A stretch of DNA of 64,000 nt from Nafulsella turpanensis ZLM-10 (GTDB taxonomy: Bacteria > Bacteroidota > Bacteroidia > Cytophagales > Cyclobacteriaceae): positions 62,001 through 126,000 of the forward strand of contig NZ_ANNU01000010.1 of NCBI RefSeq assembly GCF_000346615.1, in the 5' to 3' direction. Shown piece by piece: positions 1 through 64,000 of this stretch (position 1 is its first letter; each line of letters starts with the position of its first letter). The notes beneath the pieces were generated by a model, which had not been told where the DNA came from, ran no database searches, and worked only from the letters and a program-made list of their open reading frames with translations. The translations under genes were made by a program, and so were the position numbers.

Positions 1-269
1 AGGGTTCCGTCGAGCTGGGAAATGGTATAATTTACCAGGGCCACATCGCCAAATGCTATCTCTTCTCCCTCAGGGTTTTCCTCCAGGGCTACCCGATAGA
101 TGCCGTAATCATCCTTTACTGCTGTAATATTATTTTCCTCTAAGTGCTGGCTGATTTTGAAGTCCTGCTTTTCGAGCAGGTCTCTTTGTTCAGCATAAGG
201 ATCTTCCGGCTCATCGCAGGATTGCGCCACAGCCGCAAAAAAGGCAAACAAAAGGAGTAACTTTTTCAT
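1..269 (-). CDS. FKBP-like peptidyl-prolyl isomerase lipoprotein (partial, runs off the window)
   Basis: Only the first 89 codons are inside the window. The ATG is at 269. The protein starts with a lipoprotein signal (a hydrophobic run followed by AVAQSC, with the lipidated Cys about residue 18). An acidic helical stretch follows, and then the start of an FKBP-like fold around the motif FGDVALVNY and LDGT. The layout matches the C-terminal part of the neighbouring FKBP protein (helix with ENNI, then GDKVTVHY and LDGT), so the two look like tandem paralogues. The family catalyses cis-trans isomerisation of Xaa-Pro bonds. As a lipoprotein it would act in the periplasm or at the outer membrane. 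The catalytic half is outside the window, so activity cannot be judged. Confidence 0.72.
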   Translation of the reverse strand, partial: MKKLLLLFAFFAAVAQSCDEPEDPYAEQRDLLEKQDFKISQHLEENNITAVKDDYGIYRVALEENPEGEEIAFGDVALVNYTISQLDGT

Positions 270-299
270 ATTATGATGAAGTAGTGATAAATTGAATGT

Positions 300-335
300 C
301 AAAAAAAATCCGATACAATAATATATGTATCGGAT
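300..335 (-). terminator. Intrinsic terminator after the FKBP lipoprotein gene
   Basis: Read on the minus strand, an 8-bp stem (TCCGATAC with GTATCGGA) closes an AT-rich loop and is followed directly by a run of eight T. It lies 24 bases past the stop codon of the gene at 359-1267, which it probably terminates. Confidence 0.8.
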
Positions 336-358
336 AAAGACTTTATTTATTGTGTAAT

Positions 359-1267
359 TTACTCTTCTACGTCAAGAACTTCCACTTCAAACACCAGAAT
401 GGAATTTGGTGCAATGGCATTGCCGGCACCCCGGGCACCATAGCCAAGTGGAGAAGGAATGTACAAGGTGGCCTCGCTTCCTTCGCGTAGCAGTTGCAGG
501 GCCTCGTCCCATCCGCGGATAACCATACCCTGACCTACATTAAGAGAAAACGGCTCTCCTCTGTCGTAAGAAGAGTCAAAAACAGTTCCATCCAGCAGCA
601 TGCCTTTGTAGTGTACCGTTACTTTGTCACCTGCATCAATTTCAGGACCATTTCCTTTTTCGGTTATATTATAATACAGGCCGGATTCTGTTTTCTCTGC
701 CTCTATATTATTTTCTGCCAGAAAGGCTTCAATTGCACTTACATCTGTGGCAAGCTGCTCCTGCTGCTGTGCTATGGCCAGTTCCTGCTGTTTTTTGTAT
801 TCCTCCATCTGCCTTTCGCGGAAGGCTTCTTCCGACAATGCTTCCTGCACCCCAATATTAAATATAAGGCTGTCCGTCGGCTCAATTCCTGCAGGAACAG
901 GCATTCGGGCCGTCTGGAAATAGAAGTCCTGGGCGGGCACGATAAATTTCACGCTATCGCCCACATGCAGCATATTTAAGCCCTCTGCCAGCATTCCCTT
1001 CATATTCGGATCATTAACCTTTAACCCGAGAGGCATATCCTGCTCGCGGCTATCGAAAATTACCGAATCATCGGCCGTGGTATACACCATATGGAGCGTA
1101 AGAATCTGGTTCGAATCAGGAGCTACTTCTTCCCCTCTCTCCAGGTATACATATTGCAGGCCCGATTCGGTAGTTTGCACCTCACCAACTCCATCCTTAT
1201 CGTTGCAGGCCTGTAATGACACAGCACCTAAAAATGAAAGCAATAAAAAATTCTTGAATGTCGACAT
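359..1267 (-). CDS. FKBP-type peptidyl-prolyl cis-trans isomerase, lipoprotein
   Basis: 302 aa. A lipoprotein signal ends in LQAC, giving lipidation at Cys21, so the protein should be anchored in a membrane facing the periplasm. A first, divergent FKBP-like domain lies at about residues 50-145. A Gln/Glu-rich helix (about 150-180) leads into a canonical FKBP domain at about 212-302. The canonical domain carries GDKVTVHYKG, GTVFDSS, the GMVIRGWDEAL core and the C-terminal FEVEVLDVE strand. Family knowledge: such proteins catalyse prolyl isomerisation and chaperone periplasmic or outer-membrane proteins. The gene follows nrnA on the same strand with 4 bp between them and has a strong terminator behind it. 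The start is well supported by the signal peptide. Confidence 0.93.
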   Translation of the reverse strand: MSTFKNFLLLSFLGAVSLQACNDKDGVGEVQTTESGLQYVYLERGEEVAPDSNQILTLHMVYTTADDSVIFDSREQDMPLGLKVNDPNMKGMLAEGLNMLHVGDSVKFIVPAQDFYFQTARMPVPAGIEPTDSLIFNIGVQEALSEEAFRERQMEEYKKQQELAIAQQQEQLATDVSAIEAFLAENNIEAEKTESGLYYNITEKGNGPEIDAGDKVTVHYKGMLLDGTVFDSSYDRGEPFSLNVGQGMVIRGWDEALQLLREGSEATLYIPSPLGYGARGAGNAIAPNSILVFEVEVLDVEE

Positions 1268-1271
1268 AATT

Positions 1272-2324
1272 TTACTGATAGATTAAAACTTTAGCCTGAA
1301 GCTGTTCTTTATATTTTGGAAGTAAACCTAGAAATTTATCCACTGTTTCGTCCAGACTGAGGTTGGACTTTCCTCCTGCAGCATTTTTATGACCGCCCCC
1401 TTCAAAGTTTTCGCGGGCAAAGGTGTTGACTGAAAACTCCCCTACCGAGCGAAAAGAGATTTTAACCGCCTCGGTCCTGTCAATCAGCAAGGCCGCCATT
1501 ACTACCCCTTCAATAGACAGGGCATAATTGACCAAACCTTCAGTATCGCCGGTACGGGACTTATAACGCTCCAGCTCTTCGGCGGTAATGGCAATATAAG
1601 CTGTATTATATTCAGGCAAAAACTGCAGCTTTTCGCTCAGGGCATAGCCTATAAAGCGCAGCTTATCGAGGGTATTATTATCGTACACCAGTTTACTTAC
1701 CCGGTGCACATCGGCCCCTAAATGAATAAGGTCGGCCACTACACGGTGGGTATATTCCGTAGTGCTGGGGTGCTTAAAAGAGCCGGTGTCCGTCATGACA
1801 CCCGCATAAAGGGCCTCGGCAATATCCTTGCCTACCACCTGGCGGTCGCCCAGTTCAACAATAAGCTGAAAAACCAGCTCTGCCGTAGAGGCTGCTTCGG
1901 TACTCCAGAAGGTATAGGTGGCAAAGTCTTCGGGCTCGAGGTGGTGGTCAATCAGCACCTTTTCGGCTTTAGCAGCCCTTACGAGCTCACCCAGTTCGTT
2001 TATACGACCCAGGGCAGAGAAGTCGAGGCAAAAGATTAAATCTGCTTCCGCAACCAGGGCGGCCGATTTTTCCTCATTGCCTTCATTGAAAACAATCACA
2101 TTATCATTACCCCGCATCCAGCTCAAAAAAGCCGGATAATCAGTCGGCGTAATTACTGCCACCTCATGCCCTTTTTTTTGCAGATAGCCTGCCAGCCCTA
2201 AAGAGGAACCTAATGCATCGGCATCGGGCTTGTGATGGGTGGTAATTACCACCTTGCGGGCTTTGCTAAGTGCTTTTTGTAAGGCCTTTAAATCTTGCAT
2301 CAATGAATTATACCTAACTGCCAT
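1272..2324 (-). CDS. nrnA: DHH-family phosphoesterase, NrnA-type oligoribonuclease / pAp phosphatase
   Basis: 350 aa. The DHH domain shows THHKPDADALGSSLG at about residues 29-43, LDFSALGR at about 100 and the eponymous DHH as IDHHLEP at about 125. The DHHA1 domain carries GGGHKNAAGG near the C terminus. These residues bind the two Mn ions of the family. NrnA degrades short RNA oligonucleotides and dephosphorylates 3'-phosphoadenosine 5'-phosphate in the cytoplasm. ATG at 2324 gives an eight-residue extension (MAVRYNSL) before a second ATG at 2300 (MQDLKAL), and the second may be the true start. It is transcribed with the downstream FKBP gene and divergently from ndk. Confidence 0.92.
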   Translation of the reverse strand: MAVRYNSLMQDLKALQKALSKARKVVITTHHKPDADALGSSLGLAGYLQKKGHEVAVITPTDYPAFLSWMRGNDNVIVFNEGNEEKSAALVAEADLIFCLDFSALGRINELGELVRAAKAEKVLIDHHLEPEDFATYTFWSTEAASTAELVFQLIVELGDRQVVGKDIAEALYAGVMTDTGSFKHPSTTEYTHRVVADLIHLGADVHRVSKLVYDNNTLDKLRFIGYALSEKLQFLPEYNTAYIAITAEELERYKSRTGDTEGLVNYALSIEGVVMAALLIDRTEAVKISFRSVGEFSVNTFARENFEGGGHKNAAGGKSNLSLDETVDKFLGLLPKYKEQLQAKVLIYQ

Positions 2325-2460
2325 GCAGAAAGTTATCTGGTCAAGCTACAAAACTGCGTATAAATTGGATGAAAAGCAAAAATGTTAGTCTTTGGCTGTA
2401 TCAAATAAAGGGTTTAACAATTCCTTTACAGCCGGAAGGGCAATTTCCGAATTATTATCT

Positions 2461-2468
2461 TACTTTTG
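2461..2468 (+). promoter_or_regulatory. Bacteroidota-type -7 box (TACTTTTG) of ndk
   Basis: TACTTTTG matches the TAnnTTTG -7 consensus of the Bacteroidota primary sigma factor and lies 49 bases before the ndk ATG. No clear -33 TTTG element is visible at the usual spacing, so this is a partial promoter match. Confidence 0.5.
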
Positions 2469-2517
2469 CGCCTTATAATAGCAGAAAAACTATCGTTAAC
2501 CTTTAACTACTAGTACA

Positions 2518-2940
2518 ATGGCAACAAACAGAACATTTACCATGATTAAGCCCGATGCCGTGGCGGATGGAAATACAGGTGCAATCCTGAAAATGATTGA
2601 AGAAGCAGGCTTTAAAATTGTAGCCATGAAGCTGACTCTGCTGAGCGACGAGCGCGCCGGCCAGTTCTACGAAGTACATAAAGAACGCCCTTTCTACAAC
2701 GACCTGAAGAAATATATGTCATCCGGCAAAATTGTAGCCGCTATTCTTGAAAAAGACAATGCAGTAGCAGACTTCCGTAAGCTGATTGGTGCCACCAATC
2801 CTGAGCAGGCAGAAGAAGGTACTATCCGTAAGAAATTTGCCAAATCCATCGAAGCCAATGCCGTTCATGGTTCCGACTCCGATGAGAACGCCCAAATCGA
2901 AGGCAGCTTCTTTTTTGCCGGAACTGAGCAGTTTGCTTAA
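2518..2940 (+). CDS. ndk: Nucleoside-diphosphate kinase
   Basis: 140 aa, the normal length of a bacterial NDK. It begins with the typical [10 protein letters not shown] strand. The catalytic histidine sits in the signature NAVHGSDS (His117), and the family C-terminal EGSFFF strand is present. The enzyme transfers the gamma-phosphate from ATP to nucleoside diphosphates through a phospho-histidine and balances cytoplasmic NTP and dNTP pools. It is monocistronic and divergent from nrnA. Downstream it converges on the flippase-like gene across an imperfect inverted repeat. The start is fixed by homology and by ATG directly after a short AT-rich leader. Confidence 0.98.
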
Positions 2941-2948
2941 TCAGACCT

Positions 2949-3024
2949 GAGATGGGAGACATGAGACAAGAGATAAGCAATATAAGTAGCTTGAAAAAAT
3001 CTCATGTCCCACGTCTCACATCTC
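2949..3024. repeat. Imperfect inverted repeat with 25-bp arms between convergent genes
   Basis: Arms at 2949-2973 and 3000-3024 pair at 21 of 25 positions and are built from reiterated GAGA/GACATGAGA-like units. The right arm runs into the coding end of the flippase-like gene and supplies its last codons and stop. No T-tract follows either arm, so it is not a standard intrinsic terminator, although it could still end transcription from both sides. Its composition of short reiterated units recalls the flanks of the four-helix-bundle element at 45971-46393. Confidence 0.75.
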
Positions 3025-4083
3025 CTTTCTAACTTTTTTCCTCTTCACAAACACCCTCTGCAGCCAGCGTGGCAGTACCAGTGCACCTAAAATAAGGTAA
3101 GGGTAATAAGTAACCATCCGCCAGAGCATTCCTGCAATGAGGGTATACTCCGCCAAAAATATTCCGAAGAACTGAGGGAACAGCAGGTCGGCTACGCCGG
3201 TACTCCCTGGCGTAGGCGAAATTAGCATGGTAATCCACATGACAATTTGCCGCCCAAATACCAGCATATGCTGGTCGAAGTTCAGGTCGGTAAAAGAGCT
3301 CATTACCGCATTGAGGGTAAAATAGCGAGCCACCCACACAAAGGCAGTTGCCACACTTAAGCTCAGCCAGTATTTAAAGTTCTTGCCTTTAAACTGGCGG
3401 GAGGCCAGCACAATTTCATTTCCGCGATTTATAGCACCATGTCGCCAGCGGCGCAAAAAGCCAAAGGAGGTCAGCTTTATGAGAATCCACTTAAAGGCTC
3501 TTGGTTTTACAAAAAGCGCAAAGCCCATTACAAAGGTGTAAAGGGCAATAAGGCCATAACTGATGTAAAACAGCGCCTCCAGACTCCCTCCCAGCTCAAT
3601 ATCAATAGCCTCGATGGCAGGGAATGCCTGCCCTTTGGACAACAGAATGGCAATAGGTGCCGCCACCACAAAAAACATATTATCGAGTATGGCCGACACC
3701 ATGGCATAGGCAACGGCCTGCCCCATTTTTATCCCCTCCTTGTACAGGATAAAAATTGCTACTGCCGTTCCTCCCACCACCGAAGGGGTTACTGCCGAAG
3801 CAAACTCCCACAGCACAATAACATAAACACTACTGAGCCAGCTGAGCTGTTTGCCGGTTAACAGCCTGATGCGGTATACATAGCCGGCATCGCGGCAAAA
3901 AATAATCAGTAAAGAAAGTAGTAAGGCGCCACCCCCGGCATGCGAAATCAGCAATAACTTATCGACTGTTAGTTCATCATCGGTCAGAATCATGGCCACC
4001 ACTATGCCAATACCAAGCAGAAGCGGCACCCATACTTTCCGGGGGTTGAGTGTTTTTAATACTTTATCTGAATCAATACTCAT
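3016..4083 (-). CDS. Flippase-like (LPG_synthase_TM / UPF0104) integral membrane protein
   Basis: 355 aa and almost entirely hydrophobic, with about eight predicted membrane segments beginning at residues 18-34. A central WEFASAVTPSVVGGTA stretch and a late SPTPGSTGVADLLF motif match the lysylphosphatidylglycerol synthase transmembrane-region family. Family members flip or transfer lipids (MprF membrane half, AglD-like). The cytosolic aminoacyl-transferase domain of full MprF is absent, so the substrate is unknown. The start overlaps the scpA stop by ATGA (4080-4083), which indicates translational coupling. The last codons lie in an inverted repeat arm. Confidence 0.85.
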   Translation of the reverse strand: MSIDSDKVLKTLNPRKVWVPLLLGIGIVVAMILTDDELTVDKLLLISHAGGGALLLSLLIIFCRDAGYVYRIRLLTGKQLSWLSSVYVIVLWEFASAVTPSVVGGTAVAIFILYKEGIKMGQAVAYAMVSAILDNMFFVVAAPIAILLSKGQAFPAIEAIDIELGGSLEALFYISYGLIALYTFVMGFALFVKPRAFKWILIKLTSFGFLRRWRHGAINRGNEIVLASRQFKGKNFKYWLSLSVATAFVWVARYFTLNAVMSSFTDLNFDQHMLVFGRQIVMWITMLISPTPGSTGVADLLFPQFFGIFLAEYTLIAGMLWRMVTYYPYLILGALVLPRWLQRVFVKRKKVRKEM

Positions 4084-4844
4084 TTATTCTCTATGCTTTC
4101 CGGCACCGGAACCTCTTTCTGGATTATCCAGAAGTTGTTGAACCCCTGCCCTATCTGTAAGCGCACCTGGTTCAGCTGGAGCAGCTCCAGTATAGCCAGG
4201 AAATTATAAATAACGGCTATCTTTTCCGGTTTATACTGAATAATTTCCTCAAAAGAAAGGCGTGCCTGTATACCCAGCCAGTTTAAAATCATTTTTTTCT
4301 GCTCTCCAATGGTATAGGGGTAAGGCACCACCTGGTGCACAGGCTGCTGACTACTCTGTTCGAAGCGCCGCATTACCCGCTGAAATACCTGCATCAGCTT
4401 ATACAAATCAAGGTTCTGCAGCTCTTCTTCCACATTATGCACCTCGGCCAGCTGTTTGTATTCCTTCTCTACATTTCCCCTTTTCTCACGCTGCATTTGT
4501 GCCGCTTCCATCTGCGACAGCTCCTGTACAACAGATTTGTACTTTTTATACTCCAGCAGGTGCTTTACCAGCTCCTCCCGCGGATCAATTTCCTCGCCCT
4601 GCTCGTTTAGCTGGGGCCTTGGCAAGAGCATTTTCGCTTTAATGCGCATAAGAGTGGCAGCCACCAGAATAAACTCGCTGGCCACCTCTATGTTTAACTG
4701 CTCCAGCTGCCGGAGGTACTCGAGAAAATCGCGCGTAATATGGGCGATAGGAATATCGTATATATCCAGCTCATCGCGCTCAATAAAAAACAGCAGGAGG
4801 TCGAACGGACCTTCAAACAAGGGTAATTTAATTTCAAAACTCAC
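4080..4844 (-). CDS. scpA: Segregation and condensation protein A
   Basis: 254 aa, the usual size for ScpA. The N terminus has the family signature FEIKLPLFEGPFDLLLFFIE, followed by DIPIAHITRDFLEYL and LVAATLMRIKAKMLLPRP. The C-terminal winged-helix part (FEEIIQY, AILELLQLNQV) contacts Smc. ScpA is the kleisin subunit that bridges Smc heads and recruits ScpB during chromosome compaction. Neither smc nor scpB is in this window, as is common in Bacteroidota. The gene overlaps the downstream flippase-like gene by four bases. Confidence 0.96.
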   Translation of the reverse strand: MSFEIKLPLFEGPFDLLLFFIERDELDIYDIPIAHITRDFLEYLRQLEQLNIEVASEFILVAATLMRIKAKMLLPRPQLNEQGEEIDPREELVKHLLEYKKYKSVVQELSQMEAAQMQREKRGNVEKEYKQLAEVHNVEEELQNLDLYKLMQVFQRVMRRFEQSSQQPVHQVVPYPYTIGEQKKMILNWLGIQARLSFEEIIQYKPEKIAVIYNFLAILELLQLNQVRLQIGQGFNNFWIIQKEVPVPESIENK

Positions 4845-5209
4845 AGATTCGGCAACTTCGGTTTTAGTAAGCCCTTAAAATTAAATAATATCATCCAGTA
4901 ATAAGGCTCATCAGCATGATTATTGTAGCACCATCATTTTACCAGTAGCTGAACTTTAGTGAACAAAGAGAGACAGCTGCCATCAGCATTCTAGATTATT
5001 TACTTATATTGTTAAACAAAACAGGCACGGCACAGGTAAATATCTTTACTTTGTTTAACCTTATACAAAAAACAGTCACTAACCAGACATGGCTTCAAAT
5101 AAATAGCCTCGAACCGAAGGGCTTCTGCCGGACAGAAAGAAGCTGTAAGTTCCATAAACTTTTGCTATTTTTGCGTGTTTCTAATCTTTACATCCTTTAT
5201 TGAAGGTCT
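4845..5209. other. Intergenic region between divergent scpA and dxs
   Basis: AT-rich and without a credible ORF. A -7-like box TATTTTTG at 5166-5173 precedes dxs by 36 bases. Nothing comparable stands out for scpA. No riboswitch-like fold was recognised. Confidence 0.5.
5166..5173 (+). promoter_or_regulatory. -7 box (TATTTTTG) of dxs
   Basis: Matches TAnnTTTG and lies 36 bases before the dxs start. A -33 element is not obvious. Confidence 0.45.
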
Positions 5210-7126
5210 ATGCTGATTCAACCAGGGAAACTGCTCGCTACCATTGACAATCCGGCTGATTTACGAAAACTCAACCAGGGTCAACTAGTCCAATTGTCAC
5301 ATGAGCTCCGGCAGTATATCATCGATACTGTTTCGGTATACGGCGGGCATTTTGGCGCCAGCCTTGGCGTTGTGGAGCTAACTGTAGCTTTACACTATGC
5401 CTTCCAGACTCCTTTTGACCAGCTGGTGTGGGATGTAGGGCACCAGGCCTACGGCCATAAAATTCTTACCGGGCGACGCAGTCAATTTCATACCAACAGA
5501 AAGTATAAAGGCATATCGGGTTTTCCTAAACGCAAAGAAAGCCCTTATGATGCTTTTGGTGTGGGCCACTCCTCTACCTCCATTTCTGCCGCACTGGGTA
5601 TGGCCATTGCATCGGAATATAAGAATGAAAAAGACCGGCACCACATTGCGGTAATTGGGGATGGCGCCATGACAGGCGGCATGGCTTTCGAAGCCATGAA
5701 CCATGCGGGCTTCACCAACTCTAACCTCCTGATTGTGCTCAACGACAATAATATGTCGATTGACCCAAATGTGGGAGCGCTTAAAGATTACCTTACCGAC
5801 ATTACCACCTCCCACACTTACAATAAGGCAAAGGACGAAATATGGAAAGTGCTGGGTAAACTCAGCAAGTTCGGCACCAGCGCAAAAGATATTGCCTCCA
5901 AGGTGGAAACCAGCATGAAGACCTTTCTGCTGCAGCATAGCAACCTATTCGAATCACTTAACCTGCGCTATTTTGGTCCGGTCGACGGGCACGATGTTAA
6001 CCACCTCGTAAGTATTTTCAACGACCTCCGCGACATTCCCGGTCCGAAGATACTGCACTGCGTTACCACTAAGGGCAAAGGCTTTGCCCTTGCCGAAAAG
6101 GACCAGACCCGCTGGCATGCACCGGGTAAATTCGATAAGGTGACCGGCGTAATCCAGAAAAAAGTATATGATACTCCTCAGCCTCCCAAGTATCAGGATG
6201 TATTTGGCCACACTATTGTAGAGCTGGCCGGGAAGAATGATAAAATTATGGGTATTACACCCGCCATGCCTTCAGGCTCTTCCCTCAACATTATGATGGA
6301 AGCCATGCCCGATCGGGCTATTGATGTAGGCATTGCCGAGCAACATGCCGTTACTTTCTCTGCCGGACTGGCTACACAGGGCATGGTGCCTTTCTGCAAT
6401 ATTTACAGCACCTTTATGCAGCGGGCTTACGACCAGGTAATCCATGATGTATGTATCCAGAACCTGCACGTGGTATTCTGCCTTGACCGTGCCGGCTTTG
6501 CCGGAGCTGATGGCCCTACTCACCACGGCGCCTACGACCTTGCCTATATGCGCTGCATCCCTAACATAGTGGTGGCGGCACCTATGAATGAGTCAGAACT
6601 GCGGAATATGATGTATACCGCACAACTACCACGCGAGGGCGCCTACTGCATTCGCTATCCCCGGGGCCAGGGTGTAATGCCCGAGTGGCGAACTCCTATG
6701 GAAGAAATTAAAGATGGCACGGGCCGCCTGGTGCAGGATGGAGAAGAGGTTGCTGTTTTGACCATTGGCCATATCGGCAATTATGTTGCGGAAGCCCAGA
6801 AGCTGTTAGATGTAGAAGGTCTGCAACCCGCTCATTACGATATGCGCTTTGTAAAGCCGCTTGACGAAAAGCTACTGCACGAAATTTTCAGCAAGTTCGA
6901 TAAAGTGCTTACCGTGGAAGATGGTTGCCTGATGGGCGGCTTCGGCAGCGCCATCGTTGAGTTTATGGCGGACCATGGCTACCATGCACAGGTAAAGCGG
7001 CTGGGTATACCTGATTCCATTATTGAGCATGGCGAACAGCTGGAACTCCATGCCGAATGCGGCTTCGATCCGGCCGGCATCGCCAGGGCGGTTATCCAGC
7101 TGGCAGGGGTGAGTGTAGCGAAGTAG
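5210..7126 (+). CDS. dxs: 1-deoxy-D-xylulose-5-phosphate synthase
   Basis: 638 aa, full length. It makes DXP from pyruvate and glyceraldehyde 3-phosphate in the first step of the MEP isoprenoid pathway, using thiamine diphosphate. Visible features are the N-terminal VWDVGHQAYGHKILTGR, GVGHSSTSISAALG, the ThDP/Mg motif GDGAMTGGMAFEAMN at about residue 150 with its NDNNMSID partner, and the pyrimidine-binding EQHAVTFSAGLA. DRAGFAGADGPTHHG and RYPRGQG close the set. The window also carries a carotenoid desaturase gene, a user of the isoprenoids made here, though the two are not linked in an operon. The ATG at 5210 fits the family N terminus. Confidence 0.98.
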   Translation: MLIQPGKLLATIDNPADLRKLNQGQLVQLSHELRQYIIDTVSVYGGHFGASLGVVELTVALHYAFQTPFDQLVWDVGHQAYGHKILTGRRSQFHTNRKYKGISGFPKRKESPYDAFGVGHSSTSISAALGMAIASEYKNEKDRHHIAVIGDGAMTGGMAFEAMNHAGFTNSNLLIVLNDNNMSIDPNVGALKDYLTDITTSHTYNKAKDEIWKVLGKLSKFGTSAKDIASKVETSMKTFLLQHSNLFESLNLRYFGPVDGHDVNHLVSIFNDLRDIPGPKILHCVTTKGKGFALAEKDQTRWHAPGKFDKVTGVIQKKVYDTPQPPKYQDVFGHTIVELAGKNDKIMGITPAMPSGSSLNIMMEAMPDRAIDVGIAEQHAVTFSAGLATQGMVPFCNIYSTFMQRAYDQVIHDVCIQNLHVVFCLDRAGFAGADGPTHHGAYDLAYMRCIPNIVVAAPMNESELRNMMYTAQLPREGAYCIRYPRGQGVMPEWRTPMEEIKDGTGRLVQDGEEVAVLTIGHIGNYVAEAQKLLDVEGLQPAHYDMRFVKPLDEKLLHEIFSKFDKVLTVEDGCLMGGFGSAIVEFMADHGYHAQVKRLGIPDSIIEHGEQLELHAECGFDPAGIARAVIQLAGVSVAK

Positions 7127-7537
7127 GAGTTCGCGTTGTTATTGATGGTTTTTAGTGGCTGATGCCTGGTGATTAATGGCAATGGGTAAGAGATATTGAG
7201 CTTCAAGAATATAGAATCAGGTATTAAGGCAAGGCAATATCTTCCATGGAAACTGTCATTGGTAACCGGCCGGCGCGGCAACCTCCCTGCTACCAAAGGT
7301 AGGTCCTACGTCAATGGGTACTAACTCAGGACTTCCTCTTTGAGGCTCCTTTTCCATTCGCTAAAGATTGCCACGCTCCGCTCGCAATGACAGCAGTTTA
7401 ATGCCTGCTTCGCTATGACTCCTGACCACTGGCTCAAGATTCCTGCATCCGGAGGCAGAGTCCTATGCCTGACGTCCTACATCCATTGTCTATCGTCTAA
7501 AATCTATGGTCTCCAATCTCCCTACTACCTATAAATT
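7127..7537. other. 411-bp intergenic mosaic of degenerate repeat-like sequence
   Basis: No coding signal. It contains three pieces that look like dispersed repeats. One is TG-rich reiterated text at about 7135-7195. The second is a palindromic unit at 7365-7392. The third is reiterated CTATCGTCTAAAATCTATGG-like text at about 7486-7524, just before the hydrolase start. No terminator for dxs and no clear promoter for the hydrolase was recognised. Confidence 0.5.
7365..7392. repeat. Small palindromic repeat of the CATTGCGAGCG(N)AGCG type
   Basis: On the minus strand this reads TCATTGCGAGCGGAGCGTGG followed by CAATCT, with ATTGC/GCAAT ends pairing. The same kind of motif is scattered through many unrelated bacterial genomes as an intergenic repeat. 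Only one copy is visible in this window. Confidence 0.55.
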
Positions 7538-8335
7538 ATGAAACTTTTTTACAGCGAAAGCGGCGTCCAACATACCCATCCTCCCCTCATCCTGCTGCAC
7601 GGCTTCTGCGAAACATACCAAATATGGGAGCGTTTTGAGCGCGAACTGGCCCATCGCTGCCGCGTACTCTGCCCTGACCTGCCGGGCTTCGGCAAGAGCT
7701 CGTTGCCGGCCGGCAGCTTTAGCTTGAGCGAAGTAGCCGGGGCCGTTCATGAATGGCTCCGCGACATGAAAATTGAACGCTGCATTCTTGCCGGCCATTC
7801 ACTGGGCGGCTATGTGAGCCTGGCCCTGCTCGAAAAATATCCTGATGTGGTGGAAGGCATTGGCATGATTAACTCTACCGCTTATGCTGATACGGAAGAG
7901 AAAAAGCGCAGCCGCGATAATGTGATTCAGTTTGTAGAGAAACATGGAGTGGAGAAGTTTATCGATTCTTTTGTTCCGCAGCTTTTCTACAGCGAAAGCA
8001 GAGATGAGCTAAGAAAAGAGATTGAGGAATTGCTGGCTATTGCACGCACCACCCCCAAAGAAACCCTTGTTGCCTACACCCGCGCCATGCAGCAACGGAA
8101 AGACCGTCTGCAGGTGCTGCAGCACTTCAAAAAGCCTATCCTCTATATAGCAGGCGAAGAAGACACCAACATTCCCCTGGCCGATAGCCAGAAGCAGGTA
8201 AAAAAGCTCTCTGATTACGAGCTTCACATTTTAAATAAAACCGGCCACATGGCCCCGTTTGAGAAGCCGGAAGAAACCTTAAGTATTCTCCGAACCTTTG
8301 TGCACTATGTATATAACAAAAAAAGGAGCTCCTGA
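7538..8335 (+). CDS. Alpha/beta-fold hydrolase
   Basis: 265 aa. The fold is clear from LILLHGFCETYQIWERF (oxyanion strand and HGF), DLPGFGKS, and the nucleophile elbow GHSLGGY with Ser at about residue 88. The late Asp lies in AGEEDTNIP and the His in NKTGHMAPFEKPEE. This is the arrangement of the MhpC/YbfF-like hydrolases. The substrate cannot be inferred. No signal peptide is present, so it should be cytoplasmic. Its stop codon lies inside the stem of the downstream terminator. It stands alone between a repeat-rich gap and a convergent lipoprotein gene. Confidence 0.9.
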   Translation: MKLFYSESGVQHTHPPLILLHGFCETYQIWERFERELAHRCRVLCPDLPGFGKSSLPAGSFSLSEVAGAVHEWLRDMKIERCILAGHSLGGYVSLALLEKYPDVVEGIGMINSTAYADTEEKKRSRDNVIQFVEKHGVEKFIDSFVPQLFYSESRDELRKEIEELLAIARTTPKETLVAYTRAMQQRKDRLQVLQHFKKPILYIAGEEDTNIPLADSQKQVKKLSDYELHILNKTGHMAPFEKPEETLSILRTFVHYVYNKKRSS

Positions 8336-8355
8336 CATTTCAGGAGCTCCTTTTT
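8320..8355. terminator. Bidirectional intrinsic terminator
   Basis: A perfect 16-bp inverted repeat (AAAAAGGAGCTCCTGA and its complement) closes a four-base loop, with A-rich and T-rich ends on either side. It overlaps the hydrolase stop codon and can serve both that gene and the convergent lipoprotein gene ending at 8378. Confidence 0.92.
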
Positions 8356-8377
8356 AGTTTATTCCGGATGGTTAGGT

Positions 8378-9331
8378 TTACTCAGTTACCTTTACATTTA
8401 TTGAAATATAGGCATCTGACCCAAAACCAGTTCCATCAGCACCCAGGTAAATTTCCTCTACATGAATAAGACCTACTTTGCTGCCTCCCTCTTTTTCAGG
8501 ATCAGTCATAAACGCAAGTACATCACCTTCCTGAAGGTTAGTTAAAACTTCCGGACTAGCTCCAGCTGTTCCGTTCTCAAAAGCTTCTGCTATAAAAGCT
8601 GCAGAATTATTCTCTATAAATTCAGAAGGAGTTACCTCCGTTCTTTTAAGAAGCGTATTATTCATGGCAGTCCAGTTGCCAATATTCTGCATTCCTTCTT
8701 CAGGGTATTCCGATGGAGAAGCGAGTGTTGCTTTGGCATTTGGACCGTAACGGTAACCAAAATCAATCAGGGCAGAAATAGCTTCAGTAGTACTATTCAC
8801 CTCCTGAGTTGAATACGTATCCCCCGTGGTAGAACTAAACCAAACCTCATTCGTCTGATTTTCAGTTGGAGCAGCTAACAAAACTGCATTATAGGGTACT
8901 ACTTCAGGCTCAAGCACATTAACAGTATAGGTGATGGTGCTTTCTTCGCCAGCTTCATCAACCGCGGTAAAGTCAAAAATCACTGCTTCCCCTGCTACTT
9001 CAGCAGTTGGAACATAGACAAACTCATAAGAGAACAATTCAACGATATCATCTCCTCTGCTTACCACAGTATCACGAACAGTCGCTCCATCTCCAACTGT
9101 TCTCTCAACAATAAAGGTATTAAAACCTCCGGGTGCGGTAACATCAATATCAAAGGCTACTTCTTCTCCTACCTCCACGGTGGTTTCGGTTTCTTCACCG
9201 GCAGCTACGCCTGTAATAAGGAGAGAAGGTGCTTCTACAATAGGTTCAACAGGGTCTTCACCACAAGCCATTAGGAGCGATGCAATCATCGTCATACTCA
9301 GGAAGTAGTGCAAAAATCTTTTTGTGTTCAT
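8378..9331 (-). CDS. Hypothetical lipoprotein with Ig-like domain
   Basis: 317 aa. A lipoprotein signal peptide ends in LLMACGED, with Cys about residue 23. A beta-rich, acidic region at about 40-145 has the look of an Ig/PKD-like domain and ends in the TITYTVNVLEPE strand. The remaining part (about 150-317) contains FSSTTGDTYST and a late KVGLIHVEEIYLGADGTG strand. I do not recognise a catalytic family, and it may be a surface lipoprotein. It is followed by a strong terminator and preceded by the thioredoxin-like gene on the same strand. Confidence 0.75.
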   Translation of the reverse strand: MNTKRFLHYFLSMTMIASLLMACGEDPVEPIVEAPSLLITGVAAGEETETTVEVGEEVAFDIDVTAPGGFNTFIVERTVGDGATVRDTVVSRGDDIVELFSYEFVYVPTAEVAGEAVIFDFTAVDEAGEESTITYTVNVLEPEVVPYNAVLLAAPTENQTNEVWFSSTTGDTYSTQEVNSTTEAISALIDFGYRYGPNAKATLASPSEYPEEGMQNIGNWTAMNNTLLKRTEVTPSEFIENNSAAFIAEAFENGTAGASPEVLTNLQEGDVLAFMTDPEKEGGSKVGLIHVEEIYLGADGTGFGSDAYISINVKVTE

Positions 9332-9412
9332 ACTAGACTGTTTAAAAATTTAGGGTTAAAACAATTAAAATGGGAACGCAAATCTAACAGATGAAATTGC
9401 GCTCCCACAAGT

Positions 9413-9736
9413 CTAGTATACCCCTTCTACAGCCAAAAGGTTTGATAATTTTCCGGAAAGTTCACTTTTTGTTAGCTGTCCGGCTTTTTTCCATAAAACC
9501 TTACCTCTGTAGCAATACATAAAGGAGGGCGTGGCCCTAATGCTGTACCGAAGGGCTGCCGCCACATTACGATCAACATTTACCTTGATAATCTGCAACT
9601 TCTCTTCATACTCCTCTGCCAGCTCTTCCAGAACTGGCAGGAAATCCTGGCAATACGTACACCAGGGAGCATAAAACATAACGAGCACCGGTGCTTCGTT
9701 ATTAATTAACATGCTTTGAAATGATTTTCGTGACAT
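9413..9736 (-). CDS. Thioredoxin-family protein
   Basis: 107 aa, a single thioredoxin fold. The active site reads APWCTYCQDF (CxxC with TY between the cysteines, unlike the GP of classical thioredoxin). The cis-proline region is RATPSFMYCYRGK, with an extra Cys nearby. The N terminus has no signal peptide, so it should be cytoplasmic. Thioredoxins reduce disulfides or act as thiol oxidoreductases, and the partner here is unknown. It lies upstream of the lipoprotein gene on the same strand with an 81-bp gap and is divergent from the dipeptidyl peptidase gene. Confidence 0.9.
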   Translation of the reverse strand: MSRKSFQSMLINNEAPVLVMFYAPWCTYCQDFLPVLEELAEEYEEKLQIIKVNVDRNVAAALRYSIRATPSFMYCYRGKVLWKKAGQLTKSELSGKLSNLLAVEGVY

Positions 9737-9790
9737 ACACCCAAAAAATTAAACAAATAAAAATTTTACAAAAAGTTTAACGCCGATCGT

Positions 9791-9798
9791 TATATTTG
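9791..9798 (+). promoter_or_regulatory. -7 box (TATATTTG) of the dipeptidyl peptidase gene
   Basis: TATATTTG fits the TAnnTTTG consensus and is 34 bases before the ATG at 9833. Confidence 0.5.
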
Positions 9799-9832
9799 AG
9801 TTCATGTGAACTTTCAAACATAAAAAAATAAC

Positions 9833-12052
9833 ATGCGAAAAAATCATCACCCCTTTAAATGGCTGACTTTAATATACTTAATTTTATTTTCTAATGCCAC
9901 TTTTGGACAGGAAAAAAGGACTCCGACGCTCGACGACCTATTTAAAGACCGTACCTTTCAGGTAAATTCAGTTTATGGAATTAACTGGATGCGCGACGGC
10001 CAGTATTACACCTCCCTTGTCCCGGACCAGAACTCAAACTCATTTAATATTATTAAGTTTGACATCACTACCGGAAATCCTGTAGAAACTTTAGTAGAAG
10101 GAAGCAAACTGATACCGGAAGGCCAGACAGAGCCTATTCGTTTTACTGACTACAGTCTTAGTGCCGATGAAAATAAGGTGCTGCTGGTGACCGACGAGGA
10201 GGCTATTTACCGTCGTTCTTCCAAGGCCAACTTTTATGTGTACGACATGCAGGAAGAGTCTCTTAAAGCCCTTAACGAAGGCGGCAAGGTATCCTACGCC
10301 ACCCTTTCGCCCGATGGCAGCAAAGTAGCCTATGTCCGCGACAACAACCTCTACTACAAGGAGCTCGACGATATGGAAGAGGTAGCGGTAACGACCGATG
10401 GCGAGTTCAACAAGATTATTTATGGTAGCGCCGACTGGGTGTATGAAGAAGAATTTTCTTTTGCCAAAGCCTTTTTCTGGTCGCCCGACAGCGAAAAACT
10501 GGCATTTTATAAGTTCGACGAAAGCGAGGTTAAAGAATACAATATGCAGCAGTGGGGCGAACTGTACCCACAGGACTATAAATTCAAATATCCAAAGGCC
10601 GGCGAAAAAAATTCAGTGGTAGAAGTTATGGTATATGATATACCGGACGAAGAAATGGTTACCATGGATATAGGCGAGGAAACCGATATTTATATCCCCC
10701 GCATCTACTGGACTAATGACGATGACCTGCTGTCCATCATCCGGATGAACCGCCTCCAGAACAAGCTCGAAATTTTACATGCCAATATCGACACAGGCGA
10801 AACCGAAGTAGTGCTTACCGAAGAGAGCGACACGTATGTAGACATCAATTATAATGACAACCTTACCTACCTGGAAGATAATGATGGGTTTATTCGCACC
10901 AGTGAGCAGGATGGCTACAAACATGTATATTTATATGAAATGGATGGCGACCTGGTGCGCCAGATTACCAATGGCAATTATGATGTAGAAGAACTCATCG
11001 GCTACGACGAAGATCGCGAGCTGGTATACTACATCTCCACCGAAGATTCTCCACTGGAGCGCCACCTGTACCGCATTAATGTAAAAGGAAAGAAGAAGGA
11101 AAGACTGAGTGAGAAAGACGGGGTAAATGATATAAATATGAATCCCGACTTCACCTATTATATACAGTACCACTCTTCTGCTACAGAACCTTTAACTGTT
11201 ACCCTTCATAAGGCGCCCAGCGGGGAGCTGGTTAAAGTACTGGAAGATAATTCAGAGCTTCGCGAAACGCTTGAGAATGTAAACCTCAACACCAAAGAAT
11301 TTTTTACCATTCCTGTGGCAGACAGCATTCGCCTGAATGCTTATATGATTAAGCCAGCCGATTTCGACCCCACCAAGGAATATCCTGTACTCATGTACGT
11401 ATATGGCGGCCCGGGCTCACAAACTGTACTAAACAACTTTAGCGGCGCCCGCGAATTCTGGCACAGCTACCTTGCCGACCAGGGGTACCTTGTAGTATCG
11501 GTCGATAACCGGGGTACCGGTGCCCGCGGCAAGGAGTTTAAGCACCTTACTTACGGACAGTTAGGCAAATACGAAGTAGCCGACCAGATTGCCGCTGCCA
11601 AATACCTGGCCAGCCAGCCCTATGTCGACGAGGATCGCATCGGTATCTGGGGCTGGAGCTACGGTGGTTACATGACATCACTGGCCATGTTCCTGGGGAG
11701 CGACATATTCGATACAGGCATTGCCGTTGCGCCTGTTACCAACTGGCGCTTCTACGACACCATTTATACTGAGCGTTACCTCAAAACCCCACAGGAGAAT
11801 GCCTCCGGCTACGACGACTATTCTCCTATTACCCATGCTGATAAGCTGGAAGGAGCCTACCTGCTCATCCATGGCACAGGCGACGACAATGTGCATTTCC
11901 AGAATGCCGTAGAGCTACAGGATGCCCTTATTGCTGAAGGAAAGCAGTTCGAGTCCTTTTATTACCCGAACCGTAACCATGGCATTTATGGAGGCAATAC
12001 CCGCCTGCACCTCTTTACCATGATGACGGACTTTATCCTGGAGAACTTATAA
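9833..12052 (+). CDS. Dipeptidyl peptidase IV-type serine peptidase (S9B)
   Basis: 739 aa with a signal peptide (cleavage expected after TFGQ), so it is exported to the periplasm. The N-terminal half is the DPPIV beta-propeller, with VYEEEFSFAKAFFWSPD carrying the Glu pair that grips the substrate N terminus. The C-terminal alpha/beta hydrolase has YVYGGPGSQ, the nucleophile in GWSYGGYM (Ser609), the Asp in GTGDDNVHF and the His in NRNHGIYGG. The family releases Xaa-Pro dipeptides from peptides. It is monocistronic and followed by a terminator. Confidence 0.95.
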   Translation: MRKNHHPFKWLTLIYLILFSNATFGQEKRTPTLDDLFKDRTFQVNSVYGINWMRDGQYYTSLVPDQNSNSFNIIKFDITTGNPVETLVEGSKLIPEGQTEPIRFTDYSLSADENKVLLVTDEEAIYRRSSKANFYVYDMQEESLKALNEGGKVSYATLSPDGSKVAYVRDNNLYYKELDDMEEVAVTTDGEFNKIIYGSADWVYEEEFSFAKAFFWSPDSEKLAFYKFDESEVKEYNMQQWGELYPQDYKFKYPKAGEKNSVVEVMVYDIPDEEMVTMDIGEETDIYIPRIYWTNDDDLLSIIRMNRLQNKLEILHANIDTGETEVVLTEESDTYVDINYNDNLTYLEDNDGFIRTSEQDGYKHVYLYEMDGDLVRQITNGNYDVEELIGYDEDRELVYYISTEDSPLERHLYRINVKGKKKERLSEKDGVNDINMNPDFTYYIQYHSSATEPLTVTLHKAPSGELVKVLEDNSELRETLENVNLNTKEFFTIPVADSIRLNAYMIKPADFDPTKEYPVLMYVYGGPGSQTVLNNFSGAREFWHSYLADQGYLVVSVDNRGTGARGKEFKHLTYGQLGKYEVADQIAAAKYLASQPYVDEDRIGIWGWSYGGYMTSLAMFLGSDIFDTGIAVAPVTNWRFYDTIYTERYLKTPQENASGYDDYSPITHADKLEGAYLLIHGTGDDNVHFQNAVELQDALIAEGKQFESFYYPNRNHGIYGGNTRLHLFTMMTDFILENL

Positions 12053-12539
12053 CAGCAGGTCTTCCTTCCTGAGCAGGAAAAGAGTCTCTGTTCATTTATT
12101 ACCTTAAATAGTAAGAGGTCGGCTTTAAAGTCCGGCCTCTTTTTTTTGTCCTCCCCCCCCGGCAGCTCCGTCTGTTTCTTTTACCTGAGCAGCAGAAAGG
12201 ATGCCGCCCAGTATTACCAGCTTCCGCAAAGCTGCAGCTATAAGGTCTTTTTGCCACTAATCTACCTTTATAACCTGGCGCAATACAAACGGCTAAAAAC
12301 AACAAAAGACCATAAATCGCACTAAACGAGCATAATCTTACATTAAACCCGCTGCTCCATTTTACACTATTATAGCATTCCTCAAAAAAAATGATTAATT
12401 TTTTTTACTCTTAGAGGTTACTTTTTCTGCATAACAGGTATATACCTATGAAATATTACCTAAGTAACCTTTACCAGGTATTTCAAACAAAAAACCTCAC
12501 TACTATTGACCAACTTTTACAATATAAAATTTTAAGATT
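12053..12539. other. Intergenic region after the dipeptidyl peptidase gene
   Basis: Holds a terminator near 12113-12147. The rest is AT-rich sequence with no convincing ORF on either strand. It probably contains the promoter of the gene at 12540, but no clean TAnnTTTG box was seen. Confidence 0.45.
12113..12147 (+). terminator. Intrinsic terminator
   Basis: The stem AAGAGGTCGG pairs with CCGGCCTCTT (one G-T wobble) around an eight-base loop and ends in a run of T. It lies 60 bases after the dipeptidyl peptidase stop. Confidence 0.85.
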
Positions 12540-13310
12540 ATGGAAGGATTTAACGAAATGCTGCAAAGCTGGAATTACGCCGGCCAGATAGCAGCCTTTG
12601 CTATCGCTGGTGTTGGATTGGCCATCCTTTTGTTCCATGTACTAAAACTTGTTACCGTAGGGGACAAGAAGGACAAGTACGACTACATCAATCGCCATGA
12701 GATCGATTCCCTCTGGTATGCTACCATTGCCTTTATCACTGCCGTAGCTGTTTACGTAAACACCATCACCATCACAGAACCTGAACCGGTCTGGATTTTT
12801 GTTCGGCTGTTTGTGTCTGTAATGGTAGGCCTTATATTAGGAGTTATTGCCCAGAACGTTCTTCGTTTTTACTACCCATTCTACATCGAAAAAAGGCTTA
12901 AAAAGCTTCGCTTCTCCCCGAGAGTAAATCCTAATAACGGTAACCTCATGAAGCTCCTGACTGAAGAAGAAGAAGATGTACACCTCGACGATGGGATGCA
13001 GGCCGAAGAAAACCTCCACTCTGTGGACTACGATGTATGGATAGACGTAGCAACCGGCTATACTAAAATTGAAAAATACAGCGGCCACCTGCACGCCCTG
13101 CAGTGTCCCGACTGTAATTACCAAACTTTTAAAGTTAAAAAGGAAGAGCTTATTGCAGCTCCTACCAGCACCTCCGAAGGAGAACTGGTTAAGTTTTACA
13201 GCTGTTCCTATTGCGGACATAAGGCCAAGAAGCCATTTAAAGTAGCTCCGCTGGAAAAAGAAATGAGCAAGCCGCTTGCCCCTTCCCAAACCACAATGGC
13301 AGGCGTTTAA
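12540..13310 (+). CDS. Unknown membrane protein with C-terminal zinc ribbon
   Basis: 256 aa and not a family I can name. Three hydrophobic segments lie at about residues 13-38, 56-76 and 86-108. A cytoplasmic part follows, with a short acidic patch (EEEEDVHLDD). A DVWIDVATGYTKIEKY segment then leads into a two-knuckle zinc ribbon, CPDC at about 187-190 and CSYC about 35 residues later, followed by a basic KAKKPFK. The design suggests a membrane-anchored nucleic-acid- or protein-binding module. It is flanked by terminators on both sides and so is an independent transcription unit. Confidence 0.8.
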   Translation: MEGFNEMLQSWNYAGQIAAFAIAGVGLAILLFHVLKLVTVGDKKDKYDYINRHEIDSLWYATIAFITAVAVYVNTITITEPEPVWIFVRLFVSVMVGLILGVIAQNVLRFYYPFYIEKRLKKLRFSPRVNPNNGNLMKLLTEEEEDVHLDDGMQAEENLHSVDYDVWIDVATGYTKIEKYSGHLHALQCPDCNYQTFKVKKEELIAAPTSTSEGELVKFYSCSYCGHKAKKPFKVAPLEKEMSKPLAPSQTTMAGV

Positions 13311-13340
13311 GCGCTCCCTCTTTTCCTCATCTCTGATAAC

Positions 13341-13399
13341 AGAGGCTGTTTCTAAAGCACTTCATCCCTCCTTTCTTCGCTTTGGAAACAGCCTCTTTT
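13341..13399 (+). terminator. Intrinsic terminator with long stem
   Basis: AGAGGCTGTTTC pairs with GAAACAGCCTCT, and the stem continues inward through TAAAGC/GCTTTG. A TTTT tail follows. It lies 30 bases after the stop of the zinc-ribbon membrane protein. Confidence 0.85.
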
Positions 13400-13611
13400 C
13401 ATTTTTAAAAGTCTGTACCTTTCCATAAAGCTCAGAATCTTCTTTCAGATTTCTTTTAACACCCTTTGAAGCTGCTTTCGCTACCATAGACATAGAATGT
13501 GATATGCCACCTTTTCAGCTTTCAACCTCAATACTTCCTTCTGTGATATTTTAATGCTGACTCTGAATATCAGAAAAATAAATCAGAGACCTGCAGGAGA
13601 GGAATATTTTC
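13400..13611. other. Intergenic tail before the convergent dipeptidase gene
   Basis: Together with the terminator this makes a gene-free stretch of about 300 bp between convergent genes. No ORF, repeat or further hairpin stands out. Confidence 0.4.
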
Positions 13612-14640
13612 CTACTCCCACAAACGTATCATAAAAGACTGGGCATTTTCATAGGATATTTTCCGAAGCTGCTCCTCGTCCATTCCTTCAGCTCCCAGAC
13701 GTTCTAATATTCCGGCATATTTAGTGGCATTTTCGTGTTCCTGGAAATAGAAAGGAATCCGGCTTTTATCCGGATGATCTTTCGTGTAAAAGAAGTCTGC
13801 CCCAAAGCATAACACATCACCTGCTCCTTTTTCAATTCCATAGCGAATATGCTCCTCCAGGGCCTCCGGGCGTTCATTATTTACATATGCCCGCAGGAAG
13901 TTCATACCAATCAGGCCTTTGCGTGCAATAATCTCCTGCACAAACTCATCGGGCAGATTTCGTTTATGCTCCATTACAGATCTAAAATTAGAGTGACTGG
14001 CAATAATCGGCACTTCAAGCCCATGTTTGGCTGTATAGTTAAAGATGCCTTCTGCCAGCGCATCGCTGGTATGAGAAAGATCGATGGCGATTTTTCTTCC
14101 ATCAAGGTACTCAAGCAAAGCTTCACCATCGGGTTTTAAGCCAGCCTCACTAAAATTACCTCCGCCAAAACGGTTCTCTGTATGATGGGTAATGCCTATG
14201 TAAAGAATAGGACCGGTAGTATTGATGATCTCCTCAAGCTTTTCAAAACCCTTCTCCAGGGGCTCGTCCTCCTCGCAAAAGCCCGCTGCATTTTCAATGG
14301 CAGCCACCATGCCCACTTTTTCGCTGTGGACTAATCCCTGCACGCTCTGCGCATCCGAAACAGGCACTAAATAATCGGCATAATCACTCAACAGGTTTTT
14401 ATACACCTGAGCCTGGGCTCTTGCGCCCTCCGTACTCCCTTTCCGCACATCAGAATATATGGCCATTACCTGTAACTGCACTCCGCCATTCTGCAGGTAA
14501 AAAAGCGAAGCACCAATATCATTTACACCTGCCGGATCTGCTCCGGGCGCACTTTGCAGGTAGGATAGTAAATCGCAGTGGAGGTCAAATACAGGAAATT
14601 TTTTAGTAGATCTCATAAACAGTAATTTTAAATTATTCAA
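13612..14640 (-). CDS. Membrane dipeptidase (peptidase family M19)
   Basis: 342 aa. M19 metal ligands are visible in order: FDLHCDLLSYL at the N terminus, the Glu in VAAIENAAGF, IGITHHTENRFGGG, the IDLSHTSD motif and PIIASHSNFRSV. The FGADFFYTKDH region precedes the C terminus. The family hydrolyses dipeptides with a di-zinc centre. No signal peptide is seen, so this copy is probably cytoplasmic. ATG at 14640 gives eight extra residues. ATG at 14616 (MRSTKKF) is equally plausible. It is divergent from the kynurenine operon across an intergenic region with notable inverted repeats. Confidence 0.92.
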   Translation of the reverse strand: MNNLKLLFMRSTKKFPVFDLHCDLLSYLQSAPGADPAGVNDIGASLFYLQNGGVQLQVMAIYSDVRKGSTEGARAQAQVYKNLLSDYADYLVPVSDAQSVQGLVHSEKVGMVAAIENAAGFCEEDEPLEKGFEKLEEIINTTGPILYIGITHHTENRFGGGNFSEAGLKPDGEALLEYLDGRKIAIDLSHTSDALAEGIFNYTAKHGLEVPIIASHSNFRSVMEHKRNLPDEFVQEIIARKGLIGMNFLRAYVNNERPEALEEHIRYGIEKGAGDVLCFGADFFYTKDHPDKSRIPFYFQEHENATKYAGILERLGAEGMDEEQLRKISYENAQSFMIRLWE

Positions 14641-14943
14641 ATAAACAACCAGGCCAAAATTTAGCAGCCCCGCACAGTTTTATTGGCAAAACAAGCGCAC
14701 ACTTGTAGTTGCAGCCCAATTTACTAAACAAAGCTGATATACAAACTATTGGTTTGAGAAGCACTACAGGCTAATTTTCCGTATTGATGATTTAATTTGT
14801 AAATTGGGCCTCGTAAAGGCACACCGGAATGTAAGAGGACAGGAAAGACAGACATTACAGATGATAAAGGATATAGCTGGCGCTTTCTTCAGCTTTACAT
14901 TTCAGCCGCTAAACACGCATAATGAACCAGGAAAACGAATTTT
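14641..14943. promoter_or_regulatory. Divergent promoter region between the M19 dipeptidase and the kynurenine operon
   Basis: 303 bp without ORFs. It contains a perfect 11-bp inverted repeat (GCCCAATTTAC at 14714-14724 and GTAAATTGGGC at 14799-14809). Between its arms lies a smaller dyad, CAAAC-N5-GTTTG at 14742-14756. The arrangement is consistent with regulator binding sites or a large hairpin, and the regulator is unknown. Confidence 0.5.
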
Positions 14944-15468
14944 ATGCCAATTCAACGACCTTTTAACTTTAAGAACTGGATAGAGGAGCATCGCCACCTG
15001 TTAAAGCCTCCGGTGGGCAACCAGCAGGTGTACAAAGGCAATGATGATTTTATCGTGATGGTGGTGGGTGGCCCCAATGCGCGTAAAGACTATCATTATA
15101 ATGCTACTGAGGAGTTTTACTACCAGCTGGAAGGAGATATCGTTCTGAAGATTATTGAAGATGGGAAGCCGGTAGATATCTCCATCAAGCAAGGTGATAT
15201 TTTTCTACTGCCTGGTGGGGTGCCCCATTCGCCACAACGGCCGGCAAATTCGGTAGGGCTTGTCATGGAACGCTATCGCGAAGAAGGGCAGGAAGATGGC
15301 TTTATGTGGTTCTGCGAAAACTGCGGAAATAAGCTGTACGAAGAATATGCCTATGTCACTGATATCGTTAGCCAGCTACCTCCCATTATGGAGCATTTCT
15401 GGGATAGCAAAGAAAACCGCAGCTGCAGCAACTGTGGCCACTATATGGAAAAACCTGAAAGTAAATAA
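14944..15468 (+). CDS. nbaC: 3-hydroxyanthranilate 3,4-dioxygenase
   Basis: 174 aa, typical for the bacterial enzyme. The cupin core shows the metal ligands in KDYHYNATEEFYYQLEGD (His and Glu) and GGVPHSPQRP (His). The C-terminal rubredoxin-like iron site is intact as CENCGNKLY and CSNCGHYM. The enzyme opens 3-hydroxyanthranilate to aminocarboxymuconate semialdehyde, a precursor of quinolinate, and needs Fe(II) and O2. It is the first gene of a three-gene kynurenine-pathway operon with kynU and kmo. The gap to kynU is 111 bp. Confidence 0.96.
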   Translation: MPIQRPFNFKNWIEEHRHLLKPPVGNQQVYKGNDDFIVMVVGGPNARKDYHYNATEEFYYQLEGDIVLKIIEDGKPVDISIKQGDIFLLPGGVPHSPQRPANSVGLVMERYREEGQEDGFMWFCENCGNKLYEEYAYVTDIVSQLPPIMEHFWDSKENRSCSNCGHYMEKPESK

Positions 15469-15579
15469 ATACACAACCTCTTTTTAAGCATAAATTCACC
15501 TGCTTGCGCAATTGAAGCCTACCACAACAAGTATGGTGCTAAAAAAATTCTGCTAAACCCTGACTGCAGGAGCTAAAAC

Positions 15580-16866
15580 ATGATAAATCAGTACCAGTCT
15601 AATCAAGCATATGCACGGGAACAGGATGCCCGGGACCCGCTCAGACAATTCCGCGAACAGTTTATAATCCCTCCGGCTAAGTCCGGTGGAGAGGCTATTT
15701 ATTTTTGTGGCAATTCACTGGGCCTCCAGCCAAAAAACACCCGCAGCTACCTTGACAGAGAACTGGAAAAATGGGCCACTTATGCAGTAGATGGCCATTT
15801 CCATGCTCCTGAGCCCTGGTTACATTACCACAGACTGTTAAAAGAACCTCTGGCACGCATTGTAGGGGCTAAGCCCGAAGAGGTGGTGGTGATGAATAAC
15901 CTCAGCTCCAACCTTCATTTCTTAATGGTAAGCTTTTACCAGCCTACCACTAAAAGATATAAGGTATTAATGGAGGGCGGTGCTTTCCCCTCCGACCAGT
16001 ATGCTGTCGAATCGCAGGTAAAGTTCAGGGGGTATACGCCCGAAGAGGCCATTGTAGAGGTATTTCCCCGCGAAGGGGAGCAAACTCTGCGCACGGAGGA
16101 TATACTGGCGGCCATTGAGCAGCACCAGGACGAGCTGGCCCTTGTGCTTTTTGCCGGCCTGCAGTACTACACCGGACAGGTTTTCGACATGGCAGCAATC
16201 ACCAAAGCAGGGCAGGCTGCCGGAGCGAAAGTAGGTTTTGACCTGGCCCATGCAGCCGGCAACGTGCCCCTGCAGCTCCACGACTGGGGAGTAGACTTTG
16301 CCGCCTGGTGTAGCTACAAATATTTGAACAGCGGCCCCGGCAGCAATAGCGGTATTTTTGTACATGAGCGCTATGCCAATCAGGCAGAGCTTCCGCGTTT
16401 TGCCGGCTGGTGGGGGCATGATGAAAAAGAACGCTTCCTGATGCAGAAAGGCTTTAAACCCATGTATGGAGCAGATGGGTGGCAACTCAGCAACGGCAAT
16501 ATACTACCGCTGGCAGCACAGCGCGCTTCCCTCGAAATATTTGAGCAGGCAGGCATGGATAATTTACGGCAAAAAAGCATTCAGTTAACCGGCTATCTGG
16601 AGTACCTGATACGCGAAGAGGTAAGCAGCAAAGCCAACCGCCTCCAGATTATTACCCCATCGCAACCCGAAGAGCGGGGTTGTCAGCTATCGCTCTTCGT
16701 GGAAAAGAACGGAAAGCAGCTCTTCGAGCAAATCAGCCAGGCCGGAGTAGTGGGCGACTGGCGCGAACCAAACGTTATTCGTGTTGCGCCTACTCCGCTG
16801 TACAATACCTTCACCGATGTTTTTCAGTTTGCCCAGCTTCTGAAAAAGGCCATTAAAGAGCAGTAG
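15580..16866 (+). CDS. kynU: Kynureninase
   Basis: 428 aa, full length. It is a PLP-dependent fold-type I enzyme that cleaves 3-hydroxykynurenine (or kynurenine) to 3-hydroxyanthranilate (or anthranilate) and alanine. The N terminus has IYFCGNSLGLQP. The PLP-phosphate and stacking region is VVMNNLSSNLHFLM. The PLP aspartate lies in GFDLAHAAGNVPL, and the Schiff-base lysine is in WCSYKYLNSGPGS. The late region carries RVAPTPLYNTFTDV. It sits between nbaC and kmo and supplies the nbaC substrate. Confidence 0.97.
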   Translation: MINQYQSNQAYAREQDARDPLRQFREQFIIPPAKSGGEAIYFCGNSLGLQPKNTRSYLDRELEKWATYAVDGHFHAPEPWLHYHRLLKEPLARIVGAKPEEVVVMNNLSSNLHFLMVSFYQPTTKRYKVLMEGGAFPSDQYAVESQVKFRGYTPEEAIVEVFPREGEQTLRTEDILAAIEQHQDELALVLFAGLQYYTGQVFDMAAITKAGQAAGAKVGFDLAHAAGNVPLQLHDWGVDFAAWCSYKYLNSGPGSNSGIFVHERYANQAELPRFAGWWGHDEKERFLMQKGFKPMYGADGWQLSNGNILPLAAQRASLEIFEQAGMDNLRQKSIQLTGYLEYLIREEVSSKANRLQIITPSQPEERGCQLSLFVEKNGKQLFEQISQAGVVGDWREPNVIRVAPTPLYNTFTDVFQFAQLLKKAIKEQ

Positions 16867-16901
16867 CATATATTAAAAGCCCTGCTGAGGGCCTTCAATT
16901 C

Positions 16902-18269
16902 ATGATTGATTTTTCTAAAAAATACAAAGGAGATATAACGGTTCTGGGAGCCGGACTGGTAGGAACGCTCATGGCCATTTATATGGCCAGGAAAGGCTTT
17001 AATGTAAACCTTTATGAGCAAAGGGGCGATATCAGAAAGCTAAAGCTCAAAGAAGGTCGCTCCATTAACCTGGCAGTAAGCAACCGTGGATGGAAAGCCA
17101 TGGAAGCGCTGGGTATCGCCGATATTGTTCGGGAGCATGTAGTGCCGATGCACGGCCGCATGATGCACAGTAAAGAAGGGCAGCTCAGCTTTCAGCCTTA
17201 CGGAAAAGAAGGGCAGTCTATCTTTTCGGTTTCGCGTGGCCGCCTTAATCAGCTCTTGCTCGATATTGCAGATAAAAGTGGCGTAAAGCTGAACTTTGGA
17301 CATAAATGTACCTTTGTTGATCTAAAGCATGGCATTACCTACTTTACGGTTACCGCCGAGGAGCTGAGTGAGGTGCAGGCCGACTCCGACCTGATTATAG
17401 GAGCCGATGGCGCCTTTTCTGCAGTGCGTAAAGCCATGCAGCGAACCGATCGTTATAACTTCAGTCAGTTTTACCTCGACTGGGGCTATAAGGAGCTCAC
17501 CATACCGGCTAAAGCCGATGGTAGCTGGGCGCTGGAGCCGCATGCGCTGCATATATGGCCGCGTAGAGAGTTTATGCTCATCGCCCTGCCTAATGCTAAT
17601 AAAACCTTTACCTGCACCCTCTTTCTGCCCTTTGAGGGCCGACAGTCTTTCGAAACAATGGAGAGCGAAGAAGAAATTACCACTTTCTTTAAAGAGCAGT
17701 TTCCGGATGCCGTTCCGCTTATGCCGGATCTCGTACATGAGTTTCAGGAAAATCCTGCTGCCTCGCTTGTTACCATTAACTGCTACCCCTGGACCCGCCA
17801 CCACCGGGCCATGCTGGTAGGAGATGCCTGCCATGCCATGGTACCTTTCTACGGACAGGGCATGAATGCCGGCTTTGAAGATGTACGCATTTTTACCGAG
17901 CTGCTCGACCAGCACAATGCCAATTGGGAGTCGGTATTAAAGGCCTATGAAGAAGTCCGAAAACCTGATAATGACGCCATCTCCGAGCTGGCCATGGCCA
18001 ACTTTATTGAAATGCGCGACCTGGTGGCCGACCCTAAGTTTTTACTGCGAAAGAAAATTGAAGCCAGGCTGCACGAACTTTACCCGGATCGATGGATACC
18101 TCTTTACAGCATGGTAACTTTCTCCGACATGCGCTATTCCGAAGCACAGGAGAAGGGACTGAAGCAGGCAGAAATAATGGAAAAGGTAATGCAGCAGCCG
18201 GATATTGAAGAGAACTGGCAGTCGCTGAATTTCGAAGGTATTGTAGAACAGCTGGAAAAGGAACAGTAA
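16902..18269 (+). CDS. kmo: Kynurenine 3-monooxygenase
   Basis: 455 aa. It is an FAD-dependent aromatic hydroxylase that converts kynurenine to 3-hydroxykynurenine with NADPH and O2. The N-terminal dinucleotide fold is VLGAGLVGTLMAIYMARKGF. LKEGRSINLAVS and the mid-protein IIGADGAFSAVRK are the FAD/NADPH motifs. GDACHAMVPFYGQGMNAGFED is the family FAD-ribityl motif, given here in two overlapping parts. The gene starts 35 bp after kynU. Together the three genes turn kynurenine into the quinolinate precursor. Tryptophan dioxygenase and formamidase are not in this window. Confidence 0.97.
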   Translation: MIDFSKKYKGDITVLGAGLVGTLMAIYMARKGFNVNLYEQRGDIRKLKLKEGRSINLAVSNRGWKAMEALGIADIVREHVVPMHGRMMHSKEGQLSFQPYGKEGQSIFSVSRGRLNQLLLDIADKSGVKLNFGHKCTFVDLKHGITYFTVTAEELSEVQADSDLIIGADGAFSAVRKAMQRTDRYNFSQFYLDWGYKELTIPAKADGSWALEPHALHIWPRREFMLIALPNANKTFTCTLFLPFEGRQSFETMESEEEITTFFKEQFPDAVPLMPDLVHEFQENPAASLVTINCYPWTRHHRAMLVGDACHAMVPFYGQGMNAGFEDVRIFTELLDQHNANWESVLKAYEEVRKPDNDAISELAMANFIEMRDLVADPKFLLRKKIEARLHELYPDRWIPLYSMVTFSDMRYSEAQEKGLKQAEIMEKVMQQPDIEENWQSLNFEGIVEQLEKEQ

Positions 18270-18287
18270 AAAGCCGGCAACATTTTA

Positions 18288-18773
18288 CTACAACAATTCG
18301 TCGAAGGCCTGAAGGTCGGCAACATCGAGCTGCAGGCGGCGACAGAGGTAAGCCATCTTATTGTGCTCCTCAACGCTTATACCATTGGAGGCATCGGCAA
18401 ACAGATAAGCTGTTTGGGTAACAAACTTTTTGGCATATGGATAATTCCAGAAAAAGCACTCCAGCGCCTGAAGGAACTCCTCTTCCCAGGCAGAAAGATG
18501 GCTAAGGAGGTAGGCAAATTCCTTCCGGTAAGCCTGGGTCAGTGCTTCATGCTGCTCCGGATCGTCGGTTTCGCGAAAAGAATCGCCTAAACCAAAAGCC
18601 AGCTTTCGGCAGTAGTCCCATTCCTCCCGGTCCACTATACCATCCGAAGCCGCCATAAGTAAAGCAGGAAAAAAGGCCAGAAAAGAGGTAAACTGCTCCT
18701 GATTAAAAGAAGTACGGCGGTTTTTCTTATATTTTTCGTAAAGGTTAAGGATGATTGCTTCAGGCATGGACAT
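18288..18773 (-). CDS. Small TerB-like / unknown protein
   Basis: 161 aa from ATG at 18773 (a second ATG at 18767 is also possible). Reading further upstream would give a signal-less N-terminal extension that overlaps the start of the desaturase gene, so it was rejected. The protein is alpha-helical. FFPALLMAASDGIVDREEWDYCRKL resembles the TerB-like helical repeat with its acidic metal-site residues, shown here in one stretch of about residues 28-52. The C-terminal half has EEEFLQALECFFWNYPYAKKFV. Function unknown. It converges on kmo with an 18-bp gap and is divergent from the desaturase gene. Confidence 0.65.
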   Translation of the reverse strand: MSMPEAIILNLYEKYKKNRRTSFNQEQFTSFLAFFPALLMAASDGIVDREEWDYCRKLAFGLGDSFRETDDPEQHEALTQAYRKEFAYLLSHLSAWEEEFLQALECFFWNYPYAKKFVTQTAYLFADASNGISVEEHNKMAYLCRRLQLDVADLQAFDELL

Positions 18774-18888
18774 GCAATTGACACAAAGTAGAATTCTACT
18801 CAAGGTAGGAATTTTAACAATTAGCCAGCAATTAATGTAACACTTTCCATGAAAATTAACTTTTTTACTTTTTAATTTAATTTTTTTA

Positions 18889-20367
18889 ATGAAAAAGGCA
18901 GCTCCAACAGCCGGAATCATCGGCGCAGGCATTGCAGGTATGGCTCTTTCCATCCGGCTGGCATGCAGAGGCTATCGGGTTCAGGTGTTTGAAGCGAACC
19001 CTTACGTGGGTGGCAAACTTTCTGAAATACAGGAAAGTGGCTTTCGATTCGATGCCGGTCCTTCCCTTTTTACCCTGCCCGAGGAGGTAGATGCCCTCTT
19101 TCGCCTGGCCGGTGAGGCTCCGGAAGCCCATTTTCGTTATCGGCGGCTGCCGGTATCATGTAAGTATTTTTATGAGGATGGAACCACGATAGAAGCTTTT
19201 GCCGAGCCGGAACGTTTTGCCGATGAGCTGCAGGCCAAGACAGGGGCCGACCGTGAGCGGGTACTGAAAGCCTACAGCAACAGCAAAATGTTGTACGATT
19301 TGCTCAACCCCCTCTTTATGCGCCGCTCCCTGCACTCCTGGAAAACCTTCCTGAACCGAGATTCTCTGAAGGCCTATGGAAACCTGCACCGGATGGACTT
19401 TTTACGCAGCATGAATAAGGCCAATGAACAGTTGCTGCAAAACCAGAAAGCTGTACAACTTTTTAACCGCTACGCCACCTACAATGGCTCTAACCCTTAT
19501 GAGGCACCGGGCACCCTTAATATCATTCCTTACCTTGAAATGGGACTGGGCGCTTATTTTCCTGAAGGGGGGATGTACAGCATAAGCAGGAGCCTGTATG
19601 AACTGGCTAAACGTTTAGGCGTACAGTTTCACCTGAACAGCCCGGTGGAGAAAATAGTGGTGGAAGATAAAAGAGCAATAGGGCTCCAGCTAAAAGGAGA
19701 AGTTCTGAGGTTTGATTCTCTTATCAGCAATGCAGATATGGTAAGCACCTACCATAGGCTCCTCCCTTCCCAAAAAGCACCCAGACGGCTGCTTAGCCAG
19801 CCTAAAAGCAGCTCTGCCCTTATTTTTTACTGGGGCATAAACCGGCAGTTCCCGGAGCTGGACTTGCACAATATTTTCTTTAGCGAAGATTACCGGGAGG
19901 AGTTTGCCCATATTTTTCAGAAGGAGGCGATTTACCACGATCCAACTGTCTACCTCAACATCAGCTCCAAATATAAGCCTTCCGATGCTCCGGAGGGCTG
20001 TGAGAACTGGTTTACCATGATAAATGTACCCAATAACAGCGGACAGGACTGGGATAAGTTAATAAAACAGGCAAGAGAATGGATAATTGCCAAATTGAGC
20101 CGGCAGCTGGGGGTAGCCGTAGAGTCTCACATCATTTACGAGCAGGTGCTGGACCCGCGCCTGATTGAATCAAAGACCTCTTCGGCCCGTGGAGCTTTGT
20201 ATGGGAACAGCAGCAACAGCCGTTACGCCGCTTTTTTACGGCATGCCAATAAGAGCGGCCGTATCCAGAACCTTTACTTCTGTGGAGGGAGTGTCCATCC
20301 CGGAGGGGGCATACCGCTCTGCCTGCTTTCTGCCAAAATAACGGCAGACTTTTTTCCCCAGGCTTAA
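18889..20367 (+). CDS. Phytoene desaturase-family (CrtI/CrtD) carotenoid oxidoreductase
   Basis: 492 aa. The N-terminal FAD-binding motif is GIIGAGIAGMALSIRLACRG, followed by EANPYVGGK and FRFDAGPSLFTLP. The C terminus has the family signature NLYFCGGSVHPGGGIPLCLLS. The long middle part with NGSNPYEAPGTLN fits the CrtI/CrtD/CrtN group, in which Bacteroidota members desaturate carotenoid chains. Whether it is the phytoene desaturase or the 3,4-desaturase cannot be settled here. No other crt gene is nearby. Its stop overlaps that of the convergent lytic transglycosylase by four bases (20364-20367). Confidence 0.88.
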   Translation: MKKAAPTAGIIGAGIAGMALSIRLACRGYRVQVFEANPYVGGKLSEIQESGFRFDAGPSLFTLPEEVDALFRLAGEAPEAHFRYRRLPVSCKYFYEDGTTIEAFAEPERFADELQAKTGADRERVLKAYSNSKMLYDLLNPLFMRRSLHSWKTFLNRDSLKAYGNLHRMDFLRSMNKANEQLLQNQKAVQLFNRYATYNGSNPYEAPGTLNIIPYLEMGLGAYFPEGGMYSISRSLYELAKRLGVQFHLNSPVEKIVVEDKRAIGLQLKGEVLRFDSLISNADMVSTYHRLLPSQKAPRRLLSQPKSSSALIFYWGINRQFPELDLHNIFFSEDYREEFAHIFQKEAIYHDPTVYLNISSKYKPSDAPEGCENWFTMINVPNNSGQDWDKLIKQAREWIIAKLSRQLGVAVESHIIYEQVLDPRLIESKTSSARGALYGNSSNSRYAAFLRHANKSGRIQNLYFCGGSVHPGGGIPLCLLSAKITADFFPQA

Positions 20368-21902
20368 TTAGTGGCTTTCGCGAGTATTTCGCCCGGGCTT
20401 TCCTGAATGAGCTGCTTATAACGCTCGGTCCGGCGCATAATGGAATTTACATATTTTACGGGTTCACTGCCCCGGCAGTAGCCATATTTCACCACCTCAT
20501 CGGTGTAGTATTTAGGGGTAGCCTTCCGCTCAAGGAAGTATTCCACATTATCTTCCCAAACCTGCGGATCTTTACCATATTTTACTGCCAGCCGGCGGGC
20601 ATCCAGTACGTGGCCCTGCCCAACATTATAAGAAGCCAGTACAAACTTTTTCCGCTCCTCAGGGTCCTGTATTTCATCGGTCCAGAAGTCGTCCAGCCAC
20701 TTCAGGTAACTGGCACCGGCCCTGATGTTCTGGCGTGGATTGAGCGGATCTTCTGCTCCGAAAATCTCGGCTGTTTCGGGCATAAGCTGCATAAGGCCTG
20801 TAGCACCCATCCAGCTTTCCGCTTCAGGATTAAACTTGGACTCCTGGTAAATAATGGCGGCCATTAAACGCCAGTCCCACCCAATATCGGCTGCCGCTTC
20901 TTTTATAAAAGTATCGTAAGGGGAAATCTGGTTTCCGTTAATGGAAGAGTAACTGCTGCTGGCAAGGCGGCGCATCCCGCTCCGGTTCTTGAAGTACTTA
21001 TTATAGATCACGTAGTAATCTGTTTCCTTCCGCATCTCCCTAATCCAGCTATTAATCGCCTTCAGGAGTTCAGGAGAGCTCTTGCGCACTCCCCAGGCAA
21101 TTTTCTGAGGAAAGCTAATGGCAGTTTCCACGTCGAGGTTAGGATAGTAGGCAGCATTCAGGAGGGCCACATCTTCATCGGCAACGGTATAGTCAATTTC
21201 TCCGTTGGCTACTTTCCGGATCATTTCTTCCGTTTCTGCATCGCCTGTATCTTCCACTATATTAATATCTTCTCCAATTTCGGCTGATAAGTGCTGCAGG
21301 CGGTTATAAAATGCAGAAGCTTTCCGTACATAAACTGTTTTATTTCCCAGTTCCAGCGGGTTCCGAATAAGGGATTCTTCAATCTGGTGCAGTTTCATTT
21401 TGCGCCAGTTCTTCGGCTTCCGCTGTACCAGCACCTGTCGCACTTCGTTGTGGTGAAGGGTAAAGTCTATATGCTCCTGTCGCTCTTTGGTTACCGTTAG
21501 GTTATGAGCGATAATATCGCCTTCGCCTCTGTTAAGTTTCGCGAAAGCCTCCTCAATATCGGAGGTAATAATAATTTCCAGGTCAACTTTAAGGTTATCG
21601 GCCAGGCGGCTGAGGAGTTCATACTCATAGCCCATTGGCTGGCCTTTGTAGATGAAATAACTGGTAGAGCTGTTATCGACTATGGCAATTAAACGCCCCC
21701 GTTCTTTTATTTCTTCCAGATCCAGCTTTACCGGTTCTTCCAGAAAGCTCAGCCCTAATAAATCTGCCTGCTGCTCTTTATTCGCTTCCGAACCTGAAGG
21801 CCGGCACCCCAGCACAGGAAGTAACAAACTTCCCAAGAAAAACATCTTCCTGAACGTTTGGGATATCTGTTGCCTGTAAAAAATAATCGTTTTCAGTACC
21901 AT
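20364..21902 (-). CDS. mltF: MltF-like membrane-bound lytic transglycosylase with solute-binding domain
   Basis: 512 aa. A lipoprotein signal is best seen from an internal ATG at 21845 (MFFLGSLLLPVLGC), and the annotated start adds 19 residues. The N-terminal half is a family-3 solute-binding domain (ELLSRLADNLKVDLEII, VTKERQEHIDFTLH). The C-terminal half is an SLT/lysozyme-like domain with the catalytic Glu in IIYQESKFNPEAES and MGATGLMQLMPETA. The family cleaves peptidoglycan glycan strands, and the binding domain regulates activity. It should be tethered to a membrane facing the periplasm. It overlaps the convergent desaturase gene by four bases. Confidence 0.92.
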   Translation of the reverse strand: MVLKTIIFYRQQISQTFRKMFFLGSLLLPVLGCRPSGSEANKEQQADLLGLSFLEEPVKLDLEEIKERGRLIAIVDNSSTSYFIYKGQPMGYEYELLSRLADNLKVDLEIIITSDIEEAFAKLNRGEGDIIAHNLTVTKERQEHIDFTLHHNEVRQVLVQRKPKNWRKMKLHQIEESLIRNPLELGNKTVYVRKASAFYNRLQHLSAEIGEDINIVEDTGDAETEEMIRKVANGEIDYTVADEDVALLNAAYYPNLDVETAISFPQKIAWGVRKSSPELLKAINSWIREMRKETDYYVIYNKYFKNRSGMRRLASSSYSSINGNQISPYDTFIKEAAADIGWDWRLMAAIIYQESKFNPEAESWMGATGLMQLMPETAEIFGAEDPLNPRQNIRAGASYLKWLDDFWTDEIQDPEERKKFVLASYNVGQGHVLDARRLAVKYGKDPQVWEDNVEYFLERKATPKYYTDEVVKYGYCRGSEPVKYVNSIMRRTERYKQLIQESPGEILAKATN

Positions 21903-22484
21903 AATTAATATGCCGGTTCTGCAGTAATGCTTTCTGGTTATTTTAAGTAACCAATCAGAAGCATATTTATCATTCTGATGTTAGCAATATGCAAAAAATT
22001 ATAAATAAATAATAATTTTCGGCTTTGGTTGACACCAAAGGTAACACTTATCCTGAAAAATGGTTCACTTCTCAGAATATAACATAGCTCTACCGTTAAA
22101 AATTATGCCAGAGCTGACAAAAATTACAGCAGTATACGGAGTAACTAAAAGAAGGTTGGGGTTTAACATCAGGGGCCGGAAATGGCTTTTCCAGCCTCTG
22201 CTGTTTTCCGATGAAGTGGATCAGAACACCAGCTACCCAATCGACCCATATGCCACTGATTAACAGCCATATAAGAGCGGTAGCTTTTTTTTTCAGAGGG
22301 GCCGGAGGCAAAAAGTTTCCAGTGCGGATAAAGCAGAAACTATTGAAAAACTCACCAGCTGATTTTTCACTGTAAAGCCTTTAGCCTTCAGAAAAAACTG
22401 CAGAGAAGAATTACTACAAGTAAACCAGGCTGATTTGCCATGTCCGAAGCGCATCCGGGCTTCTTCCGATACAGCCTGTGGCGC
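21903..22484. other. 582-bp gene-poor region
   Basis: Lies between the mltF start and the end of the efflux operon, both on the minus strand. Short ORFs exist on both strands (for example 22096-22311 minus, with a hydrophobic N-terminal segment), but they start with rare codons and have no recognisable homology. I see no firm terminator or repeat here. Confidence 0.4.
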
Positions 22485-23792
22485 CTAAACAGCCGACATG
22501 ACTGAGCCTGCCAGGCGCTTCAGTTCAATTTCTGCAGCCTTAATGGTATAAACCGCATTAATCAAACGCAACTCGGCCACTAATGCATTCTGCTGCGCTT
22601 CCCGGAACTCAAGGGAGCTGGTGATACCCATCTTATATCGTTCCAATGCAATATCGGCATTTTCAATGGCTACCTCGTAATTCGACTGCGCTACCTCTAA
22701 CAGGCGGAGGCTATTCTGGTAAGCAGCATAGGTGGCACTTATATCGCTCTCCAGGGCCAGGAGAAGTTCTTCATACTCCAGCTTTTGGTTATGCTGCTGA
22801 ATTCTGGCGTTCTGAATTCGGTTACGCAGCACAAAACCATTGAATAAATTAACAGAGGCAGTAAGCCCATAATTAAAGCCCGTCCGCTGGTTAATGAGGA
22901 TAAAGCCTGCTTCTGACTCTGAAATATCGCGGCCATAGGCCCCAAAAAGGCTAAGCTGTGGCAGGCGCGCTGCCTGCAGTTCGCGCATCTGTAAATGGGC
23001 TACATTAATTTCGCGCTGGGCAGCCATCAGCAGGGGGTTCTTAAAATTCGCAGCTTCCAAAAGGTTGTCAAGCACCAGGTCATCTTCTATTAATATCGTG
23101 TCCTTTATTACCAGGGGTTCACCGGCTGCACTTCCGAGCAGTTCGTTAAGCTGAATACGGGCTACGGCAATGACTTCTTCCTGGTTAATCAGCTCACTTA
23201 AGTCTGTATTATAATCTACCTGCGCGGCCAGGTATTCCTGCTTAGAAGCTTTGCCAAGCTCGTAGCGATCTTTTGAAATTTGCAATCGCTCGTCTGACAG
23301 TTCCAGGGTTTCCTGTAACCTGGAATACCGCTGCTGTTCCAACACCACCCGGTAATAGGCAGTGGTAATGGCGGCAACCGTATTTTCGATGGTTACTTTG
23401 GCCTCCAGCTCACTCAGCTCGCTAAGTGTACCCAGGCGCTTAAAGGTATACAACGAGCCCAGGTTAAGCAGGTAACCTGCCTCCAGCGAAGCATTGGTGC
23501 TGTTAGATGTCGCTTCTTCCTGCACCTCTACCGCGGGCTGATCTCTGAACTGCTGCTCTACATCCTGCACACTCCAGCTTTTTCCGGCACTGGCATCTAC
23601 AAAAGGAAGTAAACCTGCTTCACCGGGGTGGTAGAGGTTTTCAGCCATTTCCTGCTGGTTCTTTGCGATTCGGATAGCATAATTATTATCCAGGCCTAAA
23701 GCAACGGCCTCCTCTAATGTTAGCGCCCGCTGGGAAAAGGCATATTCAGAAAGGCCCAGCATACAGGCCAGACATAGGATTAATTTTCTCAC
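22485..23792 (-). CDS. TolC-family outer membrane efflux protein
   Basis: 435 aa with a signal peptide ending near FSQR. Two TolC-type repeats are recognisable: LTLEEAVALGLDNNYAIR at the N terminus and a second helical hairpin with YEVAIENADIALERYKMGI. Long helices such as RLQISKDRYELGKASKQEYL fit the periplasmic tunnel. It would be the outer-membrane channel of the adjacent RND pump and is the last gene of the operon (adaptor, pump, channel). The gap to the pump is 12 bp. Confidence 0.94.
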   Translation of the reverse strand: MRKLILCLACMLGLSEYAFSQRALTLEEAVALGLDNNYAIRIAKNQQEMAENLYHPGEAGLLPFVDASAGKSWSVQDVEQQFRDQPAVEVQEEATSNSTNASLEAGYLLNLGSLYTFKRLGTLSELSELEAKVTIENTVAAITTAYYRVVLEQQRYSRLQETLELSDERLQISKDRYELGKASKQEYLAAQVDYNTDLSELINQEEVIAVARIQLNELLGSAAGEPLVIKDTILIEDDLVLDNLLEAANFKNPLLMAAQREINVAHLQMRELQAARLPQLSLFGAYGRDISESEAGFILINQRTGFNYGLTASVNLFNGFVLRNRIQNARIQQHNQKLEYEELLLALESDISATYAAYQNSLRLLEVAQSNYEVAIENADIALERYKMGITSSLEFREAQQNALVAELRLINAVYTIKAAEIELKRLAGSVMSAV

Positions 23793-23804
23793 TAATCTCA
23801 GTTT

Positions 23805-26800
23805 TTAAGTTCTTGCAACTCGTGCTTGTTTGTTCGTTAAATAGGAGTAGATGGCCGGAATGACAAAAAGGGTTAAAACGGTTGCAAACACCATTCCTCC
23901 TACTACGGCAATGCCCATTGGCACCCGGCTCTCTGAGCCTGCCCCCAGGGCAAGCGCAATAGGCAAAATGCCCAGAATAGTGGAGAGGCTCGTCATCAGG
24001 ATAGGGCGAAAGCGAGCTACCGCTGCGCCGGTTATAGACTCATCTACCGACAATCCCTGCGCTTTTCGCTGGTTGGCGAACTCCACAATCAGGATACCAT
24101 TCTTGGTTACCAGGCCAATCAGCATAATAATCCCAATCTGGCTGAAAATATTGAGCGTCTGGTCGAAATACCAGAGGGAAATTAAAGCACCTGCAATAGC
24201 CAGTGGAACAGTAAACATTATAATGAGCGGATCCACAAAGCTTTCGAACTGGGCAGAGAGCACCAGGTATATCAGCACAAGCGCAAAAAGAAAGGCAAAT
24301 ATGAGGCTCGAAGAGCTATCGCGGAATTCGGCCGAAACACCGGTTAAGTCGGTTGTATACTCATCGCTCAGCACTTCTTCGGCAATCCGGTCCATCTCTG
24401 CAATACCATCGCCAATTTTATAGTCTCCGGCCAGCCCGGCCGATACTGTGGCACTTACATAGCGGTTAAAGCGGTATAACTGTGGCGGCGTACTCTGCTC
24501 ACTGGTTCGCACCAGGTTATCGAGCTGCACCAGTGCGCCGCTTTCGGTACGGACATAGAGCGAACGAAGATCGAGCGGACGGCTTCGGTCTTCGCGCTGC
24601 ATCAAGCCTATTACCTGGTACTGCTTACCATTTCGGTAGAAATAGTCGAAGCGTTGTTCGGCATATGCCAGCTGCAGGCTACGGGCAATATTCTCGATAG
24701 AGATACCGAGGTTACGGGCCTTCTCCCGGTCAATTTCCACCCGCAGCTCTGGTTTGGTAAACTTCAGGTTAATATCGGAGAAACTAAATATTTCGCTTTC
24801 ATTTACCTCTTCCAGAAATTCTGGCAGCACCTCTTTAAGTTTTTCAATGGTGGGTGCCTGCAGCACATACTGTATTGGAAGACCTCCGCCACCGCCACCA
24901 ATCGACTGGGGCTGGGAAGCAAAGGCACGGGCAGCGGTCGATTCTTTTAGTATACCTGTTACCTGCTGGAATATTTCATCCTGCGAGCGCTCCCGGTCCT
25001 GTGCATCACTTAAAATAAGGTTCACGAAACCGGAGTTGGCAGAGTTGGAGCCCCAGCCTGGTGAGGTAACTGAAATCGTAGATTCCGTTTCAGGAATTTC
25101 GGTTAAGAACTGGTGTGTCAGGTGGTCGATGTAGGGATCCATATAATTGAAGGTGGCCCCCTCGGGTCCTACGGCATTCACCCGTATTTGCCCCCGGTCC
25201 TCTACCGGGGCCAGTTCTGAGGGCAGGGCATTAAAGAGCCAGTAAATTGCGCCGCCCATTACTACAATGGCGACAAAAGCCAGCCAGCGAACCTTCATAA
25301 AAGAATCCAGCGCATCGGCATACCAGTCGTTCAGCTTTACGAAAAAAGGCTCTGTTTTTCGGTAGAACCAGGAGGGTTTAGCGCGCTTTTTGAGCAGGCG
25401 TGAGCTGAGCATGGGCGTCATGGAAAGGGCCACGAAAGACGAAATTACGACGGCACCTGCCACTGCCACGCCAAACTCACGGAACAGGCGGCCGGTTGTT
25501 CCCTCCAGAAATATTACGGGCAGGAACACCGCCACCAGTGATACAGTAGTGGCAATAACGGCAAAGAAAATTTCATTGGAGCCTTTTTCGGCAGCCTCCC
25601 GGGGCTTCTCGCCCTTTTCCACCCTCGAGTAAATATTCTCCAGCACCACAATGGCATCGTCCACAACAAGACCAATAGATAGTACCACAGCCAGCAGGGT
25701 AAGGATGTTGATGGAAAAATCGGCCAGGTACATGACAAAGAAAACCCCAATCAGCGAGATAGGAATGGTTACCACCGGAATTACCGTGGTGCGCCAATCG
25801 CGCAGAAAGAGGAAGATGATAAGCACCACCAGAATAAAGGCCAGAACAATCGTCTCCTGCACCTCGGATATTGACTGACGGATGTACTCCGTATTATCAA
25901 AGCCAATGGCCAACTCCACATCTGCCGGCACATCATTCTTCAGGTCCTCGAGCCGGTCGTAAAATTCATCAGCAATTTCGATGCTGTTTGAACCTGGCAG
26001 CGGCACTAACACCACTCCCACCATTGGCACGCCATCGCGTTTTAAAATAGAGCGCTCATTAAGTGCTCCAAGCCGGGCCTCCCCTATATCGCGAAAACGC
26101 ACAATATTATCGCCCGATTCCTTGATGATGATATCATTAAAATCCTCTACCGTTTGAAGGTTTCCCAGGGTACGTACCGAAAGCTCAATATTTTCACCTT
26201 CAATTTTACCCGATGGCAGCTCCACGTTATTGGCCGTAAGCCTGCTCATTACATCCATTGGAGTAACACCATAGGAGGCCATTCGGGAGGGGTCCATTTG
26301 CAGACGCATGGCATATTCCCTTTCTCCCCAAATGCGTACTTCACTTACCCCGGGTATGGTCTGGAGGCGTTCTTTGAAAATATTTTCAGCGATATCCGTC
26401 AGCTCCAGCAAGGTGCGCTCGTCGCTACTAATGTTCAGGAATACAATTGGCTGAGAATCGGCATCGGCTTTGGTAACGATAGGTGGTTCGGCATCGTCGG
26501 GCAGGTTCCTGCGCGCCCGCGACACTTTATCGCGCACGTCATTGGCAGCTGCTTCCAGATCGGCACCCAGCTCAAATTCCACCCTTATATTGCTGCTACC
26601 GTCGGCGCTGGTAGAGGTAAGGGTTTTAATGCCTGCAATCCCATTAATAGATTCCTCCAGCGGCTCGGTTATCTGCGCTTCTATAACATCGGCATTGGCA
26701 CCTACATAGCTGGTGCGCACATTAATAACCGGCGGATCGACACTCGGATACTCCCTTACGCCGAGGAAGGAAATACCTATGGCCCCAAACAGCATAATAA

Positions 26801-26861
26801 CCAGCGATAACACGATGGCCAATACAGGGCGATTAATACTTACTGATGATAAACTTGCCAT
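23805..26861 (-). CDS. RND efflux pump, HAE1 (AcrB/MexB-like) family
   Basis: 1018 aa, full length for an RND transporter. TM1 is at the N terminus (RPVLAIVLSLVIMLFGAIGI). The large periplasmic porter domain follows, then TM2-TM6 with the proton-relay pair in GLVVDDAIVVLENIYSR (TM4), the second porter half, and TM8-TM12 with LIGLVTKNGILIVEFAN carrying the TM10 Lys. This is the proton-driven inner-membrane component of a tripartite pump for lipophilic compounds. Substrate cannot be predicted. It is 3 bp from the adaptor gene and 12 bp from the TolC gene. Confidence 0.96.
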   Translation of the reverse strand: MASLSSVSINRPVLAIVLSLVIMLFGAIGISFLGVREYPSVDPPVINVRTSYVGANADVIEAQITEPLEESINGIAGIKTLTSTSADGSSNIRVEFELGADLEAAANDVRDKVSRARRNLPDDAEPPIVTKADADSQPIVFLNISSDERTLLELTDIAENIFKERLQTIPGVSEVRIWGEREYAMRLQMDPSRMASYGVTPMDVMSRLTANNVELPSGKIEGENIELSVRTLGNLQTVEDFNDIIIKESGDNIVRFRDIGEARLGALNERSILKRDGVPMVGVVLVPLPGSNSIEIADEFYDRLEDLKNDVPADVELAIGFDNTEYIRQSISEVQETIVLAFILVVLIIFLFLRDWRTTVIPVVTIPISLIGVFFVMYLADFSINILTLLAVVLSIGLVVDDAIVVLENIYSRVEKGEKPREAAEKGSNEIFFAVIATTVSLVAVFLPVIFLEGTTGRLFREFGVAVAGAVVISSFVALSMTPMLSSRLLKKRAKPSWFYRKTEPFFVKLNDWYADALDSFMKVRWLAFVAIVVMGGAIYWLFNALPSELAPVEDRGQIRVNAVGPEGATFNYMDPYIDHLTHQFLTEIPETESTISVTSPGWGSNSANSGFVNLILSDAQDRERSQDEIFQQVTGILKESTAARAFASQPQSIGGGGGGLPIQYVLQAPTIEKLKEVLPEFLEEVNESEIFSFSDINLKFTKPELRVEIDREKARNLGISIENIARSLQLAYAEQRFDYFYRNGKQYQVIGLMQREDRSRPLDLRSLYVRTESGALVQLDNLVRTSEQSTPPQLYRFNRYVSATVSAGLAGDYKIGDGIAEMDRIAEEVLSDEYTTDLTGVSAEFRDSSSSLIFAFLFALVLIYLVLSAQFESFVDPLIIMFTVPLAIAGALISLWYFDQTLNIFSQIGIIMLIGLVTKNGILIVEFANQRKAQGLSVDESITGAAVARFRPILMTSLSTILGILPIALALGAGSESRVPMGIAVVGGMVFATVLTLFVIPAIYSYLTNKQARVART

Positions 26862-26864
26862 GAT

Positions 26865-27953
26865 TTAATTTTTCAGGACTACATCCTTTACTTGTACAGG
26901 AGCACCATTCTTTACCTGCAAAATACCCGTGGTCAATACCGAATCGCCGGCCACTAACCCACTGGTTACCTCTACCTGGCTGGAAGTTCTAACGCCTGTA
27001 TCCACGCGCTTTTCCACTGCTTTCCCTTCCTCTACCACATACACTTTGTATCCATTCATTTCCGGAATAAGGGCCTGGGCAGGCACCATAATAGAATTTT
27101 CATTTACATCCAGCACCAGCTTTATCCGTACAAACATTCCCGGTAACAACTTTCGGTCATCGTTCTCGCTGAGGGCTCTCATGGTTAGGGTACGTGTTTC
27201 GGTATTGATTCGGGGCTCTACCGCATATACTTTTCCTGTTCTTACCACATCAGAGTTTTCACTCCTGGTAAAGGCAATCTGGTCACCGACACCTACCTCA
27301 TTGGCATAACGTTCCGGTACAGAAAACTCCACCTTTACAGGGTCGATACTCACCAGGGTGGCAATATTGTCGGCTGGTGTAACATAGCTGCCTTCCGAAA
27401 CCTCCCGCAGACCAATTGTTCCGCTAAACGGAGCTCTTACAATAGATTTCTCCAGTTGGGCTTCCACCACTTTAATATCTGCCACATTGGTTTTTAGCTC
27501 ATTAAGGGCAATATCATACTCTTCCTGGCTAATCGCCTCCCGCTCAAGCAATTTACGCTGCCGCTCTTCACTTTGTTCGTACAGCTTACGGGTATAATTC
27601 AATCGTTCCAGCTGTGCCTGAAGCTCATCGTCGTTAAGGTATATCAGTGGCTGCCCTTTTTTTACATACTCCCCTTCTTCAAAGCTGATGCGGGTTATTT
27701 TTCCGGCCATTTCAGGACTGAGCTGCACACTTTCATTGGCCAGGATACTACCGGTAATGGTAACCGTATTTTCGAGCGGCTGAGGGTCTGCCACCACCAC
27801 CTCTACCTGCAGCGGACCTGTGGCGGCCGGTGCTGCGGCGGCAGCCACTTCCTCTCCCTCATTTCCCGCTAAATCCAGCTTCGGATAAATGATTAAAAAG
27901 GCCACTACCAGTATAATAACAACGGTAAGAATTCTTTTGGTAAGCTTATTCAT
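26865..27953 (-). CDS. RND efflux periplasmic adaptor (membrane fusion protein)
   Basis: 362 aa. An N-terminal membrane anchor (ILTVVIILVVAFLIIYP) is followed by an Ala-rich linker. A lipoyl-like half follows (ITRISFEEGEYVKKGQPLIYL), then an alpha-hairpin (QSEERQRKLLEREAISQEEYD). The second lipoyl half is RAPFSGTIGLREVSEGSYVT. The beta-barrel and membrane-proximal domains contain PGMFVRIKL and MVPAQALIP. It is the first gene of the tripartite operon and should connect the pump to the TolC channel in the periplasm. Confidence 0.95.
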   Translation of the reverse strand: MNKLTKRILTVVIILVVAFLIIYPKLDLAGNEGEEVAAAAAPAATGPLQVEVVVADPQPLENTVTITGSILANESVQLSPEMAGKITRISFEEGEYVKKGQPLIYLNDDELQAQLERLNYTRKLYEQSEERQRKLLEREAISQEEYDIALNELKTNVADIKVVEAQLEKSIVRAPFSGTIGLREVSEGSYVTPADNIATLVSIDPVKVEFSVPERYANEVGVGDQIAFTRSENSDVVRTGKVYAVEPRINTETRTLTMRALSENDDRKLLPGMFVRIKLVLDVNENSIMVPAQALIPEMNGYKVYVVEEGKAVEKRVDTGVRTSSQVEVTSGLVAGDSVLTTGILQVKNGAPVQVKDVVLKN

Positions 27954-28371
27954 GATTGATTATCTGTGACAGTACATTTTCTAAGACAGAAGCTAAAGCA
28001 ATATTTCCCTCAAGCCAGCCCTGTAAGCACAATAGGAGTAAGGCGCAGTTAGTTCCTCTCTGCCTCATCCGGGCTGCTGCTTTTTGTTATAAATGATAAG
28101 GAAAAGCCATGGCTGCAGATTATCCTGCAAAATTCGCTTAAAAATATAAAGGAACCAAACCAATGGTCTAACATTAATACCACTTGTCACTTAGTTCGTC
28201 CGTAGATCCAACAGCTTTCTTAACGAAAGAATGGAGATGGGATTATACAGGTGAGCTAGAGAATAATCATTTCCCTTCAGCAAAACAGGTGGTAAAAAAA
28301 CCTAATCTACTAATAACATAAACAAATTCACATTCAATAAACAAAGTCCTTTATTGACTATTCAGGTCTTA

Positions 28372-28388
28372 ATCCATTCAGAATGGAT
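28372..28388. promoter_or_regulatory. 17-bp palindrome, possible operator
   Basis: ATCCATTC-A-GAATGGAT is a perfect dyad with 8-bp arms. It has no T-tract, so it does not look like a terminator. It is about 420 bases upstream of the efflux adaptor start. Confidence 0.35.
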
Positions 28389-28412
28389 CATCTGCTTTAA
28401 GCTGTTCGAAAG

Positions 28413-28446
28413 AAAAAAAGCGATGCAGAGAATCTCCACATCGCTT
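28413..28446 (-). terminator. Intrinsic terminator of the TonB-dependent receptor gene
   Basis: On the minus strand AAGCGATG pairs with CATCGCTT around an 11-12 base loop and runs into a T-tract. It lies about 85 bases after the receptor stop codon. Confidence 0.8.
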
Positions 28447-28529
28447 CAATGCTGATAAATAATATTTACGTTATTCTGTTCTCCATTATCAGCACCTTTG
28501 CTAGCTGAATAAGGAGAAAGAAACAGTTA

Positions 28530-31199
28530 TTAGTTGCCTAAAAACCCAACCCGGAGAGTTGTACTCCAGGTTCTTCCAAAACCAAAGTATCCAAGATTAT
28601 CTCCTATCTCCACTCCTTCTCCCTGGTAGTTGGTGGAAAGTTCAGCAATGTACTCAGTATTAAACACGTTGTTTACGTTTGCGCTCCAGCTGAAATCCAT
28701 ACCTGAAAATTCGAATGAATAATTCAGACCAGCATCTACTAAGCCATATGCCGGTACTTTAACTGCCTGTCCTCCTTCTGAAAGGAAAATATCATCTTCT
28801 GCAACATTAAAGTCTGCATAGAGATCTGCGGCATAGAAATAAGTAGCATAAACTTTCAGGCGGTCAAAGAAAGTATAGTTGGCACCAAGGCTTGCGGTCG
28901 TTTGAGCAGCGTTACCAACCTTCACATTATCAAGGTAGAGTGTCAGTTCGTCTACCGCCACCAGAGACTCATTAAACACTGTGGCATTAACGGTTTCTGC
29001 ATATCTCCAGTCTCCAACTGAACCCATAAAGTCAATGGTGAACTTTTCGGAAAGACGGGCAAAACCTTCCAGCTCGATACCCTTATGTATTTGGGCTATG
29101 TTCTCAAAAGTAGCAGATCCATCCTCTCCGTTATCAAGCCTTACTCCACGAGAAATAACCCTGTTTGACCATGCAGTGCGGTAAGCGTTCAGATTAAATG
29201 CAAGTTGATTTGAGCGGAAACCGTAACCTGCTTCAAATCCTACCACATCTTCATTCTTAGCATCAGGATTTACCTCATTGGTATTATTCAGGAATATACC
29301 ATTGAAGGTTGGCTGGCGGGAGTAATAACCAGCATTAGCAAAAACGTTATGCTTATCGTTGAAGTTGTAGTTGGCACCACCTTTTATATTAGCACCTAAC
29401 ATAGATTCCCAGTCAGATTCATTCTCTCCGATAGGATAAAGGAAGTAGTCAATTCTCTTAAATGCCTGATTGGAACCGGAAATGGCAACAAAAGCAGAAA
29501 AAGGCTCAGTAATATATTCCAGCTGCCCGAATAAACCAGCCCAGCGTACTAGCCCATCGTTATTATAAGCGATTGGAACATCATCTTTGAGAGAAACTAT
29601 TGCTCCTGCAGCGTTTTGCTCAGTAACAATAAGGTCCGGATTATTTACATTATACCTTTCAACATACCCATCTGCTCCAAGCAGGTCATGTAACCTACGA
29701 TAGTGAAGTCCTTTATAAGTACGAAGGTCCACGCCTGCAGTAAGCTTCAGTTCATCCGAAAGGTCTGCATTGGCCGATGAAATAACACCATACCAGTTAT
29801 GCGAGTTGATAGAAGAACGAAGAACTACTCCATTGCTTGAATTTACCAACTGCTGGCCATTGGTAGGTTGGATACCCGGTATACCGTCAACTGACTGGCC
29901 GCTGTTTAATGCAACTATTTTATCAAAATCAATTTGCTGATTTTCATCTCTAAAAGCACCGGTATTTGGATAAGTATAGTTGGCAAACCTACCCGTACTT
30001 CCTGTTCCTCCCCCACGGCCCCATGATGCATAAGCCGTAGTGGATATTTCCAGATCATCATTTACTGTAAAGTAGTGGTTCAGGAAAGCAATTGGCTTAT
30101 GATAGAAGTTTCTCTCAAATGTAAAAAACTCCCCATCCTTATAACCCCACTGAGGGTTAAATCTGTGCCCTATAGAGTCAAGATAATTAATTGTAAAGTT
30201 GTTACCGTTAATATCTTCATCAAACCCGCTAATTGCTCTCTGGTTGTGCCACTGTGGAGCGCCTGTTGCAGTTAACTGCAACAAGTGTCTTTCTCCCAAT
30301 TGCTTTGCAATAGAGGCAAAGTAAGAGTATGCTTTAAATTGTGTTCCATCAATATAGCCATCTCCAAAAGTATGGGAAACAAGAACACTGGCAGCAAAGC
30401 CATTATCCATAAGGCCTGTAGAAGCTGATACACCATACTTCTGGTACCCATCATTACCAACACCTGCCAGCGCCTTCACACCGGGTCTTGCTTCAGTGGC
30501 TTTAGTAATAATATTAATTGAACCCCCTACTGCAGATATAGCAAGCTTTGACGCTGAAAGCCCTCTTTGTACCTGAATAGCACTCGTTACATCGGAAAGA
30601 CCTGCCCAGTTAGACCAGTAAACCCATCCATTTTCCATATCATTTACAGGAACGCCGTTAATCATTACAGCTGTATTCCGCATATCAAAACCCCGGATAT
30701 TGATTCGCGAGTCTCCAAACCCTCCAGCTCCTTTAGTAGTATAAACAGAAGGTGTTACTTTTAGAACCTCAACAAACTCCTGGTTGCCCACTTTTTGTGT
30801 CAATTCCTCACCCCTAATAGTGGACACTGCTACTGGAGTTTGACGTTCAATGGCAATGTCAGCTGTTACCTGAACTTCTTTCAAGCCGATAGCTTCTGGC
30901 TCTACCTCAAAAACGCCTACCTCAGTCACCCCTACTTCTTCAACCTCAGAAGTAAACTCAATCGGAAGGTACCCTACAAATGAAATCACGAACTCCCTTG
31001 TACCGGGTTCGATGTTGTTAATCACAAAAACCCCATCCAGGTTAGTCATTGTTCCTTTTGTAGTTCCTTTCAAAACTACGTTAGCACCAGGGATTTCATC
31101 TCCTGTTTCCGCATCAACCACCTTTCCTCTGATAGATCCTTGCGCAAATGCAGCTATGGATAGAAGGGTCGCTAAGCAGGCTAGTAAAATTTTTTTCAT
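28530..31199 (-). CDS. TonB-dependent outer membrane receptor
   Basis: 889 aa. It has a signal peptide (cleavage near AFAQ) and a carboxypeptidase-regulatory-like domain at about residues 22-105 (GSIRGKVVDAETGDEIPGANVVLKG in two parts). The TonB plug at about 120-225 includes RINIRGFDMRNTAVMINGVP and VQRGLSASKLAISAVGGSINI. A long beta-barrel follows and ends in an aromatic-rich strand (WSTTLRVGFLGN). These receptors take up iron chelates or other large ligands with energy from TonB-ExbBD. The absence of a SusD partner argues against a glycan SusCD pair. The ligand is unknown. Confidence 0.93.
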   Translation of the reverse strand: MKKILLACLATLLSIAAFAQGSIRGKVVDAETGDEIPGANVVLKGTTKGTMTNLDGVFVINNIEPGTREFVISFVGYLPIEFTSEVEEVGVTEVGVFEVEPEAIGLKEVQVTADIAIERQTPVAVSTIRGEELTQKVGNQEFVEVLKVTPSVYTTKGAGGFGDSRINIRGFDMRNTAVMINGVPVNDMENGWVYWSNWAGLSDVTSAIQVQRGLSASKLAISAVGGSINIITKATEARPGVKALAGVGNDGYQKYGVSASTGLMDNGFAASVLVSHTFGDGYIDGTQFKAYSYFASIAKQLGERHLLQLTATGAPQWHNQRAISGFDEDINGNNFTINYLDSIGHRFNPQWGYKDGEFFTFERNFYHKPIAFLNHYFTVNDDLEISTTAYASWGRGGGTGSTGRFANYTYPNTGAFRDENQQIDFDKIVALNSGQSVDGIPGIQPTNGQQLVNSSNGVVLRSSINSHNWYGVISSANADLSDELKLTAGVDLRTYKGLHYRRLHDLLGADGYVERYNVNNPDLIVTEQNAAGAIVSLKDDVPIAYNNDGLVRWAGLFGQLEYITEPFSAFVAISGSNQAFKRIDYFLYPIGENESDWESMLGANIKGGANYNFNDKHNVFANAGYYSRQPTFNGIFLNNTNEVNPDAKNEDVVGFEAGYGFRSNQLAFNLNAYRTAWSNRVISRGVRLDNGEDGSATFENIAQIHKGIELEGFARLSEKFTIDFMGSVGDWRYAETVNATVFNESLVAVDELTLYLDNVKVGNAAQTTASLGANYTFFDRLKVYATYFYAADLYADFNVAEDDIFLSEGGQAVKVPAYGLVDAGLNYSFEFSGMDFSWSANVNNVFNTEYIAELSTNYQGEGVEIGDNLGYFGFGRTWSTTLRVGFLGN

Positions 31200-31255
31200 T
31201 TCCAGCGGTTTAGTTCTAATTTAATTGTTTGATTCTTAGCATTGAAAATCGAGAA

Positions 31256-31263
31256 CAAAACTA
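31256..31263 (-). promoter_or_regulatory. -7 box (TAGTTTTG) of the TonB receptor gene
   Basis: On the minus strand TAGTTTTG matches TAnnTTTG and lies 56 bases upstream of the receptor ATG. A -33 element at standard spacing is not visible. Confidence 0.45.
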
Positions 31264-31731
31264 AATTGATGATTCTGAATTTCGCCGGAAAGGTCGTTAA
31301 CAAATTTATAAATCAAAAGTTTTTTGGTAACAATTTATTAATATTGATTTGTGTTATTTTTCAGTTGCAAAAAAAGGTATCCGGAAGGTTATATTAGCAA
31401 CAGAAAAGGAGTACCAACAGAACAATTTTGCTTATTTAAAAAATACGCTTTACAATTTCTTCCGTCTCCCCGAATAACAGAATATTATTGCCCTCCCGGC
31501 GGCATCTTATTCCTGAATATAATTTTAGCTTAGCCCGGTTTAAACCCTTAGCCTTTCCTTTTCCTATTTACTTTCGCTACCACTACTGTAACAGGCACAG
31601 AACTCCCAAAGATTCTTCCGCTAGCCTGCTGCCTTCCCGGCTTAGCTGTCTTCTTCCCTTTCCGCTTAATCCCTTACCAGGTTTTCTTTGCAGAAAGCAG
31701 TTTGATTACAACCTGATGGGTTTATTTAGTT

Positions 31732-31771
31732 AAAAAAAAGAGGCTGCCCCTACTTATCAGGACAGCCTCTT
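31732..31771 (-). terminator. Intrinsic terminator of the beta-barrel protein gene
   Basis: On the minus strand AAGAGGCTG pairs with CAGCCTCTT and is followed by a run of T. It lies about 25 bases after the stop codon of the gene at 31795. Confidence 0.85.
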
Positions 31772-31794
31772 GCTATGGTACATGAATAATCCTT

Positions 31795-32364
31795 TTAAAA
31801 TGCCACGCCCAGCGTTAAACCGCCGCGAATCCAAAAGCCCGACAGACCACCATTTAAATCAAAGTCCTCTTCTCCGGCAGAACCTTCGTATTTGAAACTG
31901 GCTTTGTCATATTTCGGACCTATATACATATCAAGAGTAACCCGGTCGCTCTGGCCGAATAGCCACTGGTGGCCTGCTACCACCCCACCCCCAAAGGTAG
32001 TCATTGTGGCAGATTCTTCCATTCCTTCAGCAGAGGTTGAAAGGTTAAAACTCGAATACCGTAAGAACGGAGTTACATGCCAGCCTTCCGGAGCACCTTT
32101 CGACTCAGACAAATACAGTCTGTACTCAGGCGTAATACCGTACCCGCTGTACTTAAGAGCATCGGTACCTATGCTGGTAAAATATACACCAAGCTGCACG
32201 GCTTTAGAATCATTCAGGACTCTTTCGTAGCTGAAGTTAAAGGTTCCAACAGCAAGTGAAAGCGGATTAAACTTTACAACATTACTCCGCACCTGAGCCT
32301 GTAACTCGCCGGACATAAATATTCCACAGCCCAGTAGAAAGGCAACAGCAAGAATTCTTTTCAT
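31795..32364 (-). CDS. Small outer-membrane beta-barrel protein (DUF3575-like)
   Basis: 189 aa with a signal peptide cut near LQAQ. The rest alternates polar and hydrophobic residues in short strands (VKFNPLSLAVGTFNFSYER, GYGITPEYRLYLSES, HVTPFLRYSSFNL) and ends in the aromatic strand GLTLGVAF, as expected for an eight-stranded barrel. The opening VKFNPLSLAVGTFNFSYER resembles DUF3575-like Bacteroidota proteins. No function can be given. It is a single-gene unit with its own terminator. Confidence 0.8.
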   Translation of the reverse strand: MKRILAVAFLLGCGIFMSGELQAQVRSNVVKFNPLSLAVGTFNFSYERVLNDSKAVQLGVYFTSIGTDALKYSGYGITPEYRLYLSESKGAPEGWHVTPFLRYSSFNLSTSAEGMEESATMTTFGGGVVAGHQWLFGQSDRVTLDMYIGPKYDKASFKYEGSAGEEDFDLNGGLSGFWIRGGLTLGVAF

Positions 32365-33280
32365 AAGGATATTTGGTTTTTGGATGAGAAAATTTCTACT
32401 GCAATACTAGAGGGATTTCCGGAAACTAATAGAGAGAAGGATTTTTATACATTACATATTCAATAAATCATTGTATTAAAATATTTTTAACAATGCTTAA
32501 AATGGATTATTCCTTCCCTACGCCTGATGCAGCTGCCATTCAGGAATGCCAAATAATACTTTTTCATCTTTAGCTTAATATTTATAGTTCAACCATTAAA
32601 AATCATACTTAATTTCCATAAGAGATTTTCTTCTGTAAAAAGGATATTTTTTTAAAACAGCAGCAAACATTACTTTAACATGGAGGTAGCAGGACATCCG
32701 GATGTTTGAGAACCCGGGTCCGGGCAGCAGAACAGGAGAAAAGAAAAGCTACTGTTTTAGAAGGTCTGGCACCTCTCCTCGCCAGTTGGCAAACCGTATG
32801 TATGATGTATGCCGTAAAAAGGCAGCAGACCAGTAAAGTCTCCTTCGAGCTACGTAACCGCTCCCTCCTGAACTCTCTTCGGGCGTTTACCCTGCCTTCT
32901 GCTGAAACAGTTCAGTGAAGATGTACGTATTAAATTTTATTTTATATATCTGAAAGAAGATGTCCCCAGTCATGTACCGCTGCAGGTTAGGAGAAATACC
33001 GGTTCCAACAGCTACCTTTCCGGTAACTTATTGTAACTCTTTTTACTCTTTAGGGTTATTCTAATCAGGAGGAGGTCAGGCTTTAACGCTCATGCTAGTA
33101 CGTCTTCTTAATAATGTAAACAACCGCTGTCTCGCATATCAGCATCAGACATTGAAAAAGCTGTAGTGTAAAAGATAGGCAGATCATCAGTAAGCATTGC
33201 CTGGCCCGAATTACTAACTTAAAAAAACTGTCATCGCAGAGGATTCAAATATATGGCACCGGGTTCCTAAGCCCCTACGC
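32365..33280. other. 916-bp intergenic region before tamB
   Basis: The largest gene-free gap in the window. Short ORFs such as 32706-32918 have no signal peptide, no recognisable motif and unusual composition. No repeat or RNA fold was recognised. It should hold the divergent promoters of the beta-barrel protein and tamB. Confidence 0.4.
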
Positions 33281-36200
33281 GTGCTGGCCTATATTCTACT
33301 GGGAATATTTAGCCTGCTACTGCTGGTTATTGTCCTGATACAAGTTCCTGCAGTTCAAACTTACATTACCAAACAGGTTACGCAGGGCTTTGAAGAACAA
33401 TGGGGAACGGAAGTAAGCGTAGGCTCCGTTAACCTTAAATTTTTCGAAACAGCCACGATAGAGGATATTTACCTGGAAGACCAGGCAGGTGACACCTTAA
33501 TATATGCCGAATACCTGAAGGCCGACATTGGCCTGTTTGCCCTCTTCGACCAGAGTGTAATCCTGAATGAAATTGTACTGGAGAATGCCTACATTAATCT
33601 TTACCAGCATGTCGACAGCAGCCGATTTAACTATGAGTATATAGTAGAAAGCTTTGCCACGCCCGATACCGCAGCGGTAGATACCGCTTCCGGCGGCTTT
33701 ACATTCGATTTGGAACAGTTACTCCTGGTCGACGTACGCTTTAACTTTATCGACGATTCGGCCAAAACGGAGTTACGGGCCCGGGTTCCTTACTGGCTTA
33801 CCGAAATAGAAACGCTCGGTCTGGAAGAGGGCCACATCCGCATAAACAATTCAAAAATAAGGGAGCTGGAGCTTCTTTTCCGACAGGCTCCCCTGGCGGT
33901 TGCCAGTGCTGCAGACACCTCTGCCGGTGATACTGACCCTCTTGATCCCGCTCCCGGAGTGCCGCCTATCGATACTGTTGCTACCCAGGCAGGTGTTAAA
34001 CTTGACTCCGCATGGCTCAACCCCAGTGGTTTCCGCTACAGCATAGGTGCATTTGCCATTGAAGACAGTCAGATTCGCTACTCAGCCAGCGAAGAAGCAG
34101 AAGAAGGCACCCTTAACTTTGAAAACGTAGCCCTGGCAGATATGAACCTCCTGATGGAGGACTTTTACCTCGCTGGCGACACCTTAACAGCACAGCTCGA
34201 AACCCTCCATTTTACAGAAAAGCTTAGTGGCTTTCAGCTGCAGGATGTGGCTTTTAATATTTCTATAGAGGAATCGCTGGTAGCAGCGACTTTAGAGCGG
34301 CTGGTAACGGAGCACTCGAAATTAAATGATGCCGTAGCCATAGAAGGCTTCGATATGGAAGCGGGCGACGATATGCTGGCGCAACTCCAGGTGAAGGCCA
34401 ATATTGAGGAGGCCGTCATCAGTATGAAAGATGCAGCCTATTTTACCGATGCCCTTGATACGCTGCCCAACCTGCGCGAGCAGGACCTTCTTTTAACACT
34501 GGAGATGGCGGTAGAAGGCGATGAGGCTGTTGTAGACCAGCTCGAGCTAAAAGCGGAGGAAGGCTTATACCTTAATGCCACCGCAACCGCACAGAACATA
34601 GATAATCTCGAGCAGATGCACTTCGATGTAAATCTCCGGGAGCTTACTACCAACATCGACTATTTAAAGTCCCTGTCGCTGGGCGAAATGATTCCTGCCG
34701 GTGCCAGCAAAGCCGGCAATATTACGCTTGTGGCTCAGGCGGAGGGCACCCTCGATGATGTTGACCTGGACGCCAGGCTCAAATCAGGCCTTGGAACGTT
34801 TGAAACCGATATACTTTATAAAAAGCCAACTGAAAACGGCTATGTGATGGCCGGTAATTTCAGCGCCTCCGAATTCGACCTTAGCAACTTTCTGGGCGAC
34901 AGCAGCGGCTTTGGCAATGTTTCCTTCAAATCCAAGGTAAAGGTGAAGGAAGAAAACGGCTCACTTGATATTCCCAACCTTTCCCTGCTGGTAAGCGAAC
35001 TGGAGTTCAATAACTATACCTACGAGGGACTTGCAGTGGAAGGGAAATTTATCGACAGCCTGCTCACAATAGCCGCCGCCTATGAAGATCCCTTCCTGGT
35101 GTTCGATGTTTTAGCAGTATCCGACCTCAAAGATTCCCTGCCGCTGGTAGAAGCCGAACTGGATCTGGATAAGATAAATATGCTGCGGCTAAACCTGATG
35201 GCCGATAGTATTATTCTGTCGACCAAGCTCTATACAAAAGTGCAGGGCCAGACCCTGGATGATATCCGGGGAATGCTGAGCATGAGAGAAACAGAAATTA
35301 TACGGGGCGCTAACCTTTATACCATGGATAGCCTGCTGCTTACCTCCACAGAGCTGCCCAATGGCGACCGCTCCATTGAACTGCTTACCGAATTTATGGA
35401 GGCAAGGGTAACGGGCAACTATTTATTTGAAGAATTGCCCTTGGCCATCGACCAGTGTGTTAACTACTACTGCTCTGCCTATAAAATAGATGAAACCATT
35501 ATACCTCCCAAGCAGGCCATTGAGCTGGAGTTTGCCATGAAAGATGAGCCGGCAATATTAAAAGCCTTTATGCCGGAGCTCGAGCTTACCGCTCCGCTGG
35601 TGATGACTGCCTCACTCGAAAACGACAGGCGCTCCTTTAACCTCGACTTAAAGGCACCCAGCATTGTGTACGACTCTCTGCTCATAAAAGATCTGGATAT
35701 TGAAGCCACTACCGTGGAACGGGTACTCTCTTATAATGTTAATGCCTCGCTTATACAAGCCGGCGAAGCAATCGACATACCCAAATTTCAGCTGGAAGGG
35801 CAATGGGAGCAAGATAGTGTTCACTTCGATCTTGCCCTTGCACCCCCTACCGACTCCACTTACCTGGCTTTAGGCGGCGCCGTTACTTTTGTAAGCGACA
35901 CCATTATCCTGGAGCTCGACAATACCGACCTGGCAGTGTACGGGCAGGATTATTTTCTGGCCGACGATGCCATTTTTAAATATGCTGAGGATTATATTTT
36001 TGTCGATGACTTTGTGCTCCAGCACGAGGAAGCCAGGCTCAGCATCTACACCGAGGGTGCCGGCACCGCTGAACCAAGGCTCATTACCGAAATAAACGAT
36101 TTTGAAATTGCCGACTTTGCCACACTGGCCGGCATGGAATCCTACGGTCTGGCAGCAGAGCTCGACGGAATCATTACCATTACAGATGTAGCCCGGCTGG

Positions 36201-38233
36201 CGGCCATAGAAGCCAACCTGGTAGTGGAAGATATCCTTATCGACAGCGTTCGTACCGGGGACCTTGCGATCGATATTAACAAAGTAGCGGACAACGGCCG
36301 CCTGAATATGGACATTGCGCTGGAAGGCCCGGGCAACCAGCTGCTGGTGGAAGGTTACTATAATATCGAAGACAGTACGAATGCCGTTGCCCTCGATGTT
36401 AATATTGACCAGCTGAGGCTTAGCCCCTGGCAGCCCTTCGTACAGGAATTTATTACAAGCCTTTCCGGCAGCCTCGAAGGCGAAATAATGGTAAGGGGTA
36501 CCGCAGCAGAACCTGCCGTAGAAGGAGTTATCAGCTTTGGCAGAGAAGCCGCCCTTCAACTGGCGGCCACCGGGGTGCGCTACAAGGTTGGCGACGAAGA
36601 TATTGAAATCAATGCCGAGTCTATCGTTTTCGACCGCTTTACCATTGTCGACTCCCTCCGGGAAGAAATGGTTATAGAAGGAGTTATTCATCACCAGTAT
36701 TTTACAGACTACATCCTGGACCTGGAAATTCTGGCCGACAATTTTCAGCTGGTAGGCAAGGCTCGCTCACTGGAGGATCCCATTTTCGGTTCTCTCTTTG
36801 TCAGTACCCGCCTCAGCGCAACCGGACCTATCGGAGAAGTAGTAATAGATGGTAACCTGAAGGTAAACGATAATACAGACCTGGGCCTGGTTCTACTCAC
36901 CGAAGAACAAACCATTGCCACCCCCGATTATATTACTTTTGTCAACCGCAATGCCTTCCTGGAAAATGATACCGTCTCCATTCCGCCAGATTCCCTGCGC
37001 GATACAGAACGCCTGGTGGATGTGGAAGGCTTTACCCTGCGTGCAAATGTTGAAGTAACACCCGCCTCGAGATTTACCGTTATTGTAGACCCCAATACGG
37101 GCGATTACCTCGAAGTAGCCGGTGCGGCAGAACTTCTCATCAGAATGAACCCTCTCTCCGGCCTTAACCTGCAGGGAACTTATACGGTAGAAGAAGGAGC
37201 CTATTACCTGAGCTTTCTGGAGGTGATTCAGAAAAGCTTCGAAATTAAGGAAGGCAGTACGGTTGATTTTGACGGAGACCCCCTTGATGCCGAACTGGAC
37301 ATTACAGCGATATACGAAACAGAGGTAAGCCGCTATCCGCTAATCGAAGATTTAGGGATGACGGGTTCAGAAGTAGCGGCTGCCAAAAGGCGCGAACCTG
37401 TACATGTGCTCCTGAACATGCTGGGCACACTGGAAGAACCTGAATTTACCTTCAACATTGTTGTGCCCGAATCGGACTACAACATGAGTAGCATTGTAGA
37501 ACAACAGCTGGCACAGATTCGGCAGGATGAAACCCGCCTTTTTAAGCAGGTATTCGGGCTTATTGTACTAAATCGATTTATTGGCGATACACCCGCTATT
37601 GGTGGTGCCGGAGGAGGAGGGGCCACGGCAGCCATTAACTCCCGTGTAGATCAGAGCCTGAGCGCCTTCCTGTCGGAGCAGCTAAATGCCCTCACGCAGG
37701 ATTACCTGGGGGTTTCGATAGATGTGGATATTGACAGCAGGCAAAACATGGAGGGGCAGGATGCCAGCCTTACGGCCAAAGATGTTGATCTGCAGGTTGG
37801 GCGCTCCTTTTTCGACGACCGGGTAGAGGTAAAGGTAGGTGGTACCACCTCCGTAGGTGAAGATGGAACAGCCGTTGCTTCTGAGCAGGGCGGACCTGAC
37901 TTCGCAGGTAACTTTACAATTCTTTACCACATCACTGAAAACGGAAACCTGAACCTGAAAATATTTCAGAGAAACGAGCGTACCCTTTTTACCGATAAGT
38001 TAGTACAGCAAACAGGCGTTTCCCTCTCCTATCAGAAGGCATTCAACGAGTTTGGAGAATTTATTGGAAGAGCTGTACCACTACGGCAGAAGTTGCTGGA
38101 ATCTGAGGGTGCCATTCAAATAGATTTACCACCAGAAGAGGAGGAAGAAGAGGGAGAGCTCCCTGAGGAGGATGAAGAACCTGTTGAGGAAGGGGATGCC
38201 CTGAAGGAGGAGGATGAAGCGCCGGCTGAATAA
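33281..38233 (+). CDS. tamB: TamB-family translocation and assembly protein (DUF490 C-terminal domain)
   Basis: 1650 aa. An N-terminal membrane anchor (AYILLGIFSLLLLVIVLIQVP) is followed by a very long, beta-helical AsmA/TamB-like body. The DUF490 C-terminal region includes VEEGAYYLSFLEV and ends near LVQQTGVSLSYQKAFNEFG. An acidic Glu/Pro tail of about 35 residues closes the protein. TamB-like proteins span the periplasm and move phospholipids or help assemble outer-membrane proteins. The start is the GTG at 33281. The frame stays open upstream to 33218 and would add WHRVPKPLR before the anchor, but no canonical start codon is seen there. No TamA/BamA-type partner is next to it. Confidence 0.9.
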   Translation: MLAYILLGIFSLLLLVIVLIQVPAVQTYITKQVTQGFEEQWGTEVSVGSVNLKFFETATIEDIYLEDQAGDTLIYAEYLKADIGLFALFDQSVILNEIVLENAYINLYQHVDSSRFNYEYIVESFATPDTAAVDTASGGFTFDLEQLLLVDVRFNFIDDSAKTELRARVPYWLTEIETLGLEEGHIRINNSKIRELELLFRQAPLAVASAADTSAGDTDPLDPAPGVPPIDTVATQAGVKLDSAWLNPSGFRYSIGAFAIEDSQIRYSASEEAEEGTLNFENVALADMNLLMEDFYLAGDTLTAQLETLHFTEKLSGFQLQDVAFNISIEESLVAATLERLVTEHSKLNDAVAIEGFDMEAGDDMLAQLQVKANIEEAVISMKDAAYFTDALDTLPNLREQDLLLTLEMAVEGDEAVVDQLELKAEEGLYLNATATAQNIDNLEQMHFDVNLRELTTNIDYLKSLSLGEMIPAGASKAGNITLVAQAEGTLDDVDLDARLKSGLGTFETDILYKKPTENGYVMAGNFSASEFDLSNFLGDSSGFGNVSFKSKVKVKEENGSLDIPNLSLLVSELEFNNYTYEGLAVEGKFIDSLLTIAAAYEDPFLVFDVLAVSDLKDSLPLVEAELDLDKINMLRLNLMADSIILSTKLYTKVQGQTLDDIRGMLSMRETEIIRGANLYTMDSLLLTSTELPNGDRSIELLTEFMEARVTGNYLFEELPLAIDQCVNYYCSAYKIDETIIPPKQAIELEFAMKDEPAILKAFMPELELTAPLVMTASLENDRRSFNLDLKAPSIVYDSLLIKDLDIEATTVERVLSYNVNASLIQAGEAIDIPKFQLEGQWEQDSVHFDLALAPPTDSTYLALGGAVTFVSDTIILELDNTDLAVYGQDYFLADDAIFKYAEDYIFVDDFVLQHEEARLSIYTEGAGTAEPRLITEINDFEIADFATLAGMESYGLAAELDGIITITDVARLAAIEANLVVEDILIDSVRTGDLAIDINKVADNGRLNMDIALEGPGNQLLVEGYYNIEDSTNAVALDVNIDQLRLSPWQPFVQEFITSLSGSLEGEIMVRGTAAEPAVEGVISFGREAALQLAATGVRYKVGDEDIEINAESIVFDRFTIVDSLREEMVIEGVIHHQYFTDYILDLEILADNFQLVGKARSLEDPIFGSLFVSTRLSATGPIGEVVIDGNLKVNDNTDLGLVLLTEEQTIATPDYITFVNRNAFLENDTVSIPPDSLRDTERLVDVEGFTLRANVEVTPASRFTVIVDPNTGDYLEVAGAAELLIRMNPLSGLNLQGTYTVEEGAYYLSFLEVIQKSFEIKEGSTVDFDGDPLDAELDITAIYETEVSRYPLIEDLGMTGSEVAAAKRREPVHVLLNMLGTLEEPEFTFNIVVPESDYNMSSIVEQQLAQIRQDETRLFKQVFGLIVLNRFIGDTPAIGGAGGGGATAAINSRVDQSLSAFLSEQLNALTQDYLGVSIDVDIDSRQNMEGQDASLTAKDVDLQVGRSFFDDRVEVKVGGTTSVGEDGTAVASEQGGPDFAGNFTILYHITENGNLNLKIFQRNERTLFTDKLVQQTGVSLSYQKAFNEFGEFIGRAVPLRQKLLESEGAIQIDLPPEEEEEEGELPEEDEEPVEEGDALKEEDEAPAE

Positions 38234-38298
38234 TAAGGTATAAAGAAAAACAAACTTATCATTTGGCTGGTAAGCATTTTGCTGTATTTTTACAGGCT

Positions 38299-38805
38299 AT
38301 GGTGCAGCGTTTTTTTAAGTTAGACAAGAACTACATCCTCAAAGAAGCCCAGCAGTCTGTCCGGCAGGAGTTGCTACAGCAAATGGTCGCTTTCGTAAAG
38401 GAGGAGTATTTGCGACAGTCCAACCCGCTGGGGCTTATCGACGATACCGTCCGCACCATACAGCAGGCAGAGGAGCCGAGCACCAGGCAGCTGCACGACT
38501 TTTACCATATTTTAGCAGGTATTTACCGCTACAGGCATGGCTCTAACCAGCTGGAGCTTTTATTCGATGGTGCTTCGCATTTCGAAAAATACCAGCAGGA
38601 GTGGTGCTCCATTTTTACCGAATGGTACCGCCAGTTCTGTCAGAAACCTGGTTTTATTAAAGCTGTGTTAGAAGTGAGCGTCTTCTATCCGAAAGACAGA
38701 AAAGGCCAGCTGGCCGAAGCCAGAATGCGTGCATTCTTAAGCCAGCAGTTCAACGACCTGCGTATTCATAAACGCTACGGCATCCTCCAAAGCAAAACCG
38801 CCTAA
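38299..38805 (+). CDS. Hypothetical cytoplasmic helical protein
   Basis: 168 aa from ATG at 38299. A TTG at 38263 would add 12 residues and is less likely. The protein is helical and charged (MVQRFFKLDKNYILKEAQQ, then VRQELLQQMVAFVKEEYLR), with an aromatic middle (WCSIFTEWYRQFCQKPGF) and a basic C terminus. There is no signal peptide or membrane segment, and I recognise no family. It starts 65 bp after tamB on the same strand and may be co-transcribed with it. Confidence 0.72.
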   Translation: MVQRFFKLDKNYILKEAQQSVRQELLQQMVAFVKEEYLRQSNPLGLIDDTVRTIQQAEEPSTRQLHDFYHILAGIYRYRHGSNQLELLFDGASHFEKYQQEWCSIFTEWYRQFCQKPGFIKAVLEVSVFYPKDRKGQLAEARMRAFLSQQFNDLRIHKRYGILQSKTA

Positions 38806-38876
38806 ACCTCGGTGGCTGTGTGAGGTGATAAGGAATTAAGGATCTCACAGACCAGCCCTTCCCTTACCATTCAAAA

Positions 38877-38909
38877 CAAAAAAAGCCGAAGCATTTAAAC
38901 CCCGGCCCT
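38877..38909 (-). terminator. Weak intrinsic terminator before the copper locus end
   Basis: On the minus strand GCCGGGG pairs imperfectly with CTTCGGC (G-T wobbles) and is followed by a run of T. It lies about 25 bases after the stop of the DUF3347 lipoprotein gene. Confidence 0.55.
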
Positions 38910-38928
38910 GTTATTTCTTTAGAAGGAA

Positions 38929-39522
38929 TTAATCCAAAACCTCTTTTACGCTTCCGCAATGAGGCATTGTTTCAGCCATATAAGGATTATTAATTTCTTT
39001 CTCCATGGCTAACCAGCTTGCACCTTCTCCTCCCATCGCCATAGGGCAATGCTGCCAGTAAAGCGTTTCGGCTGTTAACTCCTCTGTACTTAGCAGTTGG
39101 TATAACTGCTGCGAGAGCGGTTTAAATGCCACACGCAAGGATTTAAGATCATTAGCAGCTGCCATCTTCTCCACCAACACGCTAAATTCCTTCAGTTTTG
39201 CTTCTTCTAGTCCGCTTTCGCCCAGGCTGTTTTGCAGCTCTGCTACCGCTGCTTCCGCACTTTCAAAGTCCCCGTTATAAAGTGCATCCTTCAGTGCAAT
39301 ATAATCTACCAGAAAAGCGGGCAGCTCTGCGCCAATTTCCTCTACGGCAGCCTCACCATCGGCACCCTCTTCTTCTGTTGCTACTACATCGAGTGGTTCC
39401 TCACCACTCTCTACTTTTTCGCCACCACAGGCAGAGCCAAAAACCAGCAGCGCGATAGCTGCCATTGAGATCCATTTGTTCAGTTGATTTGTCATAGGTT
39501 GTTTGTTTAATTGTATGTTCAA
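38929..39522 (-). CDS. DUF3347-type lipoprotein, putative copper-binding
   Basis: 197 aa. The lipoprotein signal ends in FGSACGGE and may start at the internal ATG at 39495 (MTNQLNKW). A Glu/Ala-rich linker leads to a helical domain (about 65-197). Its end has the recognisable pattern YWQHCPMAMGG, W, NNPYMAETM and HCG, giving paired Cys, His and Met residues suited to Cu(I) or Ag(I). The same pattern closes the CusB-like protein at 39664. DUF3347 proteins usually accompany metal efflux genes in Bacteroidota. It is the last gene of the minus-strand copper locus. Confidence 0.85.
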   Translation of the reverse strand: MNIQLNKQPMTNQLNKWISMAAIALLVFGSACGGEKVESGEEPLDVVATEEEGADGEAAVEEIGAELPAFLVDYIALKDALYNGDFESAEAAVAELQNSLGESGLEEAKLKEFSVLVEKMAAANDLKSLRVAFKPLSQQLYQLLSTEELTAETLYWQHCPMAMGGEGASWLAMEKEINNPYMAETMPHCGSVKEVLD

Positions 39523-39663
39523 AAATTTTTTTATTCTTCAGGTAAAGCTATACAGGAACAGGCTACAAATAAAAGATATTTTGTACAGGAAACCACTTCT
39601 TCCTTCTCCAAAAGACCGGAAGTGCAGACTGGTTCCTCTTCTCCCGCCATTGTACCGCTCCTT

Positions 39664-41427
39664 TTACTCCAGCACCTCACTCACTTCGCCGCAGTGCAGC
39701 ATGCTTTCGCCGTAATAAGGATTCAGTATCTCCTCTTCATTTGATAGCCAGAAGGCCCCCTGGTCATTATTCGCCATAGGGCAAAACTGTACATACATCC
39801 CCCCTGACACCAGCTCTTTCTGTTGTGCGAGCTCAATCATGTGGTTACTCAGGAAAAAGAAGGTTTCGCGCTGCGCTTCGAGTGTGGGGGCTTTGGCAAG
39901 GCGAAGTGCATAGGCCTGTGCCTTTTCAGCATCTTCCACCGCCTGCAGCCTTTCTGCTAAAACAGCGGCCTGTTCCTGCGCAGCCTCCTTATCTGAGGCG
40001 ACCAGGGCATTTTTAAGCAGCAGGTACACCTCATAGGCCGGGCCAAAAGCCTCTTCTGCAAAAACCGGTGGCCCTGCAATAGGGTCGTGGGCATCGAGCA
40101 GCGCCTTTCCTTCCGGCTCCACGGCACCGGCCAGCGGATCGCCGCCTTTTTTCAGCACAAACTCGCTGTAAAGCAGGTAAGCGCCATTTACCACCACCCG
40201 CTCGCCCGGCTCCACTCCGCTCAGGAGCGCAATACGGTCCGGCTCTTCCATACCCGTCTCTACAGGCCGGGCCAGGTAAGTGCTGTCGCTGGTCTGCAAC
40301 CACACATGAGCACCGCTGGCATCGCGAATAACGGCCTGCGTGGGCACGCTTACCCCTTCGGCCTCTCCGCTTTCCAGCCACACACTCGCCTGCATTCCCG
40401 GGAAAAATCTTTCCGCAGGGTTAGGAATCTCTACCCGCATGCTTACAATCTGGCTGGTCCCTCTCAATTCAGGACTGATAAAGCTTACAATACCTGTAAC
40501 CGGCGACTTTTCAAAACCCGCTACACTTACTTTTACCTCCTCGCCAATTTCTACCATGTTGCTTTCTTCCGGATAAAGCTCCGCCTCTACCCATAAGGTG
40601 TCGAGCCGGCCAATTGTATAAAGCTTTGCTCCTTCGGGCAGGTAAATACCTTCGGTGGCCGCAATTTCAGTAACTATGCCCGATACGGGCGCTACAAATG
40701 TAAAGCTGGCTTTTGGCTCCTTCTGCGCCTCCAGCCGCGCTATTTGTGCGTCTGTCATGCCATAAAGCTTCAGTTTTCGCCGGGCCGATTCAAGAAAACC
40801 GGCAAAGCGTGGCTCCTCCGTTCCCAGCTGAAGGTTTTGTTCCAGCGCCAGCAGATACTCCTGCTGATAGGTAAGCAGCTCCTCACTGTAAATCTCATAC
40901 AGGGGCTGGCCTGCCTGTATGCGCTGGCCGGTTTCCTTCACATACAGACGCTCGATCCGGCCGGGAACCCGGGTAGCCACTATTTCTTTCTCTTCTTTGT
41001 TTTCCGTTATTTCGGCATTCAGCCGTACTCTATTGTCGATGCTACCTAAACCAACAGGCTTGCTCACAATATTCCCCAGCAGTTTTTGGCGTTCGCTCAG
41101 CATAATTTCCGGCGAGGCCTCATCGCCCCTGGAAAAAGGCACCAGGTCCATTGCGCAAATAGGGCAAATTCCCGGATCTGGCTGCACCACCTGCGGATGC
41201 ATGGGGCAGGTATAGGCAACATCCGCCACCACCCCGGCCTTATCATGCTCTTCCGGGTTGCTGCAGGCAGCAAGGGTTAGGAGCAGTAAAGTAATTAGCC
41301 AGCCAGAAGAGGCAGACTTCCTCAGGAATGCCCGTATCCTCCAGGCTATTTGTATACTTATTTTTCTATTCCAATTCATCTGTATCTTATTTTCAAGAGG
41401 TTCAAAAGTAAATAGCAGGCAGGGCAC
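39664..41427 (-). CDS. CusB-like RND adaptor with N-terminal heavy-metal-binding and C-terminal DUF3347 domains
   Basis: 587 aa, longer than a typical CusB (about 400-450) because of two extra modules. The lipoprotein signal ends in LTLAACSN, and the best start may be the internal ATG at 41379 (MNWNRK). A heavy-metal-binding motif follows, YTCPMHPQVVQP and CPICAMDLVPF (Ala where Gly is usual). Next comes the membrane-fusion core with VPGRIERLYVKETGQRIQAG and FVAPVSGIVTEI. The C-terminal ~110 residues form a DUF3347-like domain with FCPMANND, ILNPYYGESM and HCGE. It should link CusA to the outer-membrane channel and bind Cu(I)/Ag(I). The next gene upstream is a second adaptor, 5 bp away. Confidence 0.92.
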   Translation of the reverse strand: MPCLLFTFEPLENKIQMNWNRKISIQIAWRIRAFLRKSASSGWLITLLLLTLAACSNPEEHDKAGVVADVAYTCPMHPQVVQPDPGICPICAMDLVPFSRGDEASPEIMLSERQKLLGNIVSKPVGLGSIDNRVRLNAEITENKEEKEIVATRVPGRIERLYVKETGQRIQAGQPLYEIYSEELLTYQQEYLLALEQNLQLGTEEPRFAGFLESARRKLKLYGMTDAQIARLEAQKEPKASFTFVAPVSGIVTEIAATEGIYLPEGAKLYTIGRLDTLWVEAELYPEESNMVEIGEEVKVSVAGFEKSPVTGIVSFISPELRGTSQIVSMRVEIPNPAERFFPGMQASVWLESGEAEGVSVPTQAVIRDASGAHVWLQTSDSTYLARPVETGMEEPDRIALLSGVEPGERVVVNGAYLLYSEFVLKKGGDPLAGAVEPEGKALLDAHDPIAGPPVFAEEAFGPAYEVYLLLKNALVASDKEAAQEQAAVLAERLQAVEDAEKAQAYALRLAKAPTLEAQRETFFFLSNHMIELAQQKELVSGGMYVQFCPMANNDQGAFWLSNEEEILNPYYGESMLHCGEVSEVLE

Positions 41428-41432
41428 CTTTC

Positions 41433-42791
41433 CTAATCCTCCACCTTTACAAAACTTTCGCTGTCGACCATAAACTGGGCGTTATAGGCAATGGCTTCAT
41501 CGGCCGAAAGCCCTTCCAGTACCTGAACCATTCCTTCTGTTTGAATACCAGCCTCCACTTCTTTTGGCCTGAATACATTCTCCGCTACCTCCACAAACAC
41601 CAGCCGGTGGTTACCCAGGTCGAGCACAGCAAGTTCCGGCACCCAGAGGCTGCGTTCAGTGGTGGCAGTAATCTCCCCTTCTACCAGCTGCCCTACCCGG
41701 ACCGGAAGCTCAGCTCCGGCCACATAGGCTCGTACTTTCACAAAGCGCTCTCCTTCATTGAAGAAGGGCTGCACAAAATCGACTCTTGCGGCTAGCTGCT
41801 GGCTTTCCTGCGGCCCCCAGGATATTTCGACAGGTGCACCCGCCTCAATTTGCGAGGCTCCATCTGCATACACATTAAACTCCGCCCACAGCCGGGAGGG
41901 ATCAACCACCCGAAAGAGCGGCTGGCCTTTTTCTACATACATTCCTTCGCGAATGGTGAGTTCCTGCGGAACATCCTGAACGGAAGGAGCGGCCCCGGCC
42001 GATGCCTGCATTCCACCCATACCACCACCGGCAGCAGCTCTTTTATTGGCCGATGGCCTTCCCGGAGGAGCGGTAGACTCCAGCACGTAACCATCGTAAG
42101 GGCTGTAAACAGCCACTGAATTCTGTACCTCCCTGTTTTGTACCAGCTGCTCTATCTGCCCATCACTCAGGCCCAGGAGGCGCAGTTGCCGTATGGCAGC
42201 GGCAATAAGTTGTTCATTATCGGGGTCTTCGCGCAGCAGAAAAAGCAGCTCCCGCTGGCTGGTAAGCAGCTCCGGGCTGTATATCTCCATTAGCTTCTGC
42301 CCTTTCCGGACAGGCTGGAAATTGTACTCCACATACAGCTCTTCTATTCGGCCACCAAAGCGGGCCGGAATGGTGTACTCATTCCGGGTATCGTAGCTAA
42401 TCTTTCCTGGAATGGTGGTGGTAACAGATTTCCGCTCCCATACAGGCTGAACGGTTTCAATCCTGGATACGATAGTGCCGGTAACCGGCTTCAGCAGGAA
42501 ATCCAGTTCTTCTGTCAGCTCAAGGGGAGCTTCTGCGGTACTCTGCTGCGGTACCAGGTCCATTCCGCAGATAGGACAGGCACCCGGCTCGGGCGCTACC
42601 ACCTGGGGGTGCATCGGGCAGGTATAGGTCACCTCCTCTGCTATTTCGGCCTGCTCGTGCTCCCCCGCTCTACTGCAGGCAGTAAAGGAGAGCAACAGGA
42701 TAAGGAGCCATCCAAAGAAAGAAATACATCTTCCCGCTTCCGGCAGGCTATTTCTCCTCTTTATTGTTTTATGCTGAATCATCTTCTTCAA
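41433..42791 (-). CDS. CusB-like RND periplasmic adaptor with heavy-metal-binding domain
   Basis: 452 aa. A basic N terminus and hydrophobic segment end in SFTACSRAG, a lipobox. The metal-binding motif YTCPMHPQVVAP with CPICGMDLVPQ lies at about residues 55-80. The adaptor core follows: TIPGKISYDTRNEYTIPARF, GGRIEELYVEYNFQPVRKGQ, a helical hairpin, YSPYDGYVLE and the beta-barrel with VRVGQLVEGEI. A Gly/Met-rich insert (GGGMGGMQAS) lies between the hairpin and the barrel. It is the second adaptor in this operon. It is unknown whether the two form mixed hexamers or serve alternately. Confidence 0.93.
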   Translation of the reverse strand: MKKMIQHKTIKRRNSLPEAGRCISFFGWLLILLLSFTACSRAGEHEQAEIAEEVTYTCPMHPQVVAPEPGACPICGMDLVPQQSTAEAPLELTEELDFLLKPVTGTIVSRIETVQPVWERKSVTTTIPGKISYDTRNEYTIPARFGGRIEELYVEYNFQPVRKGQKLMEIYSPELLTSQRELLFLLREDPDNEQLIAAAIRQLRLLGLSDGQIEQLVQNREVQNSVAVYSPYDGYVLESTAPPGRPSANKRAAAGGGMGGMQASAGAAPSVQDVPQELTIREGMYVEKGQPLFRVVDPSRLWAEFNVYADGASQIEAGAPVEISWGPQESQQLAARVDFVQPFFNEGERFVKVRAYVAGAELPVRVGQLVEGEITATTERSLWVPELAVLDLGNHRLVFVEVAENVFRPKEVEAGIQTEGMVQVLEGLSADEAIAYNAQFMVDSESFVKVED

Positions 42792-42824
42792 ATTTACAAT
42801 GATATACTACGGCTACTGCTGCCT

Positions 42825-44081
42825 CTAGCGCTCAAGCTCCTTTTCATAGGCAGCCAGGGTAACATAATAGCTTTCAAGCCGGTCCAGGTAATCCAAACGG
42901 GTGCTGCTCAAATCTTCCCAGGCATCAATTACCATGGGCAGCTCTCCGTTATTTTCTTCGTAGGCCAGCATTACCACCTCAAAATTCTTTTCGAGGGCCG
43001 GAATAATCTTTTGCTGATAATTCTGCAGCTGTTGCGCCAGTACTTCCAGCTCGATATGCATGGCGGCCAGCTCTGCCACTGCTTCATTCAGCATTACTTC
43101 CCGCTCCTTTTCCATGGCCTGTATTTCAAAGCCCATCCCTTTTACCTCTGCCTTATACCCACGGGAAGACCAGGGCGCAACAGGAATGCTCACCATGCCC
43201 ATAAGGGTAAACTGCTGCGGCATCATGCCACTATAGGACGACATATGCTCGAAGCGCAGACCAAAATCCGGCTTAGCTTCGGTACGTGCCAGCTCCTGGT
43301 TCAGCCGCATGCTTTCAATGCCGGTTTCAAGCGCCAGAATATCGCTACGCACTTCTGCCAGCTCCAGGGTATCCACTACAGGCACTAAACGGGCAGGCAA
43401 AGTAGTAATAACACCTGTGTCGATGAGGTAGTCGACGGTAGGCGGAATATCCATGAGCTTGTTTAGCAGGATATTTTTCTGCTCCTTTTCGCCGGCTATC
43501 ATCAATAGCATATTTTCCACTTCATAAAGCCTCCCTTCGGCTTCGTATATATTGCCGAGTGTTCCCTGTCCGTAAGGGTAGCGAATCTTTGCCAGCTTTT
43601 TCATGGTAATCATAATGCGCTGCATTTCCAGCAGCACCGCCTGCTTCTTCTCCAGTACCGCCCACTGATAGTAGGCTTTTTTGGCCGCTGCCCGCAGTTC
43701 ATTATAAGCAGCCAGGGCTCTTGCCTCCTCCACGGCAGCTTTAGAGCCCAGCCACTTCTCTTTGGCTCCTGTTTTAGCCGGATTCGGAATCTGCTGTTCC
43801 ACTGCCAGCATTAAGGAGCCTTTATTATCGGGCATAATATCTTCCTGAAATGGATAGGGAGTCATAAAAGTACCTGCTCCCGCCATAGGAGGCATCCAGG
43901 CATCCGCTCCTTCGGCATAAGCATCGAGGGCCGATACCCGCCGCTCGAATTGCTGCAGGAGAGGATGCTGACGACGAATTACCTGAAGTACGCTATCGAG
44001 CGAAAGCCTTTGCTGTGCAAAGACAGGCAAGCCGACAAAAAGCAAAAGGACTGCCGGCAGTATTTTAATGCTTAACTTCAT
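42825..44081 (-). CDS. TolC-family outer membrane protein (CusC-like role)
   Basis: 418 aa with a signal peptide cut near VFAQ. LSLDSVLQVIRRQHPLLQQ opens the first TolC repeat. Long helices follow (EKWLGSKAAVEEARALAAYN, LVPVVDTLELAEVRSDILAL). A Met/Pro-rich loop (MSSYSGMMPQQFTLMGM) is in keeping with copper transport. The start overlaps the 3' end of the CusA C-terminal half by 17 bp, so the two are translationally linked. It probably forms the outer-membrane channel for the Cus-like pump. Confidence 0.9.
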   Translation of the reverse strand: MKLSIKILPAVLLLFVGLPVFAQQRLSLDSVLQVIRRQHPLLQQFERRVSALDAYAEGADAWMPPMAGAGTFMTPYPFQEDIMPDNKGSLMLAVEQQIPNPAKTGAKEKWLGSKAAVEEARALAAYNELRAAAKKAYYQWAVLEKKQAVLLEMQRIMITMKKLAKIRYPYGQGTLGNIYEAEGRLYEVENMLLMIAGEKEQKNILLNKLMDIPPTVDYLIDTGVITTLPARLVPVVDTLELAEVRSDILALETGIESMRLNQELARTEAKPDFGLRFEHMSSYSGMMPQQFTLMGMVSIPVAPWSSRGYKAEVKGMGFEIQAMEKEREVMLNEAVAELAAMHIELEVLAQQLQNYQQKIIPALEKNFEVVMLAYEENNGELPMVIDAWEDLSSTRLDYLDRLESYYVTLAAYEKELER

Positions 44082-45957
44082 AGATATCGATTTTTCCTTT
44101 TCTCTTTAGTTCCCACTCTTTTACCATCTCAAACACCACCGGGGTTACCAGCAGAATATGGATGGAAGAGGTAAATACACCGCCAATCATAGGCAGTACA
44201 ATGGGCACCATTACATCGGTGCCCACTCCCGTTGCCCACAGCACCGGAATTAGACCGAAGAGCGCTACGGAAACCGTCATAATTTTCGGGCGCAGGCGCT
44301 TCGCTGCCCCTCTGAACACCCACTCGCGCAGGTCCTGAGGAGTAATACTTTCTTTTGAATTACCTTTTTCCTTCACCATCTGCTCCATCGCCTCATTCAG
44401 GTATACCACCATTACCATGGCCGTTTCTATTGCCAGACCAAAGAGGGCAATAAAACCGACTGCTACCGCCACCGAAAGGTTAATACCCCAGAAGTACACC
44501 AGGTACACCCCACCCACCAGGGCGAAGGGAATGGTTACCAGGTTAACAAAAGCCTCCTTCAGGGAATTGAAGGTGAAGTATAGAATGGCAAAAATAATCA
44601 GCAGCACCAGCGGGATAATCAGCTGCAGGGTTTGGGTGGCCCGTATCTGGTTCTCCCATTGCCCGCTCCATTCCAGGTAGTAACCTTCGGGCAGCTCCCC
44701 GTCCAGTGCATTCATCTTTTCAATGGCCTCCTCTACCGTGCTGCCCAGGTCGCGGTCGCGCACGTTAAAAAGCACGGCTCCCCGAAGCATGGCATTGTCG
44801 GAGGTAATCATGGGCGGGCCATCGGTAAAATAGATGTCGGCCACCTCCGACAGCGGAATGGTTTGCATGGTCGGCGTCTGAATGGGAATCCGCTTAATAC
44901 GCTCAATGCTGCTTCTGTAATCCTGCGCAAGTCGAACGCTCACGGCAAATCGCTCGCGCCCCTCGATGGTTTGAGTTGCCTGTACACCTCCGAGCGCAGC
45001 TTCCACCACCATATTCACTTCATCCACGCTAAGCCCGTAGCGACCAATCTGGTCCCGGCGTATATCCACCTCCAGGTATTTACCGCCGGTAATTGGCTCT
45101 ACATAGAGATCTTTTACACCGCTAATCCCTTCGAGCTGCTCTTTTACCTGCTCCGAAACCGCCGCAATGGTATCCAGGTTCTGACCAAAAACCTTCACCC
45201 CTACATCAGTACGGATGCCGGTGGCCAGCATATTGATGCGGTTAATGATGGGTTGCGTCCAGCCATTGACCACACCCGGAATCTGCAGCTTTGCATCCAG
45301 CTCCTGAATAATCCTTTCCTTGGTCATGCCTTCCCGCCACTCCGATTTTGGCTTGAGCATAATAATCGTTTCGATCATGCTCAGGGGCGAATTATCGGTA
45401 GCGGTACTGGCCCGGCCGGCCTTCCCAAGCACCTGATCCACTTCCGGCACAGAGGCAATAATCTTGTCCTGCACCTGTAAAATGCGCTTTACCTCTGAAT
45501 TAGATACACTGGGCAGCGTTACCGGCATAAACAGGATAGAGCCTTCATCGAGCGGCGGCATAAATTCAGTACCCAGGTTCAGCATCATGGGAATGGCGAT
45601 GGCCAACGCCAGAATATTCAGGCCGATAGTAGTTTTACGCCATTTCAGACACCAGCGCAGCACCGGCCCATACACCCGCTCCATCCAGCGATTCACCGGG
45701 TTTTTGGTATCGCCCTTAAACTTCCCCTTCAGCAGGTAGGAGATCAGCACCGGGGTAAGGGTAACCGCCACGATGGCATCGACAATCATAATAAAGGTTT
45801 TAGTCCAGGCCAGTGGGCTGAACAGCTTTCCTTCCTGCCCTGTGAGCAAAAACACCGGCAAAAAGGAGGCGATAATAATAACCGTGCTCCAAAACACCGA
45901 GGGGCCAACTTGTCGTGCTGCACTTTCTATGATTTTTAACCTTTTATTTTTGTCCAT
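44065..45957 (-). CDS. cusA: CusA-like metal RND pump, C-terminal part (TM5-TM12)
   Basis: 630 aa from ATG at 45957 (a TTG at 45972 would add five residues). It begins in the cytoplasmic loop before TM5 (ARQVGPSVFWSTVIIIASFL), continues through QEGKLFSPLAWTKTF, the second porter half and TM7-TM12. The three methionines that bind Cu(I)/Ag(I) in E. coli CusA have clear counterparts: LFMPVTLP, LSMIETI and RINMLATGI. The TM10 Glu is in LFGLAIETAMVM. The N-terminal part is encoded at 46360-47652 in the same frame. The two are separated by a four-helix-bundle ORF bounded by inverted repeats. No decay is visible in this half. Confidence 0.93.
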   Translation of the reverse strand: MDKNKRLKIIESAARQVGPSVFWSTVIIIASFLPVFLLTGQEGKLFSPLAWTKTFIMIVDAIVAVTLTPVLISYLLKGKFKGDTKNPVNRWMERVYGPVLRWCLKWRKTTIGLNILALAIAIPMMLNLGTEFMPPLDEGSILFMPVTLPSVSNSEVKRILQVQDKIIASVPEVDQVLGKAGRASTATDNSPLSMIETIIMLKPKSEWREGMTKERIIQELDAKLQIPGVVNGWTQPIINRINMLATGIRTDVGVKVFGQNLDTIAAVSEQVKEQLEGISGVKDLYVEPITGGKYLEVDIRRDQIGRYGLSVDEVNMVVEAALGGVQATQTIEGRERFAVSVRLAQDYRSSIERIKRIPIQTPTMQTIPLSEVADIYFTDGPPMITSDNAMLRGAVLFNVRDRDLGSTVEEAIEKMNALDGELPEGYYLEWSGQWENQIRATQTLQLIIPLVLLIIFAILYFTFNSLKEAFVNLVTIPFALVGGVYLVYFWGINLSVAVAVGFIALFGLAIETAMVMVVYLNEAMEQMVKEKGNSKESITPQDLREWVFRGAAKRLRPKIMTVSVALFGLIPVLWATGVGTDVMVPIVLPMIGGVFTSSIHILLVTPVVFEMVKEWELKRKGKIDIYEVKH

Positions 45958-45970
45958 TTTATTAGCTCTC

Positions 45971-46003
45971 AATTAAGAATGTAGAATGAAAAATGAAGAA
46001 TTA
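45971..46003 (-). repeat. Inverted repeat arm, downstream flank of the four-helix-bundle element
   Basis: AT-rich arm made of reiterated (A/G)AATG/TTAAGAAT units. Its 31-bp core pairs with the arm at 46362-46392 at 27 of 31 positions. It contains the stop codon of the four-helix-bundle ORF and ends 14 bases before the ATG of the CusA C-terminal part. Confidence 0.85.
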
Positions 46004-46363
46004 GTTGGCCCTTGCCGACTTTAGAATGGCTATCAGAATCTTCTTTAGTTCTTCCGCATCGGCGTATAAAGATTGAAATTGCTTTTCATCCAGAATACCG
46101 GTGGCCTTCAGGAGGCGAAGCCAGTAAAGTGTTTCTCTAATTTCTTTGTAAGCAATGCCCATTTTGGCAGTAAAGTCTTTTTTTGAAAACCCTCCTATGG
46201 CTTCTTCAATATTGGCTCCCACAGAAGTACCGCTCCTGAGCAACTGTTTCGACAGTTCGTACTCCTGCTTTTCTTTTTTAAGCCATTTATATAGCTGAAC
46301 CACCCGAACTGCAAAAGCAAAAGATTTTTCTGCAATAACATTTTCCTTTCCCTCGCCCATCAT
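46001..46363 (-). CDS. Four-helix-bundle protein, 23S rRNA intervening-sequence (S23/IVP) family
   Basis: 120 aa. The family signature is clear: KSFAFAVRVVQLYKWLKKEK, then LSKQLLRSGTSVGANIEEA, FTAKMGIAYKEIRETLYWLR and LLKATGILDE. Family members are encoded inside intervening sequences of some bacterial 23S rRNA genes and also occur as free ORFs in Bacteroidota. Their biochemical role is not established. They are related in fold to the Avd proteins of diversity-generating retroelements. Here the ORF interrupts cusA. Its ATG overlaps the stop of the N-terminal half (ATGA, 46360-46363), and both ends lie in the arms of a 31-bp inverted repeat. Confidence 0.93.
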   Translation of the reverse strand: MMGEGKENVIAEKSFAFAVRVVQLYKWLKKEKQEYELSKQLLRSGTSVGANIEEAIGGFSKKDFTAKMGIAYKEIRETLYWLRLLKATGILDEKQFQSLYADAEELKKILIAILKSARAN

Positions 46364-47652
46364 TCTTCATTTTTAATTCTTAATTCTTCATTTGGTGACA
46401 CTTCAGCTAACCGCCTGTAGGCATTCTCCACCATTACGATGGCATCGTCGACAATTACGCCTATGGAGAGGGCGATGCCGGTGAGGGACATGATGTTGGA
46501 AGAGATGTCGAAGGCATTGAGCAGGATAAAACCAATGGCAATGGATAGCGGCAGCTGAATAAGAATGATGAAGGCACTGCGCCAGTGGAAAAGGAAGATG
46601 ATGACAATAATCGAAGCGACAATCATTTCCTCTATCAGTGTTTTCTTAACAGAGTCAATGGATTCATTGATAAGACCGCTGCGGTCGTATACGATATTGA
46701 ACTCTACTCCTTTTGGCAGTCCCAGAGCTACCTCTTCCATTTTTTCCTTTACATTCTCTATCACCTCATCGGCATTTTCTCCGTAGCGCATTACCACAAT
46801 ACCGCCTACCACTTCGCCTTCGCCATTGAGGTCGAATATACCCAAGCGGCTCTCGCCCGATAGCTGCACGCTCCCTACATCCTGCACCCTTACAGGCACA
46901 GCGCCCTGGATGGCTACGGGTATAAGGGCAATATCTTCCATACTCTCGATATAACCCGATGTTTTAATGATATAGCCGATGTCGCTCATTTCGAACTTAC
47001 GGCCACCTGCTTCATTATTATTGGCCCGTACGGCGGCAATTACCTCCGGCACGGAAAGCTGGTAATAGCTGAGCTTATTAGGGTCGAGCGAAATCTCATA
47101 CTGCTTCACCTGTCCACCAAAAGAGGCTATCTCGCTCACGCCAGGCACATTCTGGAGTGCGAATTTTACATACCAGTCCTGTATGGCCCGCTGCTCGCCC
47201 AGGTCAAGCCCCGGAGCATCGAGTGTATACCACAGGATATGCCCCACACCGGTTCCGTCGGGGCCCAGCGTAGGGCTGACGCCTTCCGGCAGCAGCTCAT
47301 CGACCGAGCTCAGGCGCTCCAGCACCCGCTGGCGAGCCCAGTAGATGTCGGTATCATCTTCAAAAATGACATAAATAAAGCTCATCCCGAACATGGAGGA
47401 GGCCCGTACATACTTTACCTCGGGGAGGCCCTGCAAATTAGTGACCAGTGGATAGGTAACCTGGTCTTCGATAATTTGCGGGCTACGCCCCATCCACTCG
47501 GTAAAGATGATGACCTGGTTTTCGGACAAATCCGGAATGGCATCAATTTTATTGGTTTGCACGGAATACACGCCCCAGCCAAATAAGCCGGCGGCTATTA
47601 TCAGTACCATTACCCGGTTCCGGAGGGAATAGGATATGAGTTTCTCAATCAT
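46360..47652 (-). CDS. cusA: CusA-like metal RND pump, N-terminal part (TM1-TM4)
   Basis: 430 aa. TM1 (VMVLIIAAGLFGWGVYS), the first porter domain with MFGMSFIYVIFEDDTDIYWAR, then TM2-TM4 ending with the proton-relay pair in SIGVIVDDAIVMVENAYRRL. The native sequence stops around AEVSPN. The last codons (EELRIKNEE and TGA) come from the inverted repeat of the inserted element. Reading resumes in the same frame at the C-terminal part, 387 bases further on. The gene is first in the operon order N-half, four-helix protein, C-half, TolC, adaptor, adaptor and DUF3347 lipoprotein. Confidence 0.93.
   Translation of the reverse strand: MIEKLISYSLRNRVMVLIIAAGLFGWGVYSVQTNKIDAIPDLSENQVIIFTEWMGRSPQIIEDQVTYPLVTNLQGLPEVKYVRASSMFGMSFIYVIFEDDTDIYWARQRVLERLSSVDELLPEGVSPTLGPDGTGVGHILWYTLDAPGLDLGEQRAIQDWYVKFALQNVPGVSEIASFGGQVKQYEISLDPNKLSYYQLSVPEVIAAVRANNNEAGGRKFEMSDIGYIIKTSGYIESMEDIALIPVAIQGAVPVRVQDVGSVQLSGESRLGIFDLNGEGEVVGGIVVMRYGENADEVIENVKEKMEEVALGLPKGVEFNIVYDRSGLINESIDSVKKTLIEEMIVASIIVIIFLFHWRSAFIILIQLPLSIAIGFILLNAFDISSNIMSLTGIALSIGVIVDDAIVMVENAYRRLAEVSPNEELRIKNEE
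46362..46393 (-). repeat. Inverted repeat arm, upstream flank of the four-helix-bundle element
   Basis: Read on the minus strand the arm is made of AATGAAGAATTAAGAATT-type units. It encodes the last residues of the CusA N-terminal half and overlaps the start of the four-helix ORF. In the mRNA it can pair with the arm at 45971-46003 to enclose the whole ORF in one stem-loop. Confidence 0.85.
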
Positions 47653-47783
47653 CTGATGAAAGTAAAATGGATAGAAAGTATGGCGGAGCAGCTGCTTAGC
47701 TTAAGAAGCTTATTTTTGCTCAGGCCAGACAAAGAATACCTGTGCAGCTCTGCGGGAGCTGTTCAGACAAAGAAAAAGAAATG

Positions 47784-48212
47784 CTATAAAAGGAAAGATT
47801 GCACGAAAACGGGGATATCGCGCGCAATAGGAGGTTGCTGATAGACCTCCGGAATTACCTCAGCAGGGGGCGCTTCCTCTAAAAGAGGAAGGATAAATGT
47901 ATAAGCCAGTGCGATCAACTTCAGCTCTGGTTTGGCAATTTTTACGGCTGCCTGTCCCACCGTTTCATCGTGCTGTTCAAGCTGGTAACTATGGTTTTCG
48001 CAGCAGGGCATGGCCGGCTCCTCTGCTGCCTGCTCACTGCTATGGCAGGATGGAAGCAACTGAGCCTTCATCGGGCACTCTTCGGCCTGGCTGTAAAAAG
48101 CAAAATCCTGCCACTCGCCTGCACATAAATGTGCCTGCACACTAAAGCCTGCTGCTGTAAACAACATTAAAAGCGCAAGACATAAGGATGATATGGAACG
48201 GACCTGCTTCAA
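47784..48212 (-). CDS. HYC_CC_PP-type small exported protein of metal-efflux loci
   Basis: 142 aa. A signal peptide (SLCLALLMLFTAAGFSVQA) is followed by HLCAG, ECPMKAQLLPSCHSS and MPCCENHSYQLEQHDE, giving a set of His, Cys and Met residues. A second hydrophobic segment (ALAYTFILPLL) precedes a Pro-rich PPAEVIPEVYQQPPIARDIP end. The ordered H, C, CC and PP residues match the HYC_CC_PP family of Bacteroidota, which is found next to heavy-metal efflux genes. It lies 131 bp upstream of the CusA N-terminal half on the same strand and may be the first gene of the operon. A metal-binding role is inferred. Confidence 0.85.
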   Translation of the reverse strand: MKQVRSISSLCLALLMLFTAAGFSVQAHLCAGEWQDFAFYSQAEECPMKAQLLPSCHSSEQAAEEPAMPCCENHSYQLEQHDETVGQAAVKIAKPELKLIALAYTFILPLLEEAPPAEVIPEVYQQPPIARDIPVFVQSFLL

Positions 48213-48405
48213 ACTAAATGATTACTCCACAAAGATAGGGAGCATAAATTAATTTTCTTTTCACAATCATGAAAGAATTGTATGAAATTATAACGTCTGT
48301 ACCTAAACATTTGAACAACTGTTCCTCAAGCTACCTTAAGAAGGCCTTTTTGCTCAAAAATTGTCTTTTTTTGTTAAATTACCTCCAGGTAAAAGTAAAA
48401 AGCAA

Positions 48406-49140
48406 GTGAAAACAATTAACTCTCTCCCCCTATTCCTCTTTCTGCTGATGGCCTGCAGTGCGCCTGATGCGGCTAATTCCGAAACAGATACAATAGAAAT
48501 GGAAGAAACTGATAATGTACCTACTGGCTGGACCCCACTTTTTAATGGCAACTCCCTCGAAGGCTGGCATTCCTGGGGTAAAGACAGCGCCGGAAGTGCC
48601 TGGAAAGTCGAAGAGGGAGTACTCTTCCTGGATGCTTCGGAAGACGGTTATGAAGGCGGTGATTTAGTTAGCAACCGAAGCTTTGGTGCTTTCCACCTGA
48701 AGCTGGACTGGAAGATATCGGAGGGCGGGAATAGCGGTATTTTGTTTTATGCGCAGGAAGACAGCAGCCGCTATGATGCAACATGGCAATCGGGTCCCGA
48801 AATGCAGATTTTAGACAATGAAGGTCACCCCGACGGGCAAATTCACAAGCACCGCGCCGGCGATCTCTACGATCTCATCGCTGCCTCCGAAGAAGCGGCC
48901 AAACCGGTTGGAGAGTGGAACGAAGTGGAAATTATCAGCCAAAACGAACAGCTGGAGTTCTTCCTGAATGGAAAAAAAATTGTTTCTACCAGTCTCTGGG
49001 ATGAAAGCTGGCGCGAACTGATTGCCAACAGCAAGTTCAGTGAATTTCCGGGCTTTGGCACCTTCAAAAAAGGCAGAATTGCCCTGCAGGACCATGGCAA
49101 TAAAGTCTGGTTCCGGAACATCCGGATTAAAGCACTTTAG
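48406..49140 (+). CDS. DUF1080 (3-keto-disaccharide hydrolase-like) lipoprotein
   Basis: 244 aa from GTG at 48406, which places a short basic start before the lipoprotein signal LPLFLFLLMACSAP. A longer TTG start at 48361 is less likely. The domain is a concanavalin-like beta sandwich with WTPLFNGNSLEGWHSWGKD, FGAFHLKLDWKISEGGNSGI, LDNEGHPDGQIHKHRAGDLYD and NEVEIISQNEQLEFFLNGKK, the full set of DUF1080 hallmarks. The family includes 3-keto-glycoside hydrolases and many surface proteins of unknown function. It is divergent from the copper operon and has no evident metal link. Confidence 0.92.
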   Translation: MKTINSLPLFLFLLMACSAPDAANSETDTIEMEETDNVPTGWTPLFNGNSLEGWHSWGKDSAGSAWKVEEGVLFLDASEDGYEGGDLVSNRSFGAFHLKLDWKISEGGNSGILFYAQEDSSRYDATWQSGPEMQILDNEGHPDGQIHKHRAGDLYDLIAASEEAAKPVGEWNEVEIISQNEQLEFFLNGKKIVSTSLWDESWRELIANSKFSEFPGFGTFKKGRIALQDHGNKVWFRNIRIKAL

Positions 49141-49371
49141 TTTTGTAATGACTGGCCGACTATTACCCCGGCCTCCTCTGTCGCTTCTCCTGATTCCTGC
49201 GCATGACTGTGCGTCCTCCCTTCCATTCCTGCGCCAATGGCAAAATAACATACAGGAAAGCCATAATTACATACATCTGCATTGCCCTGAGAGGCTGTTC
49301 AGGCGAAACAGTTATCATTGCCGCCCGTTCTAAGAGTACAGTATTTTTTTAATCGTAAAACATTATTTAGT

Positions 49372-49692
49372 ATGAATAACAAACAACTTTTAGAAAAGCT
49401 GGCCCATTGTGCCGCTGCCTGTGAAAACTGTGCCGATGCCTGTTTAGATGAGGACAACATTAAAATGATGGTGAAGTGCATTCGGCTCGACCGCGATTGC
49501 GCCAAAATATGTATGCTCACCCACAGCTTTGTGGCTTCCAACTCTCCGCATGCCAAGCATGTGGCAAAAGAATGCCTGGAAATCTGCCGTCTCTGTGGTG
49601 AAGAGTGTAGTAAAATGGAAGCCGACCACTGTAAGGAGTGCGCAAGAGCCTGCAAAGAATGTGAAGATGCCTGTAAAGCTTTCCTGGCCTAA
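49372..49692 (+). CDS. Four-helix-bundle copper-binding protein (DUF326 / Csp-like)
   Basis: 106 aa from ATG at 49372. The protein is rich in Cys at helix-like spacing: HCAAACENCADACL, KCIRLDRDCAKICML, ECLEICRLCGEECSKM and HCKECARACKECEDACK. This is the pattern of the copper storage proteins (Csp), four-helix bundles that load many Cu(I) ions in their core. No signal peptide is present, so it fits the cytosolic Csp3 type. Its place beside a Cus-like efflux operon supports copper buffering. It ends with a strong terminator. Confidence 0.93.
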   Translation: MNNKQLLEKLAHCAAACENCADACLDEDNIKMMVKCIRLDRDCAKICMLTHSFVASNSPHAKHVAKECLEICRLCGEECSKMEADHCKECARACKECEDACKAFLA

Positions 49693-49716
49693 AGAATAAG
49701 CAGAAGTTATAGAAGT

Positions 49717-49743
49717 AAGGACAGGTTTTATCCTGTCCTTTTT
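49717..49743 (+). terminator. Intrinsic terminator after the copper-binding protein gene
   Basis: AAGGACAGG pairs with CCTGTCCTT around a short loop and continues into T residues, 24 bases after the stop codon. Confidence 0.9.
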
Positions 49744-49895
49744 ACCTTTCTCTCAATACCATAAATGTACCCGGCACAAATTGCAGTTAAAGGGGCTCTT
49801 TCCTGAGGCGCTTTTTCACCTTCCAGCACTTAAAAGTTTTTAGCGGGAGGCAATCACAGGAAGTTTCCCCTTACCATTTTTTAAACGCTTTAGAT

Positions 49896-51509
49896 ATGGA
49901 ACAAAAGGGCAATAACCAGGATAAAAAGAAAATGCAGGGCGGAGGCATGGGAATGCGCGGCGTAAGCAGGCCGATGGCCGAAAAGCAGGTAAAAAAGCAT
50001 CATCAGCAGATGATGGAGGACAAAAAAGATACCTCTGCAAAGAAGGAGCAGCACTCCCATTCTACGAAAGACAACAGTAAACATAAGGACGGGCATATGA
50101 TGATGAGCGGTGAGCAGCGGATGAATATGCTGCACATGCACCATAAACAAACACTCTGGATCTATTGGGCCCTGATTATTTTAGGCTTCTGGATGGTGAT
50201 GACGCCGCTTACCTTTAGCTATAGCATAGGTACCGTTCAGCCAAGCGGTGGCCGTGAAGTATGGCTAAGTCTCAGTGAGCGCATCAGCTTTATGAGGTGG
50301 AGCGACATTATCAGTGGCCTGGCTCTTATCTTTTTCGGCTGGCGCTCCTTAACACCCAACAGGCCAGTCAGTGGCTGGATTTGCTGTTTTATTGGCATCT
50401 GGCTAAGTATGGCTCCACTCCTTTTCTGGGCACCCACGCCTCTTATTTACCTGAACGACACCCTGGTAGGAGCACTGGTTATTGCGCTTAGCATTCTTGT
50501 TCCGGGCATGCCCAACATGATTATGTATATGAAGATGGGCTCAGAAGTGCCTCCGGGCTGGAGCTACAACCCTTCCAGCTGGCCGCAACGCTGGATTATG
50601 ATTGTGCTGGGCTTTGTAGGCTGGATGGCCTCCCGCTACCTGGGTGCTTTTCAGCTGGGCTATATCGAGCATGCATGGGATCCTTTCTTTGGAGACAGTA
50701 CCCGCCAGGTGCTCAACTCTAAAATGTCGCATGCATGGCCCGTATCCGATGCTGCCCTTGGCTCCCTGGCCTATACCTTCGAATTTTTAATGGGCTTTAT
50801 GGGAAGCCCTTCGCGCTGGCGCACCATGCCCTGGATGGTATTTTTCTTTGGAATACTGGTGGTACCCCTGGGGCTGGTCAGTATTTTCCTGGTTATTTCC
50901 CAACCCTTATCGGTAGGCGCCTGGTGTACTATATGTCTCCTTACCGCCATTATTATGCTGCCCATGATACCTGTTGAACTGGATGAGGTAATTGCCATGG
51001 GTCAGCACATGGTGCAGGCAAAAAAGAGGGGCGATTCACTCTGGAAGGTGTTCTGGAAAGGCGGCAAACCTTTTGAACAGAATAAAGATGAGCGCTCTCC
51101 TGCCCTCATGGATTTTCCTCAAAAACCAATGGAGGTGTACAAGGCTTCCATATGGGGCATGAGCTTCCCCTGGACCCTCACAGTTTCTACCCTCCTGGGC
51201 ATCTGGCTCATGTTTGCCCCCGGCGTTTTTGGAATACCCATTAAGGCCATGGCAGCCGATATTAACCATATGGGCGGGGCCCTCATTGTGGTGGTAGCGG
51301 TCATTTGTATGGGCGAGGTGGTAAGAGCAGGTCGCTACCTCAATGTGTTGACTGGCTTAACCGTTGCCATCTGGCCATGGTTCGCAGAGGACAGTACGCT
51401 GGCCCTGAACATTAGCAGTGCCCTGGCAGGTGTGGCGGTTGCGGCACTTTCCATTCCGCGTGGCCCGATTACAGAAAGCTACGGACTTTGGAATAAATAC
51501 GTGAAATAG
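49896..51509 (+). CDS. SPW-repeat / vitamin K epoxide reductase-like membrane protein with His/Met-rich N terminus
   Basis: 537 aa. The first ~85 residues are hydrophilic and rich in His, Met, Lys and Gln (HHQQMM, HSHS, GHMMMS, MNMLHMHH), as in metal-binding tails. An SPW-type segment follows (WIYWALIILGFWMVMTPLTF, RWSDIISGLALIFFGW). The middle is VKOR-like with DAALGSLAYTFEFLMGFMGS and the active CxxC in VGAWCTICLLTA. A second SPW-like block (GIWLMFAPGVFG) closes the protein. VKOR enzymes make or transfer disulfides at the membrane. No cysteine pair is present in the loop before the VKOR helices, so a full VKOR cycle is uncertain. The context suggests a link to copper handling. Confidence 0.83.
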   Translation: MEQKGNNQDKKKMQGGGMGMRGVSRPMAEKQVKKHHQQMMEDKKDTSAKKEQHSHSTKDNSKHKDGHMMMSGEQRMNMLHMHHKQTLWIYWALIILGFWMVMTPLTFSYSIGTVQPSGGREVWLSLSERISFMRWSDIISGLALIFFGWRSLTPNRPVSGWICCFIGIWLSMAPLLFWAPTPLIYLNDTLVGALVIALSILVPGMPNMIMYMKMGSEVPPGWSYNPSSWPQRWIMIVLGFVGWMASRYLGAFQLGYIEHAWDPFFGDSTRQVLNSKMSHAWPVSDAALGSLAYTFEFLMGFMGSPSRWRTMPWMVFFFGILVVPLGLVSIFLVISQPLSVGAWCTICLLTAIIMLPMIPVELDEVIAMGQHMVQAKKRGDSLWKVFWKGGKPFEQNKDERSPALMDFPQKPMEVYKASIWGMSFPWTLTVSTLLGIWLMFAPGVFGIPIKAMAADINHMGGALIVVVAVICMGEVVRAGRYLNVLTGLTVAIWPWFAEDSTLALNISSALAGVAVAALSIPRGPITESYGLWNKYVK

Positions 51510-51591
51510 TAAAGATATACGTCCAAAACCTGTTGCCGGTAAACATCAGGCCCTGCACAGCTGTTACTTTTTCATTTAAACTTTAATAATA

Positions 51592-51825
51592 ATGGCAGAA
51601 GGAAAAAGAAACAACAATTTTTGGTACTGGGTAATCGGAACCCTTATTGTCCTGGGTCTCATCTGGTGGTGGGCCTCCGCCTCTATTGACGAGCCGGAAG
51701 AGGGACTGGATGATGTTACCCCTGAAGAAGTAGGGATTGGTGATGAAGAAGAAGAGGCATACCTGAAGGATAGGCAGTATCCTCACTCAGGCGCTCTCTT
51801 TATTCCTGACTTTCCGAGGGGATAA
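51592..51825 (+). CDS. Small single-span membrane protein with acidic tail
   Basis: 77 aa. A basic start (MAEGKRNNN) is followed by one membrane helix (WYWVIGTLIVLGLIWWWA) and an acidic tail (DEPEEGLDDVTPEEVGIGDE), ending in a short polar segment. I know no named family. It lies 82 bp after the SPW-VKOR gene on the same strand and may belong to that unit. The ATG follows an AT-rich leader. Confidence 0.65.
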   Translation: MAEGKRNNNFWYWVIGTLIVLGLIWWWASASIDEPEEGLDDVTPEEVGIGDEEEEAYLKDRQYPHSGALFIPDFPRG

Positions 51826-51942
51826 GCCACCAGCAAAGGAACTTCCTGCCCATAACCTTAGGGAGTGTTTGCCCTGATGGAGGAGCTGAAAGAAATGCAG
51901 AAATGCCCCCGCTTCAGTTTGAAAGGATAAGGAACATAAAAA

Positions 51943-52004
51943 GGAGTGCCGGAGAGAGGATACAGCTAACTCCATTCCTCCCCCCATAAAAGGTCCAGCA
52001 CTCC
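51943..52004. repeat. Orphan hairpin before the mscS remnant
   Basis: GGAGTGCCGG and CCAGCACTCC pair over 10 bp (one wobble) with a 42-base loop. On the minus strand the stem is followed by a T-run, as in a terminator, yet no minus-strand gene is nearby. Confidence 0.5.
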
Positions 52005-52010
52005 GGCTAG

Positions 52011-52546
52011 CGTACGATTTATGACAGGCCCTTCGAGTTAGGCGATTTTTTAATTATTGATGATAAAAGCGGCGTTGTAGAGAAGATTGGGGTAAAAACG
52101 ACCCGCGTTAAAGCCCTCTCCGGCGATCCGCTCGTCTTCTCCAGCAGCGGCCTTACCAACTTCCGCATCCACAACTACAAGAGAATGGAGAAGCGGAGGG
52201 TTCTTTAAAATTAGGTGTGGTATACCAGATCGCTTACGAACACCTGAAAGAGCTATCCGAAATTTTTAAACCGATAGTTGAGGAGCAGGAAATGGCGCAG
52301 TTCGACAGGGCCCATTTTGTAAACTATGCAGAGTTGAGCCTTGAGTTTGAAGTCGTTTACTATATTCATAATTCGGACTTTCTGCTCTACCGGGATGTTC
52401 ACCAGACGGTTAACCTGCGGATATTTGAGGAATTCAGCAGAAGAGGAATAGAGTTTGCCTTCCCAACCCGTACCTTCTTTCTGAACAGGGACACCGCCAC
52501 TGAAAAGGAAGAAAGCATGGCTGGGCACTATGGCAACACCAGGTAA
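52011..52546 (+). pseudogene. Mechanosensitive channel (MscS family) remnant, 5' truncated and frameshifted
   Basis: The first open piece (52011-52208) encodes DRPFELGDFLIIDDKSG, VEKIGVKTTRVKALSGD and RIHNYKRMEKRRVL, which is the MscS beta domain. It ends in TAA at 52206-52208. In the next frame, from about 52208 to 52546, reading resumes as KLGVVYQIAYEHLKE, FDRAHFVNYAELSLEFEV and IFEEFSRRGIEFAFPTR, the MscS C-terminal domain. A single missing base near the TTTAAAA run explains the shift. The pore and other membrane helices are absent upstream, so the gene cannot make a channel. The last 110-codon piece has a GTG start at 52217 and could be mistaken for an intact gene. Confidence 0.88.
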
Positions 52547-52788
52547 AACAATCTTCCCTGTTCCGTAAGTATGCAGAGCACAAACAGCTTTAGATTATTG
52601 CTCCCTGCCAGGTTTAAAAATAAGCTGGCTGGCAGTTATGGCATTAAAAACGACGATACCTGAAAGAAGTATAAAAATTCCTGTGCTCATTTTCCGGAAT
52701 GGCAACTTAACTCCTTTTTTTTCGTAAGTAAGTAATTTGCAGCCACGGCCACTCTTATAAAGCTGTATTCAAAGAATATAATTGATTA

Positions 52789-55359
52789 ATGACAGTACAA
52801 GCTTACCGTTTTTCAGCATTCAAACCTTTCGCCCGTTTTATACTGGAAAACAACAGCATATTCAGCCATGTATGTGCACAGTACCTCTCTGAGGCAAGGG
52901 CAGCCGATGTTCCTCTGCTCAGGCTGTTACAGCACCTTTCCGAAAAAGAACTGCAGGGAGTAGCAGAGCAGAGCATCAGGAACTTTCTGGAGCAGTCGCT
53001 GCAGGATAATGCCATGGAAGATATTACCGGGCAAATTGAGGAATGGAAAAAGGGGAACCTGCTGGGCATTCCACGGGAGAATATCCAGATTAACGATCTC
53101 ACCAAACTCTACAGCATCCGGAAAAAGGTGATGCTTTCCGTACTGCACCGCTACACAGAAGATGTTCATTTATTTCAGCAAATTGTAAATGAGCTGGAAG
53201 AGTTTTACTCCATCGTGCAGGAATATGCTTTTCAGACTTATGTATAAATACAACATGAAGCGCTGAATAGAGAAAAAGAGTTTGCCGCTTCCATTGTAAA
53301 CAGCAGCATCGACGGTATTCTGGCATTTGACCGGGACTTCCGGATAACCGAGTTTAACCAGGTAATGGAGAAGTGGCATGGCATTTCTAAGGCAGGTGTC
53401 ATCGGTCGGCATATTTATGAAGTATTCCCTTCCTACAAGGGCAGCCAGCCTGGCTTCCGGTTACAGGATGTACTAAAAGGAGAGACCATTCACCTTGCTG
53501 AAAAGCCATTTTTACACAGAAAAGGCTATTACCAGTCCACCGTAGTACCACTTAAAGACTTAAAAGGCGAAATTACAGGTGGTGTTTTTGTGGTACATGA
53601 AACCACGCGCCGGAAAGAGGCAGAATTGCTGATACAACAGCAAAATGCAGAGCTGGCGACGACCCTCGAGGAACTTCGCACCGCCCAGGAGCAGCTGGCG
53701 AAGTCGAATAAGGCGCTGGAGGAAAAATATAATAAGAGCAGCAGTGCCCTGGCCCAAAGCGAGCAGGAGCTGCAGAGCAGCGAGGAGCAGTTAGGACTCG
53801 CCATCGATGCCCTTCCTGCCTATGTTGCCTATATTGAGAAAGACTACCGTTACGGCATTGTTAATAAGGCCTATGAAAGCTTTTTCAGTAAAAAGAAAGA
53901 GGAAATTGTCGGCAGGCCCATCTGGGAAACCACCGGCCGGAAGGCGTATGAAAATGCAAAGGAGTATATCGACAGAGGCTTGGCCGGCGAACAGCTGAGC
54001 TATGAAAAATACCAGGAGTATGGCGTGGGAAATATGCATACCAAAGTGCATATTATTCCTCACCGGGTAAATGAGGAGGTGGCAGGCATTTTCCTGATGG
54101 CACAGGACATTTCCGAACAAAAAAATGCCCAGGCACAGCAGGAAGAGCTGCTGCAAAGCCTGCGGGAAGCCCATAAAGAAAAGGAAGAGGCCCTGGCAGA
54201 AGCAGAAAGGCAGCGCAACCGCCTGCATAATCTTTTTATGCAAACCCCTGCTCTGCTGGCGATATCCCGTGGCCCTGAGCTGGAATACGAGTTAGCGAAT
54301 CCTGAATATGTAAAAGCCTTAGGTCATACCGGACCTATTGAAGGGCGGCCTCTGAAAGAAGTACTACCCGACCTTAGCGCTTCTATCCATCAGCTGCTGC
54401 AACAGGTAGTAGATAGTGGCGAGCGGTTTATGAGCAAAGAGTTTCCGGTACAGCTCGACTGGGATAATACAGGAGAGCCTTACACCCGCTACTTTACCAT
54501 TATTCTGGAACCCATTAAAGATGCACAGGGTAAAACAGATGGTATTATCACCTTCGGCTATGAAGTAAGCGACCAGGTGGCAGCAAGGGAGCAGCTCGAT
54601 GAGTTTAACAAAAAGCTTGAAAAACTAAATAAAGAGCTTCAAAAGAAAAATACCGACCTGCTCCGTATTAATACCGATCTCGACAATTTCGTGTATACCG
54701 CCTCTCATGACCTGAAATCGCCGGTAGCAAACCTGGAAGGGCTCATGACACTCCTCAGGCCCAGTCTCCTGCCTAAAGCCGACGCCCATGAGGCACAATT
54801 ACTCGAAATGGTCGAACGCTCGGTAAAAAAGTTAAATCTCATCATCAAAGACCTTGTCGAAATAACCAAAGTACAGCGCGACCTGGAAGAGGCAGTGGTG
54901 GAAAAAGTGAAGCTAAAGGAAGTAGCGGAGGATGTAAAGACCGATATTGGCCAGTTGATTGATGAGAGCAATGCAGAAATAAGGGAAAACTACGAGGTGG
55001 AGGAAATCACTTACCAGCGGAGCAGCCTGCGAAGCATCCTGTACAACCTCCTCTCCAATGCCCTGAAGTACAGGAACCCCCATAAGCAGCCAGTCATAGA
55101 AATTAAAAGCAGAGAGCTGGAAAATGAACTGGTGCTCAGCATCAAGGACAATGGACTGGGCATGAACCCACAGCAGCAAAAAAAGCTCTTCACCATGTTT
55201 AAGCGCATGCACACCCACGTAGAGGGCACCGGCATTGGCCTGTATACCATTAAACGAATCATCGAAAACCGCGGAGGCCGCATAGAGGTAGTAACCGAAG
55301 AAGGAAAAGGAAGTGAATTTACGGTATACTTCAGCAAGGAAATGGCCGTTAAAGATTAA
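52789..55359 (+). pseudogene. PAS-domain sensor histidine kinase interrupted by one in-frame stop
   Basis: One reading frame runs from ATG 52789 to 55359 and is broken only by TAA at 53245-53247. The N-terminal 152 residues are a helical sensor-like domain (FARFILENNSIFSHVCAQYL, LFQQIVNELEEFYSIVQEY). Directly after the stop the frame continues with IQHEALNREKEFAASIVN and SSIDGILAFDRDFRITEFN, the usual linker and first PAS domain. Two more PAS domains follow (YVAYIEKDYRYGIVNKAYE, LLAISRGPELEYELANPEY). HisKA has its His in TASHDLKSPVANLEGL, and HATPase_c has NLLSNALKYRN, IKDNGLGMN and GTGIGLYTIKRI. The next ATG (53365) cuts into the first PAS domain. All kinase motifs are intact, so the lesion may be recent or an assembly error. 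Confidence 0.85.
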
Positions 55360-55705
55360 AGCTGGCCCCTCCCTACACCTGCTCTGTTCTTAACCGCCGC
55401 TTTTACAGAAGGGAAGGCTGCCAAAGGCGGAACAGTTAGTTTTCCTGAAGCCGGAAGGTACTAATTATTTGATAGTGGCGCATCCTCTTTCCTGGTAAAG
55501 GCTTCTCCGCAACACTTTAATATAGCTAAACCGTTAGGGCATTGTACCTTTAAAAGAAAAGAAAGAGCCTCCTTAAAAATGTTCCCCTAAAACCCAACCT
55601 TTCCCTCTTTTATCAGTCCTATATAAACTGAAGCCCCCTTTAAGCCAGTCAACTTTTTACGGCCTGCTTCAGCATTTTCTTTTTAAACTCAACCGAAGAA
55701 TAAGC
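55360..55705. other. 346-bp intergenic region
   Basis: Between the kinase and the Ig-repeat lipoprotein gene, both on the plus strand. No ORF, strong terminator or clear -7 box was recognised. Confidence 0.4.
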
Positions 55706-57745
55706 ATGAATAAGTTTTCTCTTTTAACTTTTGCCGTCCTCGCCTGCCTTTTTATGGCCTGCGAAGATGAAGCTGTACCCGATACCACCGCCCCCCTGGT
55801 AGCCATCACGTCCCCTTCCGATGGCGCTACTTATGGGCAGGAAGATGATGTGGTAGTTAAAGCCGCTGTCACGGACGAATCTGAGCTGGAGGCAGTAAGC
55901 CTTATTATTACACCACCAGCGGGAGAGGCCATGGTGCTGAACGAAAACAAAGACAATTTCACCAACAATAATCGGGAAGTGCTCATTGACCGCATCCTTT
56001 CTTTAAGCCTGCTGGGCACCCTTGCCCCCGGGGAGTACCTGCTCACCGTACAGGCGACCGATGTTTTCGACAATGTTACAGACGAAAGCATTACCATTAA
56101 CATCCGGGAAGCCGAAGAGGCCGATGCAGAGGCGCCGGCCATTACCATTAACACCCCCGGCGAGGGCGCTACCTTTGGCCCTGCAGAGGAAATAGCCCTT
56201 AATGCCAGCCTGGCAGATAACATTGCCATAAAAACAGTAAATATTTATGTAACTGCTCCGGGAGCAGAAGCTCAACAGGTTTATACGGAGGAGCTGGCTG
56301 AACAGCCTGCAGAGACCGTCATTGAAGAGCAGATTGTTATGGATAGTGAGGCGGCCGCCGGCGAATATACTATTACCGTGGAAGCCATCGACCCAGCAGG
56401 AAATAAAGCTACTGAAACCACTAAAATTGAGCTAAGGGAAGCCGATGGTTCCGCTCCCACGCTCCGCATTCTTAACCCCGGCGAAGGAAGGGAATTCGAT
56501 ACCGACGATGTAATGTCGGTCGAAATCAATGCCAGCGACAATGTTGAACTGGCCGGTGCCCTGGTGCAGTTAGCCCTTCCGGGCGGGCAGGTGGAGGAGC
56601 TGTTTACCAAAAGCTATACCGACAGGCGTACCAACACGGAAATTCGCCTAACCCACGCCTTTAGTGCCGAATCGCCGCTTGGCGAGTATACGCTTACTGC
56701 AAAAGTAACCGACTCCGGGGGGAATACCACTGAGAAAAGTGTAAACATCCTGCTGAAAGCCTCCGATGCGCTGGCTCCTTCTATCACCCTCCATTCACCG
56801 GCTGCCGGAACCGTATTTACCCCCGGCGAAACAGTCGAAGCAAATGCTGCCGTTACAGATGAAGAAGGCCTGACCTCCGCCAGTTTAACCCTTAGCTTCC
56901 CCGACGGGCAGACACAGGAAATATATGCCGAAGAATTTACCGACAGCCGCACTGAAACCGACATTACAGAGCAGATTGTTTTAGCCTCCGATGCGCCTGA
57001 AGGGACCTACACCCTTACCGCCATGGCCACCGACCTGCAGGGGCACAGCAGGGATAAAAGTATTGAGTTTGAGGTACGGAAGCCCGATACCACTGTTCCT
57101 TCTGTTACCATCAGCAGCCCGACTGCCAATGCAGAATTCTACCTGAACCAGGATATTGCGCTCGAGGCGCTGGCCGAAGATGAAGCAAGCCTCGAAGAGG
57201 TGACTGTTTGGTTGCAGGGCGCTGCCGGGGAACCGCAGCTGGTGCATACCGAAAACCCGCAGGACTTTTTAAATAATGCAAAAGAAGCTGATTTAACGGA
57301 AAGCATTTCCGTAGATGGTTTTGCTGCCGGAAACTACACCCTTATTGTGCGCGCCACAGATACGGCCGGCAATAGCACCGAAGGCAGTGTACAGATAATT
57401 TTACTGGAAGCCGATACAGAAGCTCCCGCCATTGCCCTTTACTCGCCCGAGCCAGGCAGCAGCCATGCGCGCGGCAGCGAAGTGTATGTCGATGCCCTGG
57501 TAACCGACAACCAGCACCTGGCGGAGGTACATGTTGAAGTAACGGTTTGGATAGCCGGAAGCCAGCAGTCGTTATATGAAGAAACGATTACCGAATTTGA
57601 AGACCCAACCCGGCAGGCAATCCAGGAAACAAAGGCGATTCCTTCCGATGCACCCACCGGTACGTATTATGTAACCATTACCGCCACCGATGCTGCCGGC
57701 AACACCACGGAAAATGAATCGACCTTCGAGGTTACGAATCCTTAA
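55706..57745 (+). CDS. Lipoprotein with about six tandem Ig-like repeats
   Basis: 679 aa. A lipoprotein signal ends in LFMACEDE (Cys about residue 19). The rest is a tandem array of about six Ig-like domains of roughly 105-110 residues. Each opens with a D-x-x-A-P-x-(I/L/V) strand and (S/N)P-x-x-G-x-x-(F/Y) and closes with GxYTLTxxATDxxGN-type text. Copies begin near residues 28, 143, 250, 357, 465 and 572. The repeats resemble bacterial Ig/cadherin-like modules of adhesins and cell-surface proteins. No catalytic module is present. It is probably a surface-exposed binding protein, and the ligand is unknown. Confidence 0.88.
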   Translation: MNKFSLLTFAVLACLFMACEDEAVPDTTAPLVAITSPSDGATYGQEDDVVVKAAVTDESELEAVSLIITPPAGEAMVLNENKDNFTNNNREVLIDRILSLSLLGTLAPGEYLLTVQATDVFDNVTDESITINIREAEEADAEAPAITINTPGEGATFGPAEEIALNASLADNIAIKTVNIYVTAPGAEAQQVYTEELAEQPAETVIEEQIVMDSEAAAGEYTITVEAIDPAGNKATETTKIELREADGSAPTLRILNPGEGREFDTDDVMSVEINASDNVELAGALVQLALPGGQVEELFTKSYTDRRTNTEIRLTHAFSAESPLGEYTLTAKVTDSGGNTTEKSVNILLKASDALAPSITLHSPAAGTVFTPGETVEANAAVTDEEGLTSASLTLSFPDGQTQEIYAEEFTDSRTETDITEQIVLASDAPEGTYTLTAMATDLQGHSRDKSIEFEVRKPDTTVPSVTISSPTANAEFYLNQDIALEALAEDEASLEEVTVWLQGAAGEPQLVHTENPQDFLNNAKEADLTESISVDGFAAGNYTLIVRATDTAGNSTEGSVQIILLEADTEAPAIALYSPEPGSSHARGSEVYVDALVTDNQHLAEVHVEVTVWIAGSQQSLYEETITEFEDPTRQAIQETKAIPSDAPTGTYYVTITATDAAGNTTENESTFEVTNP

Positions 57746-57773
57746 TAAATCACCTATACTCTCCTCCCAAACA

Positions 57774-57811
57774 AAAAATCCGCTGCAATTCATTTTGCAG
57801 CGGATTTTTAT
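57774..57811. terminator. Bidirectional intrinsic terminator
   Basis: AAAATCCGCTGCAA pairs with TTGCAGCGGATTTT around a six-base loop, with A- and T-rich ends. It lies between the convergent Ig-repeat and M20 genes. Confidence 0.92.
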
Positions 57812-57861
57812 TTTGTTGAGCTGACCTTCCCGGTAAAAACAGGATAAGAAAATGCTATCCT

Positions 57862-59187
57862 TTACTTTTTACTTTTGGCTTCCATATAGTCCAGCGTAAG
57901 GCCGGTGAGGGTTTTTACGCCAAGTGTCAGGCCGCTGTCATCAATTACAAAGTCCGGGGTGTGGTGAGGAGCCACTTCAGATGGCTTCTTGTCCTTTGCC
58001 ATACCGCCTACGAAAAGGTAGAGGCCGGGGATCTTTTCCTGGAAGAAAGCGAAATCTTCTGCTCCCAGTACGGCATCTGCCAGCACCACATTGTCTTTAC
58101 CGGCAATGGCCTCAAGGGTGGGTAACATCTGCGCGGTAAGGGCAGGATCGTTAAAGGTAACAGGCGTTTGCGGGTCGAACACCACTTCTGCCGTAGCGCC
58201 GGCACTTTCGGCAATGTTCGTGGCTGTCCGGCGAATGCGCTCATGAATATCCTTCCGCATCTCAGGATCCAGCGTACGCACCGTTCCCTCCAGCTTCACT
58301 TCTTCCGGTATAATGTTATTGCGTACCCCGCCATGCACCATCCCAATAGTGACTACAGCCGGTTCTTTGGTAAGCTCGGTTTGGCGGCTTACAATGGTTT
58401 GCAGGCCGTTGATAATCTGGGCCGATACTACGATAGGGTCCACGCCATTCCAGGGGTATGCGCCATGGGTCTGGCTTCCGTTTACTTTAATTCGGACGAT
58501 ATCGGCGGCAGCCATGGTACCACCCGGCTTATACTTAAGCGTACCCACCGGGGTTTGAGAGTTAATGTGCAAACCAAAAATCACCTCAGGCTTTGGCCCC
58601 TTCTCCAGAACTCCTTCTTTTACCATCAGCGAAGCGCCCCCTTCCTCTCCGGCCGGGGCTCCCTCTTCTGCGGGCTGAAAGATAAACTTAACTGTTCCTT
58701 TCAGCTGATCCTTCATGCTCACCAGCACTTCGGCTGCACCCAGCAACATGGCGATGTGGGTATCGTGCCCACAGGCATGCATTACGCCTACTTCCTGCCC
58801 GTTATACTCCCCCACTTCTTTAGAAGCGTACGGCAGGTCGGCTCTTTCCGTCACAGGCAAACCATCAATATCGGCCCTGAGCGCCACCACGGGTCCGGGC
58901 TTTCCTCCTTTTAAAACACCGACTACACCGGTTTTGGCCACCCCTGTTTCTACCTCTATACCGAGCGCCTTTAGCTGTTCGGCTATTTTAGCAGCTGTTT
59001 TAAACTCGCGGTTGCTCAGCTCCGGGTACTGGTGATAATAACGGCGGCAGTCAATGACTTTCTGCTCAATTTTCTCGGCCATTTGGTTGGCGCGGCTTAT
59101 TAATTTGCTTTGCTGCCCCCATACAGGCAAGGAAAGCAGGCTGAAACCTGCACCCATCAGCAATGAACTTTTTAAAATACTGGACAT
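57862..59187 (-). CDS. M20-family amidohydrolase (N-acyl-amino acid / hippurate hydrolase-like), exported
   Basis: 441 aa with a signal peptide (LMGAGFSLLSLPVWGQ), so periplasmic or secreted. M20D motifs run in order: YYHQYPELSNREFKTA, VVALRADIDGLPVTE, GVMHACGHDTHIAMLLGAA, FIFQPAEEGAPAGEEGG and FGLHINSQTP, with the late metal ligand in PHHTPDFVIDDSGL. The family removes acyl groups from amino acids such as hippurate or N-acetylated substrates using a two-metal site. Substrate is not predictable. It is monocistronic and ends at a strong terminator. Confidence 0.94.
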   Translation of the reverse strand: MSSILKSSLLMGAGFSLLSLPVWGQQSKLISRANQMAEKIEQKVIDCRRYYHQYPELSNREFKTAAKIAEQLKALGIEVETGVAKTGVVGVLKGGKPGPVVALRADIDGLPVTERADLPYASKEVGEYNGQEVGVMHACGHDTHIAMLLGAAEVLVSMKDQLKGTVKFIFQPAEEGAPAGEEGGASLMVKEGVLEKGPKPEVIFGLHINSQTPVGTLKYKPGGTMAAADIVRIKVNGSQTHGAYPWNGVDPIVVSAQIINGLQTIVSRQTELTKEPAVVTIGMVHGGVRNNIIPEEVKLEGTVRTLDPEMRKDIHERIRRTATNIAESAGATAEVVFDPQTPVTFNDPALTAQMLPTLEAIAGKDNVVLADAVLGAEDFAFFQEKIPGLYLFVGGMAKDKKPSEVAPHHTPDFVIDDSGLTLGVKTLTGLTLDYMEAKSKK

Positions 59188-59555
59188 CTGAATAAAAGTA
59201 AGTATGAAAGGTTCTGATTCGTTTACTGAATTAAATCTACTTAATAAAATTGAATTTAAACTATACCTGACCCATCCCTTTCCCCATTATTTACACTTTA
59301 GCACTGCTGCTGGCCTGAAGCGTTCCTCTTCCAAATCTCCCGGAACAGGGGCCACAGGCAGATTAAAGCTAAACCAGCTGATTCCGCCTGGGCAGGAACG
59401 GGAACACCAGGGCCCCACCGGCTATTGAACAAAGGGTTAGTACTAAAACACATGAAGCCAGGGGTAGACAGGTCTTAAAAAAGGAAAGCCCGGAAGATGC
59501 TTCCGGGCCTTCGTTTCATTAAAATTATGTAAGGATTTCTTATTCTGTGAGCGGT
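59188..59555. other. 368-bp intergenic region
   Basis: Between two minus-strand genes. It contains the terminator of the MBG-repeat gene (59476-59514). The AT-rich stretch near 59205-59275 probably contains the M20 gene promoter. Confidence 0.4.
59476..59514 (-). terminator. Intrinsic terminator of the MBG-repeat gene
   Basis: On the minus strand GGCCCGGAAG pairs with CTTCCGGGCT around a three-base loop and runs into a T-rich tail. It is about 40 bases past the stop codon. Confidence 0.88.
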
Positions 59556-62384
59556 TTACCGGCGAATCATCCTCAGCTGCTGTATACCGGAAGGAGTTAG
59601 CAGGCGGGCCACAAACATGCCGCTTGCCATCTTACTGCCATCCAGTTCGTACTCATAGCGCCTACCAGCTTCTGCCGTTCCGGCTGCTACTTCCTTCACC
59701 AGCACGCCTCTAAGGTCATACACTTCCAGCGAATAGGCGGTTTCTGTTTCCAGCACAAAAGCAATGGTTGTGCGCTCAGAGAAGGTATTCGGATAGCTCA
59801 GGAACTCACCTGCTTCAGGTTGAGCCAGCTCTTCAGTGATTTCAGTTGTTTCACGAGCGCTCTTAGTGCCACTTTTTACTGGTTGGTGAATTACGATAGA
59901 GCCGGTAATTCTTGTGCCAGAATTTTCAGTTAATAAAGAAGGATCATTACCACCATCTTGGTTACCATTTAATAAGTTGTCATATACAACCTTACCAGAG
60001 CTTTTGTCCCAAATCTTTATTCTCAACAAATCGTCAGTTTTGGTAGTGGATAAATCACCATCTACTGCTGTTAACATGAAGCCAAAGTCTCCAAAACCAT
60101 TGATTGTTCCAGAACCTTTATATTGGGCTCTATTTCCTGCTACTGTTAACCACTCGTAATTGGAGCTTTTGAAGTTCATCCCACCAGCTTGGAACTGGAA
60201 CTCTGTATTGCCTGAAGGTTTATTTGCTCCTTTCTCATATTTAGAAACAAACCCAAAATTAGCTCTACCGGATACTGCCATATAAGGTCGCTCGCCTGAT
60301 TGATCTATAGGGGAATTTATCCAACCGCCACCCGTAACAAAGCCAGCAGAAGGATCATAGAACACTAAATACACTATTCCTGAAGTGTAAACTTTGTCCA
60401 TTCCATCCTTGTAGGTTAAATAGGCGGAATGTACACCAACTACTGAACTCGTAATCTTAAGTTCTGCAGAACTACTTACAGTAGTAGTATTGGTTGCTGT
60501 CGTGTTAGACGGACTAGTAATTACCCAAGTTGGGGAAAATACATCTGGTCCAAAAGTGACATTTGCAATTGATGTATTATTAAGGGGCATCGGTGCTGAA
60601 ACTGTCAAGTTAAGTATAGTTGGTACAGCAAATATAGTGGCAGTAGTAGTAGCAGTAGCACCGCTAGGCAGGCTATAGTTTCTGATTACATCACCTGCAC
60701 CAGTGAGACTAAGACCTGTAGCCGTTACTGTATGTGTACCTCTTTCACTACTGGCAAAGTTAGCTGCTGTTACAGCTAAGCCTACTTTTTCACCATTCAC
60801 CATACCACTTACAGACTGGCTGCTAAGCGTAGCAGAAGTGTTGCCGTCATATACCTTATTCTCAGCCACAATAGAAGCTGTTAGCTGCTTGGCAGTGATG
60901 TCTGCAGTGGTAGAAGCCGTGGCAGAAGACAGGCTGTAGTTGGTATTGCTGATTGCAACATTAGCAGTTACCGCTTTACCTGTACCTACGTTGGCATTGT
61001 TAAACTTAGCGTCGGATACACTCACTGATACCTCATCACCTGAGATTACGTCAGAAGATGGAACACTACCTGTGGCAGTAGCCGCATCACTACCATCATA
61101 TACCTTATTCTCAGCCACAATAGAAGCTGTAAGCTGCTTGGCAGTGATGTCTGCAGTGGTAGTATTTACACCTAATAGGCTGTAGTTACCAGCCTGGGCA
61201 CCAGAAAGAGAAGCACCGGCCAGATTTACAGTTTTGTTAGTGCCTACGTTTTTATTGTCGTAGTTTGCTTCACCACCGTCTAATGTCACCACATCACCAG
61301 TTAACACACCACTCAAGCTGCGGCTAGATACTGTAGCACCAGTCTGGCCATTATAAGCTCTGCTTGCAGGAACTGTGAATGAACCTGTGATGCCTTTTGG
61401 ACTAACAGTTAATGTGGCAGCATTACTGTAAACATTGGTATTACAACCAGAAACTTTAATGCGATACTGATATCCACTCATTGAAACCATTGGCTTAGTA
61501 ACTGTATAAGAAGTAGAAGTTGCGCCTGTTATAGGGATCCATGTTGTACTTGTGCTACTTATTCTGTATTCCCATTGATAGCTATCGGCAATTCCTGAAA
61601 TAGTTGTGCTAAATGTTGCATCACTACCATATGTAAATCCTGTAGGTGTAGAAGAAGGATGTGTAGTAATTGCTGGTGCAGTACAAGTAGAAGAAGTAAC
61701 CGTCAAAGGGTTTTGTGAAGATGTTTTATTATATTCAGTAGTCCCTAAAAATTCTGCTTTTATACCACTATTTCCATTATAACTTCCTGTAGGTTGCACA
61801 ATAACATGGGACAAAGAAGCGACACCAGATGAATTTGTATTTGAGTTACCTATTAAAATATTATTTAAGTAAAACTTAATTTCTGCGTTACTTACAGCAG
61901 ATCCACTTTTTGTTCCATTGATTTGTGTTAAAGTTGCAGTAATTGTTATACTAGAACCTTGCAAAGCAGATGAAGGGCTTGTTAGTGATATAGAAGTATT
62001 GATTGCATCCGTAAAATAAGCCAATCCCTGATAGCCACTCTGTTTACCATCTACAACAACAGTAAATTTTGTACCCAAATGCCGTTCCTCAATCGGGTAC
62101 CTTATTTCCCAGCTGCCATCAGCATTTACCTTGGTGTCATGATAGCCATGGTGGTGATCGTGGGCAGGCTCTTCTTCGAGGTGGATGTCGACCAGGCTGT
62201 CTAAAGCCCAGCCGGTGCCGGTGATAATGGCGGCTTCACCTGGTGCGTAGTCATCTTTATCTGATGTTACGGTAGGGACTGCCAGCCCAGCTTCTGTATA
62301 TTTGTCCGGCGCGGGGGCTTCCTGTGCCCGCAGCTGCAGACTACAAAAGCTTAATAATAGCAGGAACAGGAGGCATAGTTCCAT
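59556..62384 (-). CDS. T9SS-exported protein with MBG repeats and C-terminal sorting domain
   Basis: 942 aa from the ATG at 62384, which puts the signal peptide (MELCLLFLLLLSFCSLQLRA) at the N terminus. An ATG at 62489 would add 35 residues. The N-terminal part has a YAPGEAAIITGTGW domain. An Ig-like stretch follows, then three MBG-type repeats with (Y)NGQTGATVSSRSLSG and two KVYDG units. The C terminus is a type A T9SS sorting domain: YPNTFSERTTIAFVL, YSLEVYDLRGVLVKEV and SGMFVARLLTPSG. It should be exported through the type IX system and attached to or released from the cell surface. MBG repeats are typical of large adhesins. Two repeats share a 66-bp near-identical DNA segment. Confidence 0.9.
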   Translation of the reverse strand: MELCLLFLLLLSFCSLQLRAQEAPAPDKYTEAGLAVPTVTSDKDDYAPGEAAIITGTGWALDSLVDIHLEEEPAHDHHHGYHDTKVNADGSWEIRYPIEERHLGTKFTVVVDGKQSGYQGLAYFTDAINTSISLTSPSSALQGSSITITATLTQINGTKSGSAVSNAEIKFYLNNILIGNSNTNSSGVASLSHVIVQPTGSYNGNSGIKAEFLGTTEYNKTSSQNPLTVTSSTCTAPAITTHPSSTPTGFTYGSDATFSTTISGIADSYQWEYRISSTSTTWIPITGATSTSYTVTKPMVSMSGYQYRIKVSGCNTNVYSNAATLTVSPKGITGSFTVPASRAYNGQTGATVSSRSLSGVLTGDVVTLDGGEANYDNKNVGTNKTVNLAGASLSGAQAGNYSLLGVNTTTADITAKQLTASIVAENKVYDGSDAATATGSVPSSDVISGDEVSVSVSDAKFNNANVGTGKAVTANVAISNTNYSLSSATASTTADITAKQLTASIVAENKVYDGNTSATLSSQSVSGMVNGEKVGLAVTAANFASSERGTHTVTATGLSLTGAGDVIRNYSLPSGATATTTATIFAVPTILNLTVSAPMPLNNTSIANVTFGPDVFSPTWVITSPSNTTATNTTTVSSSAELKITSSVVGVHSAYLTYKDGMDKVYTSGIVYLVFYDPSAGFVTGGGWINSPIDQSGERPYMAVSGRANFGFVSKYEKGANKPSGNTEFQFQAGGMNFKSSNYEWLTVAGNRAQYKGSGTINGFGDFGFMLTAVDGDLSTTKTDDLLRIKIWDKSSGKVVYDNLLNGNQDGGNDPSLLTENSGTRITGSIVIHQPVKSGTKSARETTEITEELAQPEAGEFLSYPNTFSERTTIAFVLETETAYSLEVYDLRGVLVKEVAAGTAEAGRRYEYELDGSKMASGMFVARLLTPSGIQQLRMIRR
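60848..60913. repeat. 66-bp direct repeat, copy 1 (inside the MBG-repeat gene)
   Basis: Matches 61097-61162 at 65 of 66 bases and encodes the end of one MBG repeat and the start of the next (ITAKQLTASIVAENKVYDG). Much closer at DNA level than the rest of the repeats, which suggests recent duplication or gene conversion. Confidence 0.9.
61097..61162. repeat. 66-bp direct repeat, copy 2 (inside the MBG-repeat gene)
   Basis: Second copy of the segment at 60848-60913, 249 bases away, a multiple of three, so recombination between the copies would remove or add one 83-residue MBG unit in frame. Confidence 0.9.
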
Positions 62385-63187
62385 TTTTGAGCGGTTTATT
62401 ACGGAGATGCCTTCCGTTGAAGACCCTCTTCCGGGTGAGCTGCTCCCCTGGAGAAGGAGCGTTGCTGAGGTGGGTGTAAAAAGTTTCATGTGTTGTTGTT
62501 GTAAAAGGTCAGTTCATAGTTTGTTTTTTCTGTATTTCCTCCCTTGCGGGAGGTCGGGTTTCCCTGCTGTTCTTCCTTTTCCAGATCCGGTGAGGCGTAT
62601 GATCTTTTTGATGCCTGCCTGGCTGCCCCGGGCGCTTCTTATCCGGCTTTCTTCCTGCAGAAAGAATCTTCAGTAGCCTTTGCAGGCTAATACCGGAAAA
62701 AAGATGATGCAATATGGAAAAAGGAAATCTGCGGGGGATCTTCCGGTTTGGGCCGGAAACGGAGTAGGCTTTGTAATGGGTTGCGGTACCGGGGTACCTG
62801 CTCTTTTGCGTACGAAGAAGCCGCTTAAAGCTTCCCTGGTACTGTCCTTTTTTTAATGAATGCTTTTTAAGTTTAATGGTCTTATAAAAAATTCCCGGAT
62901 ACCTCTTAACCTTCCTGAAGCAGAAAGTTCAATGTTCTCCTCACCATTCCTCCCTGCCTCAAAAATGTTTCCGAGATAGAAGATAGAGCCGGAATCTGTC
63001 CGGCTAAAGTGGCCATAACTAATTTACAGCCGCTGCTTACATTTCAAACTTATTACACACTTACTATCAGTATGTTATAACAAATATACGCGTGATAGCC
63101 ACTTACTTCAATACACAATTTTGTGTATTTTACATATATTTTTTTAAATTAAGCAGTCATTTTTTAGCTAAGGAAGCTTTAACCCTT
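62385..63187. other. Intergenic region of about 700-800 bp upstream of the LuxR regulator
   Basis: Separates the divergent MBG and LuxR-type genes. A GGTACC-GG-GGTACC dyad lies at 62785-62798, and a cleaner AT-rich dyad is at 63110-63129. No credible ORF was found in the middle part. Confidence 0.4.
63110..63129. promoter_or_regulatory. 20-bp palindrome, candidate operator of the LuxR-type gene
   Basis: AATACACAA-TT-TTGTGTATT is a perfect 9-bp dyad with a 2-bp centre, 59 bases before the ATG at 63188. The position fits autoregulation or control by another dimeric regulator. Confidence 0.45.
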
Positions 63188-63964
63188 ATGGAACACCTAC
63201 CAGGCTATTCATTTACCCAGTATTTGCAAAAAGTCAGCTCATTAAACACTTCCCGGGAGGAGGTGTGCGAGTTAGAAAAGTACCCGGAGCAGCATCCTTT
63301 CCTGGAGGAAGGGCCAACCGTCAGTTATATCCTGGATTACCGGACCGGGAGGTATTACCATTTTAGCGCGGGGGTAAAGCAGCTCACCGGCTATGAAAGG
63401 GAGCAGTTTCTGGCAGAGGGCATTGCCCTTACTATTCTCCAGCATAACCAGCAGGATGCTGAAGTCTTTTACAATACTATTTTTCCAAAACGCATACAGT
63501 TTATCCAGGAACTGGATCCCGACAGTCATCCTGACTACTGCTTTCAGCACACCTTTCGCTTTCAGCACCGTGACCAGTACTTTATCACCCTCCTGCAGGA
63601 AAACAAAGTACTGAAGGCCGACCACCACGGACCGCTGGTTATTTTAGGCTTCTGGACAGATATTACCTCTTTCAGGGAGGACAATAAAATCACAGACGTC
63701 GTAAAATGTAAGAATGAGGAGGGAATACAGACTATCATCCAGGTGAACCATTACTTTCCGAAGGCAGGGGAAGGGCTCCTGTCTGTTCGGGAGCTGGAAA
63801 TACTGAAGCTGGTGCTGGAAGGAAACAGCAGCGAGGCCATCGCGGAAAAGCTGCACATCAGCAAGCATACTGTTTTCACCCACCGGGCACGCATCCGCGA
63901 AAAAGCAAATGCTAAAAATGTAGCAGACCTGATGCGCTACGCCACGGCCAATAATCTTATTTAA
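63188..63964 (+). CDS. PAS-LuxR-type transcriptional regulator
   Basis: 258 aa from ATG at 63188. A GTG at 63092 would add 32 mostly hydrophobic residues and would run through the palindrome, so it was not chosen. A PAS-like domain lies at about residues 35-175 (SYILDYRTGRYYHFSAGV, LTGYEREQFLAEG, ILGFWTDITSF). The C-terminal HTH_LuxR is canonical: LSVRELEILKLVLEGNSSEA, AEKLHISKHTVFTHRARI and NVADLMRYA. It should bind DNA as a dimer and respond to a signal at the PAS domain. No linked kinase or target is obvious, but it is divergent from the T9SS-exported MBG gene. Confidence 0.9.
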   Translation: MEHLPGYSFTQYLQKVSSLNTSREEVCELEKYPEQHPFLEEGPTVSYILDYRTGRYYHFSAGVKQLTGYEREQFLAEGIALTILQHNQQDAEVFYNTIFPKRIQFIQELDPDSHPDYCFQHTFRFQHRDQYFITLLQENKVLKADHHGPLVILGFWTDITSFREDNKITDVVKCKNEEGIQTIIQVNHYFPKAGEGLLSVRELEILKLVLEGNSSEAIAEKLHISKHTVFTHRARIREKANAKNVADLMRYATANNLI

Positions 63965-64000
63965 ACCGGCAGGGCGGCATATCCCTGCGATGCCTAATGC

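Follow-up and report, generated by a model that had tools for sequence, protein, structure and literature searches.

The window analysed here (64,000 nucleotides of Nafulsella turpanensis ZLM-10, contig NZ_ANNU01000010.1) contains, on the minus strand, two ORFs that correspond to the two halves of a CusA-type pump, and between them lies a small ORF of the S23/IVP four helix bundle family, which is also found in intervening sequences (IVSs) of 23S rRNA. An earlier note on this DNA read the arrangement as an IVS-type element that had entered an intact coding gene. The locus raises the question of whether the element divided cusA or came to lie in a division that already existed, and of what kind of element it is. 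To our knowledge, the origin and mobility of 23S rRNA IVSs have been open since the 1990s. Our data indicate that the split of cusA is ancestral and that the element arrived later.

Structure of the locus

The N-half (46360-47652, minus strand, 430 aa) covers positions 1-435 of TIGR00914 and the C-half (44065-45957, minus strand) positions 430-1040. Compared with solved CusA, the halves are collinear and correspond to residues 8-428 (TM1-TM4 and the first porter part) and 438-1045, with about 9 residues unmatched. The C-half start was placed at ATG 45957 by orthologue comparison; the listed ORF (44065-45972, 635 aa) begins at TTG 45972, in the region adjoining the 3' arm of the element. Both halves share one reading frame and keep VDDAIVMVEN in TM4, the Glu of FIALFGLAIET and the Mets of ILFMPVTLP, PLSMIETI and NRINMLATG, which we take, by analogy with CusA, to serve in proton relay and metal binding. 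The dN/dS of the C-half against the congener is 0.066. The view that the two ORFs make up one CusA-type pump, broken between TM4 and TM5 with frame and key residues retained, was thus correct.

The ORF between the halves (46001-46363, minus strand, 120 codons) is a clear member of its family, with matches to PF05635 (E 6e-30, 104 bits against a curated cut-off of 33.8 bits) and TIGR02436 (E 4e-32, 110.7 bits against 24 bits). Its nearest solved structure is 2rld. It is the only ORF between the arms, where transposase is absent, and it is under purifying selection relative to the congener (pN 0.073, pS 0.747). The 5' arm (46362-46392, AATGAAGAATTAAGAATTAAAAATGAAGAAT as minus-strand sequence) and the 3' arm (45971-46001), both on the minus strand and built of 7-nt repeats, form the inverted repeat that the earlier note had described: 31 nt, 27/31 (87%) complementary, 360 nt spacing, z = 11.8 against dinucleotide shuffles. 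Stop codons do lie in the arms, the 3' arm including that of the IVP ORF and the 5' arm encoding the last residues of the N-half, NEELRIKNEE. The stop codon of the N-half and the start codon of the IVP ORF overlap as ATGA. Rfam gave no matches in window positions 43000-49000, and the flanks of the element are the cusA halves, not an rRNA gene. Elsewhere in the window, at 2943-3023, there is a small heptad hairpin without an ORF.

The split of cusA is older than the element

The C-half is a separate ORF in 80/80 named orthologues, from Pontibacter to Chitinophaga, Pedobacter and Flavobacterium (C-half identity 70-86%). About 22 orthologous copies from the same family as this genome also have two ORFs, with C-half identities of 54-86% and a separate frame of 631-679 aa. 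No uninterrupted orthologue was present among these 80 named orthologues and about 22 own-family copies, and those homologues that do consist of one ORF in these genomes are remotely related paralogues, at about 35% identity. This comes close to what the earlier note itself had named as arguing against its reading, relatives with no uninterrupted form. In many orthologues the halves overlap or are separated by a few bases (the gaps range from -77 to about 150 bases), and they have their own stops and starts. Besides the window, an IVP occupies the junction in 3/80 named orthologues (the congener and two Pontibacter). Among own-family copies, 2/15 read have an IVP between the halves. Because all orthologues are split and nearly all lack an IVP, the split is older than the element. 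Entry of an IVS-type element into an intact cusA could explain the collinearity of the halves with CusA and their shared frame on either side of the element, but in this clade it is ruled out for practical purposes by two-ORF orthologues that are nearly all element-free, and we give it almost no weight. This conserved two-gene form of CusA also means that annotators should avoid calling the halves pseudogenes or frameshifts.

A different IVP subfamily entered the cusA junction independently in Pontibacter. The junction IVPs of Pontibacter E15-1 and Tf4 belong to a subfamily other than that of the window and have their own period-8 arms, and the junction of a second Tf4 cusA copy is empty. Some Pontibacter junctions contain arm-like repeats without an ORF. 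The subfamily does not set the arm period (7 vs 8), since subfamily A has both. Translational coupling through ATGA, offered earlier as the means of making two polypeptides, is not a designed feature of the locus, because the N-half stop and the IVP start are about 90 nt apart in the nearest relative, the congener, and the coupling is therefore not conserved.

Arms of 7-nt repeats

In about 230 IVP loci of Bacteroidota, Cyanobacteria, Alphaproteobacteria and Gemmatimonadota, a sample biased to best-scoring matches, complementary arms built of 7-nt repeats typically flank the IVP gene on both sides, with NAGNNNN in the 5' arm. The same arms occur in two genuine IVSs of 23S rRNA, L325 from Azospirillum and L337 from Alphaproteobacteria, and heptameric repeats upstream of the S23 ORF have been reported independently for the 23S IVS of Coxiella burnetii (PMC4990558), which bears out the assignment of an IVS architecture to the window element. 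Arm complementarity exceeded the 95% level of a mismatched-pair null in 84/144 loci, where 7 were expected; about 40% of loci fell below this threshold with the gap-poor method used. The lag-7 match in the arms was 0.395/0.404 compared with about 0.28, with harmonics at 14 and 21, and the outer flanks were flat.

Such arms might be tandem repeats grown by slippage, with complementarity kept by template switching and the IVP hitchhiking. Heptanucleotide repeats are among the common repeat classes of bacteria, and a slippage origin has been proposed for them (discussed in PMC4679880), and the ORF-less repeats at Pontibacter junctions and the ORF-less hairpin in the window would fit this. However, a de novo scan for inverted arms of periods 5-11 over 463 kb of this genome, including 400 kb of stretches from the genome, gave five matches, all of period 7 and all (5/5) enclosing an IVP ORF, and no long inverted arms of periods 5, 6 or 8-11. 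The polarity of the arms is also fixed relative to the IVP ORF: the 5' arm AG:CT ratio is 391:68 when the IVP is co-oriented with its hosts and 57:11 when it is antisense. We consider slippage quite improbable as the origin of the arms.

Another explanation is that the arms pair in mRNA and, like those of 23S IVSs, undergo cleavage by RNase III, separating the pump cistrons or tuning expression. RNase III cutting has been demonstrated for a 23S IVS (PMC4990558). The predicted transcript fold at the window locus is closed by the arms (MFE -121.1, z -2.93, 0/100 shuffles equally good). In 126/138 and 39/55 loci the IVP has the orientation of both its neighbours, compared with 17/42 gene triples in the window. 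This explanation is opposed by elements antisense to host genes that retain the same arm polarity relative to the IVP, by the antisense IVP between nrdB and nrdA of Nostoc, and by the era|der junction, where L262 and L265 have the IVP in opposite orientations. G.U mismatches in the arms were not in excess over A.C (133 vs 139, in a strand-asymmetry test run without a working positive control), and selection on the RNA stem left no signal in this test. Arms also co-vary, and own arms beat arms swapped at the same junction (p 5e-5, two largest groups). Because of this co-variation, the IVP-tied polarity and the absent G.U bias, the arms are most likely intrinsic DNA-level ends, and a role as an mRNA-processing stem seems rather unlikely.

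Distribution and possible mobility of IVP units

IVP is present in 299/396 Bacteroidota genomes. The suggestion that entry into genes could be a general strategy of such elements stands in so far as they abound outside rRNA; at the loci with examined flanks, non-rRNA units lie between genes, not inside them. Recurrent junctions are fadB|thiolase (26 loci, plus 6 upstream of thiolase), thiolase|acyl-CoA dehydrogenase (22 loci) and sucB|lpd (13 loci). The same junctions have been occupied independently, and the IVP that this genome carries at sucB|lpd is of a lineage other than that of 11/13.

Recurrence of this kind, together with purifying selection and wide presence in Bacteroidota, could mean that IVP serves the host, for example as an operon regulator, and that it was recruited again and again to certain junctions and retained there. 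Against this, its occurrence is sporadic (3/80 cusA junctions), the unit also occurs in 23S rRNA, a regulator alone leaves the arms unexplained, and the bias of the locus sample to best matches favours recurrent junctions. A host function is a minority possibility to us, on a par with mRNA processing. Purifying selection and long persistence at some junctions are observations that also fit a useful host gene.

Among about 200 loci we found no two copies of high identity that combined matching arms with different flanks, which would indicate recent transposition. One weak pair was seen, with similarity ending at the ORF, and it therefore gives no boundary evidence. The IVP copies of this genome have diverged from one another. 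In the comparison for target-site duplications, the nearest empty sites were strongly diverged and no recent copies were found. No RVT_1 match lies near an IVP, and the only one in the genome is on contig C91. Identity with the DGR accessory protein Avd was rejected because there is no reverse transcriptase gene nearby.

Origin and significance of the element

The locus is very probably an ancestral two-gene CusA with a later heptad-armed IVP element in the gap, one of a class found in rRNA and at gene junctions. The pump would be made as two polypeptides, TM1-4 in the N-half and the remainder in the C-half. A unit of about 420 bp, consisting of a 5' arm (NAGNNNN)n, the S23/IVP ORF and a 3' arm (NNNNCTN)n, would have inserted into the pre-existing short gap before the divergence of this species and its congener, adding a third cistron and replacing the last N-half residues; it did not create the split. 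Such units form a class that occupies 23S rRNA helices, as classical IVSs, and gene junctions. Their arms would most likely be recognised or maintained as DNA, perhaps with involvement of the IVP protein, and we infer that the unit is a slow-moving selfish insertion element which persists at sites where it does no harm. Several observations count against this explanation: no recent transposition was seen among about 200 loci, no target-site duplication was defined, about 40% of loci fell below the arm threshold, and the RNA of this locus does fold with paired arms.

A broader proposal, which we put forward tentatively as somewhat short of an even chance, is that a single, previously unrecognised class of minimal mobile elements with inverted NAGNNNN array ends is built around S23/IVP genes. 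In this view the IVP protein may recognise or make the ends, 23S IVSs may be no more than those units that entered rRNA, and operon junctions may harbour the majority. Period-7 inverted arms of fixed polarity around S23/IVP are an easily scored signature, common to rRNA and ordinary junctions in several phyla. This makes the origin and mobility of IVSs testable as one element class and one small protein, with thousands of natural non-rRNA copies on which to test them. It also allows many genes for a 'four helix bundle protein' within core operons to be explained without invoking a function.

Comparison with known systems

In the open-access literature we found neither heptad arms around non-rRNA S23 genes nor a split CusA, which is weak evidence of novelty. 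The window halves combined have the full length and all key residues of CusA/CzcA heavy-metal RND pumps (TIGR00914). The window pump differs in being encoded by a pair of neighbouring genes, with the division in the cytoplasmic loop between TM4 and TM5, and this form is found in a conserved Bacteroidota clade; neither in the window nor in any of the 80 named orthologues is the pump a single polypeptide. By score the window IVP belongs with the PF05635/TIGR02436 four helix bundle proteins (2rld, Bacteroides thetaiotaomicron), but these family models cover the protein only, and the arms and the unit lie outside them. Short inverted ends, small size and intergenic position are shared with REP/RAYT and other MITE-like elements. 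Unlike these, the IVP unit has no transposase, and the sequence of its period-7 arm arrays varies between copies.

The cyanobacterial STRR heptanucleotides and the TAACTGA repeats of Beggiatoaceae (PMC4679880) also consist of tandem 7-nt units, and IVP loci of cyanobacteria have arms like those described here. Those repeats were described as direct repeats, without an ORF or an inverted partner; we suggest that they may be linked to IVP units. Also among the closest systems is the 23S rRNA IVS with an S23/IVP ORF, whose S23-family ORF of about 120 codons, complementary terminal arms and heptad repeats are all present in the window element. The difference is that the window element lies between protein genes, not in rRNA, and is not needed for the function of any RNA.

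Results

On the minus strand of the window, the ORF listing gives the cusA N-half (46360-47652), a 120-codon ORF for an S23/IVP four-helix-bundle protein (IVP; 46001-46363) and the cusA C-half (44065-45972, with its ATG at 45957 by comparison), and the element arms are at 45971-46001 and 46362-46392 (27/31 complementary). Profile matches placed the IVP ORF clearly in PF05635/TIGR02436, and the cusA halves cover consecutive parts of TIGR00914. With solved CusA as reference, the N-half aligns to 8-428 and the C-half to 438-1045 with functional residues in place, and the arms are paired in the predicted transcript fold. The three-ORF anatomy with an inverted repeat proposed in the earlier note was thus confirmed. 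The C-half is followed by a gene for an outer-membrane factor and then by two consecutive genes for CusB-like membrane-fusion proteins (39664-41427 and 41433-42791), each with a CPMHP heavy-metal-binding N-terminal segment.

A C-half query of the window's family (149 genomes) found about 22 copies orthologous to it at 54-86% identity, every one an open frame of its own (631-679 aa), and distant paralogues (~35% identity) that are single ORFs of 1040-1480 aa. In all 15 orthologues read in detail the N-half is an ORF of its own just upstream; an IVP lies between the halves in two of them, those of the window and of its congener Cesiribacteraceae bacterium YIM B00369 (G027). Named genomes were scanned as well and yielded a further 80 loci (L175-L254), in Pontibacter, Rufibacter, Adhaeribacter, Chryseolinea, Larkinella, Chitinophaga, Pedobacter, Flavobacterium and others. 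cusA was split in 80/80, across several Bacteroidota classes, and the junction held an IVP in 3/80: the congener, which is counted in both sets and so is not independent, Pontibacter sp. E15-1 and Pontibacter sp. Tf4. The junction of a second cusA copy in Tf4 is empty of IVP. Because the Pontibacter IVPs are of another subfamily (motif NYRAACRARS), the junction must have been occupied at least twice. Between window and congener, the C-half has a dN/dS of 0.066, the N-half a pN of 0.094 and pS of 0.750, and the IVP a pN of 0.073 and pS of 0.747; both halves and the IVP are under purifying selection. The pump is therefore a conserved CusA of two polypeptides, and the gap that the element filled was already there. 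The claim that an IVS-type element had split an intact cusA gene is refuted for this clade. No paper describing a two-gene CusA divided at the TM4-TM5 loop was found in the open-access literature.

Repeats resembling the arms, or a palindromic repeat of another kind, occupy other Pontibacter cusA junctions. In L178, L182, L183, L186 and L192, the palindromic repeat TGTCATTTCGAG ... AGATCTCTCC ... GTCGAGATGACA lies within the cusA-N/cusA-C gap, and since it was inserted there in several Pontibacter, the gap is an insertion hotspot. Loci L190 and L191 (Amaricoccus solimangrovi NZ_VFRP01000020.1 and Pontibacter mangrovi NZ_VFRQ01000015.1) agree in length and match coordinates, and the A. solimangrovi assembly is probably cross-contaminated.

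Each of the six IVP genes of the window's genome has another ORF on either side, and inverted arms immediately border the IVP ORF. Arm sequence differs per copy, yet 7-nt units occur throughout; the arms of one copy (L002) are weak. Among 144 collected Bacteroidota IVP loci, with left and right flanks mismatched between loci as the null, arm pairing exceeded the 95% level in 84 (7 expected) and the 99% level in 38 (1-2 expected), and none of the outer flanks exceeded null levels. At lag 7 the frequency of same-base matches was 0.395 in one flank and 0.404 in the other, versus ~0.28 at other lags, with peaks also at lags 14 and 21; no lag-7 periodicity was found in outer flanks or IVP coding sequence. 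The best period was 7 in 58 of 73 clear arms and 8 in nine. A de novo scan for inverted arms of periods 5-11, without IVP positions, covered the window and 20 more stretches of its genome, picked partly around IVP genes (463 kb in total), and gave five matches, all of period 7 and all enclosing an IVP ORF. A small heptad hairpin that contains no ORF (2943-2966/3000-3023) immediately follows an ndk-like gene (stop 2940), with a convergent gene on its other side; it may represent element arms in solo or decayed form.

At a given junction, the two arms of one element pair with each other better than they do when arms are exchanged between genomes (permutation p 5e-5 for each of the two largest groups, 0.006-0.02 for four more and 0.085 for one group of four loci), which indicates that the arms belong to the element. 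The 5' arm units are rich in AG with hardly any CT, and this polarity tracks the IVP ORF: AG:CT is 391:68 where the IVP is co-oriented with both neighbours and 57:11 where it is antisense to both, a class including two 23S rRNA intervening sequence (IVS) loci whose neighbour ORFs are spurious. At the era|der junction, IVP orientation in L265 is opposite to that in L262.

In a first set of loci, 126/138 had the IVP in the orientation of both neighbours, and in a second set 39/55, compared with 17/42 gene triples in the window. The true figure is nearer the second, since the first, made of best-scoring matches, over-represents recurrent junctions. At recurrent junctions (fadB|thiolase, thiolase|acyl-CoA dehydrogenase, sucB|lpd) and in Pfam-checked loci the flanks are distinct genes; among the loci examined for this, cusA is the sole case with flanks from one protein, and only because it was already split. 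Window-type IVPs also occur in two metal-transport operons. In L257 (IVP 64% identical) the neighbours are an RND pump gene and an outer-membrane factor gene, and in L258 they are a pair of ABC-3 permease genes.

Outside Bacteroidota, Rfam identified bona fide 23S IVSs in Azospirillum lipoferum (L325) and an alphaproteobacterium (L337), with arms such as CAGAGGG CAGAAAC CAGAGGT CAGAGAT CAGAAAT CAGATAT. The surroundings of the L325 insert resemble helix 45 of the E. coli sequence. Heptad arms were present in 11/13 alphaproteobacterial loci, the other two being the two weakest protein matches. Cyanobacterial arms include (TAGGGAG)n, (CAGGGAA)n and (CAGGTGA)n, and Gemmatirosa arms have period 8. 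On plasmids of Pseudanabaena (L316) and Anabaena (L322) the IVP gene lies between cas6 and cas4, flanked in L316 by a long array of AAAAGCT-type heptads.

Discussion

When the element lies in sense orientation its arms would pair in the RNA, which would explain why it is harmless in rRNA. Selection on an RNA stem, however, should permit G.U but not A.C mismatches, and arm mismatches in 148 loci were 133 G.U versus 139 A.C, good numbers though with no positive control. Such parity is what would be expected if pairing were maintained in the DNA itself or restored by using one arm as the template for the other. Because of this parity and the antisense copies, DNA-level ends are a likelier role for the arms than an mRNA-processing device. 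On a Nostoc plasmid (L317), an IVP lies antisense between the genes of the ribonucleotide reductase beta and alpha subunits. We infer mobility from the patchy presence of the element and the repeated occupation of junctions; no recent jump was caught in a comparison of ~200 loci.

Each component was known before: S23/IVP proteins, 23S IVSs and heptanucleotide repeats. The open-access literature that was searched, which lacks most subscription papers, contained no account of a single element class combining IVP with 7-nt arms, of its predominance outside rRNA or of the fixed polarity of its arms. The Coxiella IVS has three tandem GACAGAT repeats at its RNase III site, ahead of the S23 ORF (PMC4990558), and the elements described here likewise have heptameric repeats beside an S23/IVP ORF.
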